This document shows, in pieces, positions 1-64,000 of a DNA stretch of 64,000 nt. The stretch is taken from the NCBI RefSeq assembly GCF_003568845.1, contig NZ_CP030126.1:2321001-2385000 (forward strand), read 5' to 3'. The notes below the pieces were generated by a model, which searched no databases, had not been told where the DNA came from, and saw only the letters and a list, made by a program, of their open reading frames with translations. Origin of the DNA: Indioceanicola profundi (GTDB taxonomy: Bacteria > Pseudomonadota > Alphaproteobacteria > Azospirillales > Azospirillaceae). The first letter of the stretch is position 1. The number at the start of each line of letters is the position of its first letter. Position numbers and translations under genes: made by a program.

Positions 1-290
1 TATAATTGTGACATGTGGGCGCCTGCCAGATTTGCGCCGCAGCCCTTACATTCAATCAGGATCGAGATGCTTCCGCCAATTTTAATAGCGTAACCAACTT
101 TTTCACCCTTCTTTGTTCCCACATCTGCCGTGAATTCAGGAACCACAACGCCTGGATCGAAGACATCGTATCCAAGTGCGCTCAGGAAGGGCATGACAAA
201 GGCTGTCTTACACGCTTCCTCCGTCAGAACGCTTTCCTTTTGTTTCTCGATACGGCCTGCAAGCGCCTTGATCTTTTCAACAGTGTCCAT
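1..290 (-). CDS. Type I restriction enzyme R-like protein, N-terminal part (runs off the window)
   Basis: The reverse strand encodes a continuous 96-residue N-terminus with no stop to the window edge. ATG is at 290, with GGAGAAG just upstream as ribosome-binding site. The protein starts MDTVEKIKALAGRIEKQ and contains AFVMPFLSALGYDVFDP, then ILIECKGCGANLAGA and MSQLY. This order is characteristic of the HSDR_N nuclease domain seen in type I restriction R subunits and stand-alone relatives. The ExK half of the PD-(D/E)xK nuclease is present (IECK). The residue 14 positions before that Glu, normally the metal-binding Asp, is Gly (KVGYAIK). Base composition is less GC-rich than the rest of the window, suggesting acquired DNA. 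The C-terminus and any hsdM/hsdS partners lie outside, so a complete restriction system cannot be claimed. Confidence 0.8.
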   Translation of the reverse strand, partial: MDTVEKIKALAGRIEKQKESVLTEEACKTAFVMPFLSALGYDVFDPGVVVPEFTADVGTKKGEKVGYAIKIGGSISILIECKGCGANLAGAHMSQL

Positions 291-764
291 CTGCTTCTCC
301 CCGCGCAACTCAGGCAGCAATCCTATCTAAAGAGGTAAGCGGACGCCAGGGCGCATTTTCTGCGCGAGTGTGGGCAACTGGAATATGCGCATTGTCGATG
401 CTGTCATCCCATCAGCCTGGAAAGGGAACAGTGTGCGGAAACCGTCGCTGCACGCCTTGCTCTTGAACCCTTTAAACTGGATAAGTGCGATGATGGTCCT
501 GTCTACGGATATGCCCCCCGCATAGAAACCGACTTCCCACACAGGCCAGGAAGAGCTAACTTTTTAGTTATAGTTTTCTCCAAGTGCTGTAATCTGCCGT
601 AGCAGAATGAGCTTTGGCATTCACCTATGGTCAAGATTTTGCGCATATTCCGAAACTGCTTCGGCTGCAAAATCTTGCGTTGGGCGGGTGGTTGAGAGCG
701 TCGCTTCGGGTCGGACAGGTGCAAGTCGTCGGGTGAATTGCCGGCGGGGTCGGGACGGGTCGGG
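291..764. other. Gap without a recognised gene, AT-richer than flanks
   Basis: No open frame here has both a plausible start and recognisable content. A 71-codon reverse frame (327-542) and a forward frame without a start (339-602) resemble nothing I know. The stretch around 545-600 is notably AT-rich (TTTTTAGTTATAGTTTTC) compared with the GC-rich genes to the right. It may be degraded accessory DNA, plus the promoter of the restriction-like gene on the left and of the diguanylate cyclase on the right. Confidence 0.4.
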
Positions 765-1934
765 ATGAAGTATGAGCGCAGGGTCCGCTGGTTCATGGTT
801 GCGATGTTCGCGGTCACCGCAGCCGTCTTCATCGGCGAAGGCGCTGCGTTCAAGCAGACCCATCAGGACTATGTCGATACCGTGGATCAGGTCGACCGGA
901 TCACCGAGCGTATCCGCATCTCCCGCCGCGTCTATCTTGACCTGCTGAACGCGGAAACCGGCCAGCGCGGTTTTCTTCTCACCAACAATCCCGCCTATCT
1001 TCAGCCCTTCGAACACGGCATCAGCCAGCTCTCCGACGATCTCAACGCCTTCCGGCAAACCCAGCCTGCCCGGCGCGCCGCCCTGGTCGCGGAGGTGGAG
1101 CAGCTCAGCCAGGCCAAGGTGGATGAGCTGCGGAAGACCATCGCCCTGCTGCAGGTCGAGGGCTTCTCCGCAGCACAGGCTGTCGTCCATGCCGATGAGG
1201 GCCGGATCTATATGGAAGGCATCCGGACCATACTGGAATCCGTCATCATTGAGGATGAACAGCAGCGCACCGAGCTGAACTCCGGGATGGGGGATAGCAT
1301 CAAGTCCAGTTCCTTGAGCTGGCGCATCGGGTCGGCAGCGGTGCTGATCGCGCTGACCCTGGGCACGATCGGGTTCTGGCGCGTCTCTGCCCGCAATGCC
1401 CGCCTGAATGAGCGGCTGTACCACGAATCGAAGCATGACAGCCTGACCGACCTGCCCAACCGCAGCTATTTCCGCCAGACGCTGGACTACATGCTGGCGG
1501 TGGCGAAGCGGGAAAGGCTGCGCACCGCCGTGCTGTACCTGGACCTGGACGGGTTCAAGGCCATCAATGACGAGATGGGACACGACAAGGGCGACGTGGC
1601 TCTGGTGGAAGTGGCGAATACCCTGCGCGAACTGATGCGGGAGTCGGACTTCGTGGCCCGGCTGGGTGGCGACGAGTTCGCCATTCTGGTGCCTACTGCC
1701 GATGGCGACCTAATCCCCATGTGCCAGCGCATCCAGGCCGCGATCCAGGCCCTGACCCCGCCGGCCCTGGAGGGCCGCCGTCTGGGGGCCAGCGTGGGCG
1801 TCGCCATGTATCCGCAGGACGGCGACACGGCCGACCGGCTGCTGGAGGTCGCCGACCAGCGCATGTTCGAGCGCAAGCGGGCGACGAAGGCGCATGCCCA
1901 GCACCGTGGCGCGCCCGTGGCGGCGCACGGATAA
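765..1934 (+). CDS. Membrane diguanylate cyclase with CHASE3-like sensor
   Basis: The protein (389 residues) should make cyclic di-GMP at the inner membrane. A first membrane helix spans about residues 8-25. A helical periplasmic sensor of the CHASE3 type covers about 30-180 and includes the family-typical ETGQRGFLLT. A second helix lies at about 186-207, followed by a GGDEF domain starting near HDSLTDLPNR. The catalytic GGDEF motif is intact at 301-305. RESD at 292-295, five residues before it, fits the RxxD inhibitory site, so product feedback inhibition is expected. No EAL domain is present. I chose ATG 765 because it opens directly into the membrane anchor; an in-frame TTG at 738 would add nine residues. 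The signal sensed is unknown. It is monocistronic, with 225 bp before the next gene. Confidence 0.9.
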   Translation: MKYERRVRWFMVAMFAVTAAVFIGEGAAFKQTHQDYVDTVDQVDRITERIRISRRVYLDLLNAETGQRGFLLTNNPAYLQPFEHGISQLSDDLNAFRQTQPARRAALVAEVEQLSQAKVDELRKTIALLQVEGFSAAQAVVHADEGRIYMEGIRTILESVIIEDEQQRTELNSGMGDSIKSSSLSWRIGSAAVLIALTLGTIGFWRVSARNARLNERLYHESKHDSLTDLPNRSYFRQTLDYMLAVAKRERLRTAVLYLDLDGFKAINDEMGHDKGDVALVEVANTLRELMRESDFVARLGGDEFAILVPTADGDLIPMCQRIQAAIQALTPPALEGRRLGASVGVAMYPQDGDTADRLLEVADQRMFERKRATKAHAQHRGAPVAAHG

Positions 1935-2159
1935 GCCGCACGACAGGCCCATGGTCGCGTCGCGCCGTTCCGTCTGTGTCCGGTCACCGGCCCCGAAGGA
2001 TGCTGCTCCTGCCATAGCCGGCTGGATGATTGCGCCTTCCGATTCAATGCGATTGCCCCGGACCTGCCGGCCTTACGTGCTTGCCCCTTGCAAGGGCGGC
2101 AAGTACGCTGGCCGCCAAGCATCAGCCCGGCACGAACCGGGCGCAGGAACAGGGGTTCC

Positions 2160-3092
2160 ATGGAGATCGGGGCAGCGCTCGGGTTCTTTCTGCAGAACCT
2201 GATAAACGGCGTCACGCTGGGCGCCATCTACGGGCTGATCGCCATCGGCTATACGATGGTGTACGGCATCATTCGCATGATCAATTTCGCCCATGGCGAA
2301 ATCTACATGATCGGCGCCTTCGTGGCGGTCCTGGCCTTCAGCGTGCTGGCGGCGGCGGGGATCACGGCGGCGCCGTTAGCTCTGATCATCGTGCTGGGCA
2401 TCTCCATCGCCTTCACGGCCGCCTATGGCTGGACAGTGGAGCGGGTGGCGTACAGGCCCCTGCGCGGATCGGGCCGGCTGGCCCCGCTGATCAGCGCCAT
2501 CGGGATGAGCATCTTCCTGCAGAATTACGTCATGTTGACCCAGGGCGCTCGTCCCAAAGCGCTGCAGCCCGTCATCACCGGCGGCATCGACCTCTGGCAG
2601 GGTCCCAACTTCACCCTGACGCTGAGCTACAGCCAGCTCTTCATCGTTGCGGTGACGGTGGCGCTGATGGCGGCCTTCACCGTACTGATCGCCCGAACCC
2701 CCCTGGGCCGGGCGCAGCGCGCCTGCGAACAGGACCGCACCATGGCGGCCCTGCTGGGCATCAATGTGGACCGCACCATCAGCCTGACCTTCGTCATGGG
2801 CGCCTCCCTGGCCGCAGTCGCCGGCGTGATGGTCACCATGTATTACGGGGTGATCGACTTCTTCATCGGCTTCCTGGCCGGGCTGAAGGCCTTCACCGCC
2901 GCAGTGCTGGGCGGGATCGGGTCTCTGCCGGGAGCCATGCTGGGCGGGCTGCTGATCGGGCTGATCGAGGCGTTCTTCACCAGCTATGTCAGCGGCGCGT
3001 ACAAGGATGTGGCGGCGTTTTCGGTGCTGATCCTGGTGCTGGTGCTGCGCCCCTCCGGCCTGCTGGGCCGGCCCGACATCGAGAAGGTGTAA
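2160..3092 (+). CDS. livH: Branched-chain amino acid ABC transporter permease LivH
   Basis: This is a 310-residue inner-membrane permease of the LivH type, one of two pore subunits of a high-affinity leucine/isoleucine/valine importer. The N-terminus NLINGVTLGAIYGLIAIGY and the motif INFAHGEIYMIGAF are family signatures, and about eight hydrophobic helices follow. The permease-ATPase coupling loop is RACEQDRTMAALLGI near residue 195. ATG 2160 is preceded by AGGGG at the right spacing; an upstream in-frame start would add 24 unrelated residues. It opens a tight livHMGF operon, 4 bp before livM. No periplasmic binding protein gene lies in this operon or elsewhere in the window. Confidence 0.95.
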   Translation: MEIGAALGFFLQNLINGVTLGAIYGLIAIGYTMVYGIIRMINFAHGEIYMIGAFVAVLAFSVLAAAGITAAPLALIIVLGISIAFTAAYGWTVERVAYRPLRGSGRLAPLISAIGMSIFLQNYVMLTQGARPKALQPVITGGIDLWQGPNFTLTLSYSQLFIVAVTVALMAAFTVLIARTPLGRAQRACEQDRTMAALLGINVDRTISLTFVMGASLAAVAGVMVTMYYGVIDFFIGFLAGLKAFTAAVLGGIGSLPGAMLGGLLIGLIEAFFTSYVSGAYKDVAAFSVLILVLVLRPSGLLGRPDIEKV

Positions 3093-3096
3093 GAGC

Positions 3097-4425
3097 ATGG
3101 CCGCGATGTCGCTCGACCTGCCGCGCCGCCTGCGGGATGCGGGACTGGCGGCGCTGATGGCGCTGTTCCTGGCGGTGCCCTTCATCGGCCTCCGCACCGT
3201 GGCTGACGGTTCGGGGCTCAGCGTCGTCACCCGCTGGGACGGGGTGGTTGCCGCCGTGGCAGTGGTGTTCCTGGGCCGTCTGCTTCTGGGCTTCGCCAGC
3301 GATGCCCTGGCCGGGTGGCGGGCGCGGCGGCCTGCACGGGCCAGGGCCCCGGCGTCCGCGGATGCCGCTGGCCGGGCCGCACGGATCTTCGGCATCGTCG
3401 CCATCCTGTTCGCCCTGGCCCTGCCCTTCATGCCCTTCAGCAGCACCAATGTCATGAACTGGGGGCTGCTGGTGCTGACCTATATCCTGCTGGCGACGGG
3501 TCTGAACGTCACGGTGGGGCTGGCCGGGCTGCTGGATCTGGGCTTTGTGGCCTTCTACGCCATCGGCGCCTATGCCTGCGGCATCCTGGCCCCGATCCTG
3601 GGGCTGGGATTCCTGCCAATGATGGTGATCAGCGGGCTTGTGGCGGCCGCGTTCGCGGTCGTGCTGTCACTGCCGATCCTGCGGCTGCGGGGCGACTACC
3701 TTGCCATCGTGACACTGGGCTTCGGCGAGATCACCCGCATCGTCATCACCAACTGGCAGAGCCTGACCGGCGGCCCCAACGGGCTGCGCATCCCGGTGAA
3801 CCCCTCCCTGCCCGGCCTGTCCTTCGAGCGGCGGTCGCCGGATGGGATGCTGAACTTTTATGAGCTGACCGGGCTGCGCTACAGCGGTGAGCTGAAGCTG
3901 ACGGCCTACTACTACATCTTCCTGGCAATCGTGCTGCTGGCCATCTGGGCCGTCTGGAAGCTGCGCCGCCTGCCCATTGGTCGGAGCTGGGAGGCGCTGC
4001 GGGAGGATGAGATCGCCTGCCGGTCGCTGGGCATCAATCCCACCGCCAGCAAGGTGTCGGCCTATGCGACGGGCGCGATGCTGGGCGGACTGGCCGGGTG
4101 CTTCTTCGCCGCGCGCCAGGGCTTCGTCAGCCCGGAAAGCTTCACCTTCATCGAATCCGCCTTGATCCTGGCCATCGTGGTGCTGGGCGGAATGGGCAGC
4201 CAGATCGGCGTCGTCATCGCCGCCAGCTTCATCGTCCTGCTGCCGGAAATGGCGCGCGAGTTCGCGGATTACCGGATGCTGGTATTCGGGGCGGCCATGA
4301 TCCTGATCATGGTCTGGCGGCCGGGCGGGCTTCTGTCCACCCGTGAACCGGCGCTGCGCCTGTCCGACAAACGACAACCGCCCCCCGGCGCCTCCCCCTC
4401 CCTCAGCACGGGAGCCACGCCATGA
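3097..4425 (+). CDS. livM: Branched-chain amino acid ABC transporter permease LivM
   Basis: This is a 442-residue inner-membrane permease, partner of LivH. The N-terminal ~110 residues carry extra hydrophobic helices and an Ala/Arg-rich linker, as in the long LivM form. The conserved core starts near NWGLLVLTYILLATGLNVTV and includes GLAGLLDLGFVAFYAIGAYA. The ATPase-coupling loop is REDEIACRSLGINPTASKV. The last four bases (ATGA) overlap the livG start, so translation is probably coupled. The C-terminal ~25 residues are proline-rich and unconserved-looking. Confidence 0.95.
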   Translation: MAAMSLDLPRRLRDAGLAALMALFLAVPFIGLRTVADGSGLSVVTRWDGVVAAVAVVFLGRLLLGFASDALAGWRARRPARARAPASADAAGRAARIFGIVAILFALALPFMPFSSTNVMNWGLLVLTYILLATGLNVTVGLAGLLDLGFVAFYAIGAYACGILAPILGLGFLPMMVISGLVAAAFAVVLSLPILRLRGDYLAIVTLGFGEITRIVITNWQSLTGGPNGLRIPVNPSLPGLSFERRSPDGMLNFYELTGLRYSGELKLTAYYYIFLAIVLLAIWAVWKLRRLPIGRSWEALREDEIACRSLGINPTASKVSAYATGAMLGGLAGCFFAARQGFVSPESFTFIESALILAIVVLGGMGSQIGVVIAASFIVLLPEMAREFADYRMLVFGAAMILIMVWRPGGLLSTREPALRLSDKRQPPPGASPSLSTGATP

Positions 4426-5273
4426 CAGCGCCCTTGCTGGAGGTCACGGACCTGACCATGCGGTTCGGCGGGCTGGTGGCGGTGGATTCCCTGTCCCTGA
4501 CCGCCGCCACCGGCGATATCACCGCGGTGATCGGTCCCAACGGGGCAGGTAAGACCACCGTGTTCAACTGCCTGACCGGGTTTTACCAGCCCACATCCGG
4601 CCGGCTGCTGCTGCGCCACCCGGAGCGGGGCGAGGTCGAATTGCAGAAGCTGTCGGGTTTCCAGGTGGCGCGCTACGGGGTGGTGCGGACCTTCCAGAAC
4701 ATCCGCCTCTTCCCGCGCATGACCGTGCTGGAGAACCTGCTGGTGGCCCAACATGTGGAGTTGATGCGCAAATCCGGCTTCTCCATTGCCGGGCTGCTGG
4801 GACTGAAGGGCTGGCGCGATGCGGAAGCCAAGGCCCTGGATCGCGCCCGCTTCTGGCTGGACCGGCTGGACCTGCTGGCCGTGGCGGATGAGGAGGCCGG
4901 CAATCTCTCCTACGGCATGCAGCGCCGGGTGGAGATCGCCCGCGCCATGAACACGAACCCCTTGCTGCTCTGCCTGGACGAGCCGGCCGCCGGCCTGAAC
5001 CCGCGCGAGACGGCGGCATTGGGCGAGTTGCTCCAGTCCATCCGGGCGGAGTTCGGGATCGGCGTGCTGTTGATCGAGCATGATATGAGCCTGGTGATGG
5101 GCATCAGCGACCGCATCTTCGTGGTGGACCACGGCAAGAAGATCGCCGAGGGCACGCCCGCCGAAATCCGCACCGATGAGCGGGTCATCAAAGCCTATCT
5201 GGGCGAACCGGAGGAGGCTGAGCTGCCGCCCGTGGTCGCCCAGGACGTGGATGCCGGAGGGCCGGCAGCATGA
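4422..5273 (+). CDS. livG: Branched-chain amino acid ABC transporter ATPase LivG
   Basis: This 283-residue cytoplasmic ATPase energises the LivHM pore. It shows the Walker A motif GPNGAGKT near residue 38, the signature LSYGMQRRVEIARA, Walker B CLDEP and the switch His in LLIEHDM. The LivG-specific insertion between Walker A and signature (about residues 95-135) is present. The signature has LSYG in place of the usual LSGG, which is common in LivG. It overlaps livM and livF by four bases on each side (ATGA). Confidence 0.96.
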   Translation: MTAPLLEVTDLTMRFGGLVAVDSLSLTAATGDITAVIGPNGAGKTTVFNCLTGFYQPTSGRLLLRHPERGEVELQKLSGFQVARYGVVRTFQNIRLFPRMTVLENLLVAQHVELMRKSGFSIAGLLGLKGWRDAEAKALDRARFWLDRLDLLAVADEEAGNLSYGMQRRVEIARAMNTNPLLLCLDEPAAGLNPRETAALGELLQSIRAEFGIGVLLIEHDMSLVMGISDRIFVVDHGKKIAEGTPAEIRTDERVIKAYLGEPEEAELPPVVAQDVDAGGPAA

Positions 5274-5986
5274 GCATGCTGGAACTCACCGGCGTTCACA
5301 CCAGCTACGGTCCAATCGAGGCGCTACGGGGCGTGGACGTCACGGTCGAGGCCGGAGAGATCGTGACCCTGATCGGGGCCAACGGCGCCGGCAAATCCAC
5401 CCTGCTGATGACCATCTGCGGCAATCCAAAGCCGCACTCGGGAAGCGTGGTGTTCGAGGGCCGCGATCTGGTGGGTCTGGCCCCGCACGAGATCGCGCGC
5501 CTCGGCATCGCACAGGTGCCGGAGGGGCGTCGCATCTTCCCCCGCATGACGGTCTTCGAGAACCTCCAGCTTGGCGCGGTCCTTTCGAACCCGGAACATT
5601 TCGATGCGGATATCGGGCGCTGCTATGACCTGTTCCCGATCCTGAAGCAGCGCCGTGACCAGCGGGCCGGCACCCTGTCGGGCGGCGAGCAGCAGATGCT
5701 GGCCATCAGCCGCGCGCTGATGAGCCGGCCGCGCCTGCTTCTGCTGGACGAGCCGTCTCTGGGGCTGGCCCCGCTGATCATCCGCCGCATCTTCGATGTC
5801 GTGGCCGAGCTGAACCGGTCCCAGGGCATGACCATCCTGCTGGTGGAGCAGAACGCCTACCATGCGCTCAAGCTCGCACACCGGGCCTATGTGCTGGCAC
5901 AGGGACAGGTGGTGATGCGGGGCAGCGGTGCGGAGCTGCTGGCCAATCCGGAGGTGCGGTCGGCCTACCTGGAGGGCGGGCATTAA
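5270..5986 (+). CDS. livF: Branched-chain amino acid ABC transporter ATPase LivF
   Basis: This 238-residue second ATPase of the importer pairs with LivG. Walker A is GANGAGKST near residue 37, the signature is LSGGEQQMLAISRA, Walker B is LLLDEPSLGLAP, and the switch is LLVEQN. Length and motif order are standard for LivF. It is the last gene of the livHMGF operon and is followed by a convergent trkH gene 72 bp away. Confidence 0.96.
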   Translation: MSMLELTGVHTSYGPIEALRGVDVTVEAGEIVTLIGANGAGKSTLLMTICGNPKPHSGSVVFEGRDLVGLAPHEIARLGIAQVPEGRRIFPRMTVFENLQLGAVLSNPEHFDADIGRCYDLFPILKQRRDQRAGTLSGGEQQMLAISRALMSRPRLLLLDEPSLGLAPLIIRRIFDVVAELNRSQGMTILLVEQNAYHALKLAHRAYVLAQGQVVMRGSGAELLANPEVRSAYLEGGH

Positions 5987-6058
5987 GCCTGCCGCAGTGC
6001 CAAGTTGGCCGGTCACGCGCGAGCCTGGCGGACAGGCTTCGCACCTGTGCTTCCGCCG

Positions 6059-7513
6059 TCAGCTCCGCCAGAAGTTCGGGCTGAACAGCACCAGGACGGT
6101 GAACAGTTCGAGCCGGCCGAGCAGCATGGCCAGGGAGAGGACCCATTTGGCCTCATCCTCCAGCGGGGCGAAGGAGCCGGCGGGGCCGATGATGGAGCCG
6201 AGACCGGGACCAACATTGTTCAGCGCCGTCGCCACGCCGGAGATGGAGGTGACAAAGTCCAACCCCGTCAGCCCCATCAGCACCGACAGGATCAGCAGCA
6301 ACCCGACGAAGACGAAGACGAAGCTCATTACCGAGATGATGACGTCGCTGTCCACGGGCTTGCCGTTATAGGTCAGCGCCAGGACCCGGCGCGGACTGAA
6401 CAGCCGATTGATCTGGGTGCGCAGGGCCAGCCACAGAATCTCATACCGGAACATCTTCACGCTGCCGGTGGTGGACCCGGTGCAGCCGCCGATGAAGAAC
6501 AGCAGGAAGAACAAGGTCACCGGCCCCGGCCCCCACAGCGTGTAATCGCCCAGCGCATAGCCGGTGGTGGTGGCGATGGATACGACATTGAAGGAGGCAT
6601 GGCGCAAAGCCTGCTCCACTTCCAGTCCGGCCTCGACATGCAGATAGGCGGTCAGGGCCAGGCTGATGGTGACCAGCAGAATCAGGAAATGTCGGACCTG
6701 ACTGTCCCGGAGCAGCGGCACGGCATCTCCCCGGACCAGGGTGATGTAGCGGACGAACGGCAGGCTGCCTGAGATCATGAAGACGATCAGAATCCAGTGC
6801 ACTGCCGGTTCCTCCCAGTAGGCGGCGGAGGCGTCCTGGGTGGAGAAGCCGCCGGTCGCTACCGCCGTCATGGCATGGTTCACGGCGTCGAACACGCTCA
6901 TGCCCGCAAATACCAGCAGCACCGCGCAGACTACGGTCAGGGAGAGATAAATCCAGCCGAATCCCAGCGCCAGATCGGTGGCGCGCGGCATTGCCTTGTC
7001 CGACTTGTCGGAGGATTCGGAGCGGAAGAGCTGCATTCCGCCGACCCGCAGGAAGGGCAGGATGACAATGCCCATCACCACGATTCCGATGCCGCCCAGC
7101 CATTGCAGCAACGACCGCCAGAGCAGCAGCCCCGGCGGCTGGTTGCCCAGCCCCGTCATCACCGTCCCGCCGGTGGTCGTCAGGCCCGACATGCTTTCGA
7201 AGAAGGCATCGGCAAAGCCCAGCCGCGCCTCGGAGAACATGAAGGGCAGCGAGCAGAACAGACAGACCGATACCCAGGCAGCGGTGGTCAGGACGAAGGT
7301 CTGCCGCAGGTTCAGGCTGATGTCCGCCTGTCGGTTCGTCAGCATCAGCAGCACGCCGAAGAACAGGGACAGCGCCGAGGACACGCCGAACACCTGCCAG
7401 TCGCTGTGGCCGATGGCGAGATCCACGGCCAGAGGCGCCAGCATGGCCACTGAAAGAACCAGCAGCAGGCAGCCGATAACGTAGAAGATCGGGCGGACGT
7501 CCAGGACGGCCAT
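6059..7513 (-). CDS. trkH: TrkH-family potassium uptake protein
   Basis: This 484-residue inner-membrane K+ translocating subunit has four pore loops with the expected selectivity-filter glycines: LTTTGG near 111-116, VATGGFST, ATTTGYALGD and NNVGPGLG. Such proteins need a cytoplasmic TrkA NAD-binding regulator, whose gene is not in this window. I start at ATG 7513, which gives MAVLDVRPIFYVIG and matches the usual TrkH N-terminus. A start 40 codons upstream would add non-hydrophobic residues. It is convergent with livF and transcribed alone. Confidence 0.93.
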   Translation of the reverse strand: MAVLDVRPIFYVIGCLLLVLSVAMLAPLAVDLAIGHSDWQVFGVSSALSLFFGVLLMLTNRQADISLNLRQTFVLTTAAWVSVCLFCSLPFMFSEARLGFADAFFESMSGLTTTGGTVMTGLGNQPPGLLLWRSLLQWLGGIGIVVMGIVILPFLRVGGMQLFRSESSDKSDKAMPRATDLALGFGWIYLSLTVVCAVLLVFAGMSVFDAVNHAMTAVATGGFSTQDASAAYWEEPAVHWILIVFMISGSLPFVRYITLVRGDAVPLLRDSQVRHFLILLVTISLALTAYLHVEAGLEVEQALRHASFNVVSIATTTGYALGDYTLWGPGPVTLFFLLFFIGGCTGSTTGSVKMFRYEILWLALRTQINRLFSPRRVLALTYNGKPVDSDVIISVMSFVFVFVGLLLILSVLMGLTGLDFVTSISGVATALNNVGPGLGSIIGPAGSFAPLEDEAKWVLSLAMLLGRLELFTVLVLFSPNFWRS

Positions 7514-7853
7514 GGAACCCCGGAATGAAGTGAACGGAACCGGCATATCGGCAGATGCCGCTGGCAAGGGACAGTGCGCCACGGCGATGCCGGACGTAAA
7601 GACCCGGCATGCCTGCCAAGGCGGATGCCCCACCCCTCTCTTCCCCTACCCTCATAAGAGGTAGGAAGGCAAGCGTGGTGGCCTGTTCACGGTAAGGGGG
7701 CTTGCAACCGGCCCGCGGTAGGAAGGGCCGGCAGGTCCCGTAGTTCCGGGATTGAGCCCGAGCAGGTCTGCCATCCGGAAGCCTGCGGCCATGACAGGGC
7801 CGCAGGCTGGAAGCGGAAGGGCCGCGCCGGTTTTCCGGTGCGGCCCCTGTCCG
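7514..7853. other. Gap between trkH and gapR with two strong hairpins
   Basis: No gene is seen. The left part should carry the trkH promoter (reverse strand). A perfect 10-bp stem GCCTGCGGCC/GGCCGCAGGC with a 7-base loop lies at 7781-7807. A second, longer hairpin at 7819-7846 is listed separately. Confidence 0.5.
7819..7846 (-). terminator. Hairpin just after gapR, probable terminator
   Basis: A 12-bp stem with one wobble or mismatch pair and a TTTT loop (GGGCCGCGCCGG / CCGGTGCGGCCC) begins 8 bases after the gapR stop codon. There is no clean U-run, so termination is inferred from position and stem strength. Confidence 0.5.
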
Positions 7854-8117
7854 TTATTCCATGCCGAGTGCGGCCATATACAGCTCCAGCAGGGCGTCGA
7901 GCTCCTGCCGGTCGTTCTTTTCCATCTTCCGGAGGCGGATGATCTGACGCATCACCTTGGTATCGAAACCGGTGCCCTTGGCCTCGGCGAAGATGTCCTT
8001 GATGTCGTCCTGGATACCCTTCTTCTCCTCCTCCAGACGCTCGATGCGCTCAATGAAGGAGCGCAGGCGCTCGCCGGCAATGCCGCCGACATCGGCGGTC
8101 GTCGGTGCCTCGGACAT
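7854..8117 (-). CDS. gapR: GapR nucleoid-associated protein (DUF2312/UPF0335)
   Basis: This 87-residue, all-helical small basic protein matches the DUF2312 family, whose Caulobacter member GapR binds overtwisted AT-rich DNA and supports gyrase and topoisomerase IV. The conserved core runs from [20 protein letters not shown] through [20 protein letters not shown] to [15 protein letters not shown] 8117 is preceded by AGAGGAA; an upstream start would add 26 unrelated residues. It is followed at close range by a stem-loop. It sits next to DUF1244 and N-formylglutamate amidohydrolase, an arrangement I associate with this order. Confidence 0.9.
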
Positions 8118-8222
8118 TCGTATTCCTCTTTCGGATGATCCCATGCAGGCCGGGGACCATATCCAGACGCGCCGCCCCGCGCAAGCTGAGTCCAAGCCTG
8201 CGCGGGAGACAAATGCGTGCCG

Positions 8223-8522
8223 TCAGTGCGCGCCCTGGCTGGACTTGGCGAAGGCCGCCTTCTGGGCGTCCGTGGCCTCGTTCTGGTGCTTGGTCTTCCA
8301 CTCCTCGTACGGCATGCCGTAGACGATCTCGCGCGCCTCGTCGTAGCTCATCTCCAGCCCTTTCTCCTCCGCCGCGGCCCGGTACCATTTGGAAAGGCAG
8401 TTGCGGCAGAAGCCGGCCAGGTTCATCAGGTCGATGTTCTGCACATCCGACCGTTCGCGCAGATGTTGGACCAGCCGGCGGAAAGCGGCGGCCTCCAGCT
8501 CGGTGCGGGTCTTCTCGTCCAT
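8223..8522 (-). CDS. DUF1244 family protein
   Basis: This 99-residue small helical protein belongs to the DUF1244 family; no biochemical function is known to me. The conserved centre is MNLAGFCRNCLSKWYRAAAE, which contains a CxxC pair that could bind metal or form a disulfide, followed by SYDEAREIVYGMPYEEWK. ATG 8522 was chosen because the family starts at this point and the 19 upstream residues do not look coding. It lies between gapR and the amidohydrolase gene on the same strand and is probably co-transcribed with them. Confidence 0.85.
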   Translation of the reverse strand: MDEKTRTELEAAAFRRLVQHLRERSDVQNIDLMNLAGFCRNCLSKWYRAAAEEKGLEMSYDEAREIVYGMPYEEWKTKHQNEATDAQKAAFAKSSQGAH

Positions 8523-8593
8523 GTGGTCCTCCCAGGAATGACGGGCTTCAGCATATCGGCGGCCGCAGCGCGATGACAACGGGCGGCCCCCGG

Positions 8594-9424
8594 CTAATAG
8601 AGCCGCGTCTCACGCAGCTCCGGCCCCGCCAGGATGGGCTGGAACAGCCGGGCCAGTCGGCCGGCCCAGGCGGCAGCCTTCGCTTCCGTATCGATCAGGT
8701 CTTGCCGGATCTCCAGCATCACGGAGGGCAATCCGGCCGGCTCCGCATGGGTATTGATGGTGTAGCCCATAGCGCCGCGTGCGGTGTAGGGCTCATTGTC
8801 CCCGACCACCAGATCCCCCTCCGCCCTGAGCGCCGCCATCAGCGGCACGGCGATGCGCGGATCGCGGTTCCACAGAATGCCGATATGCCAGGGCCGGTCG
8901 AAACCCTCGGACAGCAGCCGTGGGGTGAAGCTGTGCACGCTGATGATGGCCGGCACCACGCCCCGCGCCCGGCATGTCGCCAGCCTCACCGCGATGCGGT
9001 CATGGTAGGGCTGGAACAGCGCCGCCAGCCGCTGCTGCCGGTCATGTTCGCTCAGGTTCGTGTTGCCGGGGATGACGGTATTATCGCTCACCGGCGGGAT
9101 CAGCGTGGGATGGTCCAGCAGGCGGTTCACATCCACGACCAGCCGGGAATAACCGGACAACACGGCTGGTGCGTCCAGCAGACGGGCCAGTTCCCGCGTC
9201 ACGTCCGCCGCCCCGATGTCCCAGCCGATGTGGCGCGCCAGCTCCGACTCGGGCAGGCCGAGATTGGCAAGGCGGCGCGGGACGCTGTTGGATGCGTGGT
9301 CGCAGACCAGCAGCGCGGGTGCGGCGCCGTCCGGATTCAGCTCCGTGACGGCGGGCGGATCGTCCGGGCCCAGCAGCGCGGGGACGGGCGGATTTTCGAC
9401 GGTTCTGTCGGGGCTGTGCGGCAT
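8594..9424 (-). CDS. N-formylglutamate amidohydrolase family protein
   Basis: The protein (276 residues) belongs to the FGase family of zinc-dependent hydrolases; HutG-type members cleave N-formyl-L-glutamate in histidine breakdown. Visible signatures are LLVCDHASNSVP near residue 39, HIGWDIGAADVTREL, LVVDVNR, ISVHSFTP and YTINTHAEPAGLPSVMLEI. No hut genes are nearby and the partner genes are gapR and DUF1244, so the physiological substrate is uncertain. It is divergent from pyk, with 250 bp between. Confidence 0.85.
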   Translation of the reverse strand: MPHSPDRTVENPPVPALLGPDDPPAVTELNPDGAAPALLVCDHASNSVPRRLANLGLPESELARHIGWDIGAADVTRELARLLDAPAVLSGYSRLVVDVNRLLDHPTLIPPVSDNTVIPGNTNLSEHDRQQRLAALFQPYHDRIAVRLATCRARGVVPAIISVHSFTPRLLSEGFDRPWHIGILWNRDPRIAVPLMAALRAEGDLVVGDNEPYTARGAMGYTINTHAEPAGLPSVMLEIRQDLIDTEAKAAAWAGRLARLFQPILAGPELRETRLY

Positions 9425-9585
9425 GAATCGGTTCTAGCGCACTCCGCCGCATCGCGGCAATCCGGCCCGCCGGATTGGCCGGCGTCAAATCCGCGCCACT
9501 CGTGTTGACCCATCCGGTTGCTTTCCCGCCCATGACCTGCATGATCGGGAGCGCTGCCGATTTGGTAACACAGCCATCATCAATT

Positions 9586-9606
9586 TCATGTAATTTCACT
9601 ACATGA
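9586..9606. promoter_or_regulatory. HexR-like palindromic operator upstream of pyk
   Basis: A perfect inverted repeat with arms TCATGTA / TACATGA and a 7-base centre lies in the divergent region between the amidohydrolase gene and pyk. Its inner 15 bases, TGTAATTTCACTACA (9589-9603), match the published gammaproteobacterial HexR consensus TGTARTWWWAYTACA at all but one position. HexR, an RpiR-family repressor, controls central carbon genes including pyruvate kinase there. Whether this organism has HexR cannot be seen here. Confidence 0.5.
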
Positions 9607-9674
9607 CGGTACCGGCCTCGGTGCCCAAGAATGGGACCGAGCCCACCCGTCCCCCAGAGGAGGATGAGTTCCAG

Positions 9675-11114
9675 ATGAAGCGCACCGCTACCGCCCTTCA
9701 CCGTGAGCGACTGACCAAGATCGTCGCCACACTGGGACCCGCCTCCAGCAATCCGGAAATGATCCGCGCCCTGTTCCAGGCCGGCGCCGACGTGTTCCGG
9801 TTGAACTTCAGCCATGGCAAACAGGAGGAGCATGCCCAGCGCCTGGAGATGATCCGGGCGGTGGAGCAGGAGATGGGCCGACCGATCTGCGTCATGGCCG
9901 ACCTGCAGGGGCCGAAGCTGCGCGTCGGCACCTTCCAGGAAGGCTCGGTCGCGCTGAAGCCCGGACAGAAGTTGCGGCTGGACCTTGATCGCACGCCAGG
10001 CGACGCCGCCCGCGTCTGCCTGCCCCATCCCGAAATCTTCGAGGCAATCGAGACCGGCACCGAACTGCTGATCGACGATGGTCGTGTGCGGCTGCGGGTC
10101 CTGTCCCATGGCGAGGGATATGCGGAAACGGAGGTCGTGGTCGGCAACAGGATTTCCGACCGCAAGGGCGTGAACGTGCCCAACGCGGTGCTGGGCATCT
10201 CCCCCCTGACCGAGAAGGACCGCAGCGACCTGAACTTCGCACTGGATATCGGGGTGGACTGGATCGCGTTGAGCTTCGTGCAGCGGCCGGAGGATGTGGC
10301 CGAGGCCAAGCGCCTGATCGCCGGCCGCGCCGCCCTGCTGTCCAAGATGGAGAAGCCGGCCGCCATCCAGCACCTGGAAGAGATCGTGGAGCTGTCGGAC
10401 GGCGTCATGGTGGCCCGCGGCGATCTGGGCGTGGAGATGCCGCCGGAGGACGTTCCCAGCATTCAGAAGCGGATCGTGCGGGAGGCGCGCATGGCGGGCA
10501 AGCCGGTGATCGTCGCCACCCAGATGCTGGAAAGCATGATCAGCGCGCCGACCCCGACCCGGGCGGAGGCATCCGACGTGGCCACCGCGGTCTATGACGG
10601 CACCGACGCCGTGATGCTGAGCGCCGAAACCGCCGCGGGCCAGTACCCTGTCGAAGCCGTCGCCATGATGGACCGTATCGCCAAGCGGGTGGAGCGGGAC
10701 CCGCTCTACAAATCCATCGTGGATGCCAGCCACCCGGACCTGGAGAGCACCACCGCCGACGCCATCACCGCGGCGGCCCGGCAGGTGGCGCAGACCATCA
10801 AGGCCGCCTGCATCGCCACATACACCACCAGCGGCTCCACCACCCTGCGCGCCGCCCGCGAGCGGCCGGACGTGCCGATCATCGGGTTGACCAGCCGGAT
10901 CGAGACGGCGCGGCGGCTCTGCATGTCCTTCGGCGTGCATGCGGTGCAGACCTCCGACATCCACAGCTTCCCCGAAATGGTGCAGAAAGCCCAGCGGCTG
11001 GCGGCCGACGACGGGCTGGCGGTTGCCGGCCAGCGCATTGTCATCACCGCCGGCGTTCCCTTCGGCACGCCGGGCAACACCAACGTGCTCCGCATCGCCT
11101 GGGTCGAGGGCTGA
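9675..11114 (+). CDS. pyk: Pyruvate kinase
   Basis: This 479-residue enzyme converts phosphoenolpyruvate and ADP to pyruvate and ATP in the last step of glycolysis/Entner-Doudoroff. Family motifs are LNFSHG near residue 37, MADLQGPKLRVG, LSKMEKPAAIQHLEEI with the catalytic Lys, MVARGDLGVEMP and MLSAETAAGQYP; a C-terminal regulatory domain follows. I use ATG 9675, preceded by AGAGGAGG about 11 bases upstream. An in-frame ATG at 9603 would lie inside the palindromic operator and add 24 low-complexity residues. The gene is divergent from the gapR block. Confidence 0.95.
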   Translation: MKRTATALHRERLTKIVATLGPASSNPEMIRALFQAGADVFRLNFSHGKQEEHAQRLEMIRAVEQEMGRPICVMADLQGPKLRVGTFQEGSVALKPGQKLRLDLDRTPGDAARVCLPHPEIFEAIETGTELLIDDGRVRLRVLSHGEGYAETEVVVGNRISDRKGVNVPNAVLGISPLTEKDRSDLNFALDIGVDWIALSFVQRPEDVAEAKRLIAGRAALLSKMEKPAAIQHLEEIVELSDGVMVARGDLGVEMPPEDVPSIQKRIVREARMAGKPVIVATQMLESMISAPTPTRAEASDVATAVYDGTDAVMLSAETAAGQYPVEAVAMMDRIAKRVERDPLYKSIVDASHPDLESTTADAITAAARQVAQTIKAACIATYTTSGSTTLRAARERPDVPIIGLTSRIETARRLCMSFGVHAVQTSDIHSFPEMVQKAQRLAADDGLAVAGQRIVITAGVPFGTPGNTNVLRIAWVEG

Positions 11115-11196
11115 ACATCGTAGGCCGGGGCGTGACAGGCGCGGCATTTGATGCTTCAAAGCGTCGACCGCCCCCGCACCCCAGTGAGCATGTCCC

Positions 11197-12231
11197 GTGG
11201 CCGAGCCGAACTTCCTTCTCCAGGACATCTGGTACTTCGCCCTGCCCGGCCAGGAGCTGAAGCCGGGAACGATGCGGGCCAAGAGCCTGCTGGACCAGCC
11301 GGTGCTTCTGGGCCGCACTGCGGCGGGCGAGGTGTTCGCGCTGCGCGACATCTGCCCGCACCGGGGCATCCCGCTCTCCTGCGGCCGCTTCGACGGGCGC
11401 GAGGTGGAGTGCCGCTATCACGGCTGGCGCTTCGACCAGGGCGGAACCTGCACCGCCATCCCATCGCTGGTGGCGGAGCAGCAGATGGATGTCTCCCGCA
11501 TCAAGGTGCGCCGCTATCCGGTGCGGGAGGTGCAGGGCAATGTCTGGATCTGGATGGGCGAGGGCGAGCCCGCGATGGAGCCGCCGCGGGTCCCGCACTT
11601 CGCCGACGGGCGGGGGGCGAACATGGTGCTGTCCATGGAGTTCCCCTGCTTCCAGGACCATGCGGTGATCGGGCTGATGGACCCGGCGCACGGCCCCTAT
11701 GTGCACAAGAGCTGGTTCTGGCGCAGCGAGCGCACCATGCACGAGAAGGCGAAGGCGTTCGGGCCAGCGCCCTTCGGCTTCGTCATGAAGCGACACCGCC
11801 CCTCCTCCAACTCCGCCGCCTATAAGATCCTGGGCGGAGCGCCGGAGACGGAGATCCGGTTCCAGCTTCCCGGCATCCGGATCGAACACATCCAGGTCGG
11901 CAGGCACCATGTCTGCAACCTCACCACCGTGACACCGCTGGGGCCGATGGCGACGGAGGTGACGAACCAGATGTACTGGACCATGGGCTGGGCCAGCGCC
12001 GCCAAGCCCCTGCTCCGCCCCTTCGCCGCCAAGTTCCTGCGCCAGGACCGGGACGTGGTGGTGATGCAGCAGCAGGGGCTGCGCCACGACCCGTCGCTGA
12101 TGCTGATCAAGGATGCCGACACCCAGGCCCGCTGGTACTACCAGCTCAAGAACGAGTGGGTCCGGGCCAGGGAGGAAGGGCGGGAGTTCCGCAATCCGGT
12201 CAAGGACGTCACGCTCCGCTGGCGGAGTTGA
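11197..12231 (+). CDS. Rieske-type aromatic-ring-hydroxylating oxygenase, alpha subunit
   Basis: The protein (344 residues, GTG start) has an N-terminal Rieske [2Fe-2S] domain with CPHRGIPLSCG and CRYHGW (about residues 55-82). The catalytic domain carries the mononuclear iron site: MDPAHGPYVH shows the D-x2-H-x4-H spacing of this class. Such oxygenases need a separate ferredoxin/reductase, and none is adjacent. Substrate cannot be read from the sequence; the SRPBCC-type catalytic domain could act on aromatics, sterols or choline-like compounds. It lies between pyk and folB, 73 bp before folB. Confidence 0.85.
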   Translation: MAEPNFLLQDIWYFALPGQELKPGTMRAKSLLDQPVLLGRTAAGEVFALRDICPHRGIPLSCGRFDGREVECRYHGWRFDQGGTCTAIPSLVAEQQMDVSRIKVRRYPVREVQGNVWIWMGEGEPAMEPPRVPHFADGRGANMVLSMEFPCFQDHAVIGLMDPAHGPYVHKSWFWRSERTMHEKAKAFGPAPFGFVMKRHRPSSNSAAYKILGGAPETEIRFQLPGIRIEHIQVGRHHVCNLTTVTPLGPMATEVTNQMYWTMGWASAAKPLLRPFAAKFLRQDRDVVVMQQQGLRHDPSLMLIKDADTQARWYYQLKNEWVRAREEGREFRNPVKDVTLRWRS

Positions 12232-12304
12232 CCCGGCCCGGGGCCGCCCGCACAACCCAGCCCACCGCCGCGGCGGCCTTGTTCCCTCCCTGGCGCGGTG
12301 CTAG

Positions 12305-12766
12305 ATGCAGCGCACAATGAATACGCTCTTCGCCCGCATCACCGACCCGGCCGCCCGCCTGCCCGGCCAGCCGGCCCCGCAGCCGCAGCCGCAGCCTCTG
12401 GCCGCGCGCCCGCTGACCCGGCTGTTCGTCCGCGACCTGGTGGTGCCGGCGGTGGTGGGCATCTATGAGCATGAGAAGACCACGCCGCAGCGGCTGCGGG
12501 TCAATCTGGAGCTGGGCGTGCTGGACCGGGCCGCCGACGGGCGCGACGCCATCGGCGCCGTGGTCAGCTACGAGGACGCGCTGAAGCGGGTTGCCGCCAT
12601 CATCGCCGAGCGGCATGTGAACCTGCTGGAGACGCTGGCGGAGACCATCTGCCGCCGCATGCTGGAGGATGGCCGGGTCCAGACCGCCACCGTCCGCCTG
12701 GAAAAGCTCGACGCCTTCCCCGAGTGCGCCGCCGTCGGCATCGAGATCACCCGCAGCCGCGGGTGA
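12305..12766 (+). CDS. folB: Dihydroneopterin aldolase FolB
   Basis: The protein (153 residues) matches FolB, which cleaves 7,8-dihydroneopterin in folate synthesis. Core motifs are VRDLVVPAVVGIYEHEKTTP (the active-site Glu lies in GIYEHE), VVSYEDALKRV, LLETLAETI and VRLEKLDAFPECAAVGIEI. The first ~35 residues form a non-conserved Pro/Gln-rich extension with a PQPQPQP run. A second ATG at 12317 is possible. It is convergent with the threonine dehydratase gene, 23 bp apart, with no visible terminator between. Confidence 0.9.
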   Translation: MQRTMNTLFARITDPAARLPGQPAPQPQPQPLAARPLTRLFVRDLVVPAVVGIYEHEKTTPQRLRVNLELGVLDRAADGRDAIGAVVSYEDALKRVAAIIAERHVNLLETLAETICRRMLEDGRVQTATVRLEKLDAFPECAAVGIEITRSRG

Positions 12767-12789
12767 TCCCCGGGGGCGGCCGCCCGCCC

Positions 12790-14034
12790 CTACTCCACCC
12801 CGCCGGCCAGCACCTTGACCTTGAACTCGCCCTTCTCCCGCAGGGTCTGAACCACCTTCTCGGCGTGCTTCTTCGACCGGCACTCGATGGTCAGGTCGAT
12901 GTCGGTGGCCTTGACGGTGGCGGTGGTGAAGAGGCGCTGGTGCATGGCCTCGATGATGTTGCCGCCGGCCTCGCCCACCAGGCTGGTGATCTTGCCCAGC
13001 GCGCCGGGGCGGTCCGGCACCACGATGCGCACGGCGATCAGCCGGCTTTCGCGGACGAGCTGGCGCATGATCACCTGGGCCAGCAGGCGGCTGTCGATGT
13101 TGCCGCCGCAGAGCACCAGCCCGACCTTCTTGCCCTGGAACAGATGCGGGTGGTTCAGCACCGCCGCCAGCCCGGCGGCCCCGGCCCCTTCCGCCACCGT
13201 CTTCTCGATGTTGAGGAACAGGGCCACGGCCCGCTCCACCTCCTCGTCGGGGACCAGCACGACCTCGTCCACCAGGGCGCGCACGATCTCGGTGGTGAGC
13301 GCGCCCACCTTCTTGACGGCGATGCCCTCCGCGATGGTGTCGCCACCCACCTCGATGGGCAGGCCGCGCAGGGCCTGGTACATGGCCGGATAGGCCTCCA
13401 CCTCCACCCCCACCACCTGGATGCCGGGCTTCAGCGCCTTGGCCGCGGTGGCGATGCCGGAGATCAGGCCGCCGCCGCCGATGGGCACCACCAGCACGTC
13501 CAGCTCGGGTGCCGCCTCCAGCATCTCCAGCGCCACGGTGCCCTGGCCGGCGATGACGTCGCGGTCGTCATAGGGGTGGACGAAGACCAGCCCCTCCTCC
13601 CGCGCCAGCCGCTCCGCCTCGGCCGCGGCCTCCACCAGCGTGTTGCCCATCAGCACGACGCGGGCGCCGTGGCCCTCCGTCAGCTCCACCTTGATGAAGG
13701 GCGTGCCCTCCGGCATCACGATGGTGGCGGGAATGCCGAGCCGGCCGGCATGGTAGGCGACGCCCTGGGCATGGTTGCCCGCCGACATGGCGATGACGCC
13801 CCGCGCCCGCTCCTCCGCCGTCAGCTTGCGCAGCTTGTTCAGCGCCCCGCGCTCCTTGAAGCTGGCGGTGAACTGGAGGTTCTCGAACTTCACCCAGATC
13901 TCCGCCCCGCAGATGTCCGACAGCGTGCGCGACGGGATGCAGGGGGTCGCCACCAGATGCGGCGCGATGGCCATTCGGGCCTCGCGGATATCGTCCAGTG
14001 TCACGGGGAGTGCGGTGGCGGCGGCGGTGGTCAT
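12790..14034 (-). CDS. ilvA: Threonine ammonia-lyase (dehydratase) with C-terminal ACT domain
   Basis: This 414-residue PLP enzyme deaminates threonine to 2-oxobutyrate, the entry to isoleucine synthesis. PLP-binding Lys60 sits in TASFKERGAL; the substrate loop is SAGNHAQGVAYHA; the phosphate-cup loop is PIGGGGLISG. A single ACT-type regulatory domain occupies about residues 330-405 (RIVVPDRPGALGKITSLVGE). One ACT domain and this length fit the short IlvA/TdcB form rather than the two-ACT E. coli IlvA. A cluster of ACGCA repeats lies 105-215 bp upstream and could be regulatory. Confidence 0.92.
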   Translation of the reverse strand: MTTAAATALPVTLDDIREARMAIAPHLVATPCIPSRTLSDICGAEIWVKFENLQFTASFKERGALNKLRKLTAEERARGVIAMSAGNHAQGVAYHAGRLGIPATIVMPEGTPFIKVELTEGHGARVVLMGNTLVEAAAEAERLAREEGLVFVHPYDDRDVIAGQGTVALEMLEAAPELDVLVVPIGGGGLISGIATAAKALKPGIQVVGVEVEAYPAMYQALRGLPIEVGGDTIAEGIAVKKVGALTTEIVRALVDEVVLVPDEEVERAVALFLNIEKTVAEGAGAAGLAAVLNHPHLFQGKKVGLVLCGGNIDSRLLAQVIMRQLVRESRLIAVRIVVPDRPGALGKITSLVGEAGGNIIEAMHQRLFTTATVKATDIDLTIECRSKKHAEKVVQTLREKGEFKVKVLAGGVE

Positions 14035-14436
14035 GACGGATGTTCCAGATGAAACGACTGTTCCGGTTGACTTGGCTTAGCGCAAAGCGTGCGGTTTGAC
14101 CATGGGGCAGCCGGCCGGGACCGTGCCACACGCCCCTTAACGCAACAAAGGCACCGCTTGACGCACCTAAGGCGACACTAACGCAACGCTTAACGCACCA
14201 TGGGGAGGGCACCTACCCGATTGATTTCACAGCATATCCGGCCCTCAACGCACCTAAGGAGACGGGGGGCCGGGGGAGTCGCGTTAAGGCGGCTCCGGCG
14301 TGGCGGGGCTGACGCCCGGTTTTCACAACTCACCAAGACACGCCCCGCCGGGTGGCGGGGCGTGGGCAGGATGGCAGAGAATAGGAATGTTGTCACGGAA
14401 GAAGGATTGAGAAATGGGGAGATGGCGGTTGATACG
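14035..14436. other. Non-coding region upstream of ilvA, repeat-rich
   Basis: No credible gene is seen. The region holds the ACGCA repeat cluster (listed separately) and a perfect 10-bp hairpin with a GGGT loop at 14340-14363 (ACGCCCCGCC / GGCGGGGCGT) without a U-run. The ilvA promoter must lie in its left part. Confidence 0.5.
14140..14262. repeat. Cluster of short ACGCA direct repeats
   Basis: Five copies of ACGCA, mostly within TTAACGCA(A/C) or GACGCACCTAAGG, start at 14140, 14161, 14181, 14193 and 14248. The first three are 21 and 20 bp apart, near two helical turns. The longer form ACGCACCTAAGG occurs twice (14161, 14248). The pattern is compatible with a regulator binding array upstream of ilvA, or with degraded repeat DNA next to the RAYT locus. 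Confidence 0.4.
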
Positions 14437-14525
14437 CGTAGGTCGCATGGAGGCGAAGCCGTAATGCGACGGGTTCGGGTGCTTGGGGTGTCGCAATACG
14501 CCTTCGGCTTCTTGCGACCTACGGG
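14437..14525. repeat. Pair of REP hairpins upstream of the RAYT gene
   Basis: Two imperfect palindromes stand in opposite orientation. The first begins CGTAGGTCGCATGGAG and closes with ATGCGAC (14437-14471). The second starts GTCGCAATACG and ends TTGCGACCTACGG (14490-14525). The GTAGG foot next to a GTCGC...GCGAC stem is the hallmark of REP sequences mobilised by RAYT transposases. The same sequence recurs at several other loci in the window. Confidence 0.85.
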
Positions 14526-14567
14526 TGGGTGAGATAGATTTGCATCTCTACTTATCCGGGGTGCGGG

Positions 14568-15103
14568 ATGCGGTATCGCCGGGATCTGAGCGAGGGGCAG
14601 ACCTTCTTTTTCACTTTGGTCTGTGCCGGTCGCCGTCCCGTCTTCCATGACCCGGCCCAAATCGGCCTGCTGCGGGATGTGATCCGGGAGGTTCGGGAGG
14701 AGCGGCCGTTCGACCTCGTCGCCATGGTGGTGTGGTCATGCCCGACCATCTGCATGCCCTGTGGTCCCTGCCGCCCGGCGATGCGGCCTATTCCAGCCGT
14801 TGGCAGGCCATCAAGAGCCGCTTCAGCCGCCGGTGCGGGCTTCCCCCTGCCGAGGCGACCGCGCAGACGGCGCGGGGTGGGCGAGGCATCTGGCAGAACC
14901 GGTTCTGGGAACACCGCATCCGCGACCAGGAGGATTGGAACCGCCACCTGGACTATTTCCACTGGAATCCCGTCAGCCATGGCCATGTCGCCCACCCGCG
15001 GGATTGGCCCTGGTCCAGCTTCATGAAATTCGTGAAGGCCGGGATTTATCCGGTGGATTGGATTCCGGACCAGCCGCCCCGGCCGTGGCGAGGTGAGCCG
15101 TAG
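14568..15103 (+). pseudogene. REP-associated tyrosine transposase (RAYT, Y1/IS200-like), frameshifted
   Basis: The intact reading would be about 176 residues: MRYRRDLSEGQTFFFTLVCA, then VAMVVMPDHLHALWSLP, then a central helix region, then FWEHRIRDQEDWNRHLDYFH and NPVSHGHV. PDHLHALW contains the His-hydrophobic-His metal site, and Tyr in LDYFHWNPV is the expected catalytic tyrosine. The frame breaks at 14727-14736, where GTGGT is present twice in tandem; removing one copy joins the two frames exactly. No other stop interrupts it, so the break looks recent or is an assembly error. REP hairpins lie on both sides, as is typical for a RAYT that domesticates its own REP family. Confidence 0.88.
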
Positions 15104-15128
15104 GGGGCGGGGTGTCGGTGGGTGGGGT

Positions 15129-15251
15129 GTCGCAATTCGGCCTTTAGCCTTCTTGCGACCTACGGGATGCGATGATCCGTAGGTCGCATGGAGCGTAGCG
15201 GCATGCGACGCTCCGATTTACGGGACGCGATGAGCCGTAGAATGCGACGCC
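15129..15251. repeat. REP hairpins downstream of the RAYT gene
   Basis: One palindrome runs from TGTCGCAATTCGG to CTTGCGACCTACGGG (15129-15166). A second in the other orientation is CCGTAGGTCGCATGGAGCG to GCATGCGACGC (15177-15211). A degenerate third follows (GCCGTAGAATGCGACGCC, about 15234-15251). The array ends five bases before the stop codon of the IOR gene and may act as its 3' transcript structure. Confidence 0.85.
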
Positions 15252-15255
15252 ACGG

Positions 15256-18200
15256 TTACTCCGCCGCCTGGGCCACTGCTGTCGGCGGGGTGCGCCAGCG
15301 GGTGAGGAGTTGGGCTTCCTCGGCCTTGGCCTTTTCCAGATGCGCGTCCTTCACATGGCCGTAGCCGCGGATCTTCTCCGGGATGCTGGCGATGTCCACG
15401 GCCAGAGCGTGATTGGCGGGGGACAGGGCCGCCAACAGCTCCTCCACCACCGCGCGGTAGTCGGCGATGAGCTGGCGTTCCAGCTTCCGCTCCGGATTGC
15501 GGGCGAAGGGGTCGAGGCGGGTGCCGCGGAGGCGCTTCAGCTTGGCCAGGGCCTTGAACATCATCCAGGTGCGCGGCCCGAACTCCTGCTTCTTCAGATG
15601 GCCGGTGGCCGGGTCGCGCGGGGCGGTGGCCGGAGGGGCGAGGTGGAACTTCAGCTTCCAGTCGCCCTCGAACTGCGCCTTGATGCCGTCCAGGAATTTG
15701 GTGTCGGTGTAGAGGCGCGCCACCTCGTACTCGTCCTTGTAGGACATCAGCTTGAAGAGGTAGCGGGCCACGGCGCGGGTCAGGTCGGTGCGGCCGGGGG
15801 TCTTGGCCGCCTCCGCCGCCTGCACCTTGGCCACGAAGTCGCCATAGGTGCGGGCATAGGCGGCGTCCTGGTAGCCGGTCAGGAACTCCACCCGGCGGGC
15901 CACCATCTCCTCCAGCGTTTCGGAGAGCTTGCGGTGGGCGTGCAGGCCGGCGGGGCCCTCATCCTTCGGGAAGGCGGCGTCCTGCACAGCCTTCAGGTCC
16001 AGCGCCGCGCGCCGGCCCCAGCGGAAGGCGTCGGTGTTCATCCGCACCGCCGCCCCGTTCATCTCGATCGCCCGCTCGATGGCCTGGGCGGAGACCGGGA
16101 TCAGCCCCTGCTGCCAGGCGTAGCCCAGCATGAAGAGGTTGGTGGCGATGCTGTCGCCGCAGAGCGCGGTGGCGATTTTCGTGGCATCGAGGGAGGCGAC
16201 CTGGTCGGTGCTGCCGGCGGCGCGGGCGATGGTGGTCACCAGATTGTCGGCGCCGATGCGGGCATCGGGGTTGGTGACGAAGGCGGCGGTCACCGCCTCC
16301 GCCGTGTTGACCACGGCGCGGGTGTGGCCGGCCCGCAGCTTGGACAGGCTGTCGGCATTGGCCGCCACCACCACGTCGCAGGCCAGCAGCACGTCGGCCC
16401 CGCCGGAGACGATGCGGTTGGCGTGGATGTCCGTGGGCTTCTCCGCGATGCGGAGATGGCTGGTCACCGCCCCGCCCTTCTGCGCCAGGCCGGCCATGTC
16501 CATGGCGGTGAAGCCGCGGCCTTCCAGATGCGTCGCCATGCCGATGATGGCGCCGATGGTGACCACGCCGGTGCCGCCGATGCCGGTGACCAGGATGTTC
16601 CAGGGCTTCTCCAGCGTGGGGATCGCGGGCTCCGGCAGTTCCATCTCCGCCGCGGCCCCGCCCTTGGCGGCGGGCTTCGGCTTGCGGAGCTGGCCGCCCT
16701 CCACCGTCACGAAGCTGGGGCAGAAGCCCTTCAGGCAGGAATAATCCTTGTTGCAGGAGGACTGGTCGATCTGGCGGCGGCGGCCGAACTCCGTCTCCAC
16801 CGGGACCACGGAGAGGCAGTTGCTCTGGGTGGAGCAGTCGCCGCAGCCCTCGCACACCAGTTCGTTGATCACCACGCGCCGGGCGGGGTCGGGGAACTTG
16901 CCGCGCTTGCGGCGGCGGCGCTTCTCCGCGGCACAGGTCTGCTCATAGATCAGCACGGTGACGCCGGGCACCTCGCGCAGGTCGCGCTGCACCTGGTCCA
17001 GCTCGTCGCGGTGGAAGATTTTGGTGCCGTGGGGCAGGCCCTGGCCCATCCCGTACTTCTCCGGCCCGTCGCTGACCACGACGATGCGGGCCACACCCTC
17101 GGCATCCAACTGCTGGGCGATGTCGTGGACGGACAGGGTGCCGTCCACCGGCTGGCCGCCGGTCATGGCGACGGCGTCGTTGTAGAGAATCTTGTAGGTG
17201 ATGTTCACCTTGGCCGAGACGGCGGCGCGCACGGCCAGGATGCCGGAGTGGAAATAGGTGCCGTCGCCCAGATTGGCGAAGACGTGGCTGTCCTCCACGA
17301 AGGGCGACTGGCCGATCCAGTGCACCCCCTCCCCGCCCATCTGGGAGAACACGTCGGTGTTCCGGCCCATCCAGGTGACCATGTAGTGGCAGCCGATGCC
17401 GGCGAGGCCGCGGCTCCCCTCCGGCAGGCGGGTGGAGGTGTTGTGCGGGCAGCCGGAGCAGTAGAAGGGCGCCCGCACCACCGTGGCCGCCGCCGTGGTG
17501 CGGTGGAGCTGGGCCTCGATCGCCTCCAGCCGGCGGGAGAGATGCTCGTTAGGGCCGTATTTCAGCAGCCGCTCGGCGATCGCCTTGGCGATGTCGATGG
17601 GCGACAGCTCCGCCTTGGCGGTGAAGAGGGGGCGGCCCTCCTCATCCTCCTTGCCGACCACATAGGGGCGGCGGTCCCAGTTGTAGAGCTGCTCCTTGAT
17701 CTGGGATTCCAGGACGGGGCGCTTCTCCTCCACCACGATGAGCTGCTCGGCCGGTTCGGCGAAGGCGCGGATGCCGCTGGGCTCCAGCGGCCAGGCCATG
17801 GCGACCTTGTAGATGCCGAGGCCGAGGTCCTTCGCCATCTCCTCCGGCATCTCCAGCTCATCCATCGCCTGGCGGACATCCAGGTAGGACTTGCCGATGG
17901 TGACGATGCCGAGGCGCGGCCTTTCATGCCCGAAGACGACGCGGTCGATCCGGTTGGCGCGGGCGAAGGCCTTGGCCGCGCCCAGCTTCCAATCGATCAT
18001 CCGCGCTTCCTGGATCAGCGGCGTGTCGTGCAGGCGGATGTTCAGCCCGCCGGGCGGCAGCTCGAAATCCTGCGGGATCACAATGTCCAGGCCCAGCGGA
18101 TCGATGTCGACGATGGCCGTGGTGTCGATGGTGTCGGCGACGGTGGTGAAGCCCACCCAGGTGCCGGCATAGCGCGACAGGGCCCAGCCGATCAGGCCGA

Positions 18201-18759
18201 GATCCAGGAATTCCTGCACCCCGGCCGGATTGATCACCGGCAGGAAGGCATGGATGAAGGCGTGGTCGGACTGGTGAGGCAGGGTTGACGACTTGCAGGC
18301 ATGGTCGTCGCCGGCGAAGGCCAGCACGCCGCCATGGCGCGACGTGCCGGCGAAGTTGGCGTGCTTGATGGCGTCAATGGAGCGGTCCACGCCCGGCCCC
18401 TTGCCGTACCAGATGCCGAAGACGCCATCCACCTTGGCCCCGCCCCACAGATTGACCTGCTGGCTGCCCCAGACGGCGGTGGCGCCCAGCTCCTCATTCA
18501 CGCCGGGCTGGAAATGGATATTGCCATTCTTCAGGAAGCGCCGCGCCTGCCACAGCGCCTGGTCGTAGGCGCCGAGGGGCGAGCCGCGATAGCCGGAGAT
18601 GAAGCCGCCGGTGTTCAGGCCGGCCGCCATGTCGCGTTGGCGCTGGAGCATGGGCAGGCGCACCAGCGCCTGGGTGCCGGTCATGTAGACCCGGCCCTTT
18701 TCGAGCGCGTACTTGTCGTCCAGGGACACGGTTGCGAGCTGCTTCGCGGCCTGCGCCAT
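15256..18759 (-). CDS. Indolepyruvate:ferredoxin oxidoreductase, fused alpha-beta type
   Basis: This 1167-residue ThDP/iron-sulfur enzyme oxidatively decarboxylates aryl or branched 2-oxo acids to acyl-CoA with ferredoxin as acceptor. The N-terminal half resembles IorA (GFISGYRGSPLGAYDQALW). The ThDP-binding region is near LGDGTYFHSGILAVRAAV. Cysteine clusters CEGCGDC and CNKDYSCLKGFCPSF would hold [4Fe-4S] clusters. The gamma (IorB) domain follows with GTGVVTIGAI and MAGLAQKGGAVTSH, and a long C-terminal helical domain ends the protein. ATG 18759 is preceded by GGGGAGAAACG. The imperfect palindrome GGTCAATGCTACTGACA (18828-18844), about 70 bp upstream, could bind a regulator. Substrate range is uncertain from sequence alone. 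Confidence 0.9.
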   Translation of the reverse strand: MAQAAKQLATVSLDDKYALEKGRVYMTGTQALVRLPMLQRQRDMAAGLNTGGFISGYRGSPLGAYDQALWQARRFLKNGNIHFQPGVNEELGATAVWGSQQVNLWGGAKVDGVFGIWYGKGPGVDRSIDAIKHANFAGTSRHGGVLAFAGDDHACKSSTLPHQSDHAFIHAFLPVINPAGVQEFLDLGLIGWALSRYAGTWVGFTTVADTIDTTAIVDIDPLGLDIVIPQDFELPPGGLNIRLHDTPLIQEARMIDWKLGAAKAFARANRIDRVVFGHERPRLGIVTIGKSYLDVRQAMDELEMPEEMAKDLGLGIYKVAMAWPLEPSGIRAFAEPAEQLIVVEEKRPVLESQIKEQLYNWDRRPYVVGKEDEEGRPLFTAKAELSPIDIAKAIAERLLKYGPNEHLSRRLEAIEAQLHRTTAAATVVRAPFYCSGCPHNTSTRLPEGSRGLAGIGCHYMVTWMGRNTDVFSQMGGEGVHWIGQSPFVEDSHVFANLGDGTYFHSGILAVRAAVSAKVNITYKILYNDAVAMTGGQPVDGTLSVHDIAQQLDAEGVARIVVVSDGPEKYGMGQGLPHGTKIFHRDELDQVQRDLREVPGVTVLIYEQTCAAEKRRRRKRGKFPDPARRVVINELVCEGCGDCSTQSNCLSVVPVETEFGRRRQIDQSSCNKDYSCLKGFCPSFVTVEGGQLRKPKPAAKGGAAAEMELPEPAIPTLEKPWNILVTGIGGTGVVTIGAIIGMATHLEGRGFTAMDMAGLAQKGGAVTSHLRIAEKPTDIHANRIVSGGADVLLACDVVVAANADSLSKLRAGHTRAVVNTAEAVTAAFVTNPDARIGADNLVTTIARAAGSTDQVASLDATKIATALCGDSIATNLFMLGYAWQQGLIPVSAQAIERAIEMNGAAVRMNTDAFRWGRRAALDLKAVQDAAFPKDEGPAGLHAHRKLSETLEEMVARRVEFLTGYQDAAYARTYGDFVAKVQAAEAAKTPGRTDLTRAVARYLFKLMSYKDEYEVARLYTDTKFLDGIKAQFEGDWKLKFHLAPPATAPRDPATGHLKKQEFGPRTWMMFKALAKLKRLRGTRLDPFARNPERKLERQLIADYRAVVEELLAALSPANHALAVDIASIPEKIRGYGHVKDAHLEKAKAEEAQLLTRWRTPPTAVAQAAE

Positions 18760-19028
18760 CACGTTTCTCCCCATCCGTTTCGGGCCGGTCACCCTTGGTC
18801 ACATGGGCGATGCTAACCATGAAAATAGGTCAATGCTACTGACATATTTTCTGTCCGAAGCAGCGCAGCAAAGTGGTGGGATCGTGCATGGCATCGGCCC
18901 GATATGTCGCGATGTTGCTGCCGCAGTGCGAAGGTGCGGTGCGGGAGGATTTTCGCTGGATTCGAGCCCTGAAAATCGAGCCCTGCTGGTGTAGATTGGC
19001 CTGCCCTTTCCGTTGAGCCGAGCGCGCG

Positions 19029-19502
19029 ATGAAGATCGATCCCGAACTCCTTCCCTACCGCCCCTGCGTCGGCATCATGCTGATCAACGACCAGGGGCGC
19101 GTGTTCGTCGGGCGGCGGAAGGATACGCCGGATGCCTGGCAGATGCCCCAGGGCGGCATCGACGACGGTGAGAGCCCGCGCGAGGCGGCGCTGCGGGAGC
19201 TGGAGGAGGAGATCGGCACGGCCAAGGCCGAGATCGTGGCCGAGAGTGCCGGCTGGCATCGCTACGACCTGCCGGGGCATCTGCTGGGCAAGGTCTGGGG
19301 CGGGCGCTTCCGGGGGCAGGAGCAGAAATGGCTGCTGTGCCGTTTCACCGGCGGGGATGATGATATTGACCTCGCCACCGCGCATCCGGAGTTCGATGCC
19401 TGGCAGTGGGTGCATCCGGACGATCTGATCCGGCTGATCGTGCCCTTCAAGCGGCAGATCTACCAGGCCGTGGTGGAGGAGTTCCGGCCGCATCTGCCGT
19501 AG
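19029..19502 (+). CDS. rppH: RNA pyrophosphohydrolase RppH (Nudix)
   Basis: This 157-residue Nudix hydrolase removes pyrophosphate from 5' ends of mRNA and so starts RNase E decay. The Nudix box is complete at about residues 42-64: [13 protein letters not shown], then [13 protein letters not shown] precedes it, as in RppH/IalA. The protein starts [11 protein letters not shown]-like near residue 11, matching the family. A REP hairpin begins on its stop codon: the TAG of the stop is part of the GTAGG foot. Confidence 0.93.
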
Positions 19503-19588
19503 GGCGCGAGGAGCGCAGCGGATTACGACGGTTGGTCGAGCCGGCAGGAAGTCGTCGCAATGCGCTGCGCTTCTTGCGACCTACGGAC
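19497..19588. repeat. REP pair between rppH and a VOC gene
   Basis: A degenerate hairpin starts GCCGTAGGGCGCGAGGAGCG and ends near TTACGACG (about 19497-19530). A second in opposite orientation, GTCGCAATGCGCTGCG to CTTGCGACCTACGG, is at 19552-19587. These are the same family as the copies around the RAYT gene. The first overlaps the rppH stop codon. Confidence 0.8.
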
Positions 19589-19602
19589 TGTGAGGGTTCC
19601 GC

Positions 19603-19983
19603 ATGCCGTTCCGCGTCATTAGCCTGAACCATGTCCAGATCACCGTGCCGCGGGCGGCGGAGGCGGCGGCCGTGCGGTTCTACCGGGACCTGCTGGGGTT
19701 GCCGCAACTGGTTGAGCCTACGGCACGGGAACGGCAGGAGGGAACGTGGTTCCAGTTGCCGGGGTTCCGGATACACCTGACAGCGGAGGATGCCGGTGCT
19801 GCTGGAACCGGAGCCAGCAGGCGTCATGTCTGCCTGGCGGTGGACGATCTGGCAGCCTGCCGCCGCGCCATGGACCGGTCCGGGATCGAGATGCTGCCCG
19901 ATGAGCGGCCGATCCCCGGGGTGGAGCGGTTCTTCGTCCGCGACCCCGGAGGCAACCGGCTGGAGATCATGCAGGGAACCTGA
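19603..19983 (+). CDS. VOC (glyoxalase/bleomycin-resistance) superfamily protein
   Basis: This 126-residue single VOC module fits the glyoxalase fold. The first beta-alpha-beta unit begins LNHVQITVPRAAEAAAVRFY, with a metal-ligand-type His in NHVQ. The second begins HVCLAVDDL, and the end carries RDPGGNRLEIMQ with the second metal Glu. Members include glyoxalases, dioxygenases and resistance proteins, so the substrate is unknown. The gene follows the REP pair after rppH and is convergent, two bases away, with the ferritin-like gene. Confidence 0.8.
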   Translation: MPFRVISLNHVQITVPRAAEAAAVRFYRDLLGLPQLVEPTARERQEGTWFQLPGFRIHLTAEDAGAAGTGASRRHVCLAVDDLAACRRAMDRSGIEMLPDERPIPGVERFFVRDPGGNRLEIMQGT

Positions 19984-19985
19984 GC

Positions 19986-20804
19986 CTACGCCGCGTCGGC
20001 AAAGCTCTCAGCCTTCTTGCGCATGCGGCTGTAGGCGAACTTGGCGGCCATGTCGTGCAGCCAGCCCTGCGGCTTCAGGCCGGAGGCCTTGAAGACCATG
20101 GCCACCATCCGGTCGAGATGGTGCGGCTTGTAATAGCTGTAGGCGCGGCGGCAATAGGCGGCGAAGGCCTGCTCCCGCACATAGGGCGCGTCGCCGTTGT
20201 TGGCGGCGTGGTAGGCGAAGGACAGCTCGTCATCCTCCGTCTCGTTAATGCGGGACAGGGCGACGCGGAGGCGGCCGAAGCGGCCCAGCCCTTCCTTGTC
20301 CAGATAGCGCTTCAGATGGTCGTAGAAGAGCTTGTAGTGGCGCAGCTCGTCCGCGGCGATGCGGCGGCAGATCTCCTTCAGCACCGGCTCGTCCGTGGCC
20401 TCGCCCAGGGCGGTGTAGTAGCTGGAGGTGCCAGTCTCCACGATGCACCGGGCCACCAGTTCGCCGGAGCGGTTGCCGCGGGCGGATTCCGTGGCATTGG
20501 TGTCGAGCTTGTAGCCGTCGCGGAAGCGCTGGACGGATTCCTGGAAGTTCCAGGACGGGTCCACCGCCTCGCCCCAGCGGCCAAGCGCCTCGCCGTGCTG
20601 GACCTCTTCCACGGCCCAGTCGCGGGCGACCTGCTGGAAGGCGGGATCGTCGTGGAAGATGTTGCACAGCAGGTCGGCATAGATATGGCCGTTGTACTCC
20701 ACCAGTGCCGCGGCCTTGCAGACCTTCAGGATATCGGCATCGACCTTCGTGGGGTCGAGCTGGTCCCAGGGGAGCCCGTCTACCGTCCAGTGCGTGTACG
20801 CCAT
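19986..20804 (-). CDS. Ferritin-like (diiron) family protein
   Basis: This 272-residue helical protein carries paired metal motifs typical of the ferritin-like superfamily: a Glu in ALVEYNGHIYADLL followed by EEVQHG, then a Glu in RCIVETGTSSYY followed by ADELRHY. The E...ExxH...E...ExxH order fits a diiron oxidase, hydroxylase or desaturase rather than an iron-storage ferritin. The C-terminal ~80 residues are rich in Tyr and basic residues. Specific function is unknown. It has its own promoter region of about 145 bp shared with no other gene. Confidence 0.75.
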   Translation of the reverse strand: MAYTHWTVDGLPWDQLDPTKVDADILKVCKAAALVEYNGHIYADLLCNIFHDDPAFQQVARDWAVEEVQHGEALGRWGEAVDPSWNFQESVQRFRDGYKLDTNATESARGNRSGELVARCIVETGTSSYYTALGEATDEPVLKEICRRIAADELRHYKLFYDHLKRYLDKEGLGRFGRLRVALSRINETEDDELSFAYHAANNGDAPYVREQAFAAYCRRAYSYYKPHHLDRMVAMVFKASGLKPQGWLHDMAAKFAYSRMRKKAESFADAA

Positions 20805-20949
20805 CTCTGCCTACGCTGTTTCGTGCTGTCCATGAACGGATCAGGCGGACGGCCCATGGAGAGCCGCCCGCCCGGTCGCTGTCAGAAGATTGTCATGTTA
20901 CGGCCGGGATGCAAAGGCCTTCCGGCCATCACACGCCACCCCGCATGCC

Positions 20950-21384
20950 TCAGTGCGCCACCGGCTGGCCGGTGATCAGCTCGAGCTTCGTGGCGGCGGC
21001 GTCGATCTTCGCAAGGATGCCCTTACGCTCCGTCTCCGTCTTGGCCGTTTCCAGATCCTCGCGAAGGTTGGAAATCTGGCGCTCCAGATCGGCGCGGTCG
21101 AGGCCGCGGATCGTGGCGACGTCGGTGGCTTCCTGGGCCAGGACGGTGACGCGGGTCGCCGTCACCTCGCAGAAGCCGCCGGCGACGAAGATCTGGCGCG
21201 ATATGTCGGTCATGTTATCGGCGTAGATGTCGATGACGCCGGCCTTCACCGTCACGATCATGGGGCTATGGCCCGGCAGCACGCCGAACAGGCCCTCGGC
21301 CCCCGGCACCACCACCATCTCGACCGGCTGGGACACCAGGAGCTTTTCCGGCGAGACCAGCTCGAATTCAACCTTGTCGGCCAT
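20950..21384 (-). CDS. atpC: ATP synthase F1 epsilon subunit
   Basis: This 144-residue epsilon subunit of the central stalk couples rotation and can inhibit ATP hydrolysis through its C-terminal helices. The N-terminal beta barrel shows FELVSPEKLL, VVVPGAEGLFGVLPGHSPM and VAGGFCEVTATRVTVLA. The C-terminal helical hairpin follows (about 88-137). It is the last gene of atpHAGDC, separated from atpD by 148 bp containing a strong nested hairpin. Confidence 0.95.
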   Translation of the reverse strand: MADKVEFELVSPEKLLVSQPVEMVVVPGAEGLFGVLPGHSPMIVTVKAGVIDIYADNMTDISRQIFVAGGFCEVTATRVTVLAQEATDVATIRGLDRADLERQISNLREDLETAKTETERKGILAKIDAAATKLELITGQPVAH

Positions 21385-21426
21385 GGCTCACTACCCGTTC
21401 GTTTCCGCAGCCCCGCTCCGGGGAGG

Positions 21427-21468
21427 GCCCCCTGCCCTGGGCCTGACGACAGGCATGAGGCAGGGGGC
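21427..21468. other. Nested hairpin in the atpD-atpC gap
   Basis: A perfect 10-bp outer stem GCCCCCTGCC / GGCAGGGGGC (21427-21436 with 21459-21468) encloses a second perfect stem GCCTG-ACGA-CAGGC at 21441-21454. No U-run follows on either strand, so it is more likely an mRNA-stabilising or partial-attenuation structure between atpD and atpC than a full terminator. Confidence 0.6.
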
Positions 21469-21532
21469 GCTGCGCTGCTTTCACCCGTCGACCAAGCTCG
21501 GGGCGAGGATACATTGTACCGGCGGCTGCGGC

Positions 21533-23011
<1,479 letters not shown>

Positions 23012-23032
23012 CTATATGGGCCGAAGCGCGTC

Positions 23033-23920
23033 TTAGACAGCTTCCGCGCCGGAGATGATCTCGATCAGTTCCTTGGTGATCGAGGCCTGGCGGGTGCGGT
23101 TGTAGACGAGCGTCAGCTTCTTGATCATGTCGCCGGCGTTGCGCGTCGCATTGTCCATGGCCGTCATGCGGGCACCCTGTTCGGAAGCGGCGCTTTCCAG
23201 CAGGGCCGAATAGATCTGGATGGACAGGTTGCGCGGCAGCAGGTCGGCCAGGATGCGCTCCTCGCTCGGCTCGAACTCGTAGAGCGCCCTGGCGTCGCCC
23301 CCGGCATCCGCGGCCGCGCTGGCCGGCAGTGCGAAGGGAACGATCTGCTGCACGGTGACGATCTGCGTGATCGCCGACTTGAACTTGTTGTAGATGATGG
23401 AGCAGACGTCGTACTCGCCGGCGTCGAACAGCTCCAGCACCTTGGTCGCGATCATGTCCGCATCCGCGAAGGAGAGGCGCTTCTTGCCCACATCCTCGTA
23501 GCTCTGGATGATCAGCTTGGGGTACTCGCGGCGGAGCAGGTCGCGCCCCTTGCGGCCGACGCAGAGGAGCTTGACCTCCTTGCCTTCGCCTTGCAGGCGG
23601 GCGATCTGCCGCTTCGTCTCACGGACGACGGTGCCGTTGAAACCGCCGCACAGGCCGCGATCCGAGGAGATGACCACCAGCAGGTGGACCCGGTCGGAAC
23701 CGGTGCCCACCATCAGCTTCGGCCCGCCCGTCTCGCCCGACACGCCGGCCGCGAGGCTGGACAGCATGCGGCCCATGCGCTCGGCGAACGGCCGGCCGGC
23801 TTCCGCCTGCTCCTGGGCGCGGCGGAGCTTGCTCGCCGCGACCAGCTTCATGGCGGATGTGATCTTCTGCGTCGACTTGACGCTTCCGATCCGGTTTCGA
23901 ATGTCCTTCAAGCTCGGCAT
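23033..23920 (-). CDS. atpG: ATP synthase F1 gamma subunit
   Basis: This 295-residue rotor subunit has the N-terminal coiled-coil helix ([20 protein letters not shown] with [15 protein letters not shown]) and the C-terminal helix with [20 protein letters not shown], both strongly conserved. The central fold includes [14 protein letters not shown]. Start and end match the family. It lies 60 bp upstream of atpD and 44 bp downstream of atpA. Confidence 0.97.
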
Positions 23921-23964
23921 GCCGGACTCGCGCTCTTATTGGCCCCGAGAGGCTGGGCAGGTGA

Positions 23965-25493
<1,529 letters not shown>

Positions 25494-25494
<1 letters not shown>

Positions 25495-26054
25495 TATCCA
25501 ACCCCTTTCATGGCGAGTTTCAGCTTGGTCAGCTTGGTGCGCACGGAGGCGTCGATCATGCGCGACCCGACCTTTACAATCATGCCGCCGATCAGCGCGG
25601 GATCGACCCGCACGTCGACGGTAACCTTGGAGCCCATGGTCCGTTTCAGCGTATCGGACAGCTCATCCTGCTGCGCCGGGCTGAGCGGCTGGGCGGCGAT
25701 GACGATGGCCGTCTCCTCCCCGCGCCGGCGCGCCAGCTCGGCCAGAAAAGCCTCGATCACGCCGGGCAGCACGAAGAGCCGCCGCTTCTGGGCCGTCAGG
25801 CCGGTGAACCTGCGCACCAGATCGCTGACGCCGGTCTGGGCCAGCACCGCGTCGATGGCACGCGCCTGATCGGCACGCGCAATCAGCGGGCTGGCGACCA
25901 CACGCCGAAGATCGGCGCTCTCCGCCAGCAACTGCTTCAGGAGCGTCAGGTCCTTGGCCGTCTGGTCCAGGGCCTTTTGTTCGTCTGCGAGTTCGAACAG
26001 TGCAGTCGCGTAGCGCTGCGCCAGTCCGGATACGCCTGTCCCTTCGGTCGCCAC
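25494..26054 (-). CDS. atpH: ATP synthase F1 delta subunit
   Basis: This 186-residue peripheral-stalk subunit (OSCP-like) links F1 to the b subunits. Signatures are [20 protein letters not shown] at the N-terminus, [19 protein letters not shown] and the C-terminal [20 protein letters not shown]. It opens the atpHAGDC operon. Genes for the Fo part (atpI, B, E, F) are not in the window, as usual in alphaproteobacteria where they form a separate operon. Confidence 0.95.
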
Positions 26055-26289
26055 TGGGAAACCTCGGTTTGATCCGTAGACCTGATGGATTTCAGGGCTT
26101 TAGCAATAGTGATGCGGGCCAGGAGGGAACCCCCTGGCACCGAGCGAGCGGTCACATAACACAGAGAATTGGGGCGTGCAACTAACTGAGGCAGCAGAGC
26201 GGGCGGCGTTCGGCTTAAGCCGTCCTTAACCGGTCAGGGGCAGGCTGCCCTGAACAGGTTGTGACCGATCCCCTAAGGGACTGCCCAGA

Positions 26290-26646
26290 ATGAGCGTCGT
26301 CGCCTTCTCCGTCACCCGCTTCACCCCCGCCGACGTGGCGGAGTGGAACAGCATCGCCATGCCCAAGCTGGACCGCGGCCTCTGGGCGTCGGTGACCCGG
26401 CGCAGCGACCGGGAGCGGGACGAACTTCTGGTTCATTTCCCGAACCTTGACCGCCCCATCTTCCGGTTCGAGCGGGACCGGCACGGGGTCTACCGGCTGC
26501 TCTTCAACGACCGCAAGGGCTGGTACGAGATCGGCCGCGGCGACACGGCGGAAGAGTGCCTTTCCGTATGGAAGGGCCGGATGCCGCGCACGCCCCGCGC
26601 CCCTGCCCCGGCGGTCCAGCCGGCGGAAGCCGAGACCGCCCTCTGA
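26290..26646 (+). CDS. Conserved small protein of unknown function
   Basis: This 118-residue soluble protein has no signal peptide. It contains FTPADVAEWNSIAMPKLDRG and alternating charged and aromatic stretches (FRFERDRHGVYRLLFNDRK, GWYEIGRGDTAEECL) that suggest a small alpha/beta fold. The C-terminal 25 residues are Pro/Ala-rich. I do not recognise a named domain. The start lies 70 bp after a weak inverted repeat and 236 bp from divergent atpH. Codon use is like its neighbours. Confidence 0.65.
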   Translation: MSVVAFSVTRFTPADVAEWNSIAMPKLDRGLWASVTRRSDRERDELLVHFPNLDRPIFRFERDRHGVYRLLFNDRKGWYEIGRGDTAEECLSVWKGRMPRTPRAPAPAVQPAEAETAL

Positions 26647-26805
26647 CGCTCCGGCGCGGCTGGCGCGCTGAATCGCCGCAGTGTGAGGCGGCGCACCGCG
26701 GAGCCGCCCGGCCGCTCTCCTCTTCGTGCATGGGACCGATTCGCCTGCTCTGCTGACAGGGCGGCCTTCTGGCCCTATGGTGACCGAAGAAGGGAGCCCG
26801 AACCG

Positions 26806-27639
26806 GTGGAACAGCAGATTCGCTATGCCCGCGACGCGGACAGCAACGGACGGCCGATCCGGCTGTACGGGCCGGAGGCATTCGAGGGTCTTCGCCGCGC
26901 CGGACGGGTCGCGGCCCTGACGTTGGACTATGCGCGCAGCGTCATCCGTCCCGGCATGACCACGGCGCAGCTGGACAAGCTGTGCGAAGGCTTCATGCGC
27001 GATCACGGCGCGGTTCCGGCCACGCTGGGCTACCGCGGCTACAGGCACGCGACCTGCGTCAGCTTCAACTATGTCGTCACGCACGGCGTGCCCACCAACC
27101 GGGTCAAGCTGGCACCGGGCGATATCGTGAACGTCGACGTGACTCCGATCCTGGACGGCTGGTACGGCGACAGCAGCCGCACCTTCTATGTCGGCGAGCC
27201 TGCACTGGAGACGCGGCGGCTGGTGGAGGCGGCCTATGAGGCGATGAGCGCCGGCATCCGCGCCTCCCGCCCCGGCAACCGCATGGGCGATGTCGGCCAC
27301 GCCATGGAGTGCGTGGCCCGGCGGGAGCGCTACACCATGGTCCGCGAATTCTGCGGCCATGGCACCGGCCTGGTGTTCCACGACGCGCCGGAAGTGCTGA
27401 ATTTCGGTATGCCGGGCACCGGCGTGCGGCTGGAGCCCGGCATGGTCTACACGGTGGAGCCCATGGTGAATGCCGGCCGCTCGCCCATCCGGGTGCTGGC
27501 GGACGGATGGACGGCCCAGACCTGGGACAAGTCCTGGTCCGCCCAGTTCGAGCACACCATCGGCCTGACCGAGACGGGCCATGAGATCTTCACCGCCTCC
27601 CCCGCCGGTCTGGACGGGCCGCAGATCGCCACGGGCTGA
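26806..27639 (+). CDS. map: Type I methionine aminopeptidase
   Basis: This 277-residue metalloprotease removes N-terminal Met from nascent proteins. The five metal ligands are visible: two Asp in NVDVTPILDGWYGDSSRTF, His in CGHGTGLVFHDAPEVL, Glu in TVEPMVN and Glu in SAQFEHTIGLTETG. The substrate-binding HGVP motif also fits. I use GTG 26806 with GAAGGGAG about 10 bases upstream; an earlier frame start would add 41 residues of unlikely composition. The N-terminal extension before EAFEGLRRAGRVAA is about 25 residues longer than in E. coli Map. Confidence 0.92.
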   Translation: MEQQIRYARDADSNGRPIRLYGPEAFEGLRRAGRVAALTLDYARSVIRPGMTTAQLDKLCEGFMRDHGAVPATLGYRGYRHATCVSFNYVVTHGVPTNRVKLAPGDIVNVDVTPILDGWYGDSSRTFYVGEPALETRRLVEAAYEAMSAGIRASRPGNRMGDVGHAMECVARRERYTMVREFCGHGTGLVFHDAPEVLNFGMPGTGVRLEPGMVYTVEPMVNAGRSPIRVLADGWTAQTWDKSWSAQFEHTIGLTETGHEIFTASPAGLDGPQIATG

Positions 27640-27766
27640 AACGCCGCCCTGTTGCCGGAAAACCGCACCGGGACGGAACGCTCGGGCTGACCCGTTTGCA
27701 CACTGCATCGCGCCGGAGGCCGGGAGCATGCTGGCAGGACAATAACGCCTGTCGGGAGTGCTCATC

Positions 27767-28315
27767 ATGAAGCGTTTGCTTGGAACGACCGTTCTGGCCT
27801 CCACGCTCCTGTTCGCCGCCCCTGCCGCGGCAGAGCTGTACGTTTCCGCCGGGGCCGGTCTGCTGGGAAATGACGACGAGTTCCTGTCGGCCGGGGAATC
27901 GGTGCAGCTCGCCGTCGGCTGGGGCTCCGGCGCGCTCCGGTGGGAGCTGGAGGCCCAGTGGCTGGGCAATGAGGAGGACATCGACCTCGAGCTGGGCGGG
28001 GTCGGCGTGTCGGGCGGCGTCGACGTGGATTCCTACACCGCCACGCTGGGCGCCTATTTCGACCTGCCGCTGCCCTTCTTCAATCCCTATATCGGGGCCG
28101 CGGCCGGCGTCGGCGCCAACGATGTCGAAGGCGACGGACCGCTGGAAGGGCTGGACGAGAGCGACGAGTTCCTTGTCCTGCATGCCGAGGCCGGGCTGGA
28201 CATCCCCCTGGCCCCCTTGATCAGCATCGGCCCCGCCGTTCGCTATACCTGGTTCGACACCGACTACGGGGACGAGTTCTATACCGCCCGCGTGGTGCTG
28301 CGCGTCGGCTTCTGA
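27767..28315 (+). CDS. Small outer-membrane beta-barrel-like protein
   Basis: This 182-residue protein has a clear signal peptide (MKRLLGTTVLASTLLFAAPA, cut near AAA-E). The mature part has alternating amphipathic strands rich in Gly and aromatics, such as LYVSAGAGLLG, LGAYFDLPLPFFNPYIGAAA and VRYTWFDTDYG. It ends in Arg-Val-Gly-Phe, a C-terminal aromatic typical of outer-membrane barrels. Size fits an eight-stranded OmpA/OmpW-like barrel. The mature part is acidic. No specific substrate can be assigned. ATG 27767 is chosen; a GTG three codons upstream is possible. Confidence 0.7.
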   Translation: MKRLLGTTVLASTLLFAAPAAAELYVSAGAGLLGNDDEFLSAGESVQLAVGWGSGALRWELEAQWLGNEEDIDLELGGVGVSGGVDVDSYTATLGAYFDLPLPFFNPYIGAAAGVGANDVEGDGPLEGLDESDEFLVLHAEAGLDIPLAPLISIGPAVRYTWFDTDYGDEFYTARVVLRVGF

Positions 28316-28399
28316 GGACCGGGCGGCGGGGGCTGGCGACGGCCTCCGCCGATCCGTTCGATCCGGGTCGGTTTCCGACCAGCCGGGGCGGAATCTGCT

Positions 28400-28819
28400 C
28401 TAGCCGCCTGAGGTCAGGGACGAGACATGAACGGGGAAGCCCCTGGAAACCGAGTTGCTCACGGTGGACAGGGCCTCCGCCCGTTGGACGAGGGCATCCA
28501 GGTCGGCGTCGGCGTCCATGGATTCGACTGCGACCTCGATGGCGGCGGAGGTAGCGCGGAGGGGCTTTCCATCGAAGCGCACAGTCACGTCCACCGTCAC
28601 GGATGACAGCGCCAGCCCCATTTCATGGGCGATGTAATACAGGTCGTTCCAGAAGCATCCGCCGATGGCGAGCGCAAGCAGCTCCCCGCCATTGAGGCCA
28701 AGCCCTTGGCCCCCCGCCTTGCCCGCCGGCCGGTCGACGATGACGGAGTGGTTGCCGGCCCAGCCGATCGATGCTTCGGTATCCGGAATGCCACGTAACT
28801 TCACTGACATCGTCGTCAT
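28400..28819 (-). CDS. OsmC family protein lacking the second redox cysteine
   Basis: This 139-residue protein has the OsmC/Ohr fold pattern: LNGGELLALAIGGCFWNDL holds the first conserved Cys at the start of the central helix. The second redox Cys normally lies in a CPVSNTL-like motif; here it reads STVSNSV, so that Cys is replaced. A classical two-Cys peroxidase mechanism is therefore unlikely. ATG 28819 is preceded by GGGAGGTG; an upstream start is possible but less supported. It is followed by no close partner gene. Confidence 0.8.
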   Translation of the reverse strand: MTTMSVKLRGIPDTEASIGWAGNHSVIVDRPAGKAGGQGLGLNGGELLALAIGGCFWNDLYYIAHEMGLALSSVTVDVTVRFDGKPLRATSAAIEVAVESMDADADLDALVQRAEALSTVSNSVSRGFPVHVSSLTSGG

Positions 28820-28955
28820 GCGGCACCTCCCGGCAAGGCAGGCCATCGGCAGCTGTCATGTCTTCAGCTGAGCATGCGCCGGTCCGCGCCCGCAACGCCG
28901 CAAAAGTCGGGTCCGGAGGCTATTGCGCCGATATGGCCGATGGCGCGCTCACCGC

Positions 28956-29939
28956 CTATCCCAGCACCGGCAGGGTATAGGGGGCGATGTCGGCGGTGAA
29001 AGGCACGGTGGCGAGGACATCGCCATCGGCCTGCACCGGCTCCCCCGTCGGGCCGCCGGGCAGCGCCGTGATCCGCACCCGCACCGCCGGCACCACCTTG
29101 TAGGCCGGCAGCCGGTCCAGCCCGCCCAGCACCATGCCCGCCGCATAGGCGAAGGCGGTCAGCCGGCCGCCGCGCAGGAACAGGCAGACCTGGAAGCCGG
29201 GGTCCTCCAGCCGGGCCTGGGGGGCGAGCACATAGGTCCCGCCGTAGAAATGCCCCTTGGCGAGCACGGCGGAGGCGACCTCGTGCCGCTCCCGCCCGCC
29301 ATCCGGCCGCTCGATCTCCACGGCGTAGCCGACGCGGGGGTTGGACAGGATCTCCCGCATCCCCTCCACCATGTAGGCGGCCTTGCCGATCTGGCGCTTC
29401 ATGTGCGGGCGGATGGAGGCGACGACGCGGGCGTCCATCCCCGCGCCCAGCATCTGGGCGAAGAGCCGCGGCGGTCCGTTGTCGGGCAGGCAGCGGCCGA
29501 TATGAACCATCCGCGTCGGCGCATTGGCCAGCACCCGGCCGATCTGCGCGCCGCGCCACGGCAGGCCAAGCTCCAGCGCCAGGACGTTGGCCGTGCCCAG
29601 CGGCACGATCCCGAGGGGCAGCGGCGGCCCCTCCCCCCGCTCCGCCCGCTGGCAGAGGCCGTTCACCACCTCATTGATGGTGCCGTCGCCGCCGGCGGCC
29701 ACGACGGCATCCACCTCATCCGGCCGGGCCTGGGCTGCCAGCTCGGCGGCGTGTCCGGCACAGGTCGTCTCCGCCAGGGTCACGGCGCAGCCAAGATCGT
29801 GCAGCGTCTCCACGGTGCGGGACAGGCGACCGCGGCGGCGTAGCCCGGCCATGGGGTTGTAGATCAGCAGGAAGCGCCGGCCAGTCACCGGGCGGGAACG
29901 GTGCGGGGCTGCCAAGTCGAGGGTGGAGACGTCGGACAT
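28956..29939 (-). CDS. Diacylglycerol/sphingosine-kinase-like lipid kinase (DAGK catalytic domain)
   Basis: This 327-residue cytoplasmic or membrane-peripheral kinase of the YegS/DgkB type has RRFLLIYNPMAGLRRRG near residue 22 and the nucleotide-binding AAGGDGTINEVVNGL near 85. VPLGTANVLALELGLP follows, as expected. The C-terminal beta-rich domain contains LAKGHFYGGTYVLAPQARL. ATG 29939 was chosen because the 27 upstream residues are Arg-rich and unlike the family. It is divergent from the LpxH-like/glycosyltransferase pair, suggesting a shared role in envelope lipid metabolism. Confidence 0.88.
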   Translation of the reverse strand: MSDVSTLDLAAPHRSRPVTGRRFLLIYNPMAGLRRRGRLSRTVETLHDLGCAVTLAETTCAGHAAELAAQARPDEVDAVVAAGGDGTINEVVNGLCQRAERGEGPPLPLGIVPLGTANVLALELGLPWRGAQIGRVLANAPTRMVHIGRCLPDNGPPRLFAQMLGAGMDARVVASIRPHMKRQIGKAAYMVEGMREILSNPRVGYAVEIERPDGGRERHEVASAVLAKGHFYGGTYVLAPQARLEDPGFQVCLFLRGGRLTAFAYAAGMVLGGLDRLPAYKVVPAVRVRITALPGGPTGEPVQADGDVLATVPFTADIAPYTLPVLG

Positions 29940-30138
29940 GCCGTACCGTGACGGGAAGGTTAAGGCGGGACGACAGCGGCGTGACCGGCAGCGGAAGTTT
30001 CCGTGACGGCCCTGACCCAACCGCGGCGGCGATTATTACTGTCATATATCCAGATGTATAGGTGCGGCAACTTCGCAGGCCCAATATGTCGGGTGGGAAG
30101 AGCCGCCGATAGCCGGGCCGCCAGCCGAGGAGGGTCGG

Positions 30139-30924
30139 ATGACGGTTGAGGACGGGGTCAAACGCTACCGCAGCATCTGGCTGTCGGACATCCATCTGGG
30201 CACGCGGGGTTGCCAAGCCGAAATCCTGTTGGATTTCCTGCGCCATAGCGAGTCCGAAAACCTGTACCTGGTGGGCGACATCGTGGACGGGTGGCGGCTG
30301 AAAAAGGGCTGGTACTGGCCCCAGTCGCACAATGACGTGGTCCAGAAGATCCTGCGCCGGGCGCGCAAGGGCACCAAGGTCTTCCTGATCCCCGGCAACC
30401 ATGACGAGGCGTTCCGCGAGTTCGTCGGGCTGCAGTTCGGCGGGGTGACGATCCTGGAGGATACGGTCCACCTCACCGCCGACGGCCGCCGCTTCCTGGT
30501 GATCCATGGCGACCAGTTCGATGCGGTGGTGAAATACGCCAAGTGGCTGGCCTATGTGGGCGACACCGCCTACGTCACCCTGCTGGGCATCAACACTGCC
30601 TTCAACTGGGCCCGCCGCAAGCTGGGCTTCCCCTACTGGTCCATCAGCGCCTACCTGAAGCACCGCACCAAGAAGGCGGTGGAGTTCATCGGCAACTTCG
30701 AGACCGCCCTGGCCGACGAGGCGCGGCGGCGGCAGGTGGACGGGGTCATCTGCGGCCATATCCACCATGCCGAGATGCGGGAGATCAACGGCGTCACCTA
30801 TGTGAATGACGGGGACTGGGTCGAATCCTGCACCGCCCTGGTCGAACACGAGAATGGCGAGCTGGAAATCCTGCGCTGGTCCGACATCGTTGCCAGCCGT
30901 ACCGTGCTGAAGGTCGCGGCGTGA
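30139..30924 (+). CDS. LpxH-like metallophosphoesterase (UDP-2,3-diacylglucosamine diphosphatase family)
   Basis: This 261-residue calcineurin-type phosphoesterase has all metal motifs: SDIHLG (Asp17, His19), VGDIVDGW, PGNHDE, VIHGDQFD and CGHIHHAEM. It belongs to COG2908, which includes LpxH of lipid A synthesis. Many alphaproteobacteria use LpxI for that step, and the neighbours here are a lipid kinase and a glycosyltransferase rather than lpx genes. A different phospholipid or glycolipid phosphatase role is therefore possible. Its last four bases (GTGA) overlap the next start. Confidence 0.85.
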   Translation: MTVEDGVKRYRSIWLSDIHLGTRGCQAEILLDFLRHSESENLYLVGDIVDGWRLKKGWYWPQSHNDVVQKILRRARKGTKVFLIPGNHDEAFREFVGLQFGGVTILEDTVHLTADGRRFLVIHGDQFDAVVKYAKWLAYVGDTAYVTLLGINTAFNWARRKLGFPYWSISAYLKHRTKKAVEFIGNFETALADEARRRQVDGVICGHIHHAEMREINGVTYVNDGDWVESCTALVEHENGELEILRWSDIVASRTVLKVAA

Positions 30925-31955
30925 GAATCCTGATCGTCACCGACGCCTGGCACCCGCAGGTGAACGGCGTCGTCCGTACCCTGGTCACCACCAGGGCGGA
31001 GCTGGAGAAGCTGGGACACAGGGTGGAGGTGGTCGCGCCCGACCGCTTCCACACCGTGCCCCTGCCAACCTATCCGGAAATCCGGATCGCCCTGCATCCG
31101 GGGCCGGAGCTGCGACGGCGCATCGACGCCTTCCAGCCCGACGCGATCCATATCGCGACAGAGGGAACGTTGGGGCTGGCCGCGCGGCGCTACTGCCTCA
31201 GCCGCGGCATTCCCTTCACCACCGCCTACCACACCCGCTTTCCGGAATATGTCCGGGACCGGGCGCCGGTGCCGCTGGCGCTGAGCTATGCCCTGATCCG
31301 CCGCTTCCATGCGCCGGCCCATGCGGTGATGGTGGCGACCCCCAGCATCGAATCGGACCTGCTGGCCCGCGGCTTCCGCCATATCCGCCGCTGGTCCCGC
31401 GGCGTGGACACCGAGCTGTTCCGCCCGCGCGAGAAGAGCTGGCTGGAGCTGCCGCGGCCGATCTTCCTCTCTGTCGGCCGGGTCGCGGTGGAGAAGAATG
31501 TCGAGGCGTTCCTGAAGCTGGACCTGCCCGGCACCAAGCTGGTGGTGGGCGACGGGCCGCAACGGGCGGAGCTGATGCAGCGCTACCCCTCCGCCGTGTT
31601 CACCGGCGCCCTGCATGGGGAGGAGCTGGCACGGCACTACGCCGCCGCCGATGTGTTCGTCTTCCCGTCGCGCACCGACACCTTCGGGCTGGTACTGCTG
31701 GAGGCGCTGGCAAGCGGGCTGCCTGTGGCCGCCTGTCCGGTGCCGGGCCCGCTGGACGTGCTGGGCGGCAGCGATGTCGGCGTGCTGGATGAGGATCTGG
31801 GCCGCGCCGCGCTGGCAGCCCTGGCCATCCCGCCGGAACGGTGCCGGGAATTCGCGCTCCGCCACTCCTGGCGCGCTTCGGCGGAGCAGTTCCTGGCGAA
31901 TCTCCGCCCGCTGGAGGAGCCGATGCCGGTCGGCGAGCTGGCGCTGGCCCATTGA
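30921..31955 (+). CDS. GT4-family glycosyltransferase
   Basis: This 344-residue GT-B enzyme starts MRILIVTDAWHPQVNGVVRT, typical of the GtfA/MgtA-like group that glycosylates lipids. The donor-binding half has IFLSVGRVAVEKNVEAFLKL and PSRTDTFGLVLLEALASGLP with the conserved E-x7-E pattern. Shortness of the C-terminal domain fits this group. The GTG start overlaps the phosphoesterase stop, so the two are translationally coupled. Acceptor is probably a lipid, inferred from context; it cannot be read directly. Confidence 0.87.
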   Translation: MRILIVTDAWHPQVNGVVRTLVTTRAELEKLGHRVEVVAPDRFHTVPLPTYPEIRIALHPGPELRRRIDAFQPDAIHIATEGTLGLAARRYCLSRGIPFTTAYHTRFPEYVRDRAPVPLALSYALIRRFHAPAHAVMVATPSIESDLLARGFRHIRRWSRGVDTELFRPREKSWLELPRPIFLSVGRVAVEKNVEAFLKLDLPGTKLVVGDGPQRAELMQRYPSAVFTGALHGEELARHYAAADVFVFPSRTDTFGLVLLEALASGLPVAACPVPGPLDVLGGSDVGVLDEDLGRAALAALAIPPERCREFALRHSWRASAEQFLANLRPLEEPMPVGELALAH

Positions 31956-32009
31956 CGGCGTAGCGGCGCAACAGCAGGCTGCATCCGTACCTGCGATGGA
32001 GCCGTCTTG

Positions 32010-32525
32010 ATGATCACGCCCGCCTATGCCCGGACCATGGCCGCCTACAATGCGGAGATGAACAAGCGCATCTACGCCGCCGCCGGCCGGCTTGACGATG
32101 CCGTGCGCAGGGCCGAGGGCGGCGCGTTCTGGAACAGCATCCACGGAACGCTGAACCATCTGCTCTGGGCCGACCGGATGTGGATGTCGCGCTTCGCCGG
32201 GTGGCCGGCGCCCACGGCGAAGCTGAAGGAATCGGCCTGCCTCATCGACGATTTCGCGGAGCTGTCCCTGGCCCGGCAGGAAGCCGACCGGGGCCTGTCG
32301 GACTGGGCGGCGCAGGTGGACGGGGAATGGCTTGCGATGGACCAGCGCTGGTACAGCGGTGCTGCCCAACGCGAGATCACCGCCCCGCGCGGCTTCCTGC
32401 TGGCCCACATGTTCAATCATCAGACCCACCATCGCGGACAGGTCCATGCGATGCTGACCCGGGCCGGGGCCGATCCGGGCGATACCGACCTGTTCCTGCT
32501 GGTGCAGCCGCCGATGGCCGATTGA
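32010..32525 (+). CDS. DinB-family protein
   Basis: This 171-residue four-helix-bundle protein of the DinB/YfiT type has the metal-binding His pattern: SIHGTLNHLLWADRMW (first His pair) and MFNHQTHHRGQVHAML (third His). LLAHMFNHQTHHRGQ is the family signature. Such proteins act as thiol- or metal-dependent transferases; the substrate is unknown. ATG 32010 is used; a TTG one codon earlier is possible. GGAG precedes it. Confidence 0.85.
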   Translation: MITPAYARTMAAYNAEMNKRIYAAAGRLDDAVRRAEGGAFWNSIHGTLNHLLWADRMWMSRFAGWPAPTAKLKESACLIDDFAELSLARQEADRGLSDWAAQVDGEWLAMDQRWYSGAAQREITAPRGFLLAHMFNHQTHHRGQVHAMLTRAGADPGDTDLFLLVQPPMAD

Positions 32526-32587
32526 CCGGGGCCAGCCGCCGGGCGCAATCTTCGTTCCCAAGAAAGAACCTGTCCGGGAGGAAACGG

Positions 32588-33214
32588 ATGTCCGAGCTCG
32601 TCATCTATGGCATGGCCTTCAGCAACTTCGTCCGCACCGTGCGCATGGCGCTGTTCGAGAAGGGCATCCCCTACCGGTTCGAGCCCTATGTGGCGAACAC
32701 GCCGGAGATGCTGGCGCTGAATCCGTTCGGCAAGGTGCCGGCCATGCGCCATGGCGACCTGACGCTGTTCGAGAGCCAAGCCATCTGCCGCTATATCGAG
32801 GATGCCTTCGGCGGCCCCAGCCTGCGGCCGGGCACCCTGGCGGAAAAGGCGGTGGTGGACCAATGGGTGGCCGCCACCTGCGACCATGCCGACAAGGCCT
32901 TCGTCCGCAACTATGTCCTGGCCTACGCCATGCCGAAATGGCTGGGGAAAGAGCCGGACCGGGCACAGATCGCGGCCGCCGTGCCGGGCGTGCGCAAGGT
33001 GATCGGCGTCCTGGACCGGCACATGGACGGACGGGAATTCGTGGCCGCCGACCAGTTGACGCTGGCCGACCTGTTCCTGGCGCCGACCACCTTCCTGGTC
33101 CAGCTCTATCCCGAGGGCAAGGAAGCACTGGCCGAGGCGCCCCACCTGACCCGCTGGCTGAATTCCATGATGGCGCGGGACAGCTTCATCGCCACCAAGC
33201 CCCCCAAGGGCTGA
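32588..33214 (+). CDS. Glutathione S-transferase family protein
   Basis: This 208-residue protein has an N-terminal thioredoxin-like GSH-binding domain (GMAFSNFVRTVRMALFEKGI, then NPFGKVPAM and LFESQAICRYIED with the Glu-Ser GSH contact). A C-terminal helical domain contains QLTLADLFLAP. The Ser in AFSNFVR near residue 12 could be the catalytic hydroxyl, as in phi/theta-type bacterial GSTs. GGGAGGAAACGG precedes ATG 32588. It follows the DinB gene by 62 bp and may be co-transcribed. Confidence 0.9.
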   Translation: MSELVIYGMAFSNFVRTVRMALFEKGIPYRFEPYVANTPEMLALNPFGKVPAMRHGDLTLFESQAICRYIEDAFGGPSLRPGTLAEKAVVDQWVAATCDHADKAFVRNYVLAYAMPKWLGKEPDRAQIAAAVPGVRKVIGVLDRHMDGREFVAADQLTLADLFLAPTTFLVQLYPEGKEALAEAPHLTRWLNSMMARDSFIATKPPKG

Positions 33215-33305
33215 GCGGATGGCCCGGCCCCGAAGGGGCTAGGCGGAACCAATCGAGACGGCCCCCGGTTGCGGTGGAAATTCCGCCACCGAGGGAGACT
33301 CCTCC

Positions 33306-33812
33306 ATGTTCCGCAGAGCGTCGGCCGTGGCCGCCCTGTTCCTGGCCACCACCGCCCTGGCGGCCTGTTCATCCGGCCCGGACTATCCGCCGCCCGACCT
33401 TGCCGCCGCACGCGCCGCCGTCGACGGCGTCGATCCTGAGACCGTGAACCGCTATGCGGCGGTGGAGATGCGCGAAGCGCGCTCCTACCTCGACCAGGCG
33501 GAGGCCGCATGGCGGCAGGAGAATGCGGAAGCCGCCCAGCGTTATGCCACGCAAGCGCTGGCAACCGTCCGGCTGGCCGAAGCCCGCGCCGACGCCGCCG
33601 AAGCGCGCGCGGCGGAGAGCGATCTTCAGGAATCGCTGCAGTCCGCGCCCGGAGCCACTGGCACGACCACGAGCCCCGGCCTGACCGGAACCACCGGCAT
33701 GTCGCCATCCGGCACGGGCGTCGACCCCTCCACCATCGGGACTTCCGGCACGGGTCTGACGCCGACGCCGGTACAGCCCGCCCCCGTTCCCATCACGCCG
33801 AACGGCCGCTGA
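33306..33812 (+). CDS. DUF4398-type lipoprotein
   Basis: This 168-residue protein begins with a lipoprotein signal ending LAACSS (lipidated Cys near residue 21). The middle is a helical DUF4398-like repeat (YAAVEMREARSYLDQAEAAW, then AAQRYATQALATVRLAEARA). The C-terminal ~60 residues are a Thr/Gly/Pro-rich unstructured tail. It probably sits on the periplasmic face of the outer membrane. It lies 37 bp upstream of an OmpA-like gene, and together they form an envelope pair often found adjacent. Confidence 0.8.
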   Translation: MFRRASAVAALFLATTALAACSSGPDYPPPDLAAARAAVDGVDPETVNRYAAVEMREARSYLDQAEAAWRQENAEAAQRYATQALATVRLAEARADAAEARAAESDLQESLQSAPGATGTTTSPGLTGTTGMSPSGTGVDPSTIGTSGTGLTPTPVQPAPVPITPNGR

Positions 33813-33849
33813 CGCCGTACGCCATCCAAGATCCGAATGGGGACATGAC

Positions 33850-34644
33850 ATGATCAAGAACAAGACGACCATGCGCGGCCTGCTGGCCGGCGCCAGCCTG
33901 ATAATCCTGGCCGCCTGCGCCTCCGCCCCGGACGAGTACGCGCCCCTGGCGCAGTTGGAGCAGCGCTTCGACCAAGCCCGGCTGGAACAGGTTCCGGCCA
34001 ACGCTCCCGTCCGCTTCCAGGAAGCAGAGCGGACCCTCAGCCAGGCGCAGTCGCGGCTGGGCGAGGCGGATGAGCAGGAGCTGTCCTATCTGACCCAGCT
34101 GGCCAGCACCCAGCTCGACACCGCAATGACCGAGGCGGAGGCCAAGCAGACGCGGGAGCAGCGCAGCGCCCTTCTGGCCGACCAGCAGCGCGTCATGCTT
34201 CAGGAGCGCGAGGAGATGTTGCAGCAACGGGAGGAGGAACTCGCCCTTGCCCGGCAGCAACTGGCCGAGTTCGAGCAACGGCAGACCGAGGGCGGCCTGC
34301 TGGTGACGCTCCGCGACATCAATTTCGACCTGGATTCAGCCAACCTCTCCCCAGGCGACCAGGAGCGGCTGGCTCCGCTGGCCGACTATCTTCAGCAGCA
34401 TCCCGACCGCAACGTGGTGATCGAGGGACACACGGACGCCAGCGGTCCAGACGACTACAACCGCCAGCTCTCGCAGCAGCGGGCGGAAGCGGTGCGCAAT
34501 TACCTGGTCTCCCGCGGCGTCTCGGCCGGCCGCATCCAGACGGTGGGCCGCGGCGAATCGGTGCCGGTGGCCGACAATGGCAGCGAGGCCGGTCGGCTGC
34601 AGAACCGCCGGATCGAGGTGATGATCGCCAACCCGGCCGGCTGA
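33850..34644 (+). CDS. OmpA-family peptidoglycan-binding lipoprotein
   Basis: This 264-residue protein has a lipoprotein signal ending ILAACAS (Cys near 23). A DUF4398-like helical segment and a long Glu/Gln-rich coiled coil follow (about 60-150, LQEREEMLQQREEELALARQ). The C-terminal OmpA domain spans about 155-262 with INFDLDSANLSPG, IEGHTDASG, YNRQLSQQRAEAVRNYL and QNRRIEVMI, including the diaminopimelate-binding Asp and Arg. It likely ties the outer membrane to peptidoglycan. It forms an operon with the preceding lipoprotein. Confidence 0.9.
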   Translation: MIKNKTTMRGLLAGASLIILAACASAPDEYAPLAQLEQRFDQARLEQVPANAPVRFQEAERTLSQAQSRLGEADEQELSYLTQLASTQLDTAMTEAEAKQTREQRSALLADQQRVMLQEREEMLQQREEELALARQQLAEFEQRQTEGGLLVTLRDINFDLDSANLSPGDQERLAPLADYLQQHPDRNVVIEGHTDASGPDDYNRQLSQQRAEAVRNYLVSRGVSAGRIQTVGRGESVPVADNGSEAGRLQNRRIEVMIANPAG

Positions 34645-34664
34645 CCCAGCCGGCCGAGCGGACG

Positions 34665-34704
34665 CCCTGCTCCCCGCCCCCGCATGGGTGGACGGGGAGC
34701 AGGG
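34665..34704. terminator. Bidirectional hairpin between convergent genes
   Basis: A perfect 12-bp stem CCCTGCTCCCCG / CGGGGAGCAGGG with a 16-base loop lies between the stops of the OmpA-like gene (34644) and the fasciclin pseudogene (34711). There is no U-run, so function as terminator is inferred from position. Confidence 0.55.
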
Positions 34705-34710
34705 TCCGGT

Positions 34711-35417
34711 TCAGCGCATCCCGGCGGGCAGCAGCACCTGGTCAATACCGTGCACCACGCCTTCCGCGAAGGCGATGTTGCCGGTGACGATACGGGCTGT
34801 TCCGGGGCCGCCGCCCAGTGCGACTTCCGGGTCCGGAGCCTGAGCGCCCGGTTCTCCGGCAGCGGCGAGGACGGGCCTGCCATCGGCAAGAGCCACCCGG
34901 ATCGGCGTCCCGCCTGCCGTCCGGACCTCCTGCGGAAGCTGGTCGGCCGCCAGCGCCTGTCCGCTGACGACATGCTGGTTCAGGACATTGCGCAGCAGCT
35001 CCCGGTCGGTGTCGAGCCGCTGCCGCAGCTCCGCCGGCAGGGCGTTGAACGCTTCGTCCGTCGGCGCGAAGATGGTGTAGCTCCCGCCCCCGCCAAGCTC
35101 CTGCGCCAGGCCGGAGGCGTCGGCCAGTCGGGTGAAGGTGCTGAAGCCGCTACGCCGCTCCAGCGACTGGGCCAGCGTACGGTCCGTGGCTTCGATCCCG
35201 CCGGAGGCACCGTTCTCCAGGACCCGGTCCGCCTGGGAACCGCCGGCCCCCCGGCAGCCGCGCCCACCGCCGCACCGATGGGACCGCCGACCAGGGCGCC
35301 GGCAACAGCGCCGCCCATGGCGCCGGAGGCGGCCTGCTCCTCCGTGTTCGAACCGCAGCCGGCCAGGACAAGCGCCCCGGCCGCCAGCAGACCCATCACG
35401 CGTTGGTGACGCATCAT
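34711..35417 (-). pseudogene. Fasciclin-domain lipoprotein with a one-base frameshift
   Basis: The first frame, from ATG 35417, gives a lipoprotein signal (VMGLLAAGALVLAGCGSN) and a Gly/Ala-rich glycine-zipper-like segment (GAMGGAVAGALVGGPIGAAV). The fasciclin (FAS1) domain continues in another frame to 34711: FSTFTRLADASGLAQEL, YTIFAPTDEAFNALPAEL, LLRNVLNQHVVSGQ, VVHGIDQVLLP. The frames join if one base is added to the six-C run at 35247-35252 (G-run on the coding strand), restoring Ala-Gly-Gly-Ala-Gly-Gly-Ser. Either the gene is truly broken, the run varies, or the base is an assembly error. FAS1 proteins mediate adhesion or matrix functions. Confidence 0.88.
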
Positions 35418-35524
35418 TGTGCTCCCTTCCCTCGAAAGATGCGAAGGGAACCGGCGCGGAAGAGGTTGGTTCCCCACAGCCGCCCGGCACCCTTCCGCAT
35501 CCGGAACGACGTCGACCGGCACCG

Positions 35525-36160
35525 CTACCTGTTGCCGTTTCCGGTCCTCACGCCCTGATCGGCCAGGGACACTGCATTGCCGTCGGGCGTGAACGCCTCG
35601 CGGGTTTCGATATCCGCACGGGTCAGGGTGGACAGCTCCAGATCCGCCTCCGGCGAAGGCAGGATCATCTCGTCGAAGTTCACGGCGACCTTCTTGTCCA
35701 TGCCCTCGCCGGACAGGATGACGTGGACCGCCTGGCCGGACCCGTCGAGGATCACATCCTCCACCTCCCCCACCGTATCGCCATTGACGTCCTTCACCGA
35801 GCGGCCGATCAGCTCGTCGGCGCTGATGGTGGTCTGGCCTGTCCCGGTCGGGGCGTTGGCGGCGTGCGCGCCGGGCTGATGCATGCCGGAAGCGCTAGTG
35901 TCCAGCGGCGGGGCGCCGGCCGGCGAGGCGGCGGTCATCGGATCGCCGATGGGTGGAGTGCCGAGGCCGGCCGGGCCGGGTTCGGCATCGCGCGGGTCAC
36001 CGGGACCGGCGGGCCCGATGGGGCTGGGCGGCGTCATCCCGTCCACTCCCGCCGGCTGGGCCGGGGCCGTATCGGTCTGGGCGTTGGCGACGGCCGGAAC
36101 GGCCAGCGCCAAACCGGCGGCGACCAGCAGGCCGCCCTTGAGGGTGGCGCGAAGATTCAT
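35525..36160 (-). CDS. Secreted PRC-barrel domain protein
   Basis: This 211-residue protein has a signal peptide (MNLRATLKGGLLVAAGLALA, cut near ANA-Q). A Pro/Gly/Ala-rich linker of ~75 residues follows. The PRC-barrel domain occupies about 110-175: ADELIGRSVKDVNGDTVGEV, EDVILDGSGQAVHVILS. This group is common in Rhodospirillales/Rhizobiales periplasm; function is not known to me. ATG 36160 is preceded by GGGAG. It is divergent from the BON gene and upstream of the fasciclin gene on the same strand. Confidence 0.85.
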   Translation of the reverse strand: MNLRATLKGGLLVAAGLALAVPAVANAQTDTAPAQPAGVDGMTPPSPIGPAGPGDPRDAEPGPAGLGTPPIGDPMTAASPAGAPPLDTSASGMHQPGAHAANAPTGTGQTTISADELIGRSVKDVNGDTVGEVEDVILDGSGQAVHVILSGEGMDKKVAVNFDEMILPSPEADLELSTLTRADIETREAFTPDGNAVSLADQGVRTGNGNR

Positions 36161-36331
36161 TGCAAGCACTCCCGTCTGTTGAGGTTGCCGCATTCAACAG
36201 AAGCCCGTGGCCGGTATTACGGGAAAGACACAAGCTTGTCCCCGGCACAGACCGTTCCGGGGCTGCAACGACCGCGCACCACCCCTGTTGGCTTGGTCTC
36301 ACCCAAAGAAAGAACCAGGAGGAGATCAGGC

Positions 36332-37336
36332 ATGGCTGACTATTACGACGATGATCGCTACCGGTCCGACTACAGGGGCGGCCGGGGTTACGACCGTCCG
36401 CGACGCGACCGGGATCGCGACATGGACCGGGGCCACTATGGCAACTTTGCCGGGGAATGGCGGCGCACCGACTATACGGATGCCGAGCCTGGCGGCTATG
36501 GCGGCCGGGGCCATGATGAGGACCGCTACTACGGCCGCGACCGGGACTATGGCCGCGACCGGAACTTCGACGACCGCGGATACAGCGACCGCCCCCGCTC
36601 CGGCCATGGGCTGAGCGGCGCTGCCCTTGCCGGGCGGGGTTTCGGCTCCCGCGATTATGGAAGCCGCGACTATGGCGACCGGGATTATAGCGGTCGGGAC
36701 TATGGCGGCGCGCGCGCCTATGACGACCGCCGCGGCCGGAGCGGCGGCGGCGATCACGGCGACCGCGGCTTCTTCGCCCGCGCCGGAGACGAGATGGCGT
36801 CCTGGTTCGGCAGCGACGATGCGGAGCGCCGCCGCCGCTGGGATGCCGAGCATGGCGACGAGGGCGCCCAGCACCACCGCGGCCGCGGCCCCACCGGCTA
36901 TAAGCGCGCCGATGCCCGCATCTCCGACGATATCCATGACCGCCTGACGGAAGACCCCTATCTGGACGCCACCGACATCAGCGTGAAGGTGGAGGATGGC
37001 GAGGTCACGCTGAGCGGCCATGTTTCCAACCGCCGCGACAAGCGCCGGGCCGAGGATCTGGCCGAGGATGTGATGGGCGTGCGCCATGTGCAGAACAATC
37101 TGCGCGTCCGCGAAGGCGCCGGCTTCGCCATGACCGGGTCCGGCACCCGCGACGAGAACCAGCGCAGCACCAGCTGGGGCAGGTCCGACAGCACTGGCAG
37201 CGTCCGCACCGACGCCAGCGGCAACCAGCGTCAGGCCGCCTCCTCCGGCGAGGGCTTCGGCGCCGAGCGCGGCGGCAACAACCAGTCCGACACCGGTCTG
37301 GCCGGCCTGCCGACCAGCAACCGGACCATGCCATAG
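36332..37336 (+). CDS. BON-domain protein with Arg/Asp/Tyr/Gly-rich repeats
   Basis: This 334-residue protein has no signal peptide. Residues 1-145 are low-complexity, dominated by Arg, Asp, Tyr and Gly, with RDYG-type units repeated in close succession at about 107-127 (for example SRDYGSRDYGDRDYSGRDYG). A short conserved block, MASWFGSDDAERRRRWD (about 155), is typical of this BON family. The BON domain runs about 195-262 (DDIHDRLTEDPYLDATDISV, VSNRRDKRRAEDLAEDVMGV). A Ser/Gly/Asn-rich tail ends it. AGGAGGAGATC precedes the ATG. It is probably a stress-induced protein; the repeats look like a flexible hydrated region. Confidence 0.85.
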   Translation: MADYYDDDRYRSDYRGGRGYDRPRRDRDRDMDRGHYGNFAGEWRRTDYTDAEPGGYGGRGHDEDRYYGRDRDYGRDRNFDDRGYSDRPRSGHGLSGAALAGRGFGSRDYGSRDYGDRDYSGRDYGGARAYDDRRGRSGGGDHGDRGFFARAGDEMASWFGSDDAERRRRWDAEHGDEGAQHHRGRGPTGYKRADARISDDIHDRLTEDPYLDATDISVKVEDGEVTLSGHVSNRRDKRRAEDLAEDVMGVRHVQNNLRVREGAGFAMTGSGTRDENQRSTSWGRSDSTGSVRTDASGNQRQAASSGEGFGAERGGNNQSDTGLAGLPTSNRTMP

Positions 37337-37377
37337 GCCGGCGGGGCGCACCGCCCCTGCCCCTTCAGGCTGATCGG

Positions 37378-37409
37378 AAAAGGCCGCCCGGCGGAAGGGC
37401 GGCCTTTTT
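37378..37409 (+). terminator. Rho-independent terminator after the BON gene
   Basis: The stem AAAGGCCGCCC / GGGCGGCCTTT is followed by a run of five T (37405-37409). It lies 42 bp after the BON stop codon and fits an intrinsic terminator on the forward strand. Confidence 0.85.
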
Positions 37410-37474
37410 CATGAGCTGCCCGGTTGTTGGTCAGGCATCGCCGCAAGGCGGATCGGTGAAGGGGGCGGGCAACC

Positions 37475-37822
37475 ATGCGGACCGGCACGACAGTCTTCCA
37501 TCTGGGCCTTGGTCTCGCCTGGCTGCTCATCGCCGCCGTCACGCTCTGGGCCGTCTGGCGGATGGGGCTCGGTACGGTCGTGCCCAGCTTCATCGCCGGC
37601 TACGCCCATCCCTGGCAGGCCCAGTTCAACACCGACCTCGCCCTCCACACCCTGCTCGCCGCCGCCTGGATCGTCTACCGGTCCCGGTCGAGGGCGGCGG
37701 GGCTGCTCTGCGGCGTCTGCGCCGTGTTCCTCGGCGCGCTCTTCACCCTGCCCTATGTGCTGGCGGCCTCGATCCGGGCGGGGGGCGACATGCGGCGGTT
37801 GCTGCTGGGGTCGCGGGCCTGA
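37475..37822 (+). CDS. Small inner-membrane protein of unknown function
   Basis: This 115-residue protein has three predicted membrane helices: about 7-29, 55-70 and 75-97. The segment FIAGYAHPWQAQFNTDLALH between helices 1 and 2 is striking. I associate it with a small family of uncharacterised membrane proteins, but I cannot name it firmly. The C-terminus is basic. It stands alone between a forward terminator and the convergent brnA gene, seven bases away. Confidence 0.65.
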   Translation: MRTGTTVFHLGLGLAWLLIAAVTLWAVWRMGLGTVVPSFIAGYAHPWQAQFNTDLALHTLLAAAWIVYRSRSRAAGLLCGVCAVFLGALFTLPYVLAASIRAGGDMRRLLLGSRA

Positions 37823-37828
37823 CCGGGA

Positions 37829-38143
37829 TCATCCCTGCTTACGCGCATGCTCCATATAGGCGCGCAGAACGGCGTTCATCCGGGTCTGATAGCCGCTTCC
37901 CGTCTCTTTGAAGAAGCTGACCACATCGCGGTCGAGCCGGATGGTGACCGGCACCTTGCCCTCCGGCTCTACGATGCGGGCGCTCTCAAGCCAGGACTCG
38001 TCGATCAGCGGCGCTGTGTCCGGATCATTGGCAATTTGGCGCGCGATCTCCTCATCCGTGGTCGCGTCGAACCGCGTCCAGTCAGCTTTGGGCCTGGGAT
38101 CGGCCAGCGAGCGCCTGACGATATGTTCCTTGCTCACGTGCAT
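37829..38143 (-). CDS. brnA: BrnA-type antitoxin
   Basis: This 104-residue antitoxin starts MHVSKEHIVRRS, a usual BrnA beginning. The middle has DATTDEEIARQIANDPD. The C-terminal half is a ribbon-helix-helix DNA-binding part (VPVTIRLDRDVVSFFKETGS, then YQTRMNAVLRAYMEH). BrnA neutralises the BrnT RNase and represses the operon. Its start lies inside the end of brnT (62-base overlap), so the two are translationally coupled. The pair lies downstream of sucD, behind a terminator and a REP. Confidence 0.9.
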   Translation of the reverse strand: MHVSKEHIVRRSLADPRPKADWTRFDATTDEEIARQIANDPDTAPLIDESWLESARIVEPEGKVPVTIRLDRDVVSFFKETGSGYQTRMNAVLRAYMEHARKQG

Positions 38144-38375
38144 TGGCCTTTCGTGCCGAGATGATCCTGCGCACATCGCCTCGGTCGGCATAGACGATGA
38201 CAAGGACCCGGCGGTCCAGTTCGCCCAGCGCGATGCAGCGCGCCTCTCCATAATCATGCCGTTCGTCGCGCCATTCGATAATGGCGCCGGCAAACATGTG
38301 GATAGCCTGTTCGAAATCGACGCCATGCTTGCCGAGGTTGCTCCGGCGCTTGGCCTCGTCCCACTCGAACTCCAT
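38082..38375 (-). CDS. brnT: BrnT-type ribonuclease toxin
   Basis: This 97-residue BrnT toxin of a type II toxin-antitoxin pair has the family pattern MEFEWDEAKRRSNLGKHGVD near the start, AIIEWRDERHDYGEARCIAL and VLVIVYADRGDVRRIISARK. The RelE-like fold and the catalytic His/Arg/Lys positions (KHGVDF, DERHDYGE, ISARKAN) appear intact. ATG 38375 is chosen; ATG 38384 three codons earlier is possible. The C-terminal 20 residues overlap the brnA coding sequence. Confidence 0.9.
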   Translation of the reverse strand: MEFEWDEAKRRSNLGKHGVDFEQAIHMFAGAIIEWRDERHDYGEARCIALGELDRRVLVIVYADRGDVRRIISARKANAREQGTYRQALAGRSQAQS

Positions 38376-38457
38376 GCAGGCCATCACCCCTGTCGGAACG
38401 ATCCAACCCTAGTCCGCGTACATACATCCGTCAATACAGCAGGGGTGACCGTAAAAC

Positions 38458-38488
38458 AAAAAGCCGCCCGGAGGTCCGGACGGCTTTT
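38458..38488. terminator. Intrinsic terminator downstream of sucD
   Basis: The stem AAAGCCG(C)CCGGA / TCCGG(A)CGGCTTT is flanked by A and T runs and can act in both directions. It separates sucCD plus a REP from brnTA on the reverse strand. Confidence 0.75.
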
Positions 38489-38504
38489 CATCATGGCGGG
38501 CGGC

Positions 38505-38581
38505 GTGTCGCAATCCGGACTGCGGCCTTCTTGCGACCTACGGGGGCGTAGGTCGCGAGGAGCGGAGCGGATTGCGACGGG
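38505..38581. repeat. REP hairpin pair after sucD
   Basis: Two palindromes in opposite orientation belong to the RAYT-linked family: GTGTCGCAATCCGG to CTTGCGACCTACGGG (38505-38543) and GCGTAGGTCGCGAGGAGCGG to ATTGCGACGG (38547-38581). They end four bases before the sucD stop codon. Confidence 0.88.
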
Positions 38582-38584
38582 GCG

Positions 38585-39460
38585 TCAGCCGCCCATGGCC
38601 TTCAGCATGGTGGAGCCCAGGCTGGCGGGGCTGTCGGCGACGTGGACGCCGGCAGCGCGGAGCGCCTCGACCTTGAAGTCGGCCGTGTCGTTGCCGCCGG
38701 AGATCACCGCACCGGCATGGCCCATGCGGCGGCCCGGAGGAGCGGTGCGGCCGGCGATGAAGCCGACGACCGGCTTCTTCAGGCCGCTCTCCTTGATGAA
38801 CTCGGCCCCCTTCACCTCGGCATCGCCACCGATCTCACCGATCATGATGATGCCTTCGGTCTCCGGGTCCTCCGCGAACATCTGGAGGGAGTCCACGAAG
38901 TTGGTGCCGTTCACCGGGTCGCCACCGATGCCGATGCAGGTGGTCTGGCCGAGACCGGCGGCCGTGGTCTGCGCCACCGCCTCGTAGGTCAGCGTGCCGG
39001 AGCGGGACACGATGCCGATCTTGCCGCGCTTGTGGATGTGGCCCGGCATGATGCCGATCTTGCACTCGTCCGGCGTGATGATGCCGGGGCAGTTCGGGCC
39101 GATCAGGCGGGTGCCGCTGCCCTGGAGGGCGCGCTTCACCTTCACCATGTCCAGCACCGGGATGCCTTCGGTGATGCAGACCACCAGCGGGATGCCGGCA
39201 TCGATGGCCTCCAGGATCGCGTCGGCCGCGAACGGGGGCGGGACGTAGATCACGGAGGCGTTGGCGCCGGTCTTGGAGACGGCGTCGGCCACGGTGTCGA
39301 ACACCGGCAGGTCCAGGTGGGTGGTGCCGCCCTTACCGGGGGTGACGCCGCCGACCATCTTGGTGCCGTAGGCGATGGCCTGCTCGGAGTGGAAGGTCCC
39401 CTGCGCGCCGGTGAAGCCCTGGCAGATGACCTTGGTGTTCTTGTCGACGAGAACGGCCAT
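38585..39460 (-). CDS. sucD: Succinyl-CoA synthetase alpha subunit
   Basis: This 291-residue subunit carries the CoA site and the phosphohistidine. Motifs are [18 protein letters not shown] near residue 12, [35 protein letters not shown] and [11 protein letters not shown] with the active His. Length is standard. It lies one base after sucC. In many alphaproteobacteria sucAB follow sucCD; here a REP, a terminator and brnTA follow instead. Confidence 0.97.
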
Positions 39461-39461
39461 G

Positions 39462-40658
39462 TTACGCGGCCTCCTTCACGGACTTGACGATCTTTTCGGC
39501 AGCATCGGCCAGATTGTCGGCCGACAGGATGGGCAGGCCGGACTCGGCCAGGATCTTCTTGCCGAGATCGACGTTGGTGCCTTCCAGGCGGACGACCAGC
39601 GGAACGTGCAGCGACACCTCGCGGGCCGCGGCGACCACGCCCTCGGCGATGACGTCGCAGCGCATGATGCCGCCGAAGATGTTGACCAGGATGCCTTCCA
39701 CATTCGGGTCGGACAGGATCAGCTTGAAGGCCGTGGTCACACGCTCCTTCGTGGCGCCGCCGCCGACATCCAGGAAGTTGGCCGGCTCACCGCCGTACAG
39801 CTTGATGATGTCCATGGTCGCCATGGCGAGGCCGGCGCCGTTCACCATGCAGCCGATGTTGCCGTCCAGCTTCACGTAGTTCAGGCCGTGCTTGGTGGCC
39901 TCGGTCTCGGACGCCTCCTCCTCCGACTCGTCGCGCAGCTCCTCCACGTCCGGATGGCGGTACAGCGCGTTGTCGTCGAAGTTCATCTTGGCGTCGAGGG
40001 CGATCACCTCGCCGGCACCGGTCACGACCAGCGGGTTGATCTCGACCAGGCTCATGTCCAGCTCGACGAACGCCTTGTACATGGCGGTCAGGAACTTCAC
40101 GCAGGCATTGACCTGCTTGCCCTCGAGACCCAGGGCGAAGGCGATCTTGCGGGCGTGGTAGCCCTGCAGCCCCTCGACCGGGTCGATGGCGACCTTCGTG
40201 ATCTTCTCGGGCGTGTTGTGGGCGACCTCCTCGATCTCCATGCCGCCCTCGGTCGAGGCGACGATGGTGACGCGGGAGGAGGCGCGGTCCAGAAGCATGG
40301 AGAGGTACAGCTCGCGCTTGATGTCAGCGCCCTCTTCCACATAGAGGCGGTTGACCTCCTTGCCTTCCGGCCCGGTCTGCTTCGTGACCAGGGTCTTGCC
40401 CAGCATGGCGCCGGCGTTGGCCACCACGTCATCCACGGACTTGACGACGCGCACGCCGCCCTTCCCGTTCGGGTCCTCCTTGAACCGGCCGGCCCCGCGG
40501 CCGCCGGCATGGATCTGGGACTTCACCACCCAGACCGGACCGCCGAGTTCCTCGGCAACCTTGCGCGCTTCCTCGGGCGTGTAGGCGACGCCGCCGCGGG
40601 GCACCGCGACACCGTACTTCTTGAGCAGGCCTTTCGCCTGGTATTCATGGATGTTCAT
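39462..40658 (-). CDS. sucC: Succinyl-CoA synthetase beta subunit
   Basis: This 398-residue ATP-grasp subunit gives nucleotide and substrate specificity. It begins [65 protein letters not shown] and [18 protein letters not shown] are conserved. Length and start match the family. It heads the sucCD unit; its promoter lies in the 340-bp gap shared with the divergent patatin-like gene. Confidence 0.97.
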
Positions 40659-40998
40659 TGGGATCGCCGGCTTGTCGTGATTGGGGACGATCCGGCCCGC
40701 ACCCGCCAGTCCGCGACAGGCACGGGCTAGCGGGCAAGGCTGGCCGCGCCCAGGATGTCACACCCCGGGCGGCGGCACTTTAACACCCCACGGGCGGGGA
40801 TCAACCGGCTAAAGGGCCGGAAACATTGCATGGCAGCGAAGCGGGGGCACTGCGCACGCAAATCCAGGCGTTACGGGGCTGCCGCAGTGCAGCAGCCCCG
40901 CCCCAAGCCGCCCCCTTGCAGTGCGCAGACACGGTTCGGCACTCGCATTAAGAGATTTAGTGGTACTCTGGTTGGATATTCTGCCTTCTGGAGTGATC
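40659..40998. other. Divergent gap between sucC and the patatin-like gene with nested inverted repeats
   Basis: No gene is seen. A nested structure at 40850-40928 pairs CTGCGCAC (40850-40857) with GTGCGCAG (40921-40928) outside and GGGGCTGC (40875-40882) with GCAGCCCC (40892-40899) inside. An AT-richer stretch follows (about 40947-40985, CATTAAGAGATTTAGTGG), a likely promoter area for the patatin-like gene. Confidence 0.45.
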
Positions 40999-43185
40999 AT
41001 GGCGGCGTATCTGAAACCGATCGCGGCGGTCTGGGGCGTTCTGGTGACCGTGCGGTTCTCCCTGCTCTTCACACTGGTTGTTCTGGCTGTACTTATGGCC
41101 GCGAGCCAGGCCAAGGACCTGCTGTGGCTCACGGCCGAAAAGGGCTGGGGCTGGTCCGGGGCGCTGTCGCTCTATGTCGCGGCGCTGATCTATGCGGTGA
41201 ACGCCTGGTACTGGGCGCGAATCGCCCTCTATGCCCGCAATGCGGGGCCGGACGACCTGACGCCGTTCGCCCGGCGACTGGAAAGCGGCCTTCCGCGCTT
41301 TCTGGGCGCCGCCCCCTTCGCAGCCCTGGCCTATGCGATCTGGAACGCCGCCGGCACCCGGATCACCGAGAACATGGCGCCGGAGACACTGCACCGGCTG
41401 GACAGCATGGCGGTTTTCTCGCTCCTGCTGGGAATGGCCTTCTTCGGCTTCACGGTGATCCGCCGCCGGCAGTTCCTGAACAGGGACTGGCAGGAGGAGC
41501 GGACGATCCAGGTCGCTCAGGCCGGGCTGCCGGCAGACAGCCGCGTGCTGCCCTGGTCGCGCCTGCCGGCGCTGACGCGGAAGCTGATCAAGGCGTTCCT
41601 GCCGGTATTCGCGGTCGTGGTGGCGGTGACCGCCCTGATGCCGGTGGAGTTCGGCCGGTTCTGGGGCATGGCCCCGCTGCTGCTGGTCTGGGGCGCAGGC
41701 TTCGTCGCCATCGGCAGCGCCGTGTCCTATTTCAGCAGCCTGACCCGCCTGCCGCTGCTCCTGGGGCCGCTCGCCCTGGCCTTCCTGGTCGGGGGGATGA
41801 GCTGGAACGCCAACCACCAGCTCCGCATGACGGCGGAGCCGCAGGGTCCCGCGCCGGTCCCGGTGGATACCGCGTTCCAGCGCTGGTTCGAGGTCCGCGC
41901 CGCCGAGATCGCCGCCAGCCCGGAACCCTATCCCGTCGTGATCGTCGCCTCCGCCGGCGGCGGCATCCGCGCCGCCTACTGGACCAGCTATGTGCTGGCC
42001 CGGCTGGAGGATGCGCGCCCCGGCTTCTCCCGCCATGTTCTGGCCATGAGCGGCGTGTCCGGCGGCAGCGTCGGCATCTCGGCCTTCGCCGCCGACGTGA
42101 AGCTGGGCAGGACCAGCCAGGACTCCGCCACCCGGCGGGCGCTGGACTATTACGAGGCGGAATTCCTGTCGCCGCTGATGACCGGCTTCCTGATTCCCGA
42201 CCTGGCGCAGCGCTTCCTGCCCCTCCCCGTGATGTGGGGCGGCAATCCGTTGCTGGACCGGGCGCGCGGGTTCGAACTGGGCCTGGAATCCAGCCCAGGC
42301 GCCATCGCCGGCCCGATGGGGACCACCGTGGCCGGGCTTTATGAGGGCGGGGCCACGGACGTGCCCTTCCTGTTCCTGAACACCACCACGGTCCAGACCG
42401 GGGCCCATGCGGTGATCAGCCCCGTCCGGCTGGACCTCGGCGCGTTCAACCAGGTCACCGACCTTTCCTGCATCAGCCAACGGGTGCGCGTATCCACGGC
42501 GGCCCACACCTCCGCCCGTTTCCCCTATCTCAGCCCGGCGGGCGAGCTGGAGTGGGAGAATGCCGCAGGCTGCGAGCCGGCGCCGGGAAAGGACTATGAT
42601 TATCTGTATGTGGATGGCGGCTATTTCGACAATTCCGGCACGGTGACGGCCCGCGGCATCGGCATCGCCGCCGGCCGGGCCTTCGCCGCCGTGCGCGACA
42701 GGATCGCGCCGTCGGCCAGCATCCGGCTGGTCTTCGTCTATCTGGCCAACGATCCGGAGATGCCGACGATCGAGGCCGGCAACAGCTGGCCCGCCCAGCC
42801 GGACACGCCGCCCTCCACGGCGTTGCAGGATTTGACAGCGCCCGTGGTCACCATCCTGAACGTACGCTCCGCCGTGCAGTTGGAGATGCTGGATCAGTTC
42901 GTTGAGGATGTGGAGCGCGGCAAGTTGAACAGGGATGCCGACCATGAGTCGGACGTTTCCGGCATGTCCTTCCACCTGATGCGGCTGCCGGCTTCCGTGC
43001 CGGACGTTCCGTTGGGCTGGGTCCTGTCCGACCTGTCCAAGGAGGAAATCCGCCAGTCGGTCGATGGGTGCCCCGGCGCTGCTCCCCCCGCCGACGTGAA
43101 GGCCTCCGCCGCCGGGCACATCATGCCGGACGATGTCACCTGCGAGAGCTGGTCGGCCCTGATGCAGATGCTGCCGGTCCGGTAA
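40999..43185 (+). CDS. Polytopic membrane protein with patatin-like phospholipase domain
   Basis: This 728-residue protein has an N-terminal ~280 residues that hold about seven hydrophobic helices. The C-terminal part is patatin-like: oxyanion-hole loop SAGGGIRAAYW, nucleophile elbow MSGVSGGSVG with Ser354, and catalytic Asp539 in VDGGYFDNSG. The catalytic Ser-Asp dyad is therefore complete and lipase or phospholipase activity is predicted, tethered to the inner membrane. ATG 40999 follows GGAG by seven bases; a frame extending 26 residues upstream is less likely. It sits between sucCD and mdh, an unusual position, and ends in a strong terminator. Substrate unknown. Confidence 0.8.
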   Translation: MAAYLKPIAAVWGVLVTVRFSLLFTLVVLAVLMAASQAKDLLWLTAEKGWGWSGALSLYVAALIYAVNAWYWARIALYARNAGPDDLTPFARRLESGLPRFLGAAPFAALAYAIWNAAGTRITENMAPETLHRLDSMAVFSLLLGMAFFGFTVIRRRQFLNRDWQEERTIQVAQAGLPADSRVLPWSRLPALTRKLIKAFLPVFAVVVAVTALMPVEFGRFWGMAPLLLVWGAGFVAIGSAVSYFSSLTRLPLLLGPLALAFLVGGMSWNANHQLRMTAEPQGPAPVPVDTAFQRWFEVRAAEIAASPEPYPVVIVASAGGGIRAAYWTSYVLARLEDARPGFSRHVLAMSGVSGGSVGISAFAADVKLGRTSQDSATRRALDYYEAEFLSPLMTGFLIPDLAQRFLPLPVMWGGNPLLDRARGFELGLESSPGAIAGPMGTTVAGLYEGGATDVPFLFLNTTTVQTGAHAVISPVRLDLGAFNQVTDLSCISQRVRVSTAAHTSARFPYLSPAGELEWENAAGCEPAPGKDYDYLYVDGGYFDNSGTVTARGIGIAAGRAFAAVRDRIAPSASIRLVFVYLANDPEMPTIEAGNSWPAQPDTPPSTALQDLTAPVVTILNVRSAVQLEMLDQFVEDVERGKLNRDADHESDVSGMSFHLMRLPASVPDVPLGWVLSDLSKEEIRQSVDGCPGAAPPADVKASAAGHIMPDDVTCESWSALMQMLPVR

Positions 43186-43196
43186 CCCGAAAAGCA

Positions 43197-43228
43197 AAAC
43201 CCCGCGCCGGGTATCCGGCGCGGGGTTT
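43197..43228. terminator. Bidirectional terminator between the patatin-like gene and mdh
   Basis: A perfect 14-bp stem AAACCCCGCGCCGG / CCGGCGCGGGGTTT with a GTAT loop lies between the two convergent stops (43185 and 43254). Confidence 0.85.
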
Positions 43229-43253
43229 CATCATTCGCAGAAGGCCGAAGGGA

Positions 43254-44270
<1,017 letters not shown>

Positions 44271-44453
44271 GTCGCCCCGCGGGCATGCAGGCCAGTCGGC
44301 GCCCCCGCGGTGCAGCGCAGCGAACTGCGGGCTGATTAGCCTGATTCGTGCCTGCGGGCAAGCCGCCTGGACCCCCTCCGGATGGATAGCAGGGAACACC
44401 CGGCAGCAGGTCGGGGTTGGTTCAGGGACATGTTCCGCCGCCGGAGACCGACG

Positions 44454-44887
44454 ATGCGCAAAACCAGACTGACAGCCCTTGCCCCCGCCGCGGCGCTGGC
44501 GGCCCTCTCCCTCTCCGCAGCCTCCGCCCTGGCCCAGCCGGCGGGGGAGGCAGTCCGGGGATGGACCGCCCCATGGTTGCCCCCGGCAGCCCGGCGCCGC
44601 CGGTCGGCCTGTGCGAGCGAAACTACAACCTGCTGAACATCATGATCGAGCCGGGCATGCATGCCATCCCGGTCTGGGTCCGCCCCTTCACCAGCCAGGA
44701 CGACACCGCCCCGGAAATCCTGGCCCTGTACAATGAATGCGCCCAGCGCGTCGCCGCCGCCCCGCCGCTGGTGAGCTGGAGCGCCAGCGGGCCGGGCCTG
44801 CGCCCTATGGGCGACATGGACACTCCCCTTAAGGGGGACCCGAACCGGCCCGACCTGGAGCAGCAGAACAGGCCGGCTCCGCGCTGA
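44454..44887 (+). pseudogene. Small secreted protein of unknown function, frameshifted
   Basis: The frame from ATG 44454 gives a good signal peptide (MRKTRLTALAPAAALAALSL, ending ALAQ). After about 30 residues the sequence that looks coding moves to another frame: PMVAPGSPAPPVGLCERNYN, then LLNIMIEPGMHAIPVWVRPF, then EILALYNECAQRVAAAPPL, to the stop at 44887. The frames join if one G is added to the five-G run at 44543-44547, giving about 144 residues. I do not recognise the mature domain; it has two Cys. GGAG is eight bases before the ATG. A strong terminator follows. Confidence 0.7.
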
Positions 44888-44911
44888 GCGTCAGCCCCTG
44901 TAACGCGTAAA

Positions 44912-44942
44912 GGCCGGACCGCCTGCACTGGCGGTCCGGCCT
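44912..44942. terminator. Bidirectional terminator between convergent genes
   Basis: A perfect stem GGCCGGACCGCC / GGCGGTCCGGCC with a 6-base loop is flanked by AA and TTCTT. It separates the frameshifted secreted-protein gene from the PepSY gene. Confidence 0.85.
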
Positions 44943-44963
44943 TCTTGATTCCGCTCCGGAATG

Positions 44964-45230
44964 TCAATCGGAGTCGCGGCTGACGATCTGCATCGACTGC
45001 GGATCGATGTGCAGGTCGTATTCACGGCCATCGGCCATGCGGGCGTCATCCACCTCCCAGCGGCCGTCATCCAGCTCGATCTCCTCCCAGCTTTCAAAGC
45101 CGTTGGAGCGCAGCACCTGCTCGAGCGCCGCGCGTTCGTCGGCATTGGGCGACCGGTCGTCGGCCAGCGCCGGTGTGGTCAGGCCCATCGCCAGGGCGCA
45201 GGCCGCGCCGGTCAGGAACTTGCCGTGCAT
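44964..45230 (-). CDS. Small periplasmic PepSY-domain protein
   Basis: This 88-residue protein has a signal peptide (MHGKFLTGAACALAMGLTTP, cut after ALA). The mature 65 residues form one PepSY-like module: ALEQVLRSNGFESWEEIELD, DGRWEVDDARMADGREYDLH. Such single-module proteins may bind or inhibit proteases or metal-dependent targets; the role is unknown. It stands alone, 80 bp downstream of the GNAT gene on the same strand. Confidence 0.8.
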   Translation of the reverse strand: MHGKFLTGAACALAMGLTTPALADDRSPNADERAALEQVLRSNGFESWEEIELDDGRWEVDDARMADGREYDLHIDPQSMQIVSRDSD

Positions 45231-45310
45231 GTTCTCCTCCTTCTTGCCATCGGCGTCCGGCCGCCGCCTGGGCCAGCCTATGGGAAGACCAGCAGCAGGA
45301 CCGGGTCCGG

Positions 45311-45814
45311 TCAGAGGGAACTAGGGCTTGCCGCCGCCGCGGCCAGCCGCGCAAAAGGCGCGCCGGCAATGGCCATGGTGTCCACGATTTCGGATGCCGC
45401 CCCCAGGCTGCGGTAGAAGAGCTGGGCGCGGGTGTTCCCGCGCCGGACATGCCAGGCCACCCAGCACCCTCCCCCATCGGCGGAAATGCGCGCGGCTTCC
45501 GCGATCAGGGCGCCGCCGAGGCCGTGCCGGCGGGCATGCGGCTCGACATAGATATCTTCCAGCACCACGCCGGCGCTGCCTGTATGGCTGTCATAGCCGC
45601 GGGTCAGCAGGGCGATGCCGGCAGGTTGGCTTGCCAGTTCCCCCATCAAAGGCTGGAAACGGCGGTCGGGGCCGAACCCGTCCCGCCGGAAAACGGAAGG
45701 GGTGAGGCCCGGCGGCCCCACCCCTTCCTCCACGCTCAACGCGGCTACCATGGCGGCGAAGATGTCGGCATCGGACGGCCGGGCCTCGCGCACCGTAACA
45801 ATGGCGGCATGCAT
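45311..45814 (-). CDS. GNAT-family N-acetyltransferase
   Basis: This 167-residue acetyltransferase contains the acetyl-CoA motif A, LEDIYVEPHARRHGLGGALI, with the R-x-x-G-x-G type loop (RRHGLGG). Motif B follows with GNTRAQLFYRSLGA. The substrate (amino acid, polyamine or protein) cannot be told. The N-terminal VTVREARPSDADIFAAMVAA is the usual GNAT opening. It is four bases downstream of leuB on the same strand, so probably co-transcribed. Confidence 0.85.
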   Translation of the reverse strand: MHAAIVTVREARPSDADIFAAMVAALSVEEGVGPPGLTPSVFRRDGFGPDRRFQPLMGELASQPAGIALLTRGYDSHTGSAGVVLEDIYVEPHARRHGLGGALIAEAARISADGGGCWVAWHVRRGNTRAQLFYRSLGAASEIVDTMAIAGAPFARLAAAAASPSSL

Positions 45815-45818
45815 CCGG

Positions 45819-46925
45819 TCAGCTCGACAGCTTGTCCATCTCGCGCAGGATGGTATCGGCCATCACGCTGGTGGAGCATTTGGCCATGCCGGGCTGCATG
45901 ATGTCGGCCGTGCGCATGCCGGTCTTCAACACGTTCTGCACCGCCGTCTCCAGCAGCACCGCCTCATCCTCCAGGTCGAAGGACCAGCGCAGCGCCATCG
46001 CGAAGGAGAGCAGCATGGCGATGGGGTTGGCGGCATCGCGGCCGGCGATGTCGGGGGCGGAGCCATGTACAGGCTCATACAGCGCCTTGCGCTTGCCATC
46101 CGCGCCGGCCGCCCCCAGCGAGGCGCTGGGCAGCATGCCGATGGAGCCGGTCAGCATCGCCGCCTCGTCCGACAGGATATCGCCGAACAGGTTGTCGGTC
46201 ACGATCACGTCGAACTGCTTGGGATTGCGGACGAGCTGCATGGCGCAGGCGTCGGCCAGCATGTGGCTGAGCTCCACATCCGCATAGTCGGCCTTGTGCA
46301 GGGCGATCACCTCCTGCCGCCAGAGCAGGCCGGACTCCATCACGTTGGACTTCTCCGACGAGCAGAGCTTGTTGCCGCGCTTGCGCGCCAACTCGAAGGC
46401 GACGCGGGCGACGCGCTTGATCTCGCTGGTGGTGTAGACCTGGGTGTTGATGCCCCGGCGCTCCCCATTGCCCAGATCCTCGATCCCGCGCGGCTCCCCG
46501 AAATAGACGCCGCCGGTGAGCTCGCGCACGATCATCAGGTCCAGGCCGCGCACGATCTCGGGCTTCAGCGTGCTGGCGTCCACCAAAGCATCGAACACCA
46601 CGGCCGGGCGCAGGTTGGCGAAGAGGTCCATCTCCTTGCGCAGGCGCAGGAGCCCGGCCTCCGGCCGCTTCTCGAAGGTCAACCCTTCCCATTTCGGCCC
46701 GCCCACCGCGGCCAGAAGCACGGCGTCGACCTTCAGCGCCTTGTCCATGGTGGCGTCGGTCAGCGGGGCGCCATGGGCGTCGATGCTGGCGCCGCCGACC
46801 AGCCCCTCCTCCACCCCGAAGTCCAGGCCGCGACGGCGGTTGTACCAGTCGATGGTCCGCCGGACCTGCCGCATCACCTCGGGACCGATGCCGTCGCCGG
46901 GAAGGAGAAGAAGGGAACGCGCCAT
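45819..46925 (-). CDS. leuB: 3-isopropylmalate dehydrogenase
   Basis: This 368-residue NAD-dependent enzyme performs the third leucine-specific step. It starts [15 protein letters not shown]. The substrate Arg region is [19 protein letters not shown]-type [15 protein letters not shown] and the metal-binding [15 protein letters not shown] are conserved. [20 protein letters not shown] is the NAD site. Length is standard. leuD is 71 bp upstream on the same strand; leuC is not in the window. Confidence 0.97.
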
Positions 46926-46996
46926 ATCACACCCCTGTATGCTGAACTTCCGGGCTTATTACCCCGTTAACGCTCCTGCGGAAAGGCTTCCGCGCG

Positions 46997-47611
46997 TCAG
47001 GACGCCCACAGCCATGGTTGGCCAGTGCGCTGCCGCTGCTCGTAATCGTCGATGTCGCCGGCCTGACGCAGCGTCAGACCGATATCGTCCCAGCCGTTCA
47101 GCAGGCATTCCTTGCGGAAGGCTTCCACCTCGAACGCTACCCGCTCCCCATCCGGCATTTCGATGGTCTGGCTGGGCAGGTCGATGGTGAAGGTGGCGTT
47201 GGCCCCGTTCTCCGCCGCCTGTTGCAGGCGGTCCACCTGCTCCTGCGGCAGGACGATGGGCAGAACGCCGTTCTTGAAGCAGTTGTTATAGAAGATGTCG
47301 GCGAAGCTGGGGGCGATCACGCAACGGATGCCGTAGTCCAGCAGCGCCCAGGGCGCGTGCTCACGGCTGGAGCCGCAGCCGAAATTCTCCCCCGCGATCA
47401 GAATCTTCGCGTTCCGCCATGCCGGCTGGTTCAGTACGAAGTCCGGCCGCTCCCGCCCCTCATCATCGAAGCGCATGGAGGCGAACAGGCCGGCGCCAAG
47501 GCCGGTGCGCTTGATGGTCTTCAGGTAGCGGGCCGGAATGATCATGTCGGTATCGACATTCACCATCGGCAAAGGGGCGGCGACCCCGGTGAGCTGGGTG
47601 AACTTCTCCAT
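46997..47611 (-). CDS. leuD: 3-isopropylmalate dehydratase small subunit
   Basis: This 204-residue subunit partners LeuC in isomerising 2- to 3-isopropylmalate. Signatures are [20 protein letters not shown] near residue 18 and [17 protein letters not shown] near 72; [14 protein letters not shown] follows. ATG 47611 is chosen because [15 protein letters not shown] is the normal start; an upstream frame extension of 66 residues has no family match. leuC is expected elsewhere. GAGGAACATGCC precedes the start. Confidence 0.96.
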
Positions 47612-47724
47612 GGCATGTTCCTCGGCGCGACGGGACTTCAACGGACGGGCAATGTGTGCCACAGCCGTTCCGGGGAACAAATACGTAATTCGGTTGCCAG
47701 GGCTGCGGCCGCGGCGCAACAACG

Positions 47725-48573
47725 CTACCTTTTGGCGGTCATCGCGGGCGCGGTGGATATGGTGGGTATCCCCGGAACGGTCTGTCCGCCACTCTGCATT
47801 CCCGGCCACAGCCCATCGGTGGAGGCGGCCAAGGTTCCGTCCGCCGCCATGCTTTCCAGCGCCCTGTTGAAGCCGGCCACCACCTCCGGGGCCACGCTGG
47901 CCCGGCTGAACATGACATGGGCCATGGAGACCTCGATGTGCATCGGGTGGATTTCCACCCGGCCCGCCATATCGCCGTCCCGCAGCATGCGTTCGGCGAT
48001 CAGCCGGCCTGTGATGAAGCCGTCGATGCGGTCGCGGAGAAGCATGGTCAGGGCATTCTCCTCCGCCGGAACCGGGATGGCGTTGTCGTCCAGCCGACCC
48101 TGCTCCACCAGCTCCGCATGGATGGGGCTGTACCGGCTGGCAGGGTTGGAGCCCAGACGGAAGTGGCTATCCGCCAACTGCTCCAGGCCAGAGAAGGGGA
48201 ACCGCCCCGTCTCTCCCTTCCGGACGAGAAGCACGTTGCGCCCCGGCCGGAGGGGGCGGGAGAAGCGGGCGAATGCCAGCCGCTCCCCCGTCAGGGTCAC
48301 GCCGGCCATGGCATCCATCCGCCCTTCCTTGAGCAGGGCGACGGCGCGTCCGCGCGGCATCTCGTGCCACAGGACCGCGCAGCCCATGCGGCGGGCGGCC
48401 TCGCCGACCAGCTCGTAATCCAGCCCCTGCATGGTTCCGTCGGGCGCTCGATAATGGAACGGCTCCCACGCGCTCCAGGCGAAGCGGAGAGTGCAGGAGG
48501 CGGCGGCCTGATGCGGCGTCGATAGGAAGAACAGGGCCGTTATCGCGGACGCCATACGGGCGAACATCTGCAA
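47725..48573 (-). CDS. Periplasmic solute-binding protein, family 3 (amino-acid type)
   Basis: This 282-residue protein has a signal peptide ([18 protein letters not shown], cut near AAA-S). The SBP_bac_3 pattern follows: [18 protein letters not shown], then [18 protein letters not shown], then [20 protein letters not shown]. Binding-site Arg/Asp positions are plausible. The C-terminal 40 residues are Thr/Pro/Gly-rich and look disordered. No permease or ATPase gene adjoins it, so it may be an orphan receptor rather than part of an importer. It lies upstream of leuD on the same strand, 113 bp away. Confidence 0.75.
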
Positions 48574-48767
48574 GTCCGTCGACAGGGAAAAAGATACGGG
48601 AACCGACAGACTACCTCTTTCGCGCGGCTTGTGTACATGAATATGCGCCGCTTCGGATGCCGTTCCGCATGTCGCCCGCCCGGCCTGCCCCCTTGCCGCG
48701 GTCCCGGCCCATCCGCTAGGAAGAGGGCTGCTCCCGCCCGCGCCAATCCGGAAAGCCGCCCCGCCAG

Positions 48768-49895
48768 ATGACCGACGGCCCTCTCGCCACCTACCGCGCC
48801 CGCCGCAGCAGCGGCACCCTGAAGGCGGACCCGGCGCAGGCGCTGGCGGCGGAAAAGCTGCAGAGCCTGTGGAACGCGCTGAAGGATTACCGCCCGGCCA
48901 TGGGGCATGTGGGCTGGCGCGCCCGCTTCGGCCTGGCCCGTCGTCTCGATCCCGCCCCGCAGGGGCTTTATGTCTATGGCGATGTCGGCCGCGGCAAGTC
49001 CATGCTGATGGATCTGTTCTTCGAGACCGCCCCGGTGGAGAAGAAGCGCAGGGTCCATTTCCACGCCTTCATGATCGAGACCCACGCCCGGCTGCATGAG
49101 ATGCGCAACCGGGCCAAGAGCAGCGACAAGGGGGCGGAGGAGCTGCTGCCGGAACTGGCCTACCGCATCGCGGAGGAGGCCTGGCTGCTCTGCTTCGACG
49201 AGTTCCACGTTACCGACGTGGCCGACGCCATGATCCTGGGCCGGCTCTTCACCTCCCTGTTCGAGCTGGGGGTGGTGGTGGTGGCGACCAGCAACTGGCC
49301 GCCGGACGACCTCTACAAGGACGGGCTGAACCGCCGGCGCTTTCTGCCCTTCATCGAGCTGCTGAAGGAGCGGCTGGACGTGCTGCATCTGGGCGGGCCG
49401 ACCGACTACCGGATGGCGCGGCTGCACGGGGCCAAGGTCTACCACTACCCGCTGGGTCCGGCGACGTCGCAGGCGCTGGAACAGGCCTGGTCCGATGTCA
49501 CCGACGGGGCGGAAGGCAGGCCCACGCACCTCACCGTGCAGGGCCGCCGGGTGGAGGTGCCGCGCGCCGCCAGGGGTGTCGCCTGGTTCCATTACGACGC
49601 GCTGTGCGGGCAGCCGCTGGGCCCGGCCGACTATCTGTCCATCGCCACCCATTTCCACACGGTGATCCTGGACGGCATCCCGCGGCTGACAGCGGAGCAG
49701 CGCAACGAGGCCAAGCGCTTCATGACGCTGATCGACGCCTTGTACGAGCACAAGGTCAAGCTGATCGCCGCCGCCGATGCAGCGCCGGAGCACCTTCACA
49801 GCGAAGGCCAGCACGCCTTCGAATTCCAGCGCACCGTGAGCCGCCTGATGGAGATGCAGGCGGAGGATTATCTGCAGGGCGAGCATCTGCCGTAG
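48768..49895 (+). CDS. zapE: Cell division protein ZapE (AFG1-like ATPase)
   Basis: This 375-residue AAA+-like ATPase associates with FtsZ rings in E. coli. Walker A is GDVGRGKS at 71-78; Walker B is LLCFDEFHVTDVADAMIL; VVATSNWPPDDLYKDGLNRR is the sensor-1 region, and the C-terminal RFMTLIDALYEHKVKLI is conserved. Length is typical. It is divergent from the solute-binding protein gene and followed 134 bp later by a DUF2336 gene. Confidence 0.93.
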   Translation: MTDGPLATYRARRSSGTLKADPAQALAAEKLQSLWNALKDYRPAMGHVGWRARFGLARRLDPAPQGLYVYGDVGRGKSMLMDLFFETAPVEKKRRVHFHAFMIETHARLHEMRNRAKSSDKGAEELLPELAYRIAEEAWLLCFDEFHVTDVADAMILGRLFTSLFELGVVVVATSNWPPDDLYKDGLNRRRFLPFIELLKERLDVLHLGGPTDYRMARLHGAKVYHYPLGPATSQALEQAWSDVTDGAEGRPTHLTVQGRRVEVPRAARGVAWFHYDALCGQPLGPADYLSIATHFHTVILDGIPRLTAEQRNEAKRFMTLIDALYEHKVKLIAAADAAPEHLHSEGQHAFEFQRTVSRLMEMQAEDYLQGEHLP

Positions 49896-50029
49896 CCGAG
49901 CCCACCTGCCCGGAAGATCAATAGGTGCGCTGAACAGTTGCCCGACAGGGCCGGACCTGGGATTCTGGGGCACCGGATCGGGCGGTGGAGATGCCCGGCC
50001 GCAGCGGATGCCGGAATGGGAGCGCGCCG

Positions 50030-51208
50030 ATGGATGGCGGGGTGGATGCGCTGAGCTACGAGACAGCCAAGGTCCTGGCCGTGGACCCCGACCCGTCCGT
50101 GCGCGCCGGTCTGGCCGCCCGCCCTGATACGCGGCCGGAACTGCTGTACTACATGGCCGACGACAATGACCCGTCGGTGCGGCTGGCAGTGGCCGGCAAT
50201 GCGGCGACGCCGGTGCGGGCCTCCGCCCGGCTGGCGCGCGATCCGAACGCGGATGTCCGCGCGGTGCTGGCGGCCAAGCTGGCGCGGTCCCTGCCCCATC
50301 TGACGGCGCAGGAGCATGCGGCGCTGCATGAGCTGGCGGTCAACGCGCTGACCATGCTGGCGGCGGATCAGGCGGTGCGGGTGCGGGCGGCCCTGGCCAG
50401 CGCCATCAAGGATGTGGATTGCGCCCCGCCCAAGCTGGTGGCGACCCTGGCCCGCGACGTGGCGCGGGAGGTGGCGGAGCCGGTGCTGCGCACCTGCGCC
50501 CTGCTGTCGGACGAGGACCTTCTGTCCATTATCGCCGCCCATCCCGAACCCTGGGTGCTGGAGGCCATCGCCCGCCGCCCGAATGTGAGCGCCGCAGTCG
50601 CCGACGCGGTGCGGGCGGAGCAGGAGCCGGAAGCCGGTACGGCCGTGCTCACCAGCGGTCCCGCGGCGGCGGCGCCCTGGGAAGGCGGGACGCGCGGCGC
50701 ATTGCCGCCGGAGATCACGGCCAAGCTGACCGACTTCGTCGAGGATGGCATGCGCGAAGCCCTGGCCGGCAGCGGCGCATTCGATCCGGAGACCGGGACC
50801 GAGATCGCCGATGTGGCGCGGCGGCGGCTGGATTTCGCCCGCGGCTATGGCAGCGGCGAACGGCCGGCGCCGCGCGCCGACCGGCTGTTCGCGGCGGGCG
50901 AGCTGGATGAGGAGGTGGTCTGGGATGCCATCTCCTGGGGGGATCGGGATTTCGTCCGCGCCGCCCTGGCGCTGCTGGCGAAGCTTCCGCCGGAGCTGGT
51001 GCAGCGCATCCTGGACACGCAGAGCGCCAAGGCGATCACCGCCCTGGCCTGGAGGGCAGGGCTGTCGATGCGGGGGGCGCGGCTGTTGCAGCACAAGGCG
51101 GCGGGCATCCATCCCAAGCGGCTGCTGAACGCCCGCCACGGCACCGACTACCCGCTGGGCGAGGAGGAGATGCGCTTCCAGCTCGGCCTGTTCGGGATCG
51201 AGGACTGA
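50030..51208 (+). CDS. DUF2336 family protein with HEAT-like repeats
   Basis: This 392-residue soluble protein is built of short helical repeats: YETAKVLAVDPDPSVRAGLA, ADDNDPSVRLAVAGNAATPV and ARDPNADVRAVLAAKLAR show the DPxxxVR pattern near residues 10-75. The central and C-terminal part (about 235-385) resembles DUF2336, an alphaproteobacterial family of unknown function. ATG 50030 with GGGAG seven bases upstream is preferred to GTG 49985. It is convergent with treY, six bases apart. Confidence 0.8.
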   Translation: MDGGVDALSYETAKVLAVDPDPSVRAGLAARPDTRPELLYYMADDNDPSVRLAVAGNAATPVRASARLARDPNADVRAVLAAKLARSLPHLTAQEHAALHELAVNALTMLAADQAVRVRAALASAIKDVDCAPPKLVATLARDVAREVAEPVLRTCALLSDEDLLSIIAAHPEPWVLEAIARRPNVSAAVADAVRAEQEPEAGTAVLTSGPAAAAPWEGGTRGALPPEITAKLTDFVEDGMREALAGSGAFDPETGTEIADVARRRLDFARGYGSGERPAPRADRLFAAGELDEEVVWDAISWGDRDFVRAALALLAKLPPELVQRILDTQSAKAITALAWRAGLSMRGARLLQHKAAGIHPKRLLNARHGTDYPLGEEEMRFQLGLFGIED

Positions 51209-51214
51209 CGGAGT

Positions 51215-54094
51215 TCAGCCGCAACGCAGAAGCGCCACCGGGAAACGGCGCAGCAGCTCGCCCACCGGCAGGCGGCCATCGCCATTGGGGTTCGGCACGA
51301 CATCTCCGGTCAGCAGGTTGGTGCAGTCGATGCCCGCAGGCAGCTCCGGCATGTGCAGCACCGTGTTGCCCCATGCCTCATGCGGGATCATCGGCAGGGC
51401 CGCATTCTCCATCAGCGGCGCCACCAGCCGCGGGGCGACTACCAGCGCCACCCTTCCCTCCGCCCGGCGCAGGAAGGCCACCACCCGCTCCGCCTGCGCG
51501 CCGGACGCCTCCACCGGCACATAGTCGCCATCGGCATAGAGGGCGGGATCGTCCCGGCGGTGGGCCAGGGCCGTGGCCCAGACATGCTGCTTGATCCGGC
51601 CGTCGCGCCAGTTCTCCAGCAGTGTTTCCGGCGATGACGCATCGTCCAGCGCCCGATTCAGCCGGACCCAATCCGGCGGGCGGCGATTGTCGGGATCGAC
51701 CAAGGACAGGTCCCAGAACTCCGTGCCCTGGTAGAGGTCCGGCACGCCGGGCACCGTCGCCGCCAGCAGGGTCTGGCTGAGCCCGTTGACGGCGCCCACG
51801 GGGGCGATGCGGGCGATGAAGCCGGTCAGGTCCTGCAGGAAATGCTGGCTGCGCTCCGGGTCCAGGATGCCGTGGATGAAGCGCTGCAGGGCTTCCTCGT
51901 AATCGGTATCGGGCTGCGCCCAGTTGGAGCGGAACTTGCTCTCCCGCACCGCTTTCAGCATGTAGGCCTGGAGCCGTTCCGCAAGGGCGGCGAGGCCGTC
52001 CGCATCTTGCGGCCCGAGGTCCAGCGGCCAGGCCCCCACCAGCGTCTGGTACAGCAGATACTCGTCATTGCGGCCGGGGGCGGGCCGCCGCTCCATCTCC
52101 CGCTTCTTCAGCCGGTTCAGCCGCGCCCATTTGCGCACATGCCGGTGCCATTCGTCCGGCAGCTCGGACAGCATGTCGATCCGCACGCGGGTATCGGCCC
52201 CGCGCTTGTGGTCGTGGGTGGCGAGGGTGACGAGCTGGTGGGGCCAGCGCCGCCGGCGCTCCTGGTTGGCGTGGTGGAAGGCGGCGACGGTGGTGCCGAA
52301 CCGGTCCGGATCGCCCCCGACCTCGTTCAGGGAGACGAGACGGACAAAGCGGTAGAACAGCGTGTCCTCCACCGACTTCGCCATGACGGGGCCGGTGAAC
52401 TGCTGGAACTTCATGGCGATGCGGTGGACATCCGCCGCCTTGTACCCGGCCCGCCTCTCCTGCGCCAGGCCGGCGGTCAGGGCGTCGCGCAGGAAGTCGT
52501 AGACGGTGAGGTCGGTCGCCGCCTCCGCCGATTTGCGCGCCCGGCTGACGGCCCAGTCGATGTAGCGCCGGTCCTCCTCCCCCGCTTGGTCCGGGGTGAT
52601 GTAGGTGCGGTAGACCGGGAAATGGGCCACGATGTCGGCCAGCGCCCGGCGGATACCGGTGAGCGTGTGGTCGCGGGTGTCCCAGCTCTGCTGCGCCAGC
52701 CGGTGGAGCTGCCCCGCCAGCACGTTCAGCTCCGCTGACAGGTTGCGGGAGACGATCAGCCGCTTGGCCGCGACCAGCATCTCCTCGTAATTCGCCTCCC
52801 GCTCCAGGAACTGCTCATAGATGTGGGTCAGATCCTCCTGGGAGGAGGTATCGACGAACAGCCCGTTGACCAGCACCATGAACTCGTAGCCGGTGGTGCC
52901 GGCTACGGGCCAGTCCTCCCGCAGATGTTCGTGCCGGGCCAGGATCTTCTCCACCACCACATAGAGCGGTTCGCCCAGCGCCGGGGCGCCGGGGGCCTGC
53001 GGCAGCGCGCCCGGCCGGTCGGTCAGGTAGGCGGCGCGGTTCTGGAGCTGCTCGCAATAGGCCTTGGGATCGAACAGCCCGTCGATATGGTCGATCCGCA
53101 CCCCCTGGAGCTTGCCCTCGCCGATCAGGCGGAAGACGAGCTGGTGCGCCAGCTCGAACAGCTCCGGCCGCTCGATCCGCAGGCCGGCCAGCTCGTTGAC
53201 GTCGAAGAACCGGCGGTAGTTTATCTCGTCCGCCGCCACCCGCCAGAAGGCCACGCGGTAGGCCTGCCGCTCCAGCAGCTCATGCAGCTCGCGGAAGCTT
53301 TTCGGCTGGCCGGGCACGCCGCTCAAGCGGTCGCAGACATGGTCGATGCAGCGCGCGGCGGCCGGCGCTTCCTCGCACAGCCGGGCGAGGCGGGCCTTCA
53401 GCTCATCGGCCTGCCGGCGGACCAGCGACTGCTTCTGGATGGAGCGGGAGGTGGAAGAAAGGGCGGAGAAGCCGTTGGCCAGCTCGCCCAGCGCCTCCTT
53501 GGCGGCCGCATCCTCCACCCGCTCCCACGCCTGGCGGAGCAGGCGGGGATAGTCGCGCACGGCGACGGGACACCTGTTCTCCCAGTACCAGACGCTGAAC
53601 ACCCCGCCATCGAGCTTGAGCTTCAGCTCCCCCCGCTCCAGCACGGCTCCGTACTGGTCGCCCAGGATGGGCAGCAGCAGCCGCCCGCCGGACTGCCAGT
53701 CGATGTCGAAGAAGGGGGCGTAGGGGCTGGCCTCCCCCCATTCCAGCACATCCAGCCACCACGGATTGTCGGACCCGCCCACCCCCATGTGGTTGGGCAC
53801 GAAATCCAGGATCAGCCCCATGCCATGGGCGTGCAGGGCGGCGACCATGGCGTCGAACGCGGCCTCGTCCCCGATCTCCTCGTTCAGCCTTGCATGGTCG
53901 ATGATGTCGTAGCCGTGGGCGGAGCCGGCGCGCGCCTTCAGGAAGGGCGAGGCGTAGAGATGGCTGACGCCCAGCCGGGCGAGATAGGGCGCCAGCTCCG
54001 CCGCCTGCGCGAAGCCCAGGTCCTTGGAGAATTGCAGCCGCGCCGTGGCACGCGGAACGGCGGGAATAGGCGGGGTCGGCTGGTCGGCGGCCAT
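51215..54094 (-). CDS. treY: Malto-oligosyltrehalose synthase
   Basis: This 959-residue GH13 enzyme converts the reducing-end glucose of maltodextrins to an alpha-1,1 (trehalosyl) linkage. GH13 motifs are [24 protein letters not shown] with the nucleophile Asp, [11 protein letters not shown] with the acid/base Glu, and [13 protein letters not shown]. The N-terminus ([20 protein letters not shown]) and length match TreY. I use ATG 54094; an earlier ATG (54154) would start next to a REP. It is the last gene of the glgX-treZ-treY group. Confidence 0.95.
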
Positions 54095-54166
54095 GGGCTC
54101 TTTCGTCGTTGCTTCGGTTCGCGCAAGGGCTGGACGGGGTGGGTTGGAGAGCATGCCAGCGGTGCA

Positions 54167-54216
54167 GCGTCGGACCTCGCCGACGCTCGATCCGACCTAC
54201 GGCAGCCGATCCGACC
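54167..54216. repeat. REP-like hairpin in the treZ-treY gap
   Basis: GCGTCGGACCTCGCCGACGC followed by TCGATCCGACCTACGG (54167-54202) is the same GTAGGTCGGA-type foot and stem in reverse orientation, with a second partial unit ATCCGACCTGCGG. It lies within the operon, between treZ and treY. Its stem differs from the main copies (CGGA instead of CGCA), so it may be a second subfamily. Confidence 0.6.
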
Positions 54217-54222
54217 TGCGGC

Positions 54223-56109
54223 TCACCCCGCCTCGGGCGCGGTCAGGAACCAGGCGGCGGACCAGGGGGGCATGCGGCCCTGGTCCAGCAGGTCTTCCAG
54301 CCCCTCCTCCGTCTCGAACAGCAGGTCGCCGCCGGGATGCTCGAATCCGTCACGCTCCTCCTCGCCCAGATTTGCGGCGACGGAGAGGATGGCGCCGTCC
54401 GCCAGCTCCCAGGCCACCGTGATGGCGCGGCCGTTCCAGCAGCGTCCTTCCGCCCGGGCGGACATGCCGGCCAGCCGGGGCACGATGGCGTTCTGGCGGA
54501 GCTTCAGCAGCACGCCGTAATGGGCCAGCCAGTCCTCATGCTCCTCCCAGGCCAGCGCCTCCCAGTCCAGCTTGCTGGCGATGAAGGTCTGCTCGGCATT
54601 GGGATCGGGGATGCGGGCCAGGATTTCGGGGGCGGAGAATTCCGGGAAGCTTCCGAACTCCCGCAGCCGCCCCTCGCGGACGGAGTCGGCCAGCCCGCCG
54701 TGGAACTCGCAGAAGAAATGGAAGGGCGTCTTCGCCCCCCACTCCTCCCCCATCCACAGCATGGGGATCTGGGGGCTGAGCAGGTGGAGGCTGGACATGG
54801 CCCGCAGGGCCCGCGGCTCCACCAGCATGGACAGCCGCTCCCCCAAAGCACGGTTGCCGACCTGATCGTGGTTCTGGAGGAAGCTTACGAAGGCGGTGGG
54901 CGGCAACTCCCCGCTCGGCTCCCCGCGGTTCTTGCCGCCGCGGTGGGCGGAGGGTTCGCCCTGGTAGATGAAGCCCTCCGTCAGGGCGCGGACCAGCATC
55001 TCGCCGGGCGCGTCGGGATAGTCCTTGTAATAGCCGCCGCTCTCGCCGGTCAGCAGCACATGGCAGACATGGTGGAAGTCGTCGTTCCACTGGGCCGTGT
55101 AGGTTTTGGGGCTGCCATCCTTGCGGCGCTTCAGGTGGCGGGCCTCGTTGGAGTCGTTCTCCAGCACCAGATGGATGTGCCGGTCCGGCAAGCGCTCCCG
55201 CACGGTCTTGCCCAGCTCGGTCAGCAGGTCGGTGCCGCTGCTGTCCACGATGGCGTTGACGGCATCCAGCCGCAGCCCGTCGAACCGGAACTCCTCCAGC
55301 CAGTAGAGCGCGTTGTGGATCATGAAGTCGCGGACGGGACGCGCATGCTTGCCATCGTAATTGATGGCCGCCCCCCAGGGGGTGTGATGCCGGTCCGTGA
55401 AGAAGGGCTTGGCGTAGGCGTGCAGGTAGTTCCCGTCCGGCCCGAAATGGTTGTAGACCACGTCCAGGAAGGCCTGCATGCCGCAGGCATGGATGGCGTC
55501 CACCAGCTGCTTCAGCTCGTCCGGCGTGCCGTAGGAGCTGTCCGGCGCATAGAACAGCACCCCGTCATAGCCCCAGCCCCGCCGGCCGGGGAAATCGGCC
55601 AGCGGCATCAGCTCCACCGCGGTGACGCCCAGGCTGGCCAGATGCTCCAGCTTGTCGATGGCGGCGAGATAGGTGCCCTGGGGCGTGAAGGCGCCGACAT
55701 GCAGCTCATAGAGCACCGTCTGCTCCCACGGGCGGCCCCGGAAGCCGGGCTCCTCCCACCGGTAGGCGGCGGGGTCGATGACGGTGGAGGGACCGTGCGC
55801 GTCATGGGCCTGATAGCGGGAGGCCGGATCGGGCACCAGCATCCCGTTGGGAAGCGCATAGCGGTACTGGCTGCCGGCTTTGGCCTGATCGGTGGTCAGG
55901 CTGAACCAGCCATCCCCTTCCGCCTTCATGGGCAGCCGCCGCTCCCCGCTGCCGGTCGCCAGCGCCAGCTCGACGCTGTCAACCGACGGCGCCCACAGGC
56001 GGAAGCGGACCCGGCCGTCGGGCTGGATCTGGGCGCCGAAGGGCATGGAATGGGCGACGCGGTCCGGCGTGTCCGGGGCGGCATCGGCTTCGCGGGCGGA
56101 CACGGTCAT
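54223..56109 (-). CDS. treZ: Malto-oligosyltrehalose trehalohydrolase
   Basis: This 628-residue GH13 enzyme releases trehalose from the TreY product. An N-terminal beta domain (VRFRLWAPSVDSVELAL) is followed by the barrel with FLDVVYNHFGPDGN, FDGLRLDAVNAI (nucleophile Asp), LVLENDSNEAR (acid/base Glu) and FLQNHDQVGN. PWGAAINYDG is characteristic of TreZ. It lies 75 bp downstream of the response regulator gene. Confidence 0.95.
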   Translation of the reverse strand: MTVSAREADAAPDTPDRVAHSMPFGAQIQPDGRVRFRLWAPSVDSVELALATGSGERRLPMKAEGDGWFSLTTDQAKAGSQYRYALPNGMLVPDPASRYQAHDAHGPSTVIDPAAYRWEEPGFRGRPWEQTVLYELHVGAFTPQGTYLAAIDKLEHLASLGVTAVELMPLADFPGRRGWGYDGVLFYAPDSSYGTPDELKQLVDAIHACGMQAFLDVVYNHFGPDGNYLHAYAKPFFTDRHHTPWGAAINYDGKHARPVRDFMIHNALYWLEEFRFDGLRLDAVNAIVDSSGTDLLTELGKTVRERLPDRHIHLVLENDSNEARHLKRRKDGSPKTYTAQWNDDFHHVCHVLLTGESGGYYKDYPDAPGEMLVRALTEGFIYQGEPSAHRGGKNRGEPSGELPPTAFVSFLQNHDQVGNRALGERLSMLVEPRALRAMSSLHLLSPQIPMLWMGEEWGAKTPFHFFCEFHGGLADSVREGRLREFGSFPEFSAPEILARIPDPNAEQTFIASKLDWEALAWEEHEDWLAHYGVLLKLRQNAIVPRLAGMSARAEGRCWNGRAITVAWELADGAILSVAANLGEEERDGFEHPGGDLLFETEEGLEDLLDQGRMPPWSAAWFLTAPEAG

Positions 56110-56184
56110 GGGATGGCACCTTCCTCACATTCGGTCGGCAGGGTCATCGGCCGTGGCGTTTCCGTCCGCCGTCCGGAAGAGCGG

Positions 56185-57222
56185 TCAACCCTCACGCGGA
56201 GGCGGTTCCTCCTGCTCGTCCATGATGGGGCCCGCCGGATCGGCCCCGGTAGGTTGGGAGGCCTGCGCCTTGGCCTGGACCATCTCTGCAAGCCGGTTGC
56301 GGTACGAATTAACAGCAGCCATCACCTCTTGTTCCAGCACGGACTGGTCGCCACGCTGGGCGGTCAGGGCGGCAAGGCCGAGGGCGGCGCGCTTCAGGGT
56401 CAGCGGGTCCGCGATGGAATGCTGGGTGTCCTGCCGGAAGGTCTCCACCGCGTTGACCAGAACCCGGGCGAAGAGATCGGCCTTCATCCGCATCTCCCCC
56501 ATGGGCAGGCGGCGCATCAGATCCTCCACCACCGGCATGATGCGCAGCGCATGGTCCACCGCCATCCGCTCCGGCGGCTCCGACATCAGGCCCGGCAGGG
56601 CGAACAGGGTCAGGAAGGCGGTCTGGAAGCCGTGCCGCACGACCTTCTGATGGTTGACGGCATGCATCGCCGCGCCGATCTGCTCACCGATCGCGCCGCG
56701 ATCCAGCTGGCCCAGCGCCTTGAGGCGGAGCGTGTCCGGCACCTCCACCAGCGGGATCTGCTGTCCCTCGCGCGGGGAGCGGCGGCGGTCAGGGCCGATA
56801 TAGTCGCTGGTGACGACGAAGGGCCGGCGATGCTCCACCAGCTTGGCGACGCGGTCCTGAACCTGCTTCGCGGAAAAGGGCTTCAGGATGATGTCGTCCG
56901 CGCCCGAGGCGGTGAAGCGGAACATGAACTGGGACGTCGCCTGCCATGTCGTGGCCACCACCGTGGCGAAGGGGTTGGCGATGTTCATGGCGTGGCGGAA
57001 CTGCTGGACGAAGCGGAACCCCTCCCCCTCCGGCGGGTCGCCATCCACGATGATCAGGTCCGGCGTGCTGCTGGCAAAGGCTGCCATGGCCGCCGCGACG
57101 TCCGGGAACTCCTGCACCTTCTCCATTCCCATGCGGGTCAGGATGCTGCGCAGCAAGCGGCGCATGTTGGATTCCCGGTCGATCAGGAAGACCTGGACCT
57201 GACGGAGATCGTATTCAGCCAT
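56185..57222 (-). CDS. Response regulator receiver protein inside the trehalose operon
   Basis: This 345-residue protein has an N-terminal receiver domain (about 1-125): FLIDRESNMRRLLRSIL, phospho-acceptor Asp in LIIVDGDPPEG, Thr in VVATTW and Lys in DIILKPFSAKQV. The usual acidic pair of the pocket is Asp-Arg here. After the receiver comes DYIGPDRRR, a motif I have seen in other alphaproteobacterial regulators, then an all-helical region to 345 with no recognisable DNA-binding or enzymatic domain. It overlaps the glgX end by eight bases and precedes treZ, so it is co-expressed with trehalose enzymes. No kinase gene is near. Confidence 0.85.
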   Translation of the reverse strand: MAEYDLRQVQVFLIDRESNMRRLLRSILTRMGMEKVQEFPDVAAAMAAFASSTPDLIIVDGDPPEGEGFRFVQQFRHAMNIANPFATVVATTWQATSQFMFRFTASGADDIILKPFSAKQVQDRVAKLVEHRRPFVVTSDYIGPDRRRSPREGQQIPLVEVPDTLRLKALGQLDRGAIGEQIGAAMHAVNHQKVVRHGFQTAFLTLFALPGLMSEPPERMAVDHALRIMPVVEDLMRRLPMGEMRMKADLFARVLVNAVETFRQDTQHSIADPLTLKRAALGLAALTAQRGDQSVLEQEVMAAVNSYRNRLAEMVQAKAQASQPTGADPAGPIMDEQEEPPPREG

Positions 57223-59389
57223 CCGCATCCCCGGGGCCGGAGGCCGGTTCCGGGGCGGTCAGCTCGAACAGCAGGGTGGTGCGTCCGGCGATTTCCACCG
57301 GTTGGCCGGCCGGCTCCGTCCGGTCGCCGGGCGATCCTGTGGCGTGGCCGGTGTCCAGCAGGCAGCGCCAGCCCTGGCCCTCCTCCCATCGCGGCAGGAT
57401 AAAGGGTACGGGCGCGTGATGGGCGTTCAGCACCAGCATCAATACGCCATCGGCGGCAGGCCCGCCATCGGGCCGCAGATGCGTCCCGGCCCGACCGTTC
57501 AGCAGCAGGCCCAGGCAGCGGGCATGGGTGTTGCGCCACTGCTCCGGCGTCTTCTCCGTGCCTTCCGGCGTGATCCAGGTGATGTCCTTTACGCCGTCGC
57601 CCGAATGCTCCCGCCCGTGCAGGAAGCGCTGCCGGCGCAGCACCGGGTGCCTGCGGCGCAGGTCGGTCAGGCGCCGGACGAAGGCGGTCATGTCCTTGGC
57701 GCCATCGACATCCGCCGTCCAGTCGAACCAGCTCGTCTCATTGTCCTGGCAATAGGCGTTGTTATTGCCGCCTTGGGTGCGCAGCAGCTCATCCCCGCCC
57801 AGCAGCATGGGCGTGCCCTGGGACAGCAGCAGGGTGGCCAGCATGTTGCGCGACTGGCGCCGGCGCAGCGCCCGGATGGCCGGATCGCCGGTCGGCCCCT
57901 CCACCCCGTAATTGGCGCTGTAATTGGCGTCGTGCCCGTCGCGGTTCCCCTCCCGGTTCGCCTCATTGTGCTTCTGGGTGTAAGACACCGTGTCGGCCAG
58001 GGTGAAGCCGTCATGGCTGGTGACGAAGTTGATGCTGGACCAGGGCTTGCGCTTGGCATGCTCGAACAGGTCGGCGGAGCCGGTGAGCCGGGCCGCCAGC
58101 TCGGGCAGCATCCCCTCATCCCCGCGCCAGTAGCGGCGGGTGGTGTCGCGGTAGCGGTCGTTCCATTCCGCCCAGCCCGGCGGGAACTGGCCGACGCGGT
58201 AGCCGCCGGGGCCGACATCCCACGGTTCCGCGATCAGCTTGACCCGCGACAGCACCGGGTCCTGCCTCACCGCATCCAGGAAGCCGGAGCCGGGGTCGTA
58301 GCCATGCGGCTCCCGCGCCAGGGTGGTGGCGAGATCGAAGCGGAACCCGTCCACATGCATCTCGGTGACCCAGTAGCGCAGGCTGTCCATCACCATCTGC
58401 AGCACCCGCGGATGCGCGATGTTCAGCGTGTTGCCGGTGCCGGTATGGTCCAGATAGTAGCGCTTGTCGTGCGGGTTCAGGATGTAATAGCTGGCATTGT
58501 CGATGCCGCGGAAGGACAGGGTGGGGCCGAGATGGTTGCCCTCCCCGGTGTGGTTGTAGACGACATCCAGCAGCACCTCGATCCCGGCATCGTGCAGCCG
58601 GGCCACCATGGTCTTGAACTCGCGCGTCGAGGTGCCGGACATATAGAGGTGGTGCGGCGCGAAGAAGCCCACCGTGGCATAGCCCCAGTAATTGTGCAGG
58701 GACTTCTCCACCAGATGCCGCTCATCGGCGAAGGTCTGGACCGGCAGCAGTTCCACCGCCGTGACGCCCAGCGCCTTCAGGTGATCAATAACCGGCTGGC
58801 TGGCCATGCCGGCGAAGCTGCCGCGCAGGGCCGGCGGCACCTCCGGATGCTTCAGCGTCATGCCGCGCACATGGGTCTCGTAGATCACCGTGTCGGCCCA
58901 GGGCACGTTCGGCGCACGCTCCACGCCCCAGGTGAAGGCCGGGTCGATCACCCGGCATTTCGGCATGCCGCGGGCATTGTCGCGCCGGTCGAAGGACAGG
59001 TCCTCGCGGCTGGAGCCGAGGCGGTAGGCGAAATGCGCGTCCGACCAGCGGATCGGCCCCACCAGTGACTTGGCATAGGGGTCCAGCAGCAGCTTGTGCG
59101 GATTGAAGCGGTGGCCGCGGGCGGGATCGTAGGGGCCGTGGACGCGGTAGCCGTAGAGCAGCCCCGGCCGCGCCTCCGGCAGGTAGGCGTGCCAGACCTC
59201 GTCCGTGCAGTCCGGCAGGGTGACGCGGTCGATCTCCCGCATCCCCGTTTCATCGAACAGGCAAAGCTCCACCCGCTCGGCATGGGCGGAGAACAGGGCA
59301 AAATTCACCCCGGACCCGTCCCAGGTGGCGCCGAGGGGATAGGGACGTCCCGGCCAGACGGTGGTGCGCGCAGCTCCGGTGGTTCGCAT
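57215..59389 (-). CDS. glgX: Glycogen debranching enzyme GlgX (TreX-type)
   Basis: This 724-residue GH13 isoamylase-type debrancher removes alpha-1,6 branches from glycogen and supplies linear maltodextrin. It has the N-terminal domain (YPLGATWDGSGVNFALFSAH), catalytic motifs LLDVVYNHTGEGN, VDGFRFDLATTL, LIAEPWDVGPGGY and FVTSHDGFTL, and GTPMLLGGDELLRTQGGNNN. Length is typical. It is the first gene of glgX-RR-treZ-treY, so glycogen or maltodextrin is the likely source of trehalose here. Confidence 0.95.
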   Translation of the reverse strand: MRTTGAARTTVWPGRPYPLGATWDGSGVNFALFSAHAERVELCLFDETGMREIDRVTLPDCTDEVWHAYLPEARPGLLYGYRVHGPYDPARGHRFNPHKLLLDPYAKSLVGPIRWSDAHFAYRLGSSREDLSFDRRDNARGMPKCRVIDPAFTWGVERAPNVPWADTVIYETHVRGMTLKHPEVPPALRGSFAGMASQPVIDHLKALGVTAVELLPVQTFADERHLVEKSLHNYWGYATVGFFAPHHLYMSGTSTREFKTMVARLHDAGIEVLLDVVYNHTGEGNHLGPTLSFRGIDNASYYILNPHDKRYYLDHTGTGNTLNIAHPRVLQMVMDSLRYWVTEMHVDGFRFDLATTLAREPHGYDPGSGFLDAVRQDPVLSRVKLIAEPWDVGPGGYRVGQFPPGWAEWNDRYRDTTRRYWRGDEGMLPELAARLTGSADLFEHAKRKPWSSINFVTSHDGFTLADTVSYTQKHNEANREGNRDGHDANYSANYGVEGPTGDPAIRALRRRQSRNMLATLLLSQGTPMLLGGDELLRTQGGNNNAYCQDNETSWFDWTADVDGAKDMTAFVRRLTDLRRRHPVLRRQRFLHGREHSGDGVKDITWITPEGTEKTPEQWRNTHARCLGLLLNGRAGTHLRPDGGPAADGVLMLVLNAHHAPVPFILPRWEEGQGWRCLLDTGHATGSPGDRTEPAGQPVEIAGRTTLLFELTAPEPASGPGDADG

Positions 59390-59480
59390 TCGAAATGTCT
59401 AATCCTGTCGAGCGGACACCCAACAATGCCAAGCGGCAACCATTCCGCCAAGGGTCAGGTCGCGGCGGAAGGGAAGAACC

Positions 59481-60368
59481 CTACTGCCCCTCGCGTGAAT
59501 GCATGGTTTCCCGGTGCAGGATATAGAGCCCGCTGCCCACGACGATGGCGCTGCCGATCCAGATCGCCCGGTCGGGGATGTCGCCGAAGATCAGGTAGCC
59601 GAATCCGACGGCCCAGAGCATGCCAGTGTACTCGAAGGGGGCCGCCAGGGAGGGGCTGACCAGCCGGAAGGCCTGGGTGAACAGGATCTGCGCCACCCCG
59701 CCCACAACGCCCGTGGCGATCAGCAGGGCAAAATCGGCCGGGCCGGGCGTCACCCAGTCCGGCAGCATGGCGATGCCCGCCACAACCGCCGTGGTCACCA
59801 TGAAATAGAAGACGATGGCGGCGTTGGTCTCGGTCCGCGACAGGACTCGGATATAGAGCATCAGCAGGGCATAGAGGAAGGCACCGACCAGCGGCGCCAG
59901 GGCGATGAGGCTGAACACCCCGGCCCCCGGCCTGAGCATCACCAGCACGCCTACGAACCCCACCAGCACCGCCGCCCAGCGCCGCCAGCCCACCTTTTCC
60001 TTCAGCACCGGCACCGACAGGGCGGTGACGAAGAGCGGGGCGGCGAAGCCGATGGCGTAGACGTCGGCCAGCGGCATGTAGGCGAAGGCGAAGAAGAAGC
60101 AGAAGACCGCGGCCACCCCGGCGATGGAGCGCAGCACATGCGCCAGCGGCCTTCGGGTGCGCAGCGCCACGATCCCGCCCGACCGGGCCACCAGCACCGC
60201 CAGCGGGGCGAGCGCGAAGAAGGCGCGGAAGAACATGATCTGCCAGGTTCCGTAGCTGCCCGACAGGTACTTGATCATCGTATCCATGACGCCGAAGCAG
60301 AAGATCGCGCCAAGGAACAGAAGGATGCCGGTGAGATTCGTGCTCCGGCCCGTGGTTTCCGCCGTCAT
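59481..60368 (-). CDS. DMT-family (EamA) transporter, second of a tandem pair
   Basis: This 295-residue inner-membrane protein has ten predicted helices in two EamA repeats. LTGILLFLGAIFCFGVMDTM opens it; MPLADVYAIGFAAPLFVTAL is the repeat-1 signature; FEYTGMLWAVGFGYLIFGD is in repeat 2. It probably exports small metabolites; the substrate is unknown. Its ATG overlaps the stop of the paralogue upstream (ATGA). The two proteins align along their whole length, so they arose by tandem duplication. Confidence 0.88.
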   Translation of the reverse strand: MTAETTGRSTNLTGILLFLGAIFCFGVMDTMIKYLSGSYGTWQIMFFRAFFALAPLAVLVARSGGIVALRTRRPLAHVLRSIAGVAAVFCFFFAFAYMPLADVYAIGFAAPLFVTALSVPVLKEKVGWRRWAAVLVGFVGVLVMLRPGAGVFSLIALAPLVGAFLYALLMLYIRVLSRTETNAAIVFYFMVTTAVVAGIAMLPDWVTPGPADFALLIATGVVGGVAQILFTQAFRLVSPSLAAPFEYTGMLWAVGFGYLIFGDIPDRAIWIGSAIVVGSGLYILHRETMHSREGQ

Positions 60369-61318
60369 GTCGCCGCCTGCTCCGCCACGGGGCGCACGGT
60401 GCCAGCGGCAGGGGAGACCACCTTGGCCGCCACGCCGCGGCCCACCACCGTCTCCCGGTAGAGAATGTAGAGGCCGCTGCCGATCACGATGGCGGCCCCG
60501 ACGCCGAGCCAGATATCCGGCACATAGCCCCAGATCAGGTAGCCGGACAGCACGCCCCAGGCCATCTGGCTGTACTGGAACGGGGCCACCACGGCGGCGG
60601 GGGCCTGCCGGAAGGCGGTCAGCAGCGCGATCACGGCGCACCCGCCGATAAGCCCCACCGCCGCATGCACGCCGATGTCCTGAAGCGTGGGCGGAACCCA
60701 GACGAAGGACAGGAGGAGGCCGTTGGCCAGCAGGTTCACCACAGTGGCGTAGAAGGCGAAGCTGACCGGCTTTTCCGTTCCCCGCATCATCCGGGCGATC
60801 AGCATGTTGACGGAGTAGCAGAGCGCGCCGCCCAGCGAGGCGAAGGCCCCGATGTCGATCACGCCGGCCCCCGGCCGCAGCATCACCAGCACCCCGGCGA
60901 ACCCGACGCCCACCGCCGTCCAGCGCCGCCAGCCCACCTGTTCCCCCAGGATCGGAACCGAGAGCGCCGTGATGAAAAGCGGGGCCGTGAAGGCCAACGC
61001 ATAGGCATCCGCGATAGGCATGCGGCTATAGGCGAAATAGGTGCAGAGACCGCCCACCACGCTGATGCCGGAGCGCAGCATGTGCATTCCCGGCCGCCGG
61101 GTGCGGACATTGTTCACCACCCCGCCGGTCATGGCCGCATAGGCCAGGATCGGCAACAGGGAGAAGATGCAGTTGAAGAAAATGATCTGCGGCACGGCAT
61201 AGCGGCCCGCCAGCAGCTTCACCGCCACATCCATCATGCTGTAGAGGGCGAAGGCCCCGACCGCCAGCATGATGCCGCCTGCGATCTTCTCCTCCGTGCC
61301 GGATGTGACGGTGCTCAT
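60365..61318 (-). CDS. DMT-family (EamA) transporter, first of a tandem pair
   Basis: This 317-residue ten-helix exporter is paralogous to the next gene. Compare GWRRWTAVGVGFAGVLVMLR here with GWRRWAAVLVGFVGVLVMLR there, and MPIADAYALAFTAPLFITAL with the equivalent above. ATG 61318 is chosen (MSTVTSG); the 12 earlier residues are not hydrophobic. A Val/Ala-rich C-terminal tail of ~25 residues is unique to this copy. The two are translationally coupled and may work as a pair or on different substrates. Confidence 0.88.
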   Translation of the reverse strand: MSTVTSGTEEKIAGGIMLAVGAFALYSMMDVAVKLLAGRYAVPQIIFFNCIFSLLPILAYAAMTGGVVNNVRTRRPGMHMLRSGISVVGGLCTYFAYSRMPIADAYALAFTAPLFITALSVPILGEQVGWRRWTAVGVGFAGVLVMLRPGAGVIDIGAFASLGGALCYSVNMLIARMMRGTEKPVSFAFYATVVNLLANGLLLSFVWVPPTLQDIGVHAAVGLIGGCAVIALLTAFRQAPAAVVAPFQYSQMAWGVLSGYLIWGYVPDIWLGVGAAIVIGSGLYILYRETVVGRGVAAKVVSPAAGTVRPVAEQAAT

Positions 61319-61476
61319 GCGCGGTCCACCTGTGGCGGCGCATGCCGGGACCACTGGCGCACCCCTGCGCGCCCGCCCCTTCGCCGCGGGCGGGACTATA
61401 AGCGGAAGTGGCCGTTCCCGCCCCGGTCCATATGCGATGGCACGGGCGAGGAAATGGTATGTCCGGTTAAGCGTGG

Positions 61477-61932
61477 TTAACGGATCGGCACGCTCAGCAC
61501 CGGGGCGTTCTCCTCCCCCTCGGTGATGTCGAGGGTGCGGAAGTCGAAGTCGCGCTCGTCGGACTTGTAGACGTCGTACTGGAGCACCCGGTCCACACGG
61601 TTGTCGGGGTGGAAGGTCAGCACCTTGGGCTTCACGGTGTAGAGCTGCTGCGGCTCGATGGAGAGGGAGGCGGCGATGATCACCTCATCCCCCTTCTGGC
61701 AGGTGCGGGCCGCGGCCCCGTTCAGCACGCAGGCGCGCGACCCCGGCTCCCCGAAGATCACGTAGGTGGAGATGCGGGCACCGGAACTCTTGTTCCAGAT
61801 CTCCACGAATTCCAGCGGATAGATGCCGGCCAGAGCGCACTGCTCCGGATCGAGGGTGATCGAGCCGTGATAGTCCAGGTCGGCCCCGGTGACCCGGATG
61901 CCATGAAACTTGGCGCGGACGATCTTGATCAT
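61477..61932 (-). CDS. panD: Aspartate 1-decarboxylase
   Basis: This 151-residue pyruvoyl enzyme makes beta-alanine for pantothenate. The self-cleavage site is Gly23-Ser24 in [10 protein letters not shown], giving the pyruvoyl chain after processing. [21 protein letters not shown] and [14 protein letters not shown] are conserved. The C-terminus beyond about residue 125 ([17 protein letters not shown]) is longer than in E. coli PanD. It stands alone between a DMT gene and deoA on the same strand, 62 bp from deoA. Confidence 0.93.
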
Positions 61933-61994
61933 GCTGGACGCTCCCGCTGGCCGTGCGCGGCGGTCAGCTCCGCGCCTTCCGGCGGGGGGAGCGT

Positions 61995-63323
61995 CTACCC
62001 TTTGGCGATGCGGCCCGCAATGGGATTCTGGTCCGCCGGGCGGCTGTCCCCCACCGGCATCGCCGCCCGGATCGCGGCCGCCGCCATGTCCGCCGCCTCC
62101 TCGTCCGGGGCGTGCAGGATGCAGAGGGGGGCGCCCTGCGGCCCGACCTCCGTGCCGAGCGCCGCCACCTCGGTCAGGCCGACGGCATGGTCGACCGGTT
62201 CCGTCGGCTTGGTGCGCCCGCCGCCCAGCGCCACGACCACAAGGCCGATGTCGCGGGTGGCATGGGCGGTGACGAAGCCCGGCCGTTCCGCCCGCACCTC
62301 CCGCACCACCGGGGCCTTGGGCAGATGGTCCTGGTAGCGGTCCACGAAGTCGGAGGGGCCGCCCAGCGCGGTCACCATGCGCTGGAACCGCTCCGCCGCC
62401 TCCCCGCTGCGCAGGGCCCGGTCGGCCTTGATTCGGGCGGCGTCCAGGCTGTCGGCCAGCCGGCCCAGCACCAGCATCTCCGCCGCCAGCTCCCGCGTCA
62501 CGGCCCAGAGCCGCGAGTCGCCGGTGCCGTCGCGCAGCATCTCCACCGATTCCGCCACCTCCACCGCGTTGCCGGCCGTGCGGCCCAGCACTTGGTCCAT
62601 GCCGGTCAGCAGCGCCACGGTGGGCAGGCCGGCCCCGTTGCCGGTTTCTACCAGCGCGGTGGCCAGGGCCTCCGCCCGCTCCGCACTGTCCATGAAGGCC
62701 CCGTTGCCCAGCTTCACGTCCAGCACCAGCCCCTGGAGGCCGGCGGCCAGCTTCTTGGACAGGATGGAGGCGACGATGAGATCGATGCTCTCCACCGTCG
62801 CGGTGACGTCGCGGATAGCGTAGAGGCGCTTGTCCGCCGGGGCGATGTCGGTGGTGGCGCCGACGATGGCGCAGCCGACATTGCCCACCACCCGGCGCAG
62901 CGTGGCGATGTCCGGCAGCGCCTCATAGCCGGGAATGGCCTGCATCTTGTCCAGCGTGCCGCCGGTATGGCCCAGACCGCGGCCGGAGATCATGGGCACG
63001 AAGCCGCCGCAGGCCGCCACCACCGGGGCCAGCACCAGGCTGACCTTGTCGCCGACGCCGCCGGTGGAATGCTTGTCCAGCACCGGCCCGCCGAGGCGCG
63101 CATTCCCCCAGTCCAGCACCCGGCCGGACCGGGTCATGGCGCGCAGCAGGGCCACCCGCTCCCCCTCCTCCATCCCGCGCAGGAAGACGGCCATGGCGAA
63201 GGCCGCGGCCTGCCCGTCCGTCACCCGGCCGTCGGTCAGGCCGGCAATGAACTCCGCGATCTGGTCGTCGTTCAGCCGCCCGCCGTCGCGCTTGATCCGG
63301 ATGGTTTCCTGGGGAAGGAACAT
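61995..63323 (-). CDS. deoA: Thymidine phosphorylase
   Basis: This 442-residue enzyme splits thymidine to thymine and 2-deoxyribose-1-phosphate in nucleoside salvage. Phosphate-binding [10 protein letters not shown] near residue 85 and [20 protein letters not shown] are signatures; [20 protein letters not shown] carries the catalytic Lys. The C-terminal domain ends the protein at about 440. ATG 63323 follows AAGGAA-type bases poorly but matches the family start ([14 protein letters not shown]). No other deo gene is near. Confidence 0.93.
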
Positions 63324-63396
63324 GGAACGGGTCCTCGTCTGCGTCTCGGGTCCGCCCGACACTGACCATGCGGAAGCAGGAGGGTCAAGGCTCACG

Positions 63397-63433
63397 CCGT
63401 AGATCGCAAGGAGCCGCAGGCGGATTGCGACGG
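63397..63433. repeat. REP hairpin upstream of deoA
   Basis: GCCGTAGATCGCAAGGAGCC followed by GGATTGCGACGG (63397-63433) is a diverged member of the RAYT-linked REP family; the stem pairs TCGCAA with TTGCGA. It lies 74-110 bp upstream of the deoA start codon. Confidence 0.75.
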
Positions 63434-63455
63434 CGCCGCCTCGGTTCATGCCGTA

Positions 63456-63482
63456 TGTCGGTCACGCGCCGCGTGGCCGACA
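63456..63482. repeat. Palindrome of 27 bp in the terminal gap
   Basis: TGTCGGTCACGC and GCGTGGCCGACA pair as a 12-bp stem with one mismatch and a 3-base loop. It follows GCCGTA, so it may be another REP variant (GTA foot with GTCGG stem) next to the copy at 63397. Confidence 0.6.
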
Positions 63483-63537
63483 GGCATCTGAGCCATTCGA
63501 CGCTGTTCTTCCTGTGGGGAGAGCTTGTCTGGGTTTT

Positions 63538-63665
63538 GGAAAGGATGAATAGGATGAATGGGATGGCACGCCGGACCGGCGGAGCCAGTCCTGTATCACC
63601 AGCCTGCACCGGCGGATGAAGTGCTCTCCCTCATCCTATTCATCCTATTCATCCTATTCATCCTT
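63538..63665. repeat. Long inverted repeat A with GGATGAATA-type arms
   Basis: The left arm (63541-63565) consists of AAGGATGAAT and AGGATGAATGGGATG. The right arm (63641-63665) is its reverse complement with one mismatch in 25. The right side is extended by another 9-bp unit, so CATCCTATT is repeated three times in tandem. The 75-bp centre is GC-rich and holds ACCGGCGGA twice. Transcribed, it would form a long A/G/T versus A/C/T stem. Confidence 0.85.
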
Positions 63666-63730
63666 GCCTGATAACCGAATGCCTGCCGGAGCCTGCGCGA
63701 ACCGAGCCAAATGTCTGGGTTGGTGACATC

Positions 63731-63873
63731 TCGAAAGATGAAAATGATGAAGAGGATGAAAATGATGGTGTGGGGCTATCTAACTCCGCCTTAGCTCCTG
63801 CCCGGTCTTGATTACTGCCTGCGGCGCGCCCGGTCCATCATTTTCATCCTCTTCATCTTTTTCATCATTCATG
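63731..63873. repeat. Long inverted repeat B with GATGAAAATGATG-type arms
   Basis: The left arm (63737-63768) begins GATGAAAATGATGAAGAGG and ends GATGAAAATGATGG. The right arm (63835-63866) is its reverse complement with one mismatch in 32. The 66-bp centre is unrelated in sequence to that of element A. The element lies 71 bp to the right of element A and shares its architecture: ATGA-rich direct repeats inside an inverted repeat. Confidence 0.85.
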
Positions 63874-63908
63874 ATGTCTCGGACCTCGATGCCGAAGCGC
63901 AGACACTC

Positions 63909-64000
63909 CTGTCGGCTACGCTGCGCGTGACTGACCTACTCCGGACATAGGTCCGTAGCGGCCCCGCCGCCTGGGCTCGTACACCGCAGAGCCGTAGGTC
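63909..64000. repeat. REP-like variants at the right edge
   Basis: TGTCGGCTACGCTGCGCGTG followed by ACTGACCTAC (63910-63939) resembles a REP in reverse orientation (GTAGGTCAGTC...GCCGAC). The last ten bases, GCCGTAGGTC (63991-64000), are the beginning of another copy cut by the window edge. Confidence 0.5.

Follow-up and report, generated by a model that had tools for sequence, protein, structure and literature searches.

A receiver-protein gene among glycogen and trehalose genes

What does a gene for a lone receiver-domain protein do between a gene for glycogen debranching and two genes for trehalose synthesis? The question arises in a 64,000-nucleotide stretch of the Indioceanicola profundi genome (the window), where a sequence-only reading had proposed that this protein, here called the regulator, senses a phosphosignal and acts by contact on the trehalose enzymes or on a stress-response partner. 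The answer that we prefer, at a probability of about 0.43, is that the regulator would be a phosphorylation-independent pseudo-response regulator, an adaptor or allosteric subunit that works through contact with another protein. The partner would be the machinery for alpha-glucan debranching and, in the first place, GlgX.

The four genes concerned do stand in line on the minus strand, as had been read: glgX, for the glycogen debranching enzyme (57215..59389; TIGR02100, 1072.8 bits against a cut-off of 640.9); the regulator gene (56185..57228, for 347 amino acids, or 345 when counted from 57222; PF00072, 8.9e-16); treZ, for malto-oligosyltrehalose trehalohydrolase (54223..56109; TIGR02402, 706.7 bits against 538.8); and treY, for malto-oligosyltrehalose synthase (51215..54154; TIGR02401, 999 bits against 498.65). 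GlgX, TreZ and TreY each pass the NCBIfam equivalog cut-off. Gaps of 75 nucleotides separate the regulator from treZ and 68 nucleotides treZ from treY; strand and spacing make it plausible that the four genes form one transcription unit. In the order of transcription they are preceded by two genes for EamA transporters, and since these lie on the same strand just upstream of glgX, the unit may be longer. Consensus scans returned one promoter-like site against 0.9 expected from shuffled sequence and three terminator-like sites against 3.1 expected, and Rfam gave no window match at gathering thresholds.

The overlap of eight bases reported earlier between the 3' end of glgX and the start of the regulator (57215..57222, minus strand) is correct if the regulator starts at its second ATG (57222); from the first ATG (57228) the overlap is 14 bases instead. 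Because 7 of the 45 named relatives in which glgX is adjacent show a spacing of -8 too, we favor the start at 57222, and all residue numbers below are counted from it unless stated otherwise. In the window, the overlap would couple translation of glgX and the regulator and so set the ratio of the two proteins. The two genes are ∼70 to 180 nucleotides apart in most named Azospirillum loci, and such tight coupling is therefore not general.

The regulator is nearly universal in the Azospirillaceae and usually adjoins glgX

A 32-row profile of the regulator family matched 81 of the 82 Azospirillaceae genomes (E ≤ 1e-40). The sole genome without a match was G029, and G004 holds divergent copies only. 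GlgX was found in 80 of the 82 at the limit used, with misses in G103 and G008; the former is explained by a fragment at a contig end, which leaves G008. TreZ and TreY were found in 58 and 56 of the 82 (E ≤ 1e-100). The class, sampled evenly, yielded a match in 52 of 385 genomes (E ≤ 1e-35), five of the 52 being from Azospirillaceae. The plasmid collection has the regulator on five Azospirillum records, of which two bear the annotation 'response regulator'. Some distant relatives carry tandem or near-tandem copies of the family (L133, L154, G139:C21, G275:C69 and G444:C4).

Which genes accompany the regulator? The immediate upstream neighbor, on the same strand, is glgX in 64 of the 81 genomes, and in three more (G014, G085 and G103) the contig ends inside a glgX that adjoins the regulator, for a total of 67. 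In another five (G005, G010, G015, G020 and G024) glgX is not adjacent and malQ lies directly downstream, so an alpha-glucan gene adjoins the regulator in 72 of the 81. The regulator of G015, a draft genome (L070, 7898-8837), is split over two reading frames, by a frameshift or an assembly error. A finer view came from 80 named loci, 58 of close and 22 of distant relatives. Among the 58, glgX is adjacent in 45, and within eight genes on the same strand malQ occurs in 38, glgB in 25, treS in 21, and treZ or treY in 7; any of treZ, treY and treS occurs in 28. The usual neighbor is glgX, followed by malQ or treZ. The fullest order, glgX-regulator-treZ-malQ-treY, was seen in G009, G014 and G003; in the window no malQ stands between treZ and treY.

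These counts bear on the idea that the regulator is specific to trehalose. A survey of tre operons had been suggested as its check, and the regulator turned out to lie mostly outside them: treZ is directly downstream in 11 of the 81 genomes, and 13 have treZ or treY no more than 6 kb away. As a general case, a trehalose-specific regulator is rejected by these figures and by the presence of the family in 81 of 82 genomes versus 58 for treZ and 56 for treY. The earlier proposal of protein contact with the trehalose enzymes survives in part: contact is still the likeliest mode of action and the alpha-glucan link is conserved, and the trehalose-specific role gives way to glgX as the usual neighbor.

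Could the adjacency of glgX and the regulator be accidental? Gene order was compared over 14 representative loci from 12 genera (genus g13 three times, the window excluded), which were picked by the regulator, so that pairs containing it are favored; among their 123 distinct adjacent pairs, glgX-regulator was the most conserved, in 9 of the 14. Next came regulator-treZ (6 of 14) and EamA-glgX (5 of 14), and 109 of the 123 pairs occurred in one locus only. Within loci picked in this way, a conserved glgX-regulator pair speaks against both chance and simple inertia. We reject a chance neighbor, since the pair recurs across many genomes and is conserved where its flanks differ, again in regulator-picked loci.

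Loci where the regulator stands without glgX

The serious alternative, which has a good chance of being right while staying short of even odds, is that the regulator belongs to a core family with a job of its own, for example as an adaptor in stress or cell-state signaling, and is merely coexpressed with the glycogen and trehalose genes. Adjacency would then reflect an ancestral operon and common timing and not physical partnership. We rate this explanation as high as we do because the regulator gene outlives its neighbors. Nine of the 81 genomes have no alpha-glucan gene that we found beside the family member: seven Nitrospirillum (genus g2), G008 and G004. In Nitrospirillum the regulator follows deoA. 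The simplest reading of this order is a deletion that removed glgX, since deoA is upstream in the window too, with panD, the two EamA genes and glgX between it and the regulator. The Nitrospirillum regulator is not a gene in decay after loss of glgX: its frames are open, and it is under purifying selection, with pairwise dN/dS of 0.08 to 0.42 in six genomes (Nei-Gojobori counts, own script). In G008, a draft genome that is 97% complete, we did not find GlgX, GlgB, TreZ or TreY at the limits used; the regulator is kept there with a ferritin-type gene directly after it, one of a cluster found with the locus in many Azospirillum.

Distant relatives also speak for a separate job. The 22 named distant loci (391 kb) contained no GlgX, TreZ, TreY, MalQ, GlgB or TreS by tblastn (E ≤ 1e-5), and some of their family members stand beside signaling genes. 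The member in L157 is next to an Hpt protein (8866-9648), and the one in L137 lies between a receiver-PAS-GGDEF-EAL protein (7849-9903) and a STAS protein (11103-11408); these neighbors hint at roles in other signaling networks.

Against a separate job, the glgX-regulator pair stays together while its flanks vary between lineages, and the five genomes with malQ downstream keep an alpha-glucan neighbor although glgX is not adjacent. All seven Nitrospirillum genomes still encode a lower-scoring GlgX at another place, both of those tested for it (G019 and G023) encode GlgB, and G004 has GlgX and GlgB; TreZ and TreY were not found in the seven Nitrospirillum genomes (E ≤ 1e-100). On a tree of the 32 profile rows the linked and unlinked states need two changes, which, with the root at the midpoint, would suit a linked ancestor and two losses.

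The receiver domain is a pseudo-receiver

We then asked whether the regulator could sense a phosphosignal. Pfam recognizes the receiver domain PF00072 alone (E ≤ 0.01), at residues 13-127 of the 347-residue form, which agrees with the earlier statement that the protein has no known output domain. An AlphaFold2 model of the whole regulator, built with 32 orthologs, had a pLDDT of 90.6, and its receiver-fold domain (residues 10-131; 56830..57195, minus strand) aligned with CheY (3rvm) by VIA-align over 126 residues (Z 16.6, rmsd 1.8). The active-site positions were mapped by an alignment to CheY and are consistent with the strands of the model. They were followed in 66 close orthologs, defined as sequences scoring >400 bits against the 32-row profile, and in 54 distant members that score lower, 120 in total.

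The Asp-Arg pocket noticed earlier is present. The first metal-binding residue of the window regulator is D15, and the place of the second acid (CheY D13) is taken by R16 (codon 57175..57177, minus strand), so the two-acid metal site of a canonical response regulator is incomplete. No close ortholog has an acid there: all 66 carry Ser, Pro, Thr, Arg, Ala, Lys, His or Asn. Of the 54 distant members, 53 have lost the acid and one has it. The residue after the conserved Thr/Ser (T+1) is Trp in 59 of the 66 and otherwise Phe or Tyr, and the residue three before the conserved Lys (K-3) is never aromatic, each of the 66 having Leu, Ile, Met or Val. None of the 120 family members has the full catalytic set. 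Pseudo-receivers, according to a 2025 review, are ∼80% non-acidic at the second acid, have fewer small T+1 residues and show weaker Y-T coupling (PMC12632262); the regulator deviates at the second acid, the small T+1 and the aromatic K-3 as that text describes. With PF00072 recognized and the catalytic set incomplete, the receiver of the regulator is, by its sequence, a pseudo-receiver. The Asp-Arg pocket argues against phosphosensing, as one of the changes typical of such domains, and the regulator is probably not a phosphosensor. The sensing of a phosphosignal in the earlier proposal is thus unsupported, further phospho-switch residues having been lost as well.

It is nevertheless conceivable, and to us quite improbable, that a kinase phosphorylates D60 in a working switch that tolerates the Asp-Arg pocket. 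The window regulator does retain the phospho-acceptor Asp (D60), the Thr/Ser (T92) and the Lys (K114), and these are well kept: of the 66 close orthologs, 63 have the Asp, 60 have Thr or Ser at the T92 position and all have the Lys. Opposed to this are the second metal position, where even Arg, Lys and Pro occur, the bulky T+1 and nonaromatic K-3 residues, the Glu or Ser that replaces D60 in three orthologs, and the immediate neighborhood in the window, which includes no kinase gene. CheY with Lys at the second-acid position is active without phosphorylation.

How might a receiver that is probably not phosphorylated meet a partner? The residues shared by at least 80% of the 120 members include N83-P84-F85 before beta-4, P95 after beta-4, R76 at the end of alpha-3, and G107 and D109 before beta-5, as well as G143-P144-D145-R146-R147 of the linker. 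N83-F85 and P95 border the alpha3-beta4-alpha4 edge. The pseudo-receiver of FrzS binds SgmX through this edge, as the review has it (PMC12632262), and by analogy the edge may be a candidate docking face in the regulator.

A conserved linker leads to a C-terminal helical bundle

Behind the receiver lies a linker, FVVTSDYIGPDRRRSPR (residues 135-151; 56770..56820, minus strand), which contains GPDRR. In the 120 family members G143, P144 and R146 are invariant, D145 is found in 117 and R147 in 119. As a motif spread through the window genome GPDRR was rejected: there were five DNA matches, one of them the regulator gene, versus two for a reversed-pattern control. The linker is followed by a C-terminal helical bundle in the AlphaFold2 structure (residues 164-322; 56257..56733, minus strand), which was also predicted separately (residues 150-328, 87 sequences) with a pLDDT of 94.9. 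The separate bundle had no Foldseek match in the PDB at E ≤ 0.001, which does not make it a new fold. Its best VIA-align partner was a designed helical protein (Z 11.8, rmsd 2.7, 105 residues aligned), and since this Z falls in the range for common helical arrangements, the closest structures amount to assorted helical bundles.

A profile search of PDB sequences with the bundle returned weak matches, mostly to helical proteins (best E 0.0099), Pfam found nothing better than E 0.068 on the bundle of the window regulator, and the Pfam Hpt family matched the C-terminal part weakly in 1 of 87 members (E 0.016). Among the 25 of 54 NCBIfam matches listed for the regulator, all end by residue 141 and all are below cut-offs. 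That the regulator might bind nucleic acid and control its operon through the basic, highly conserved GPDRR linker and the bundle is most improbable, given that the closest structures are those just named and that neither Pfam nor the listed NCBIfam matches include a DNA-binding family or output domain (OmpR, NarL or NtrC type) for the window regulator.

A proposed phosphorylation-independent partner of the debranching machinery

Taken with the probable want of a usable phosphosite, the lack of a recognized output domain means that the regulator most likely binds another protein, and GlgX or the alpha-glucan set is the partner that gene order suggests. We therefore return to the pseudo-response regulator introduced at the outset. 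A receiver fold with a disabled metal and phosphate site, joined by the GPDRR linker to the helical bundle, would act by protein contact as an adaptor or allosteric subunit. Its first partner would be GlgX, whose malto-oligosaccharides would feed MalQ and TreZ/TreY, and glycogen and trehalose flux might be affected in turn. A sharper version, which we hold only tentatively and consider rather unlikely as it stands, makes the regulator a dedicated phosphorylation-independent subunit of glycogen debranching, made together with GlgX, that docks through the alpha3-beta4-alpha4 edge or the bundle and gates the passage from glycogen to malto-oligosaccharides for trehalose or energy. If the subunit version is true, a metabolic enzyme would be the direct target of a pseudo-receiver. 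Most of the family shares the gene order, which singles out an enzyme as candidate partner and so offers a testable case for pseudo-receiver action; the mechanisms that activate or inactivate bacterial pseudo-receivers 'remain a mystery' according to the 2025 review (PMC12632262). The regulator would also give the Azospirillum group, whose members include plant-associated and cyst-forming bacteria, one more control on glycogen and trehalose metabolism.

How does the regulator compare with known systems? The pseudo-receivers FrzS, BldM and WhiI, as treated in PMC12632262, likewise match PF00072 and have an incomplete catalytic set; the regulator differs from them in the helical bundle after its GPDRR linker and in its linkage to the gene of a metabolic enzyme. 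Aspartate-less receivers (ALR; PMC4395418) share the receiver fold and an incomplete active site, and the window regulator is set apart from them by its phospho-acceptor D60. Control of glycogen breakdown at the level of the enzyme, as proposed here, has two precedents: HPr binds and regulates Escherichia coli glycogen phosphorylase (PMC11046441), and GlgX of Streptomyces venezuelae is stimulated by c-di-GMP (PMC10519070). These support enzyme-level regulation by a protein and regulation of GlgX itself, although the first effector is a phosphocarrier and the second a small molecule, and neither has the receiver fold of the regulator. Trehalose clusters of treY and treZ, with glgX in some, encode the same enzymes as the window; the window differs in having a receiver-protein gene inside, and in most family genomes the regulator occurs with glgX and without treZ or treY.

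Pfam and NCBIfam hold no name of its own for the regulator family. Among the matches listed in our literature search (response regulators, trehalose and glycogen genes, Azospirillum, pseudo-receivers), whose scope left out most subscription papers, we found no published description of it. What is new is a pseudo-response-regulator family whose output part is helical and whose link to glycogen debranching is conserved; the kind, pseudo-receivers, is known. A survey of Azospirillum two-component systems counts stand-alone receivers (PMC4618731), and its main text is without the words 'glycogen' and 'trehalose'; the main texts of PMC4340629 and PMC6159551 are without 'glycogen', 'trehalose' and 'glg'. 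A flocculation proteome of Azospirillum brasilense (PMC4264754), where 'glycogen' and 'trehalose' are likewise absent from the main text, lists in a table a 'protein of unknown function; putative response regulator domain', which may or may not belong to the regulator family.

Two further observations concern the surroundings of the locus. A gene on the plus strand (49985-51208), convergent to treY, encodes a DUF2336 protein (PF10098, 2.2e-27) that has a subthreshold NCBIfam match to SpbR (109 bits against a cut-off of 400). A second cluster of glgX, treZ and treY lies on another contig of the same genome (G000:C2:905817-916393), and its TreZ open frame, of 1911 residues, suggests a fusion, as in many relatives.
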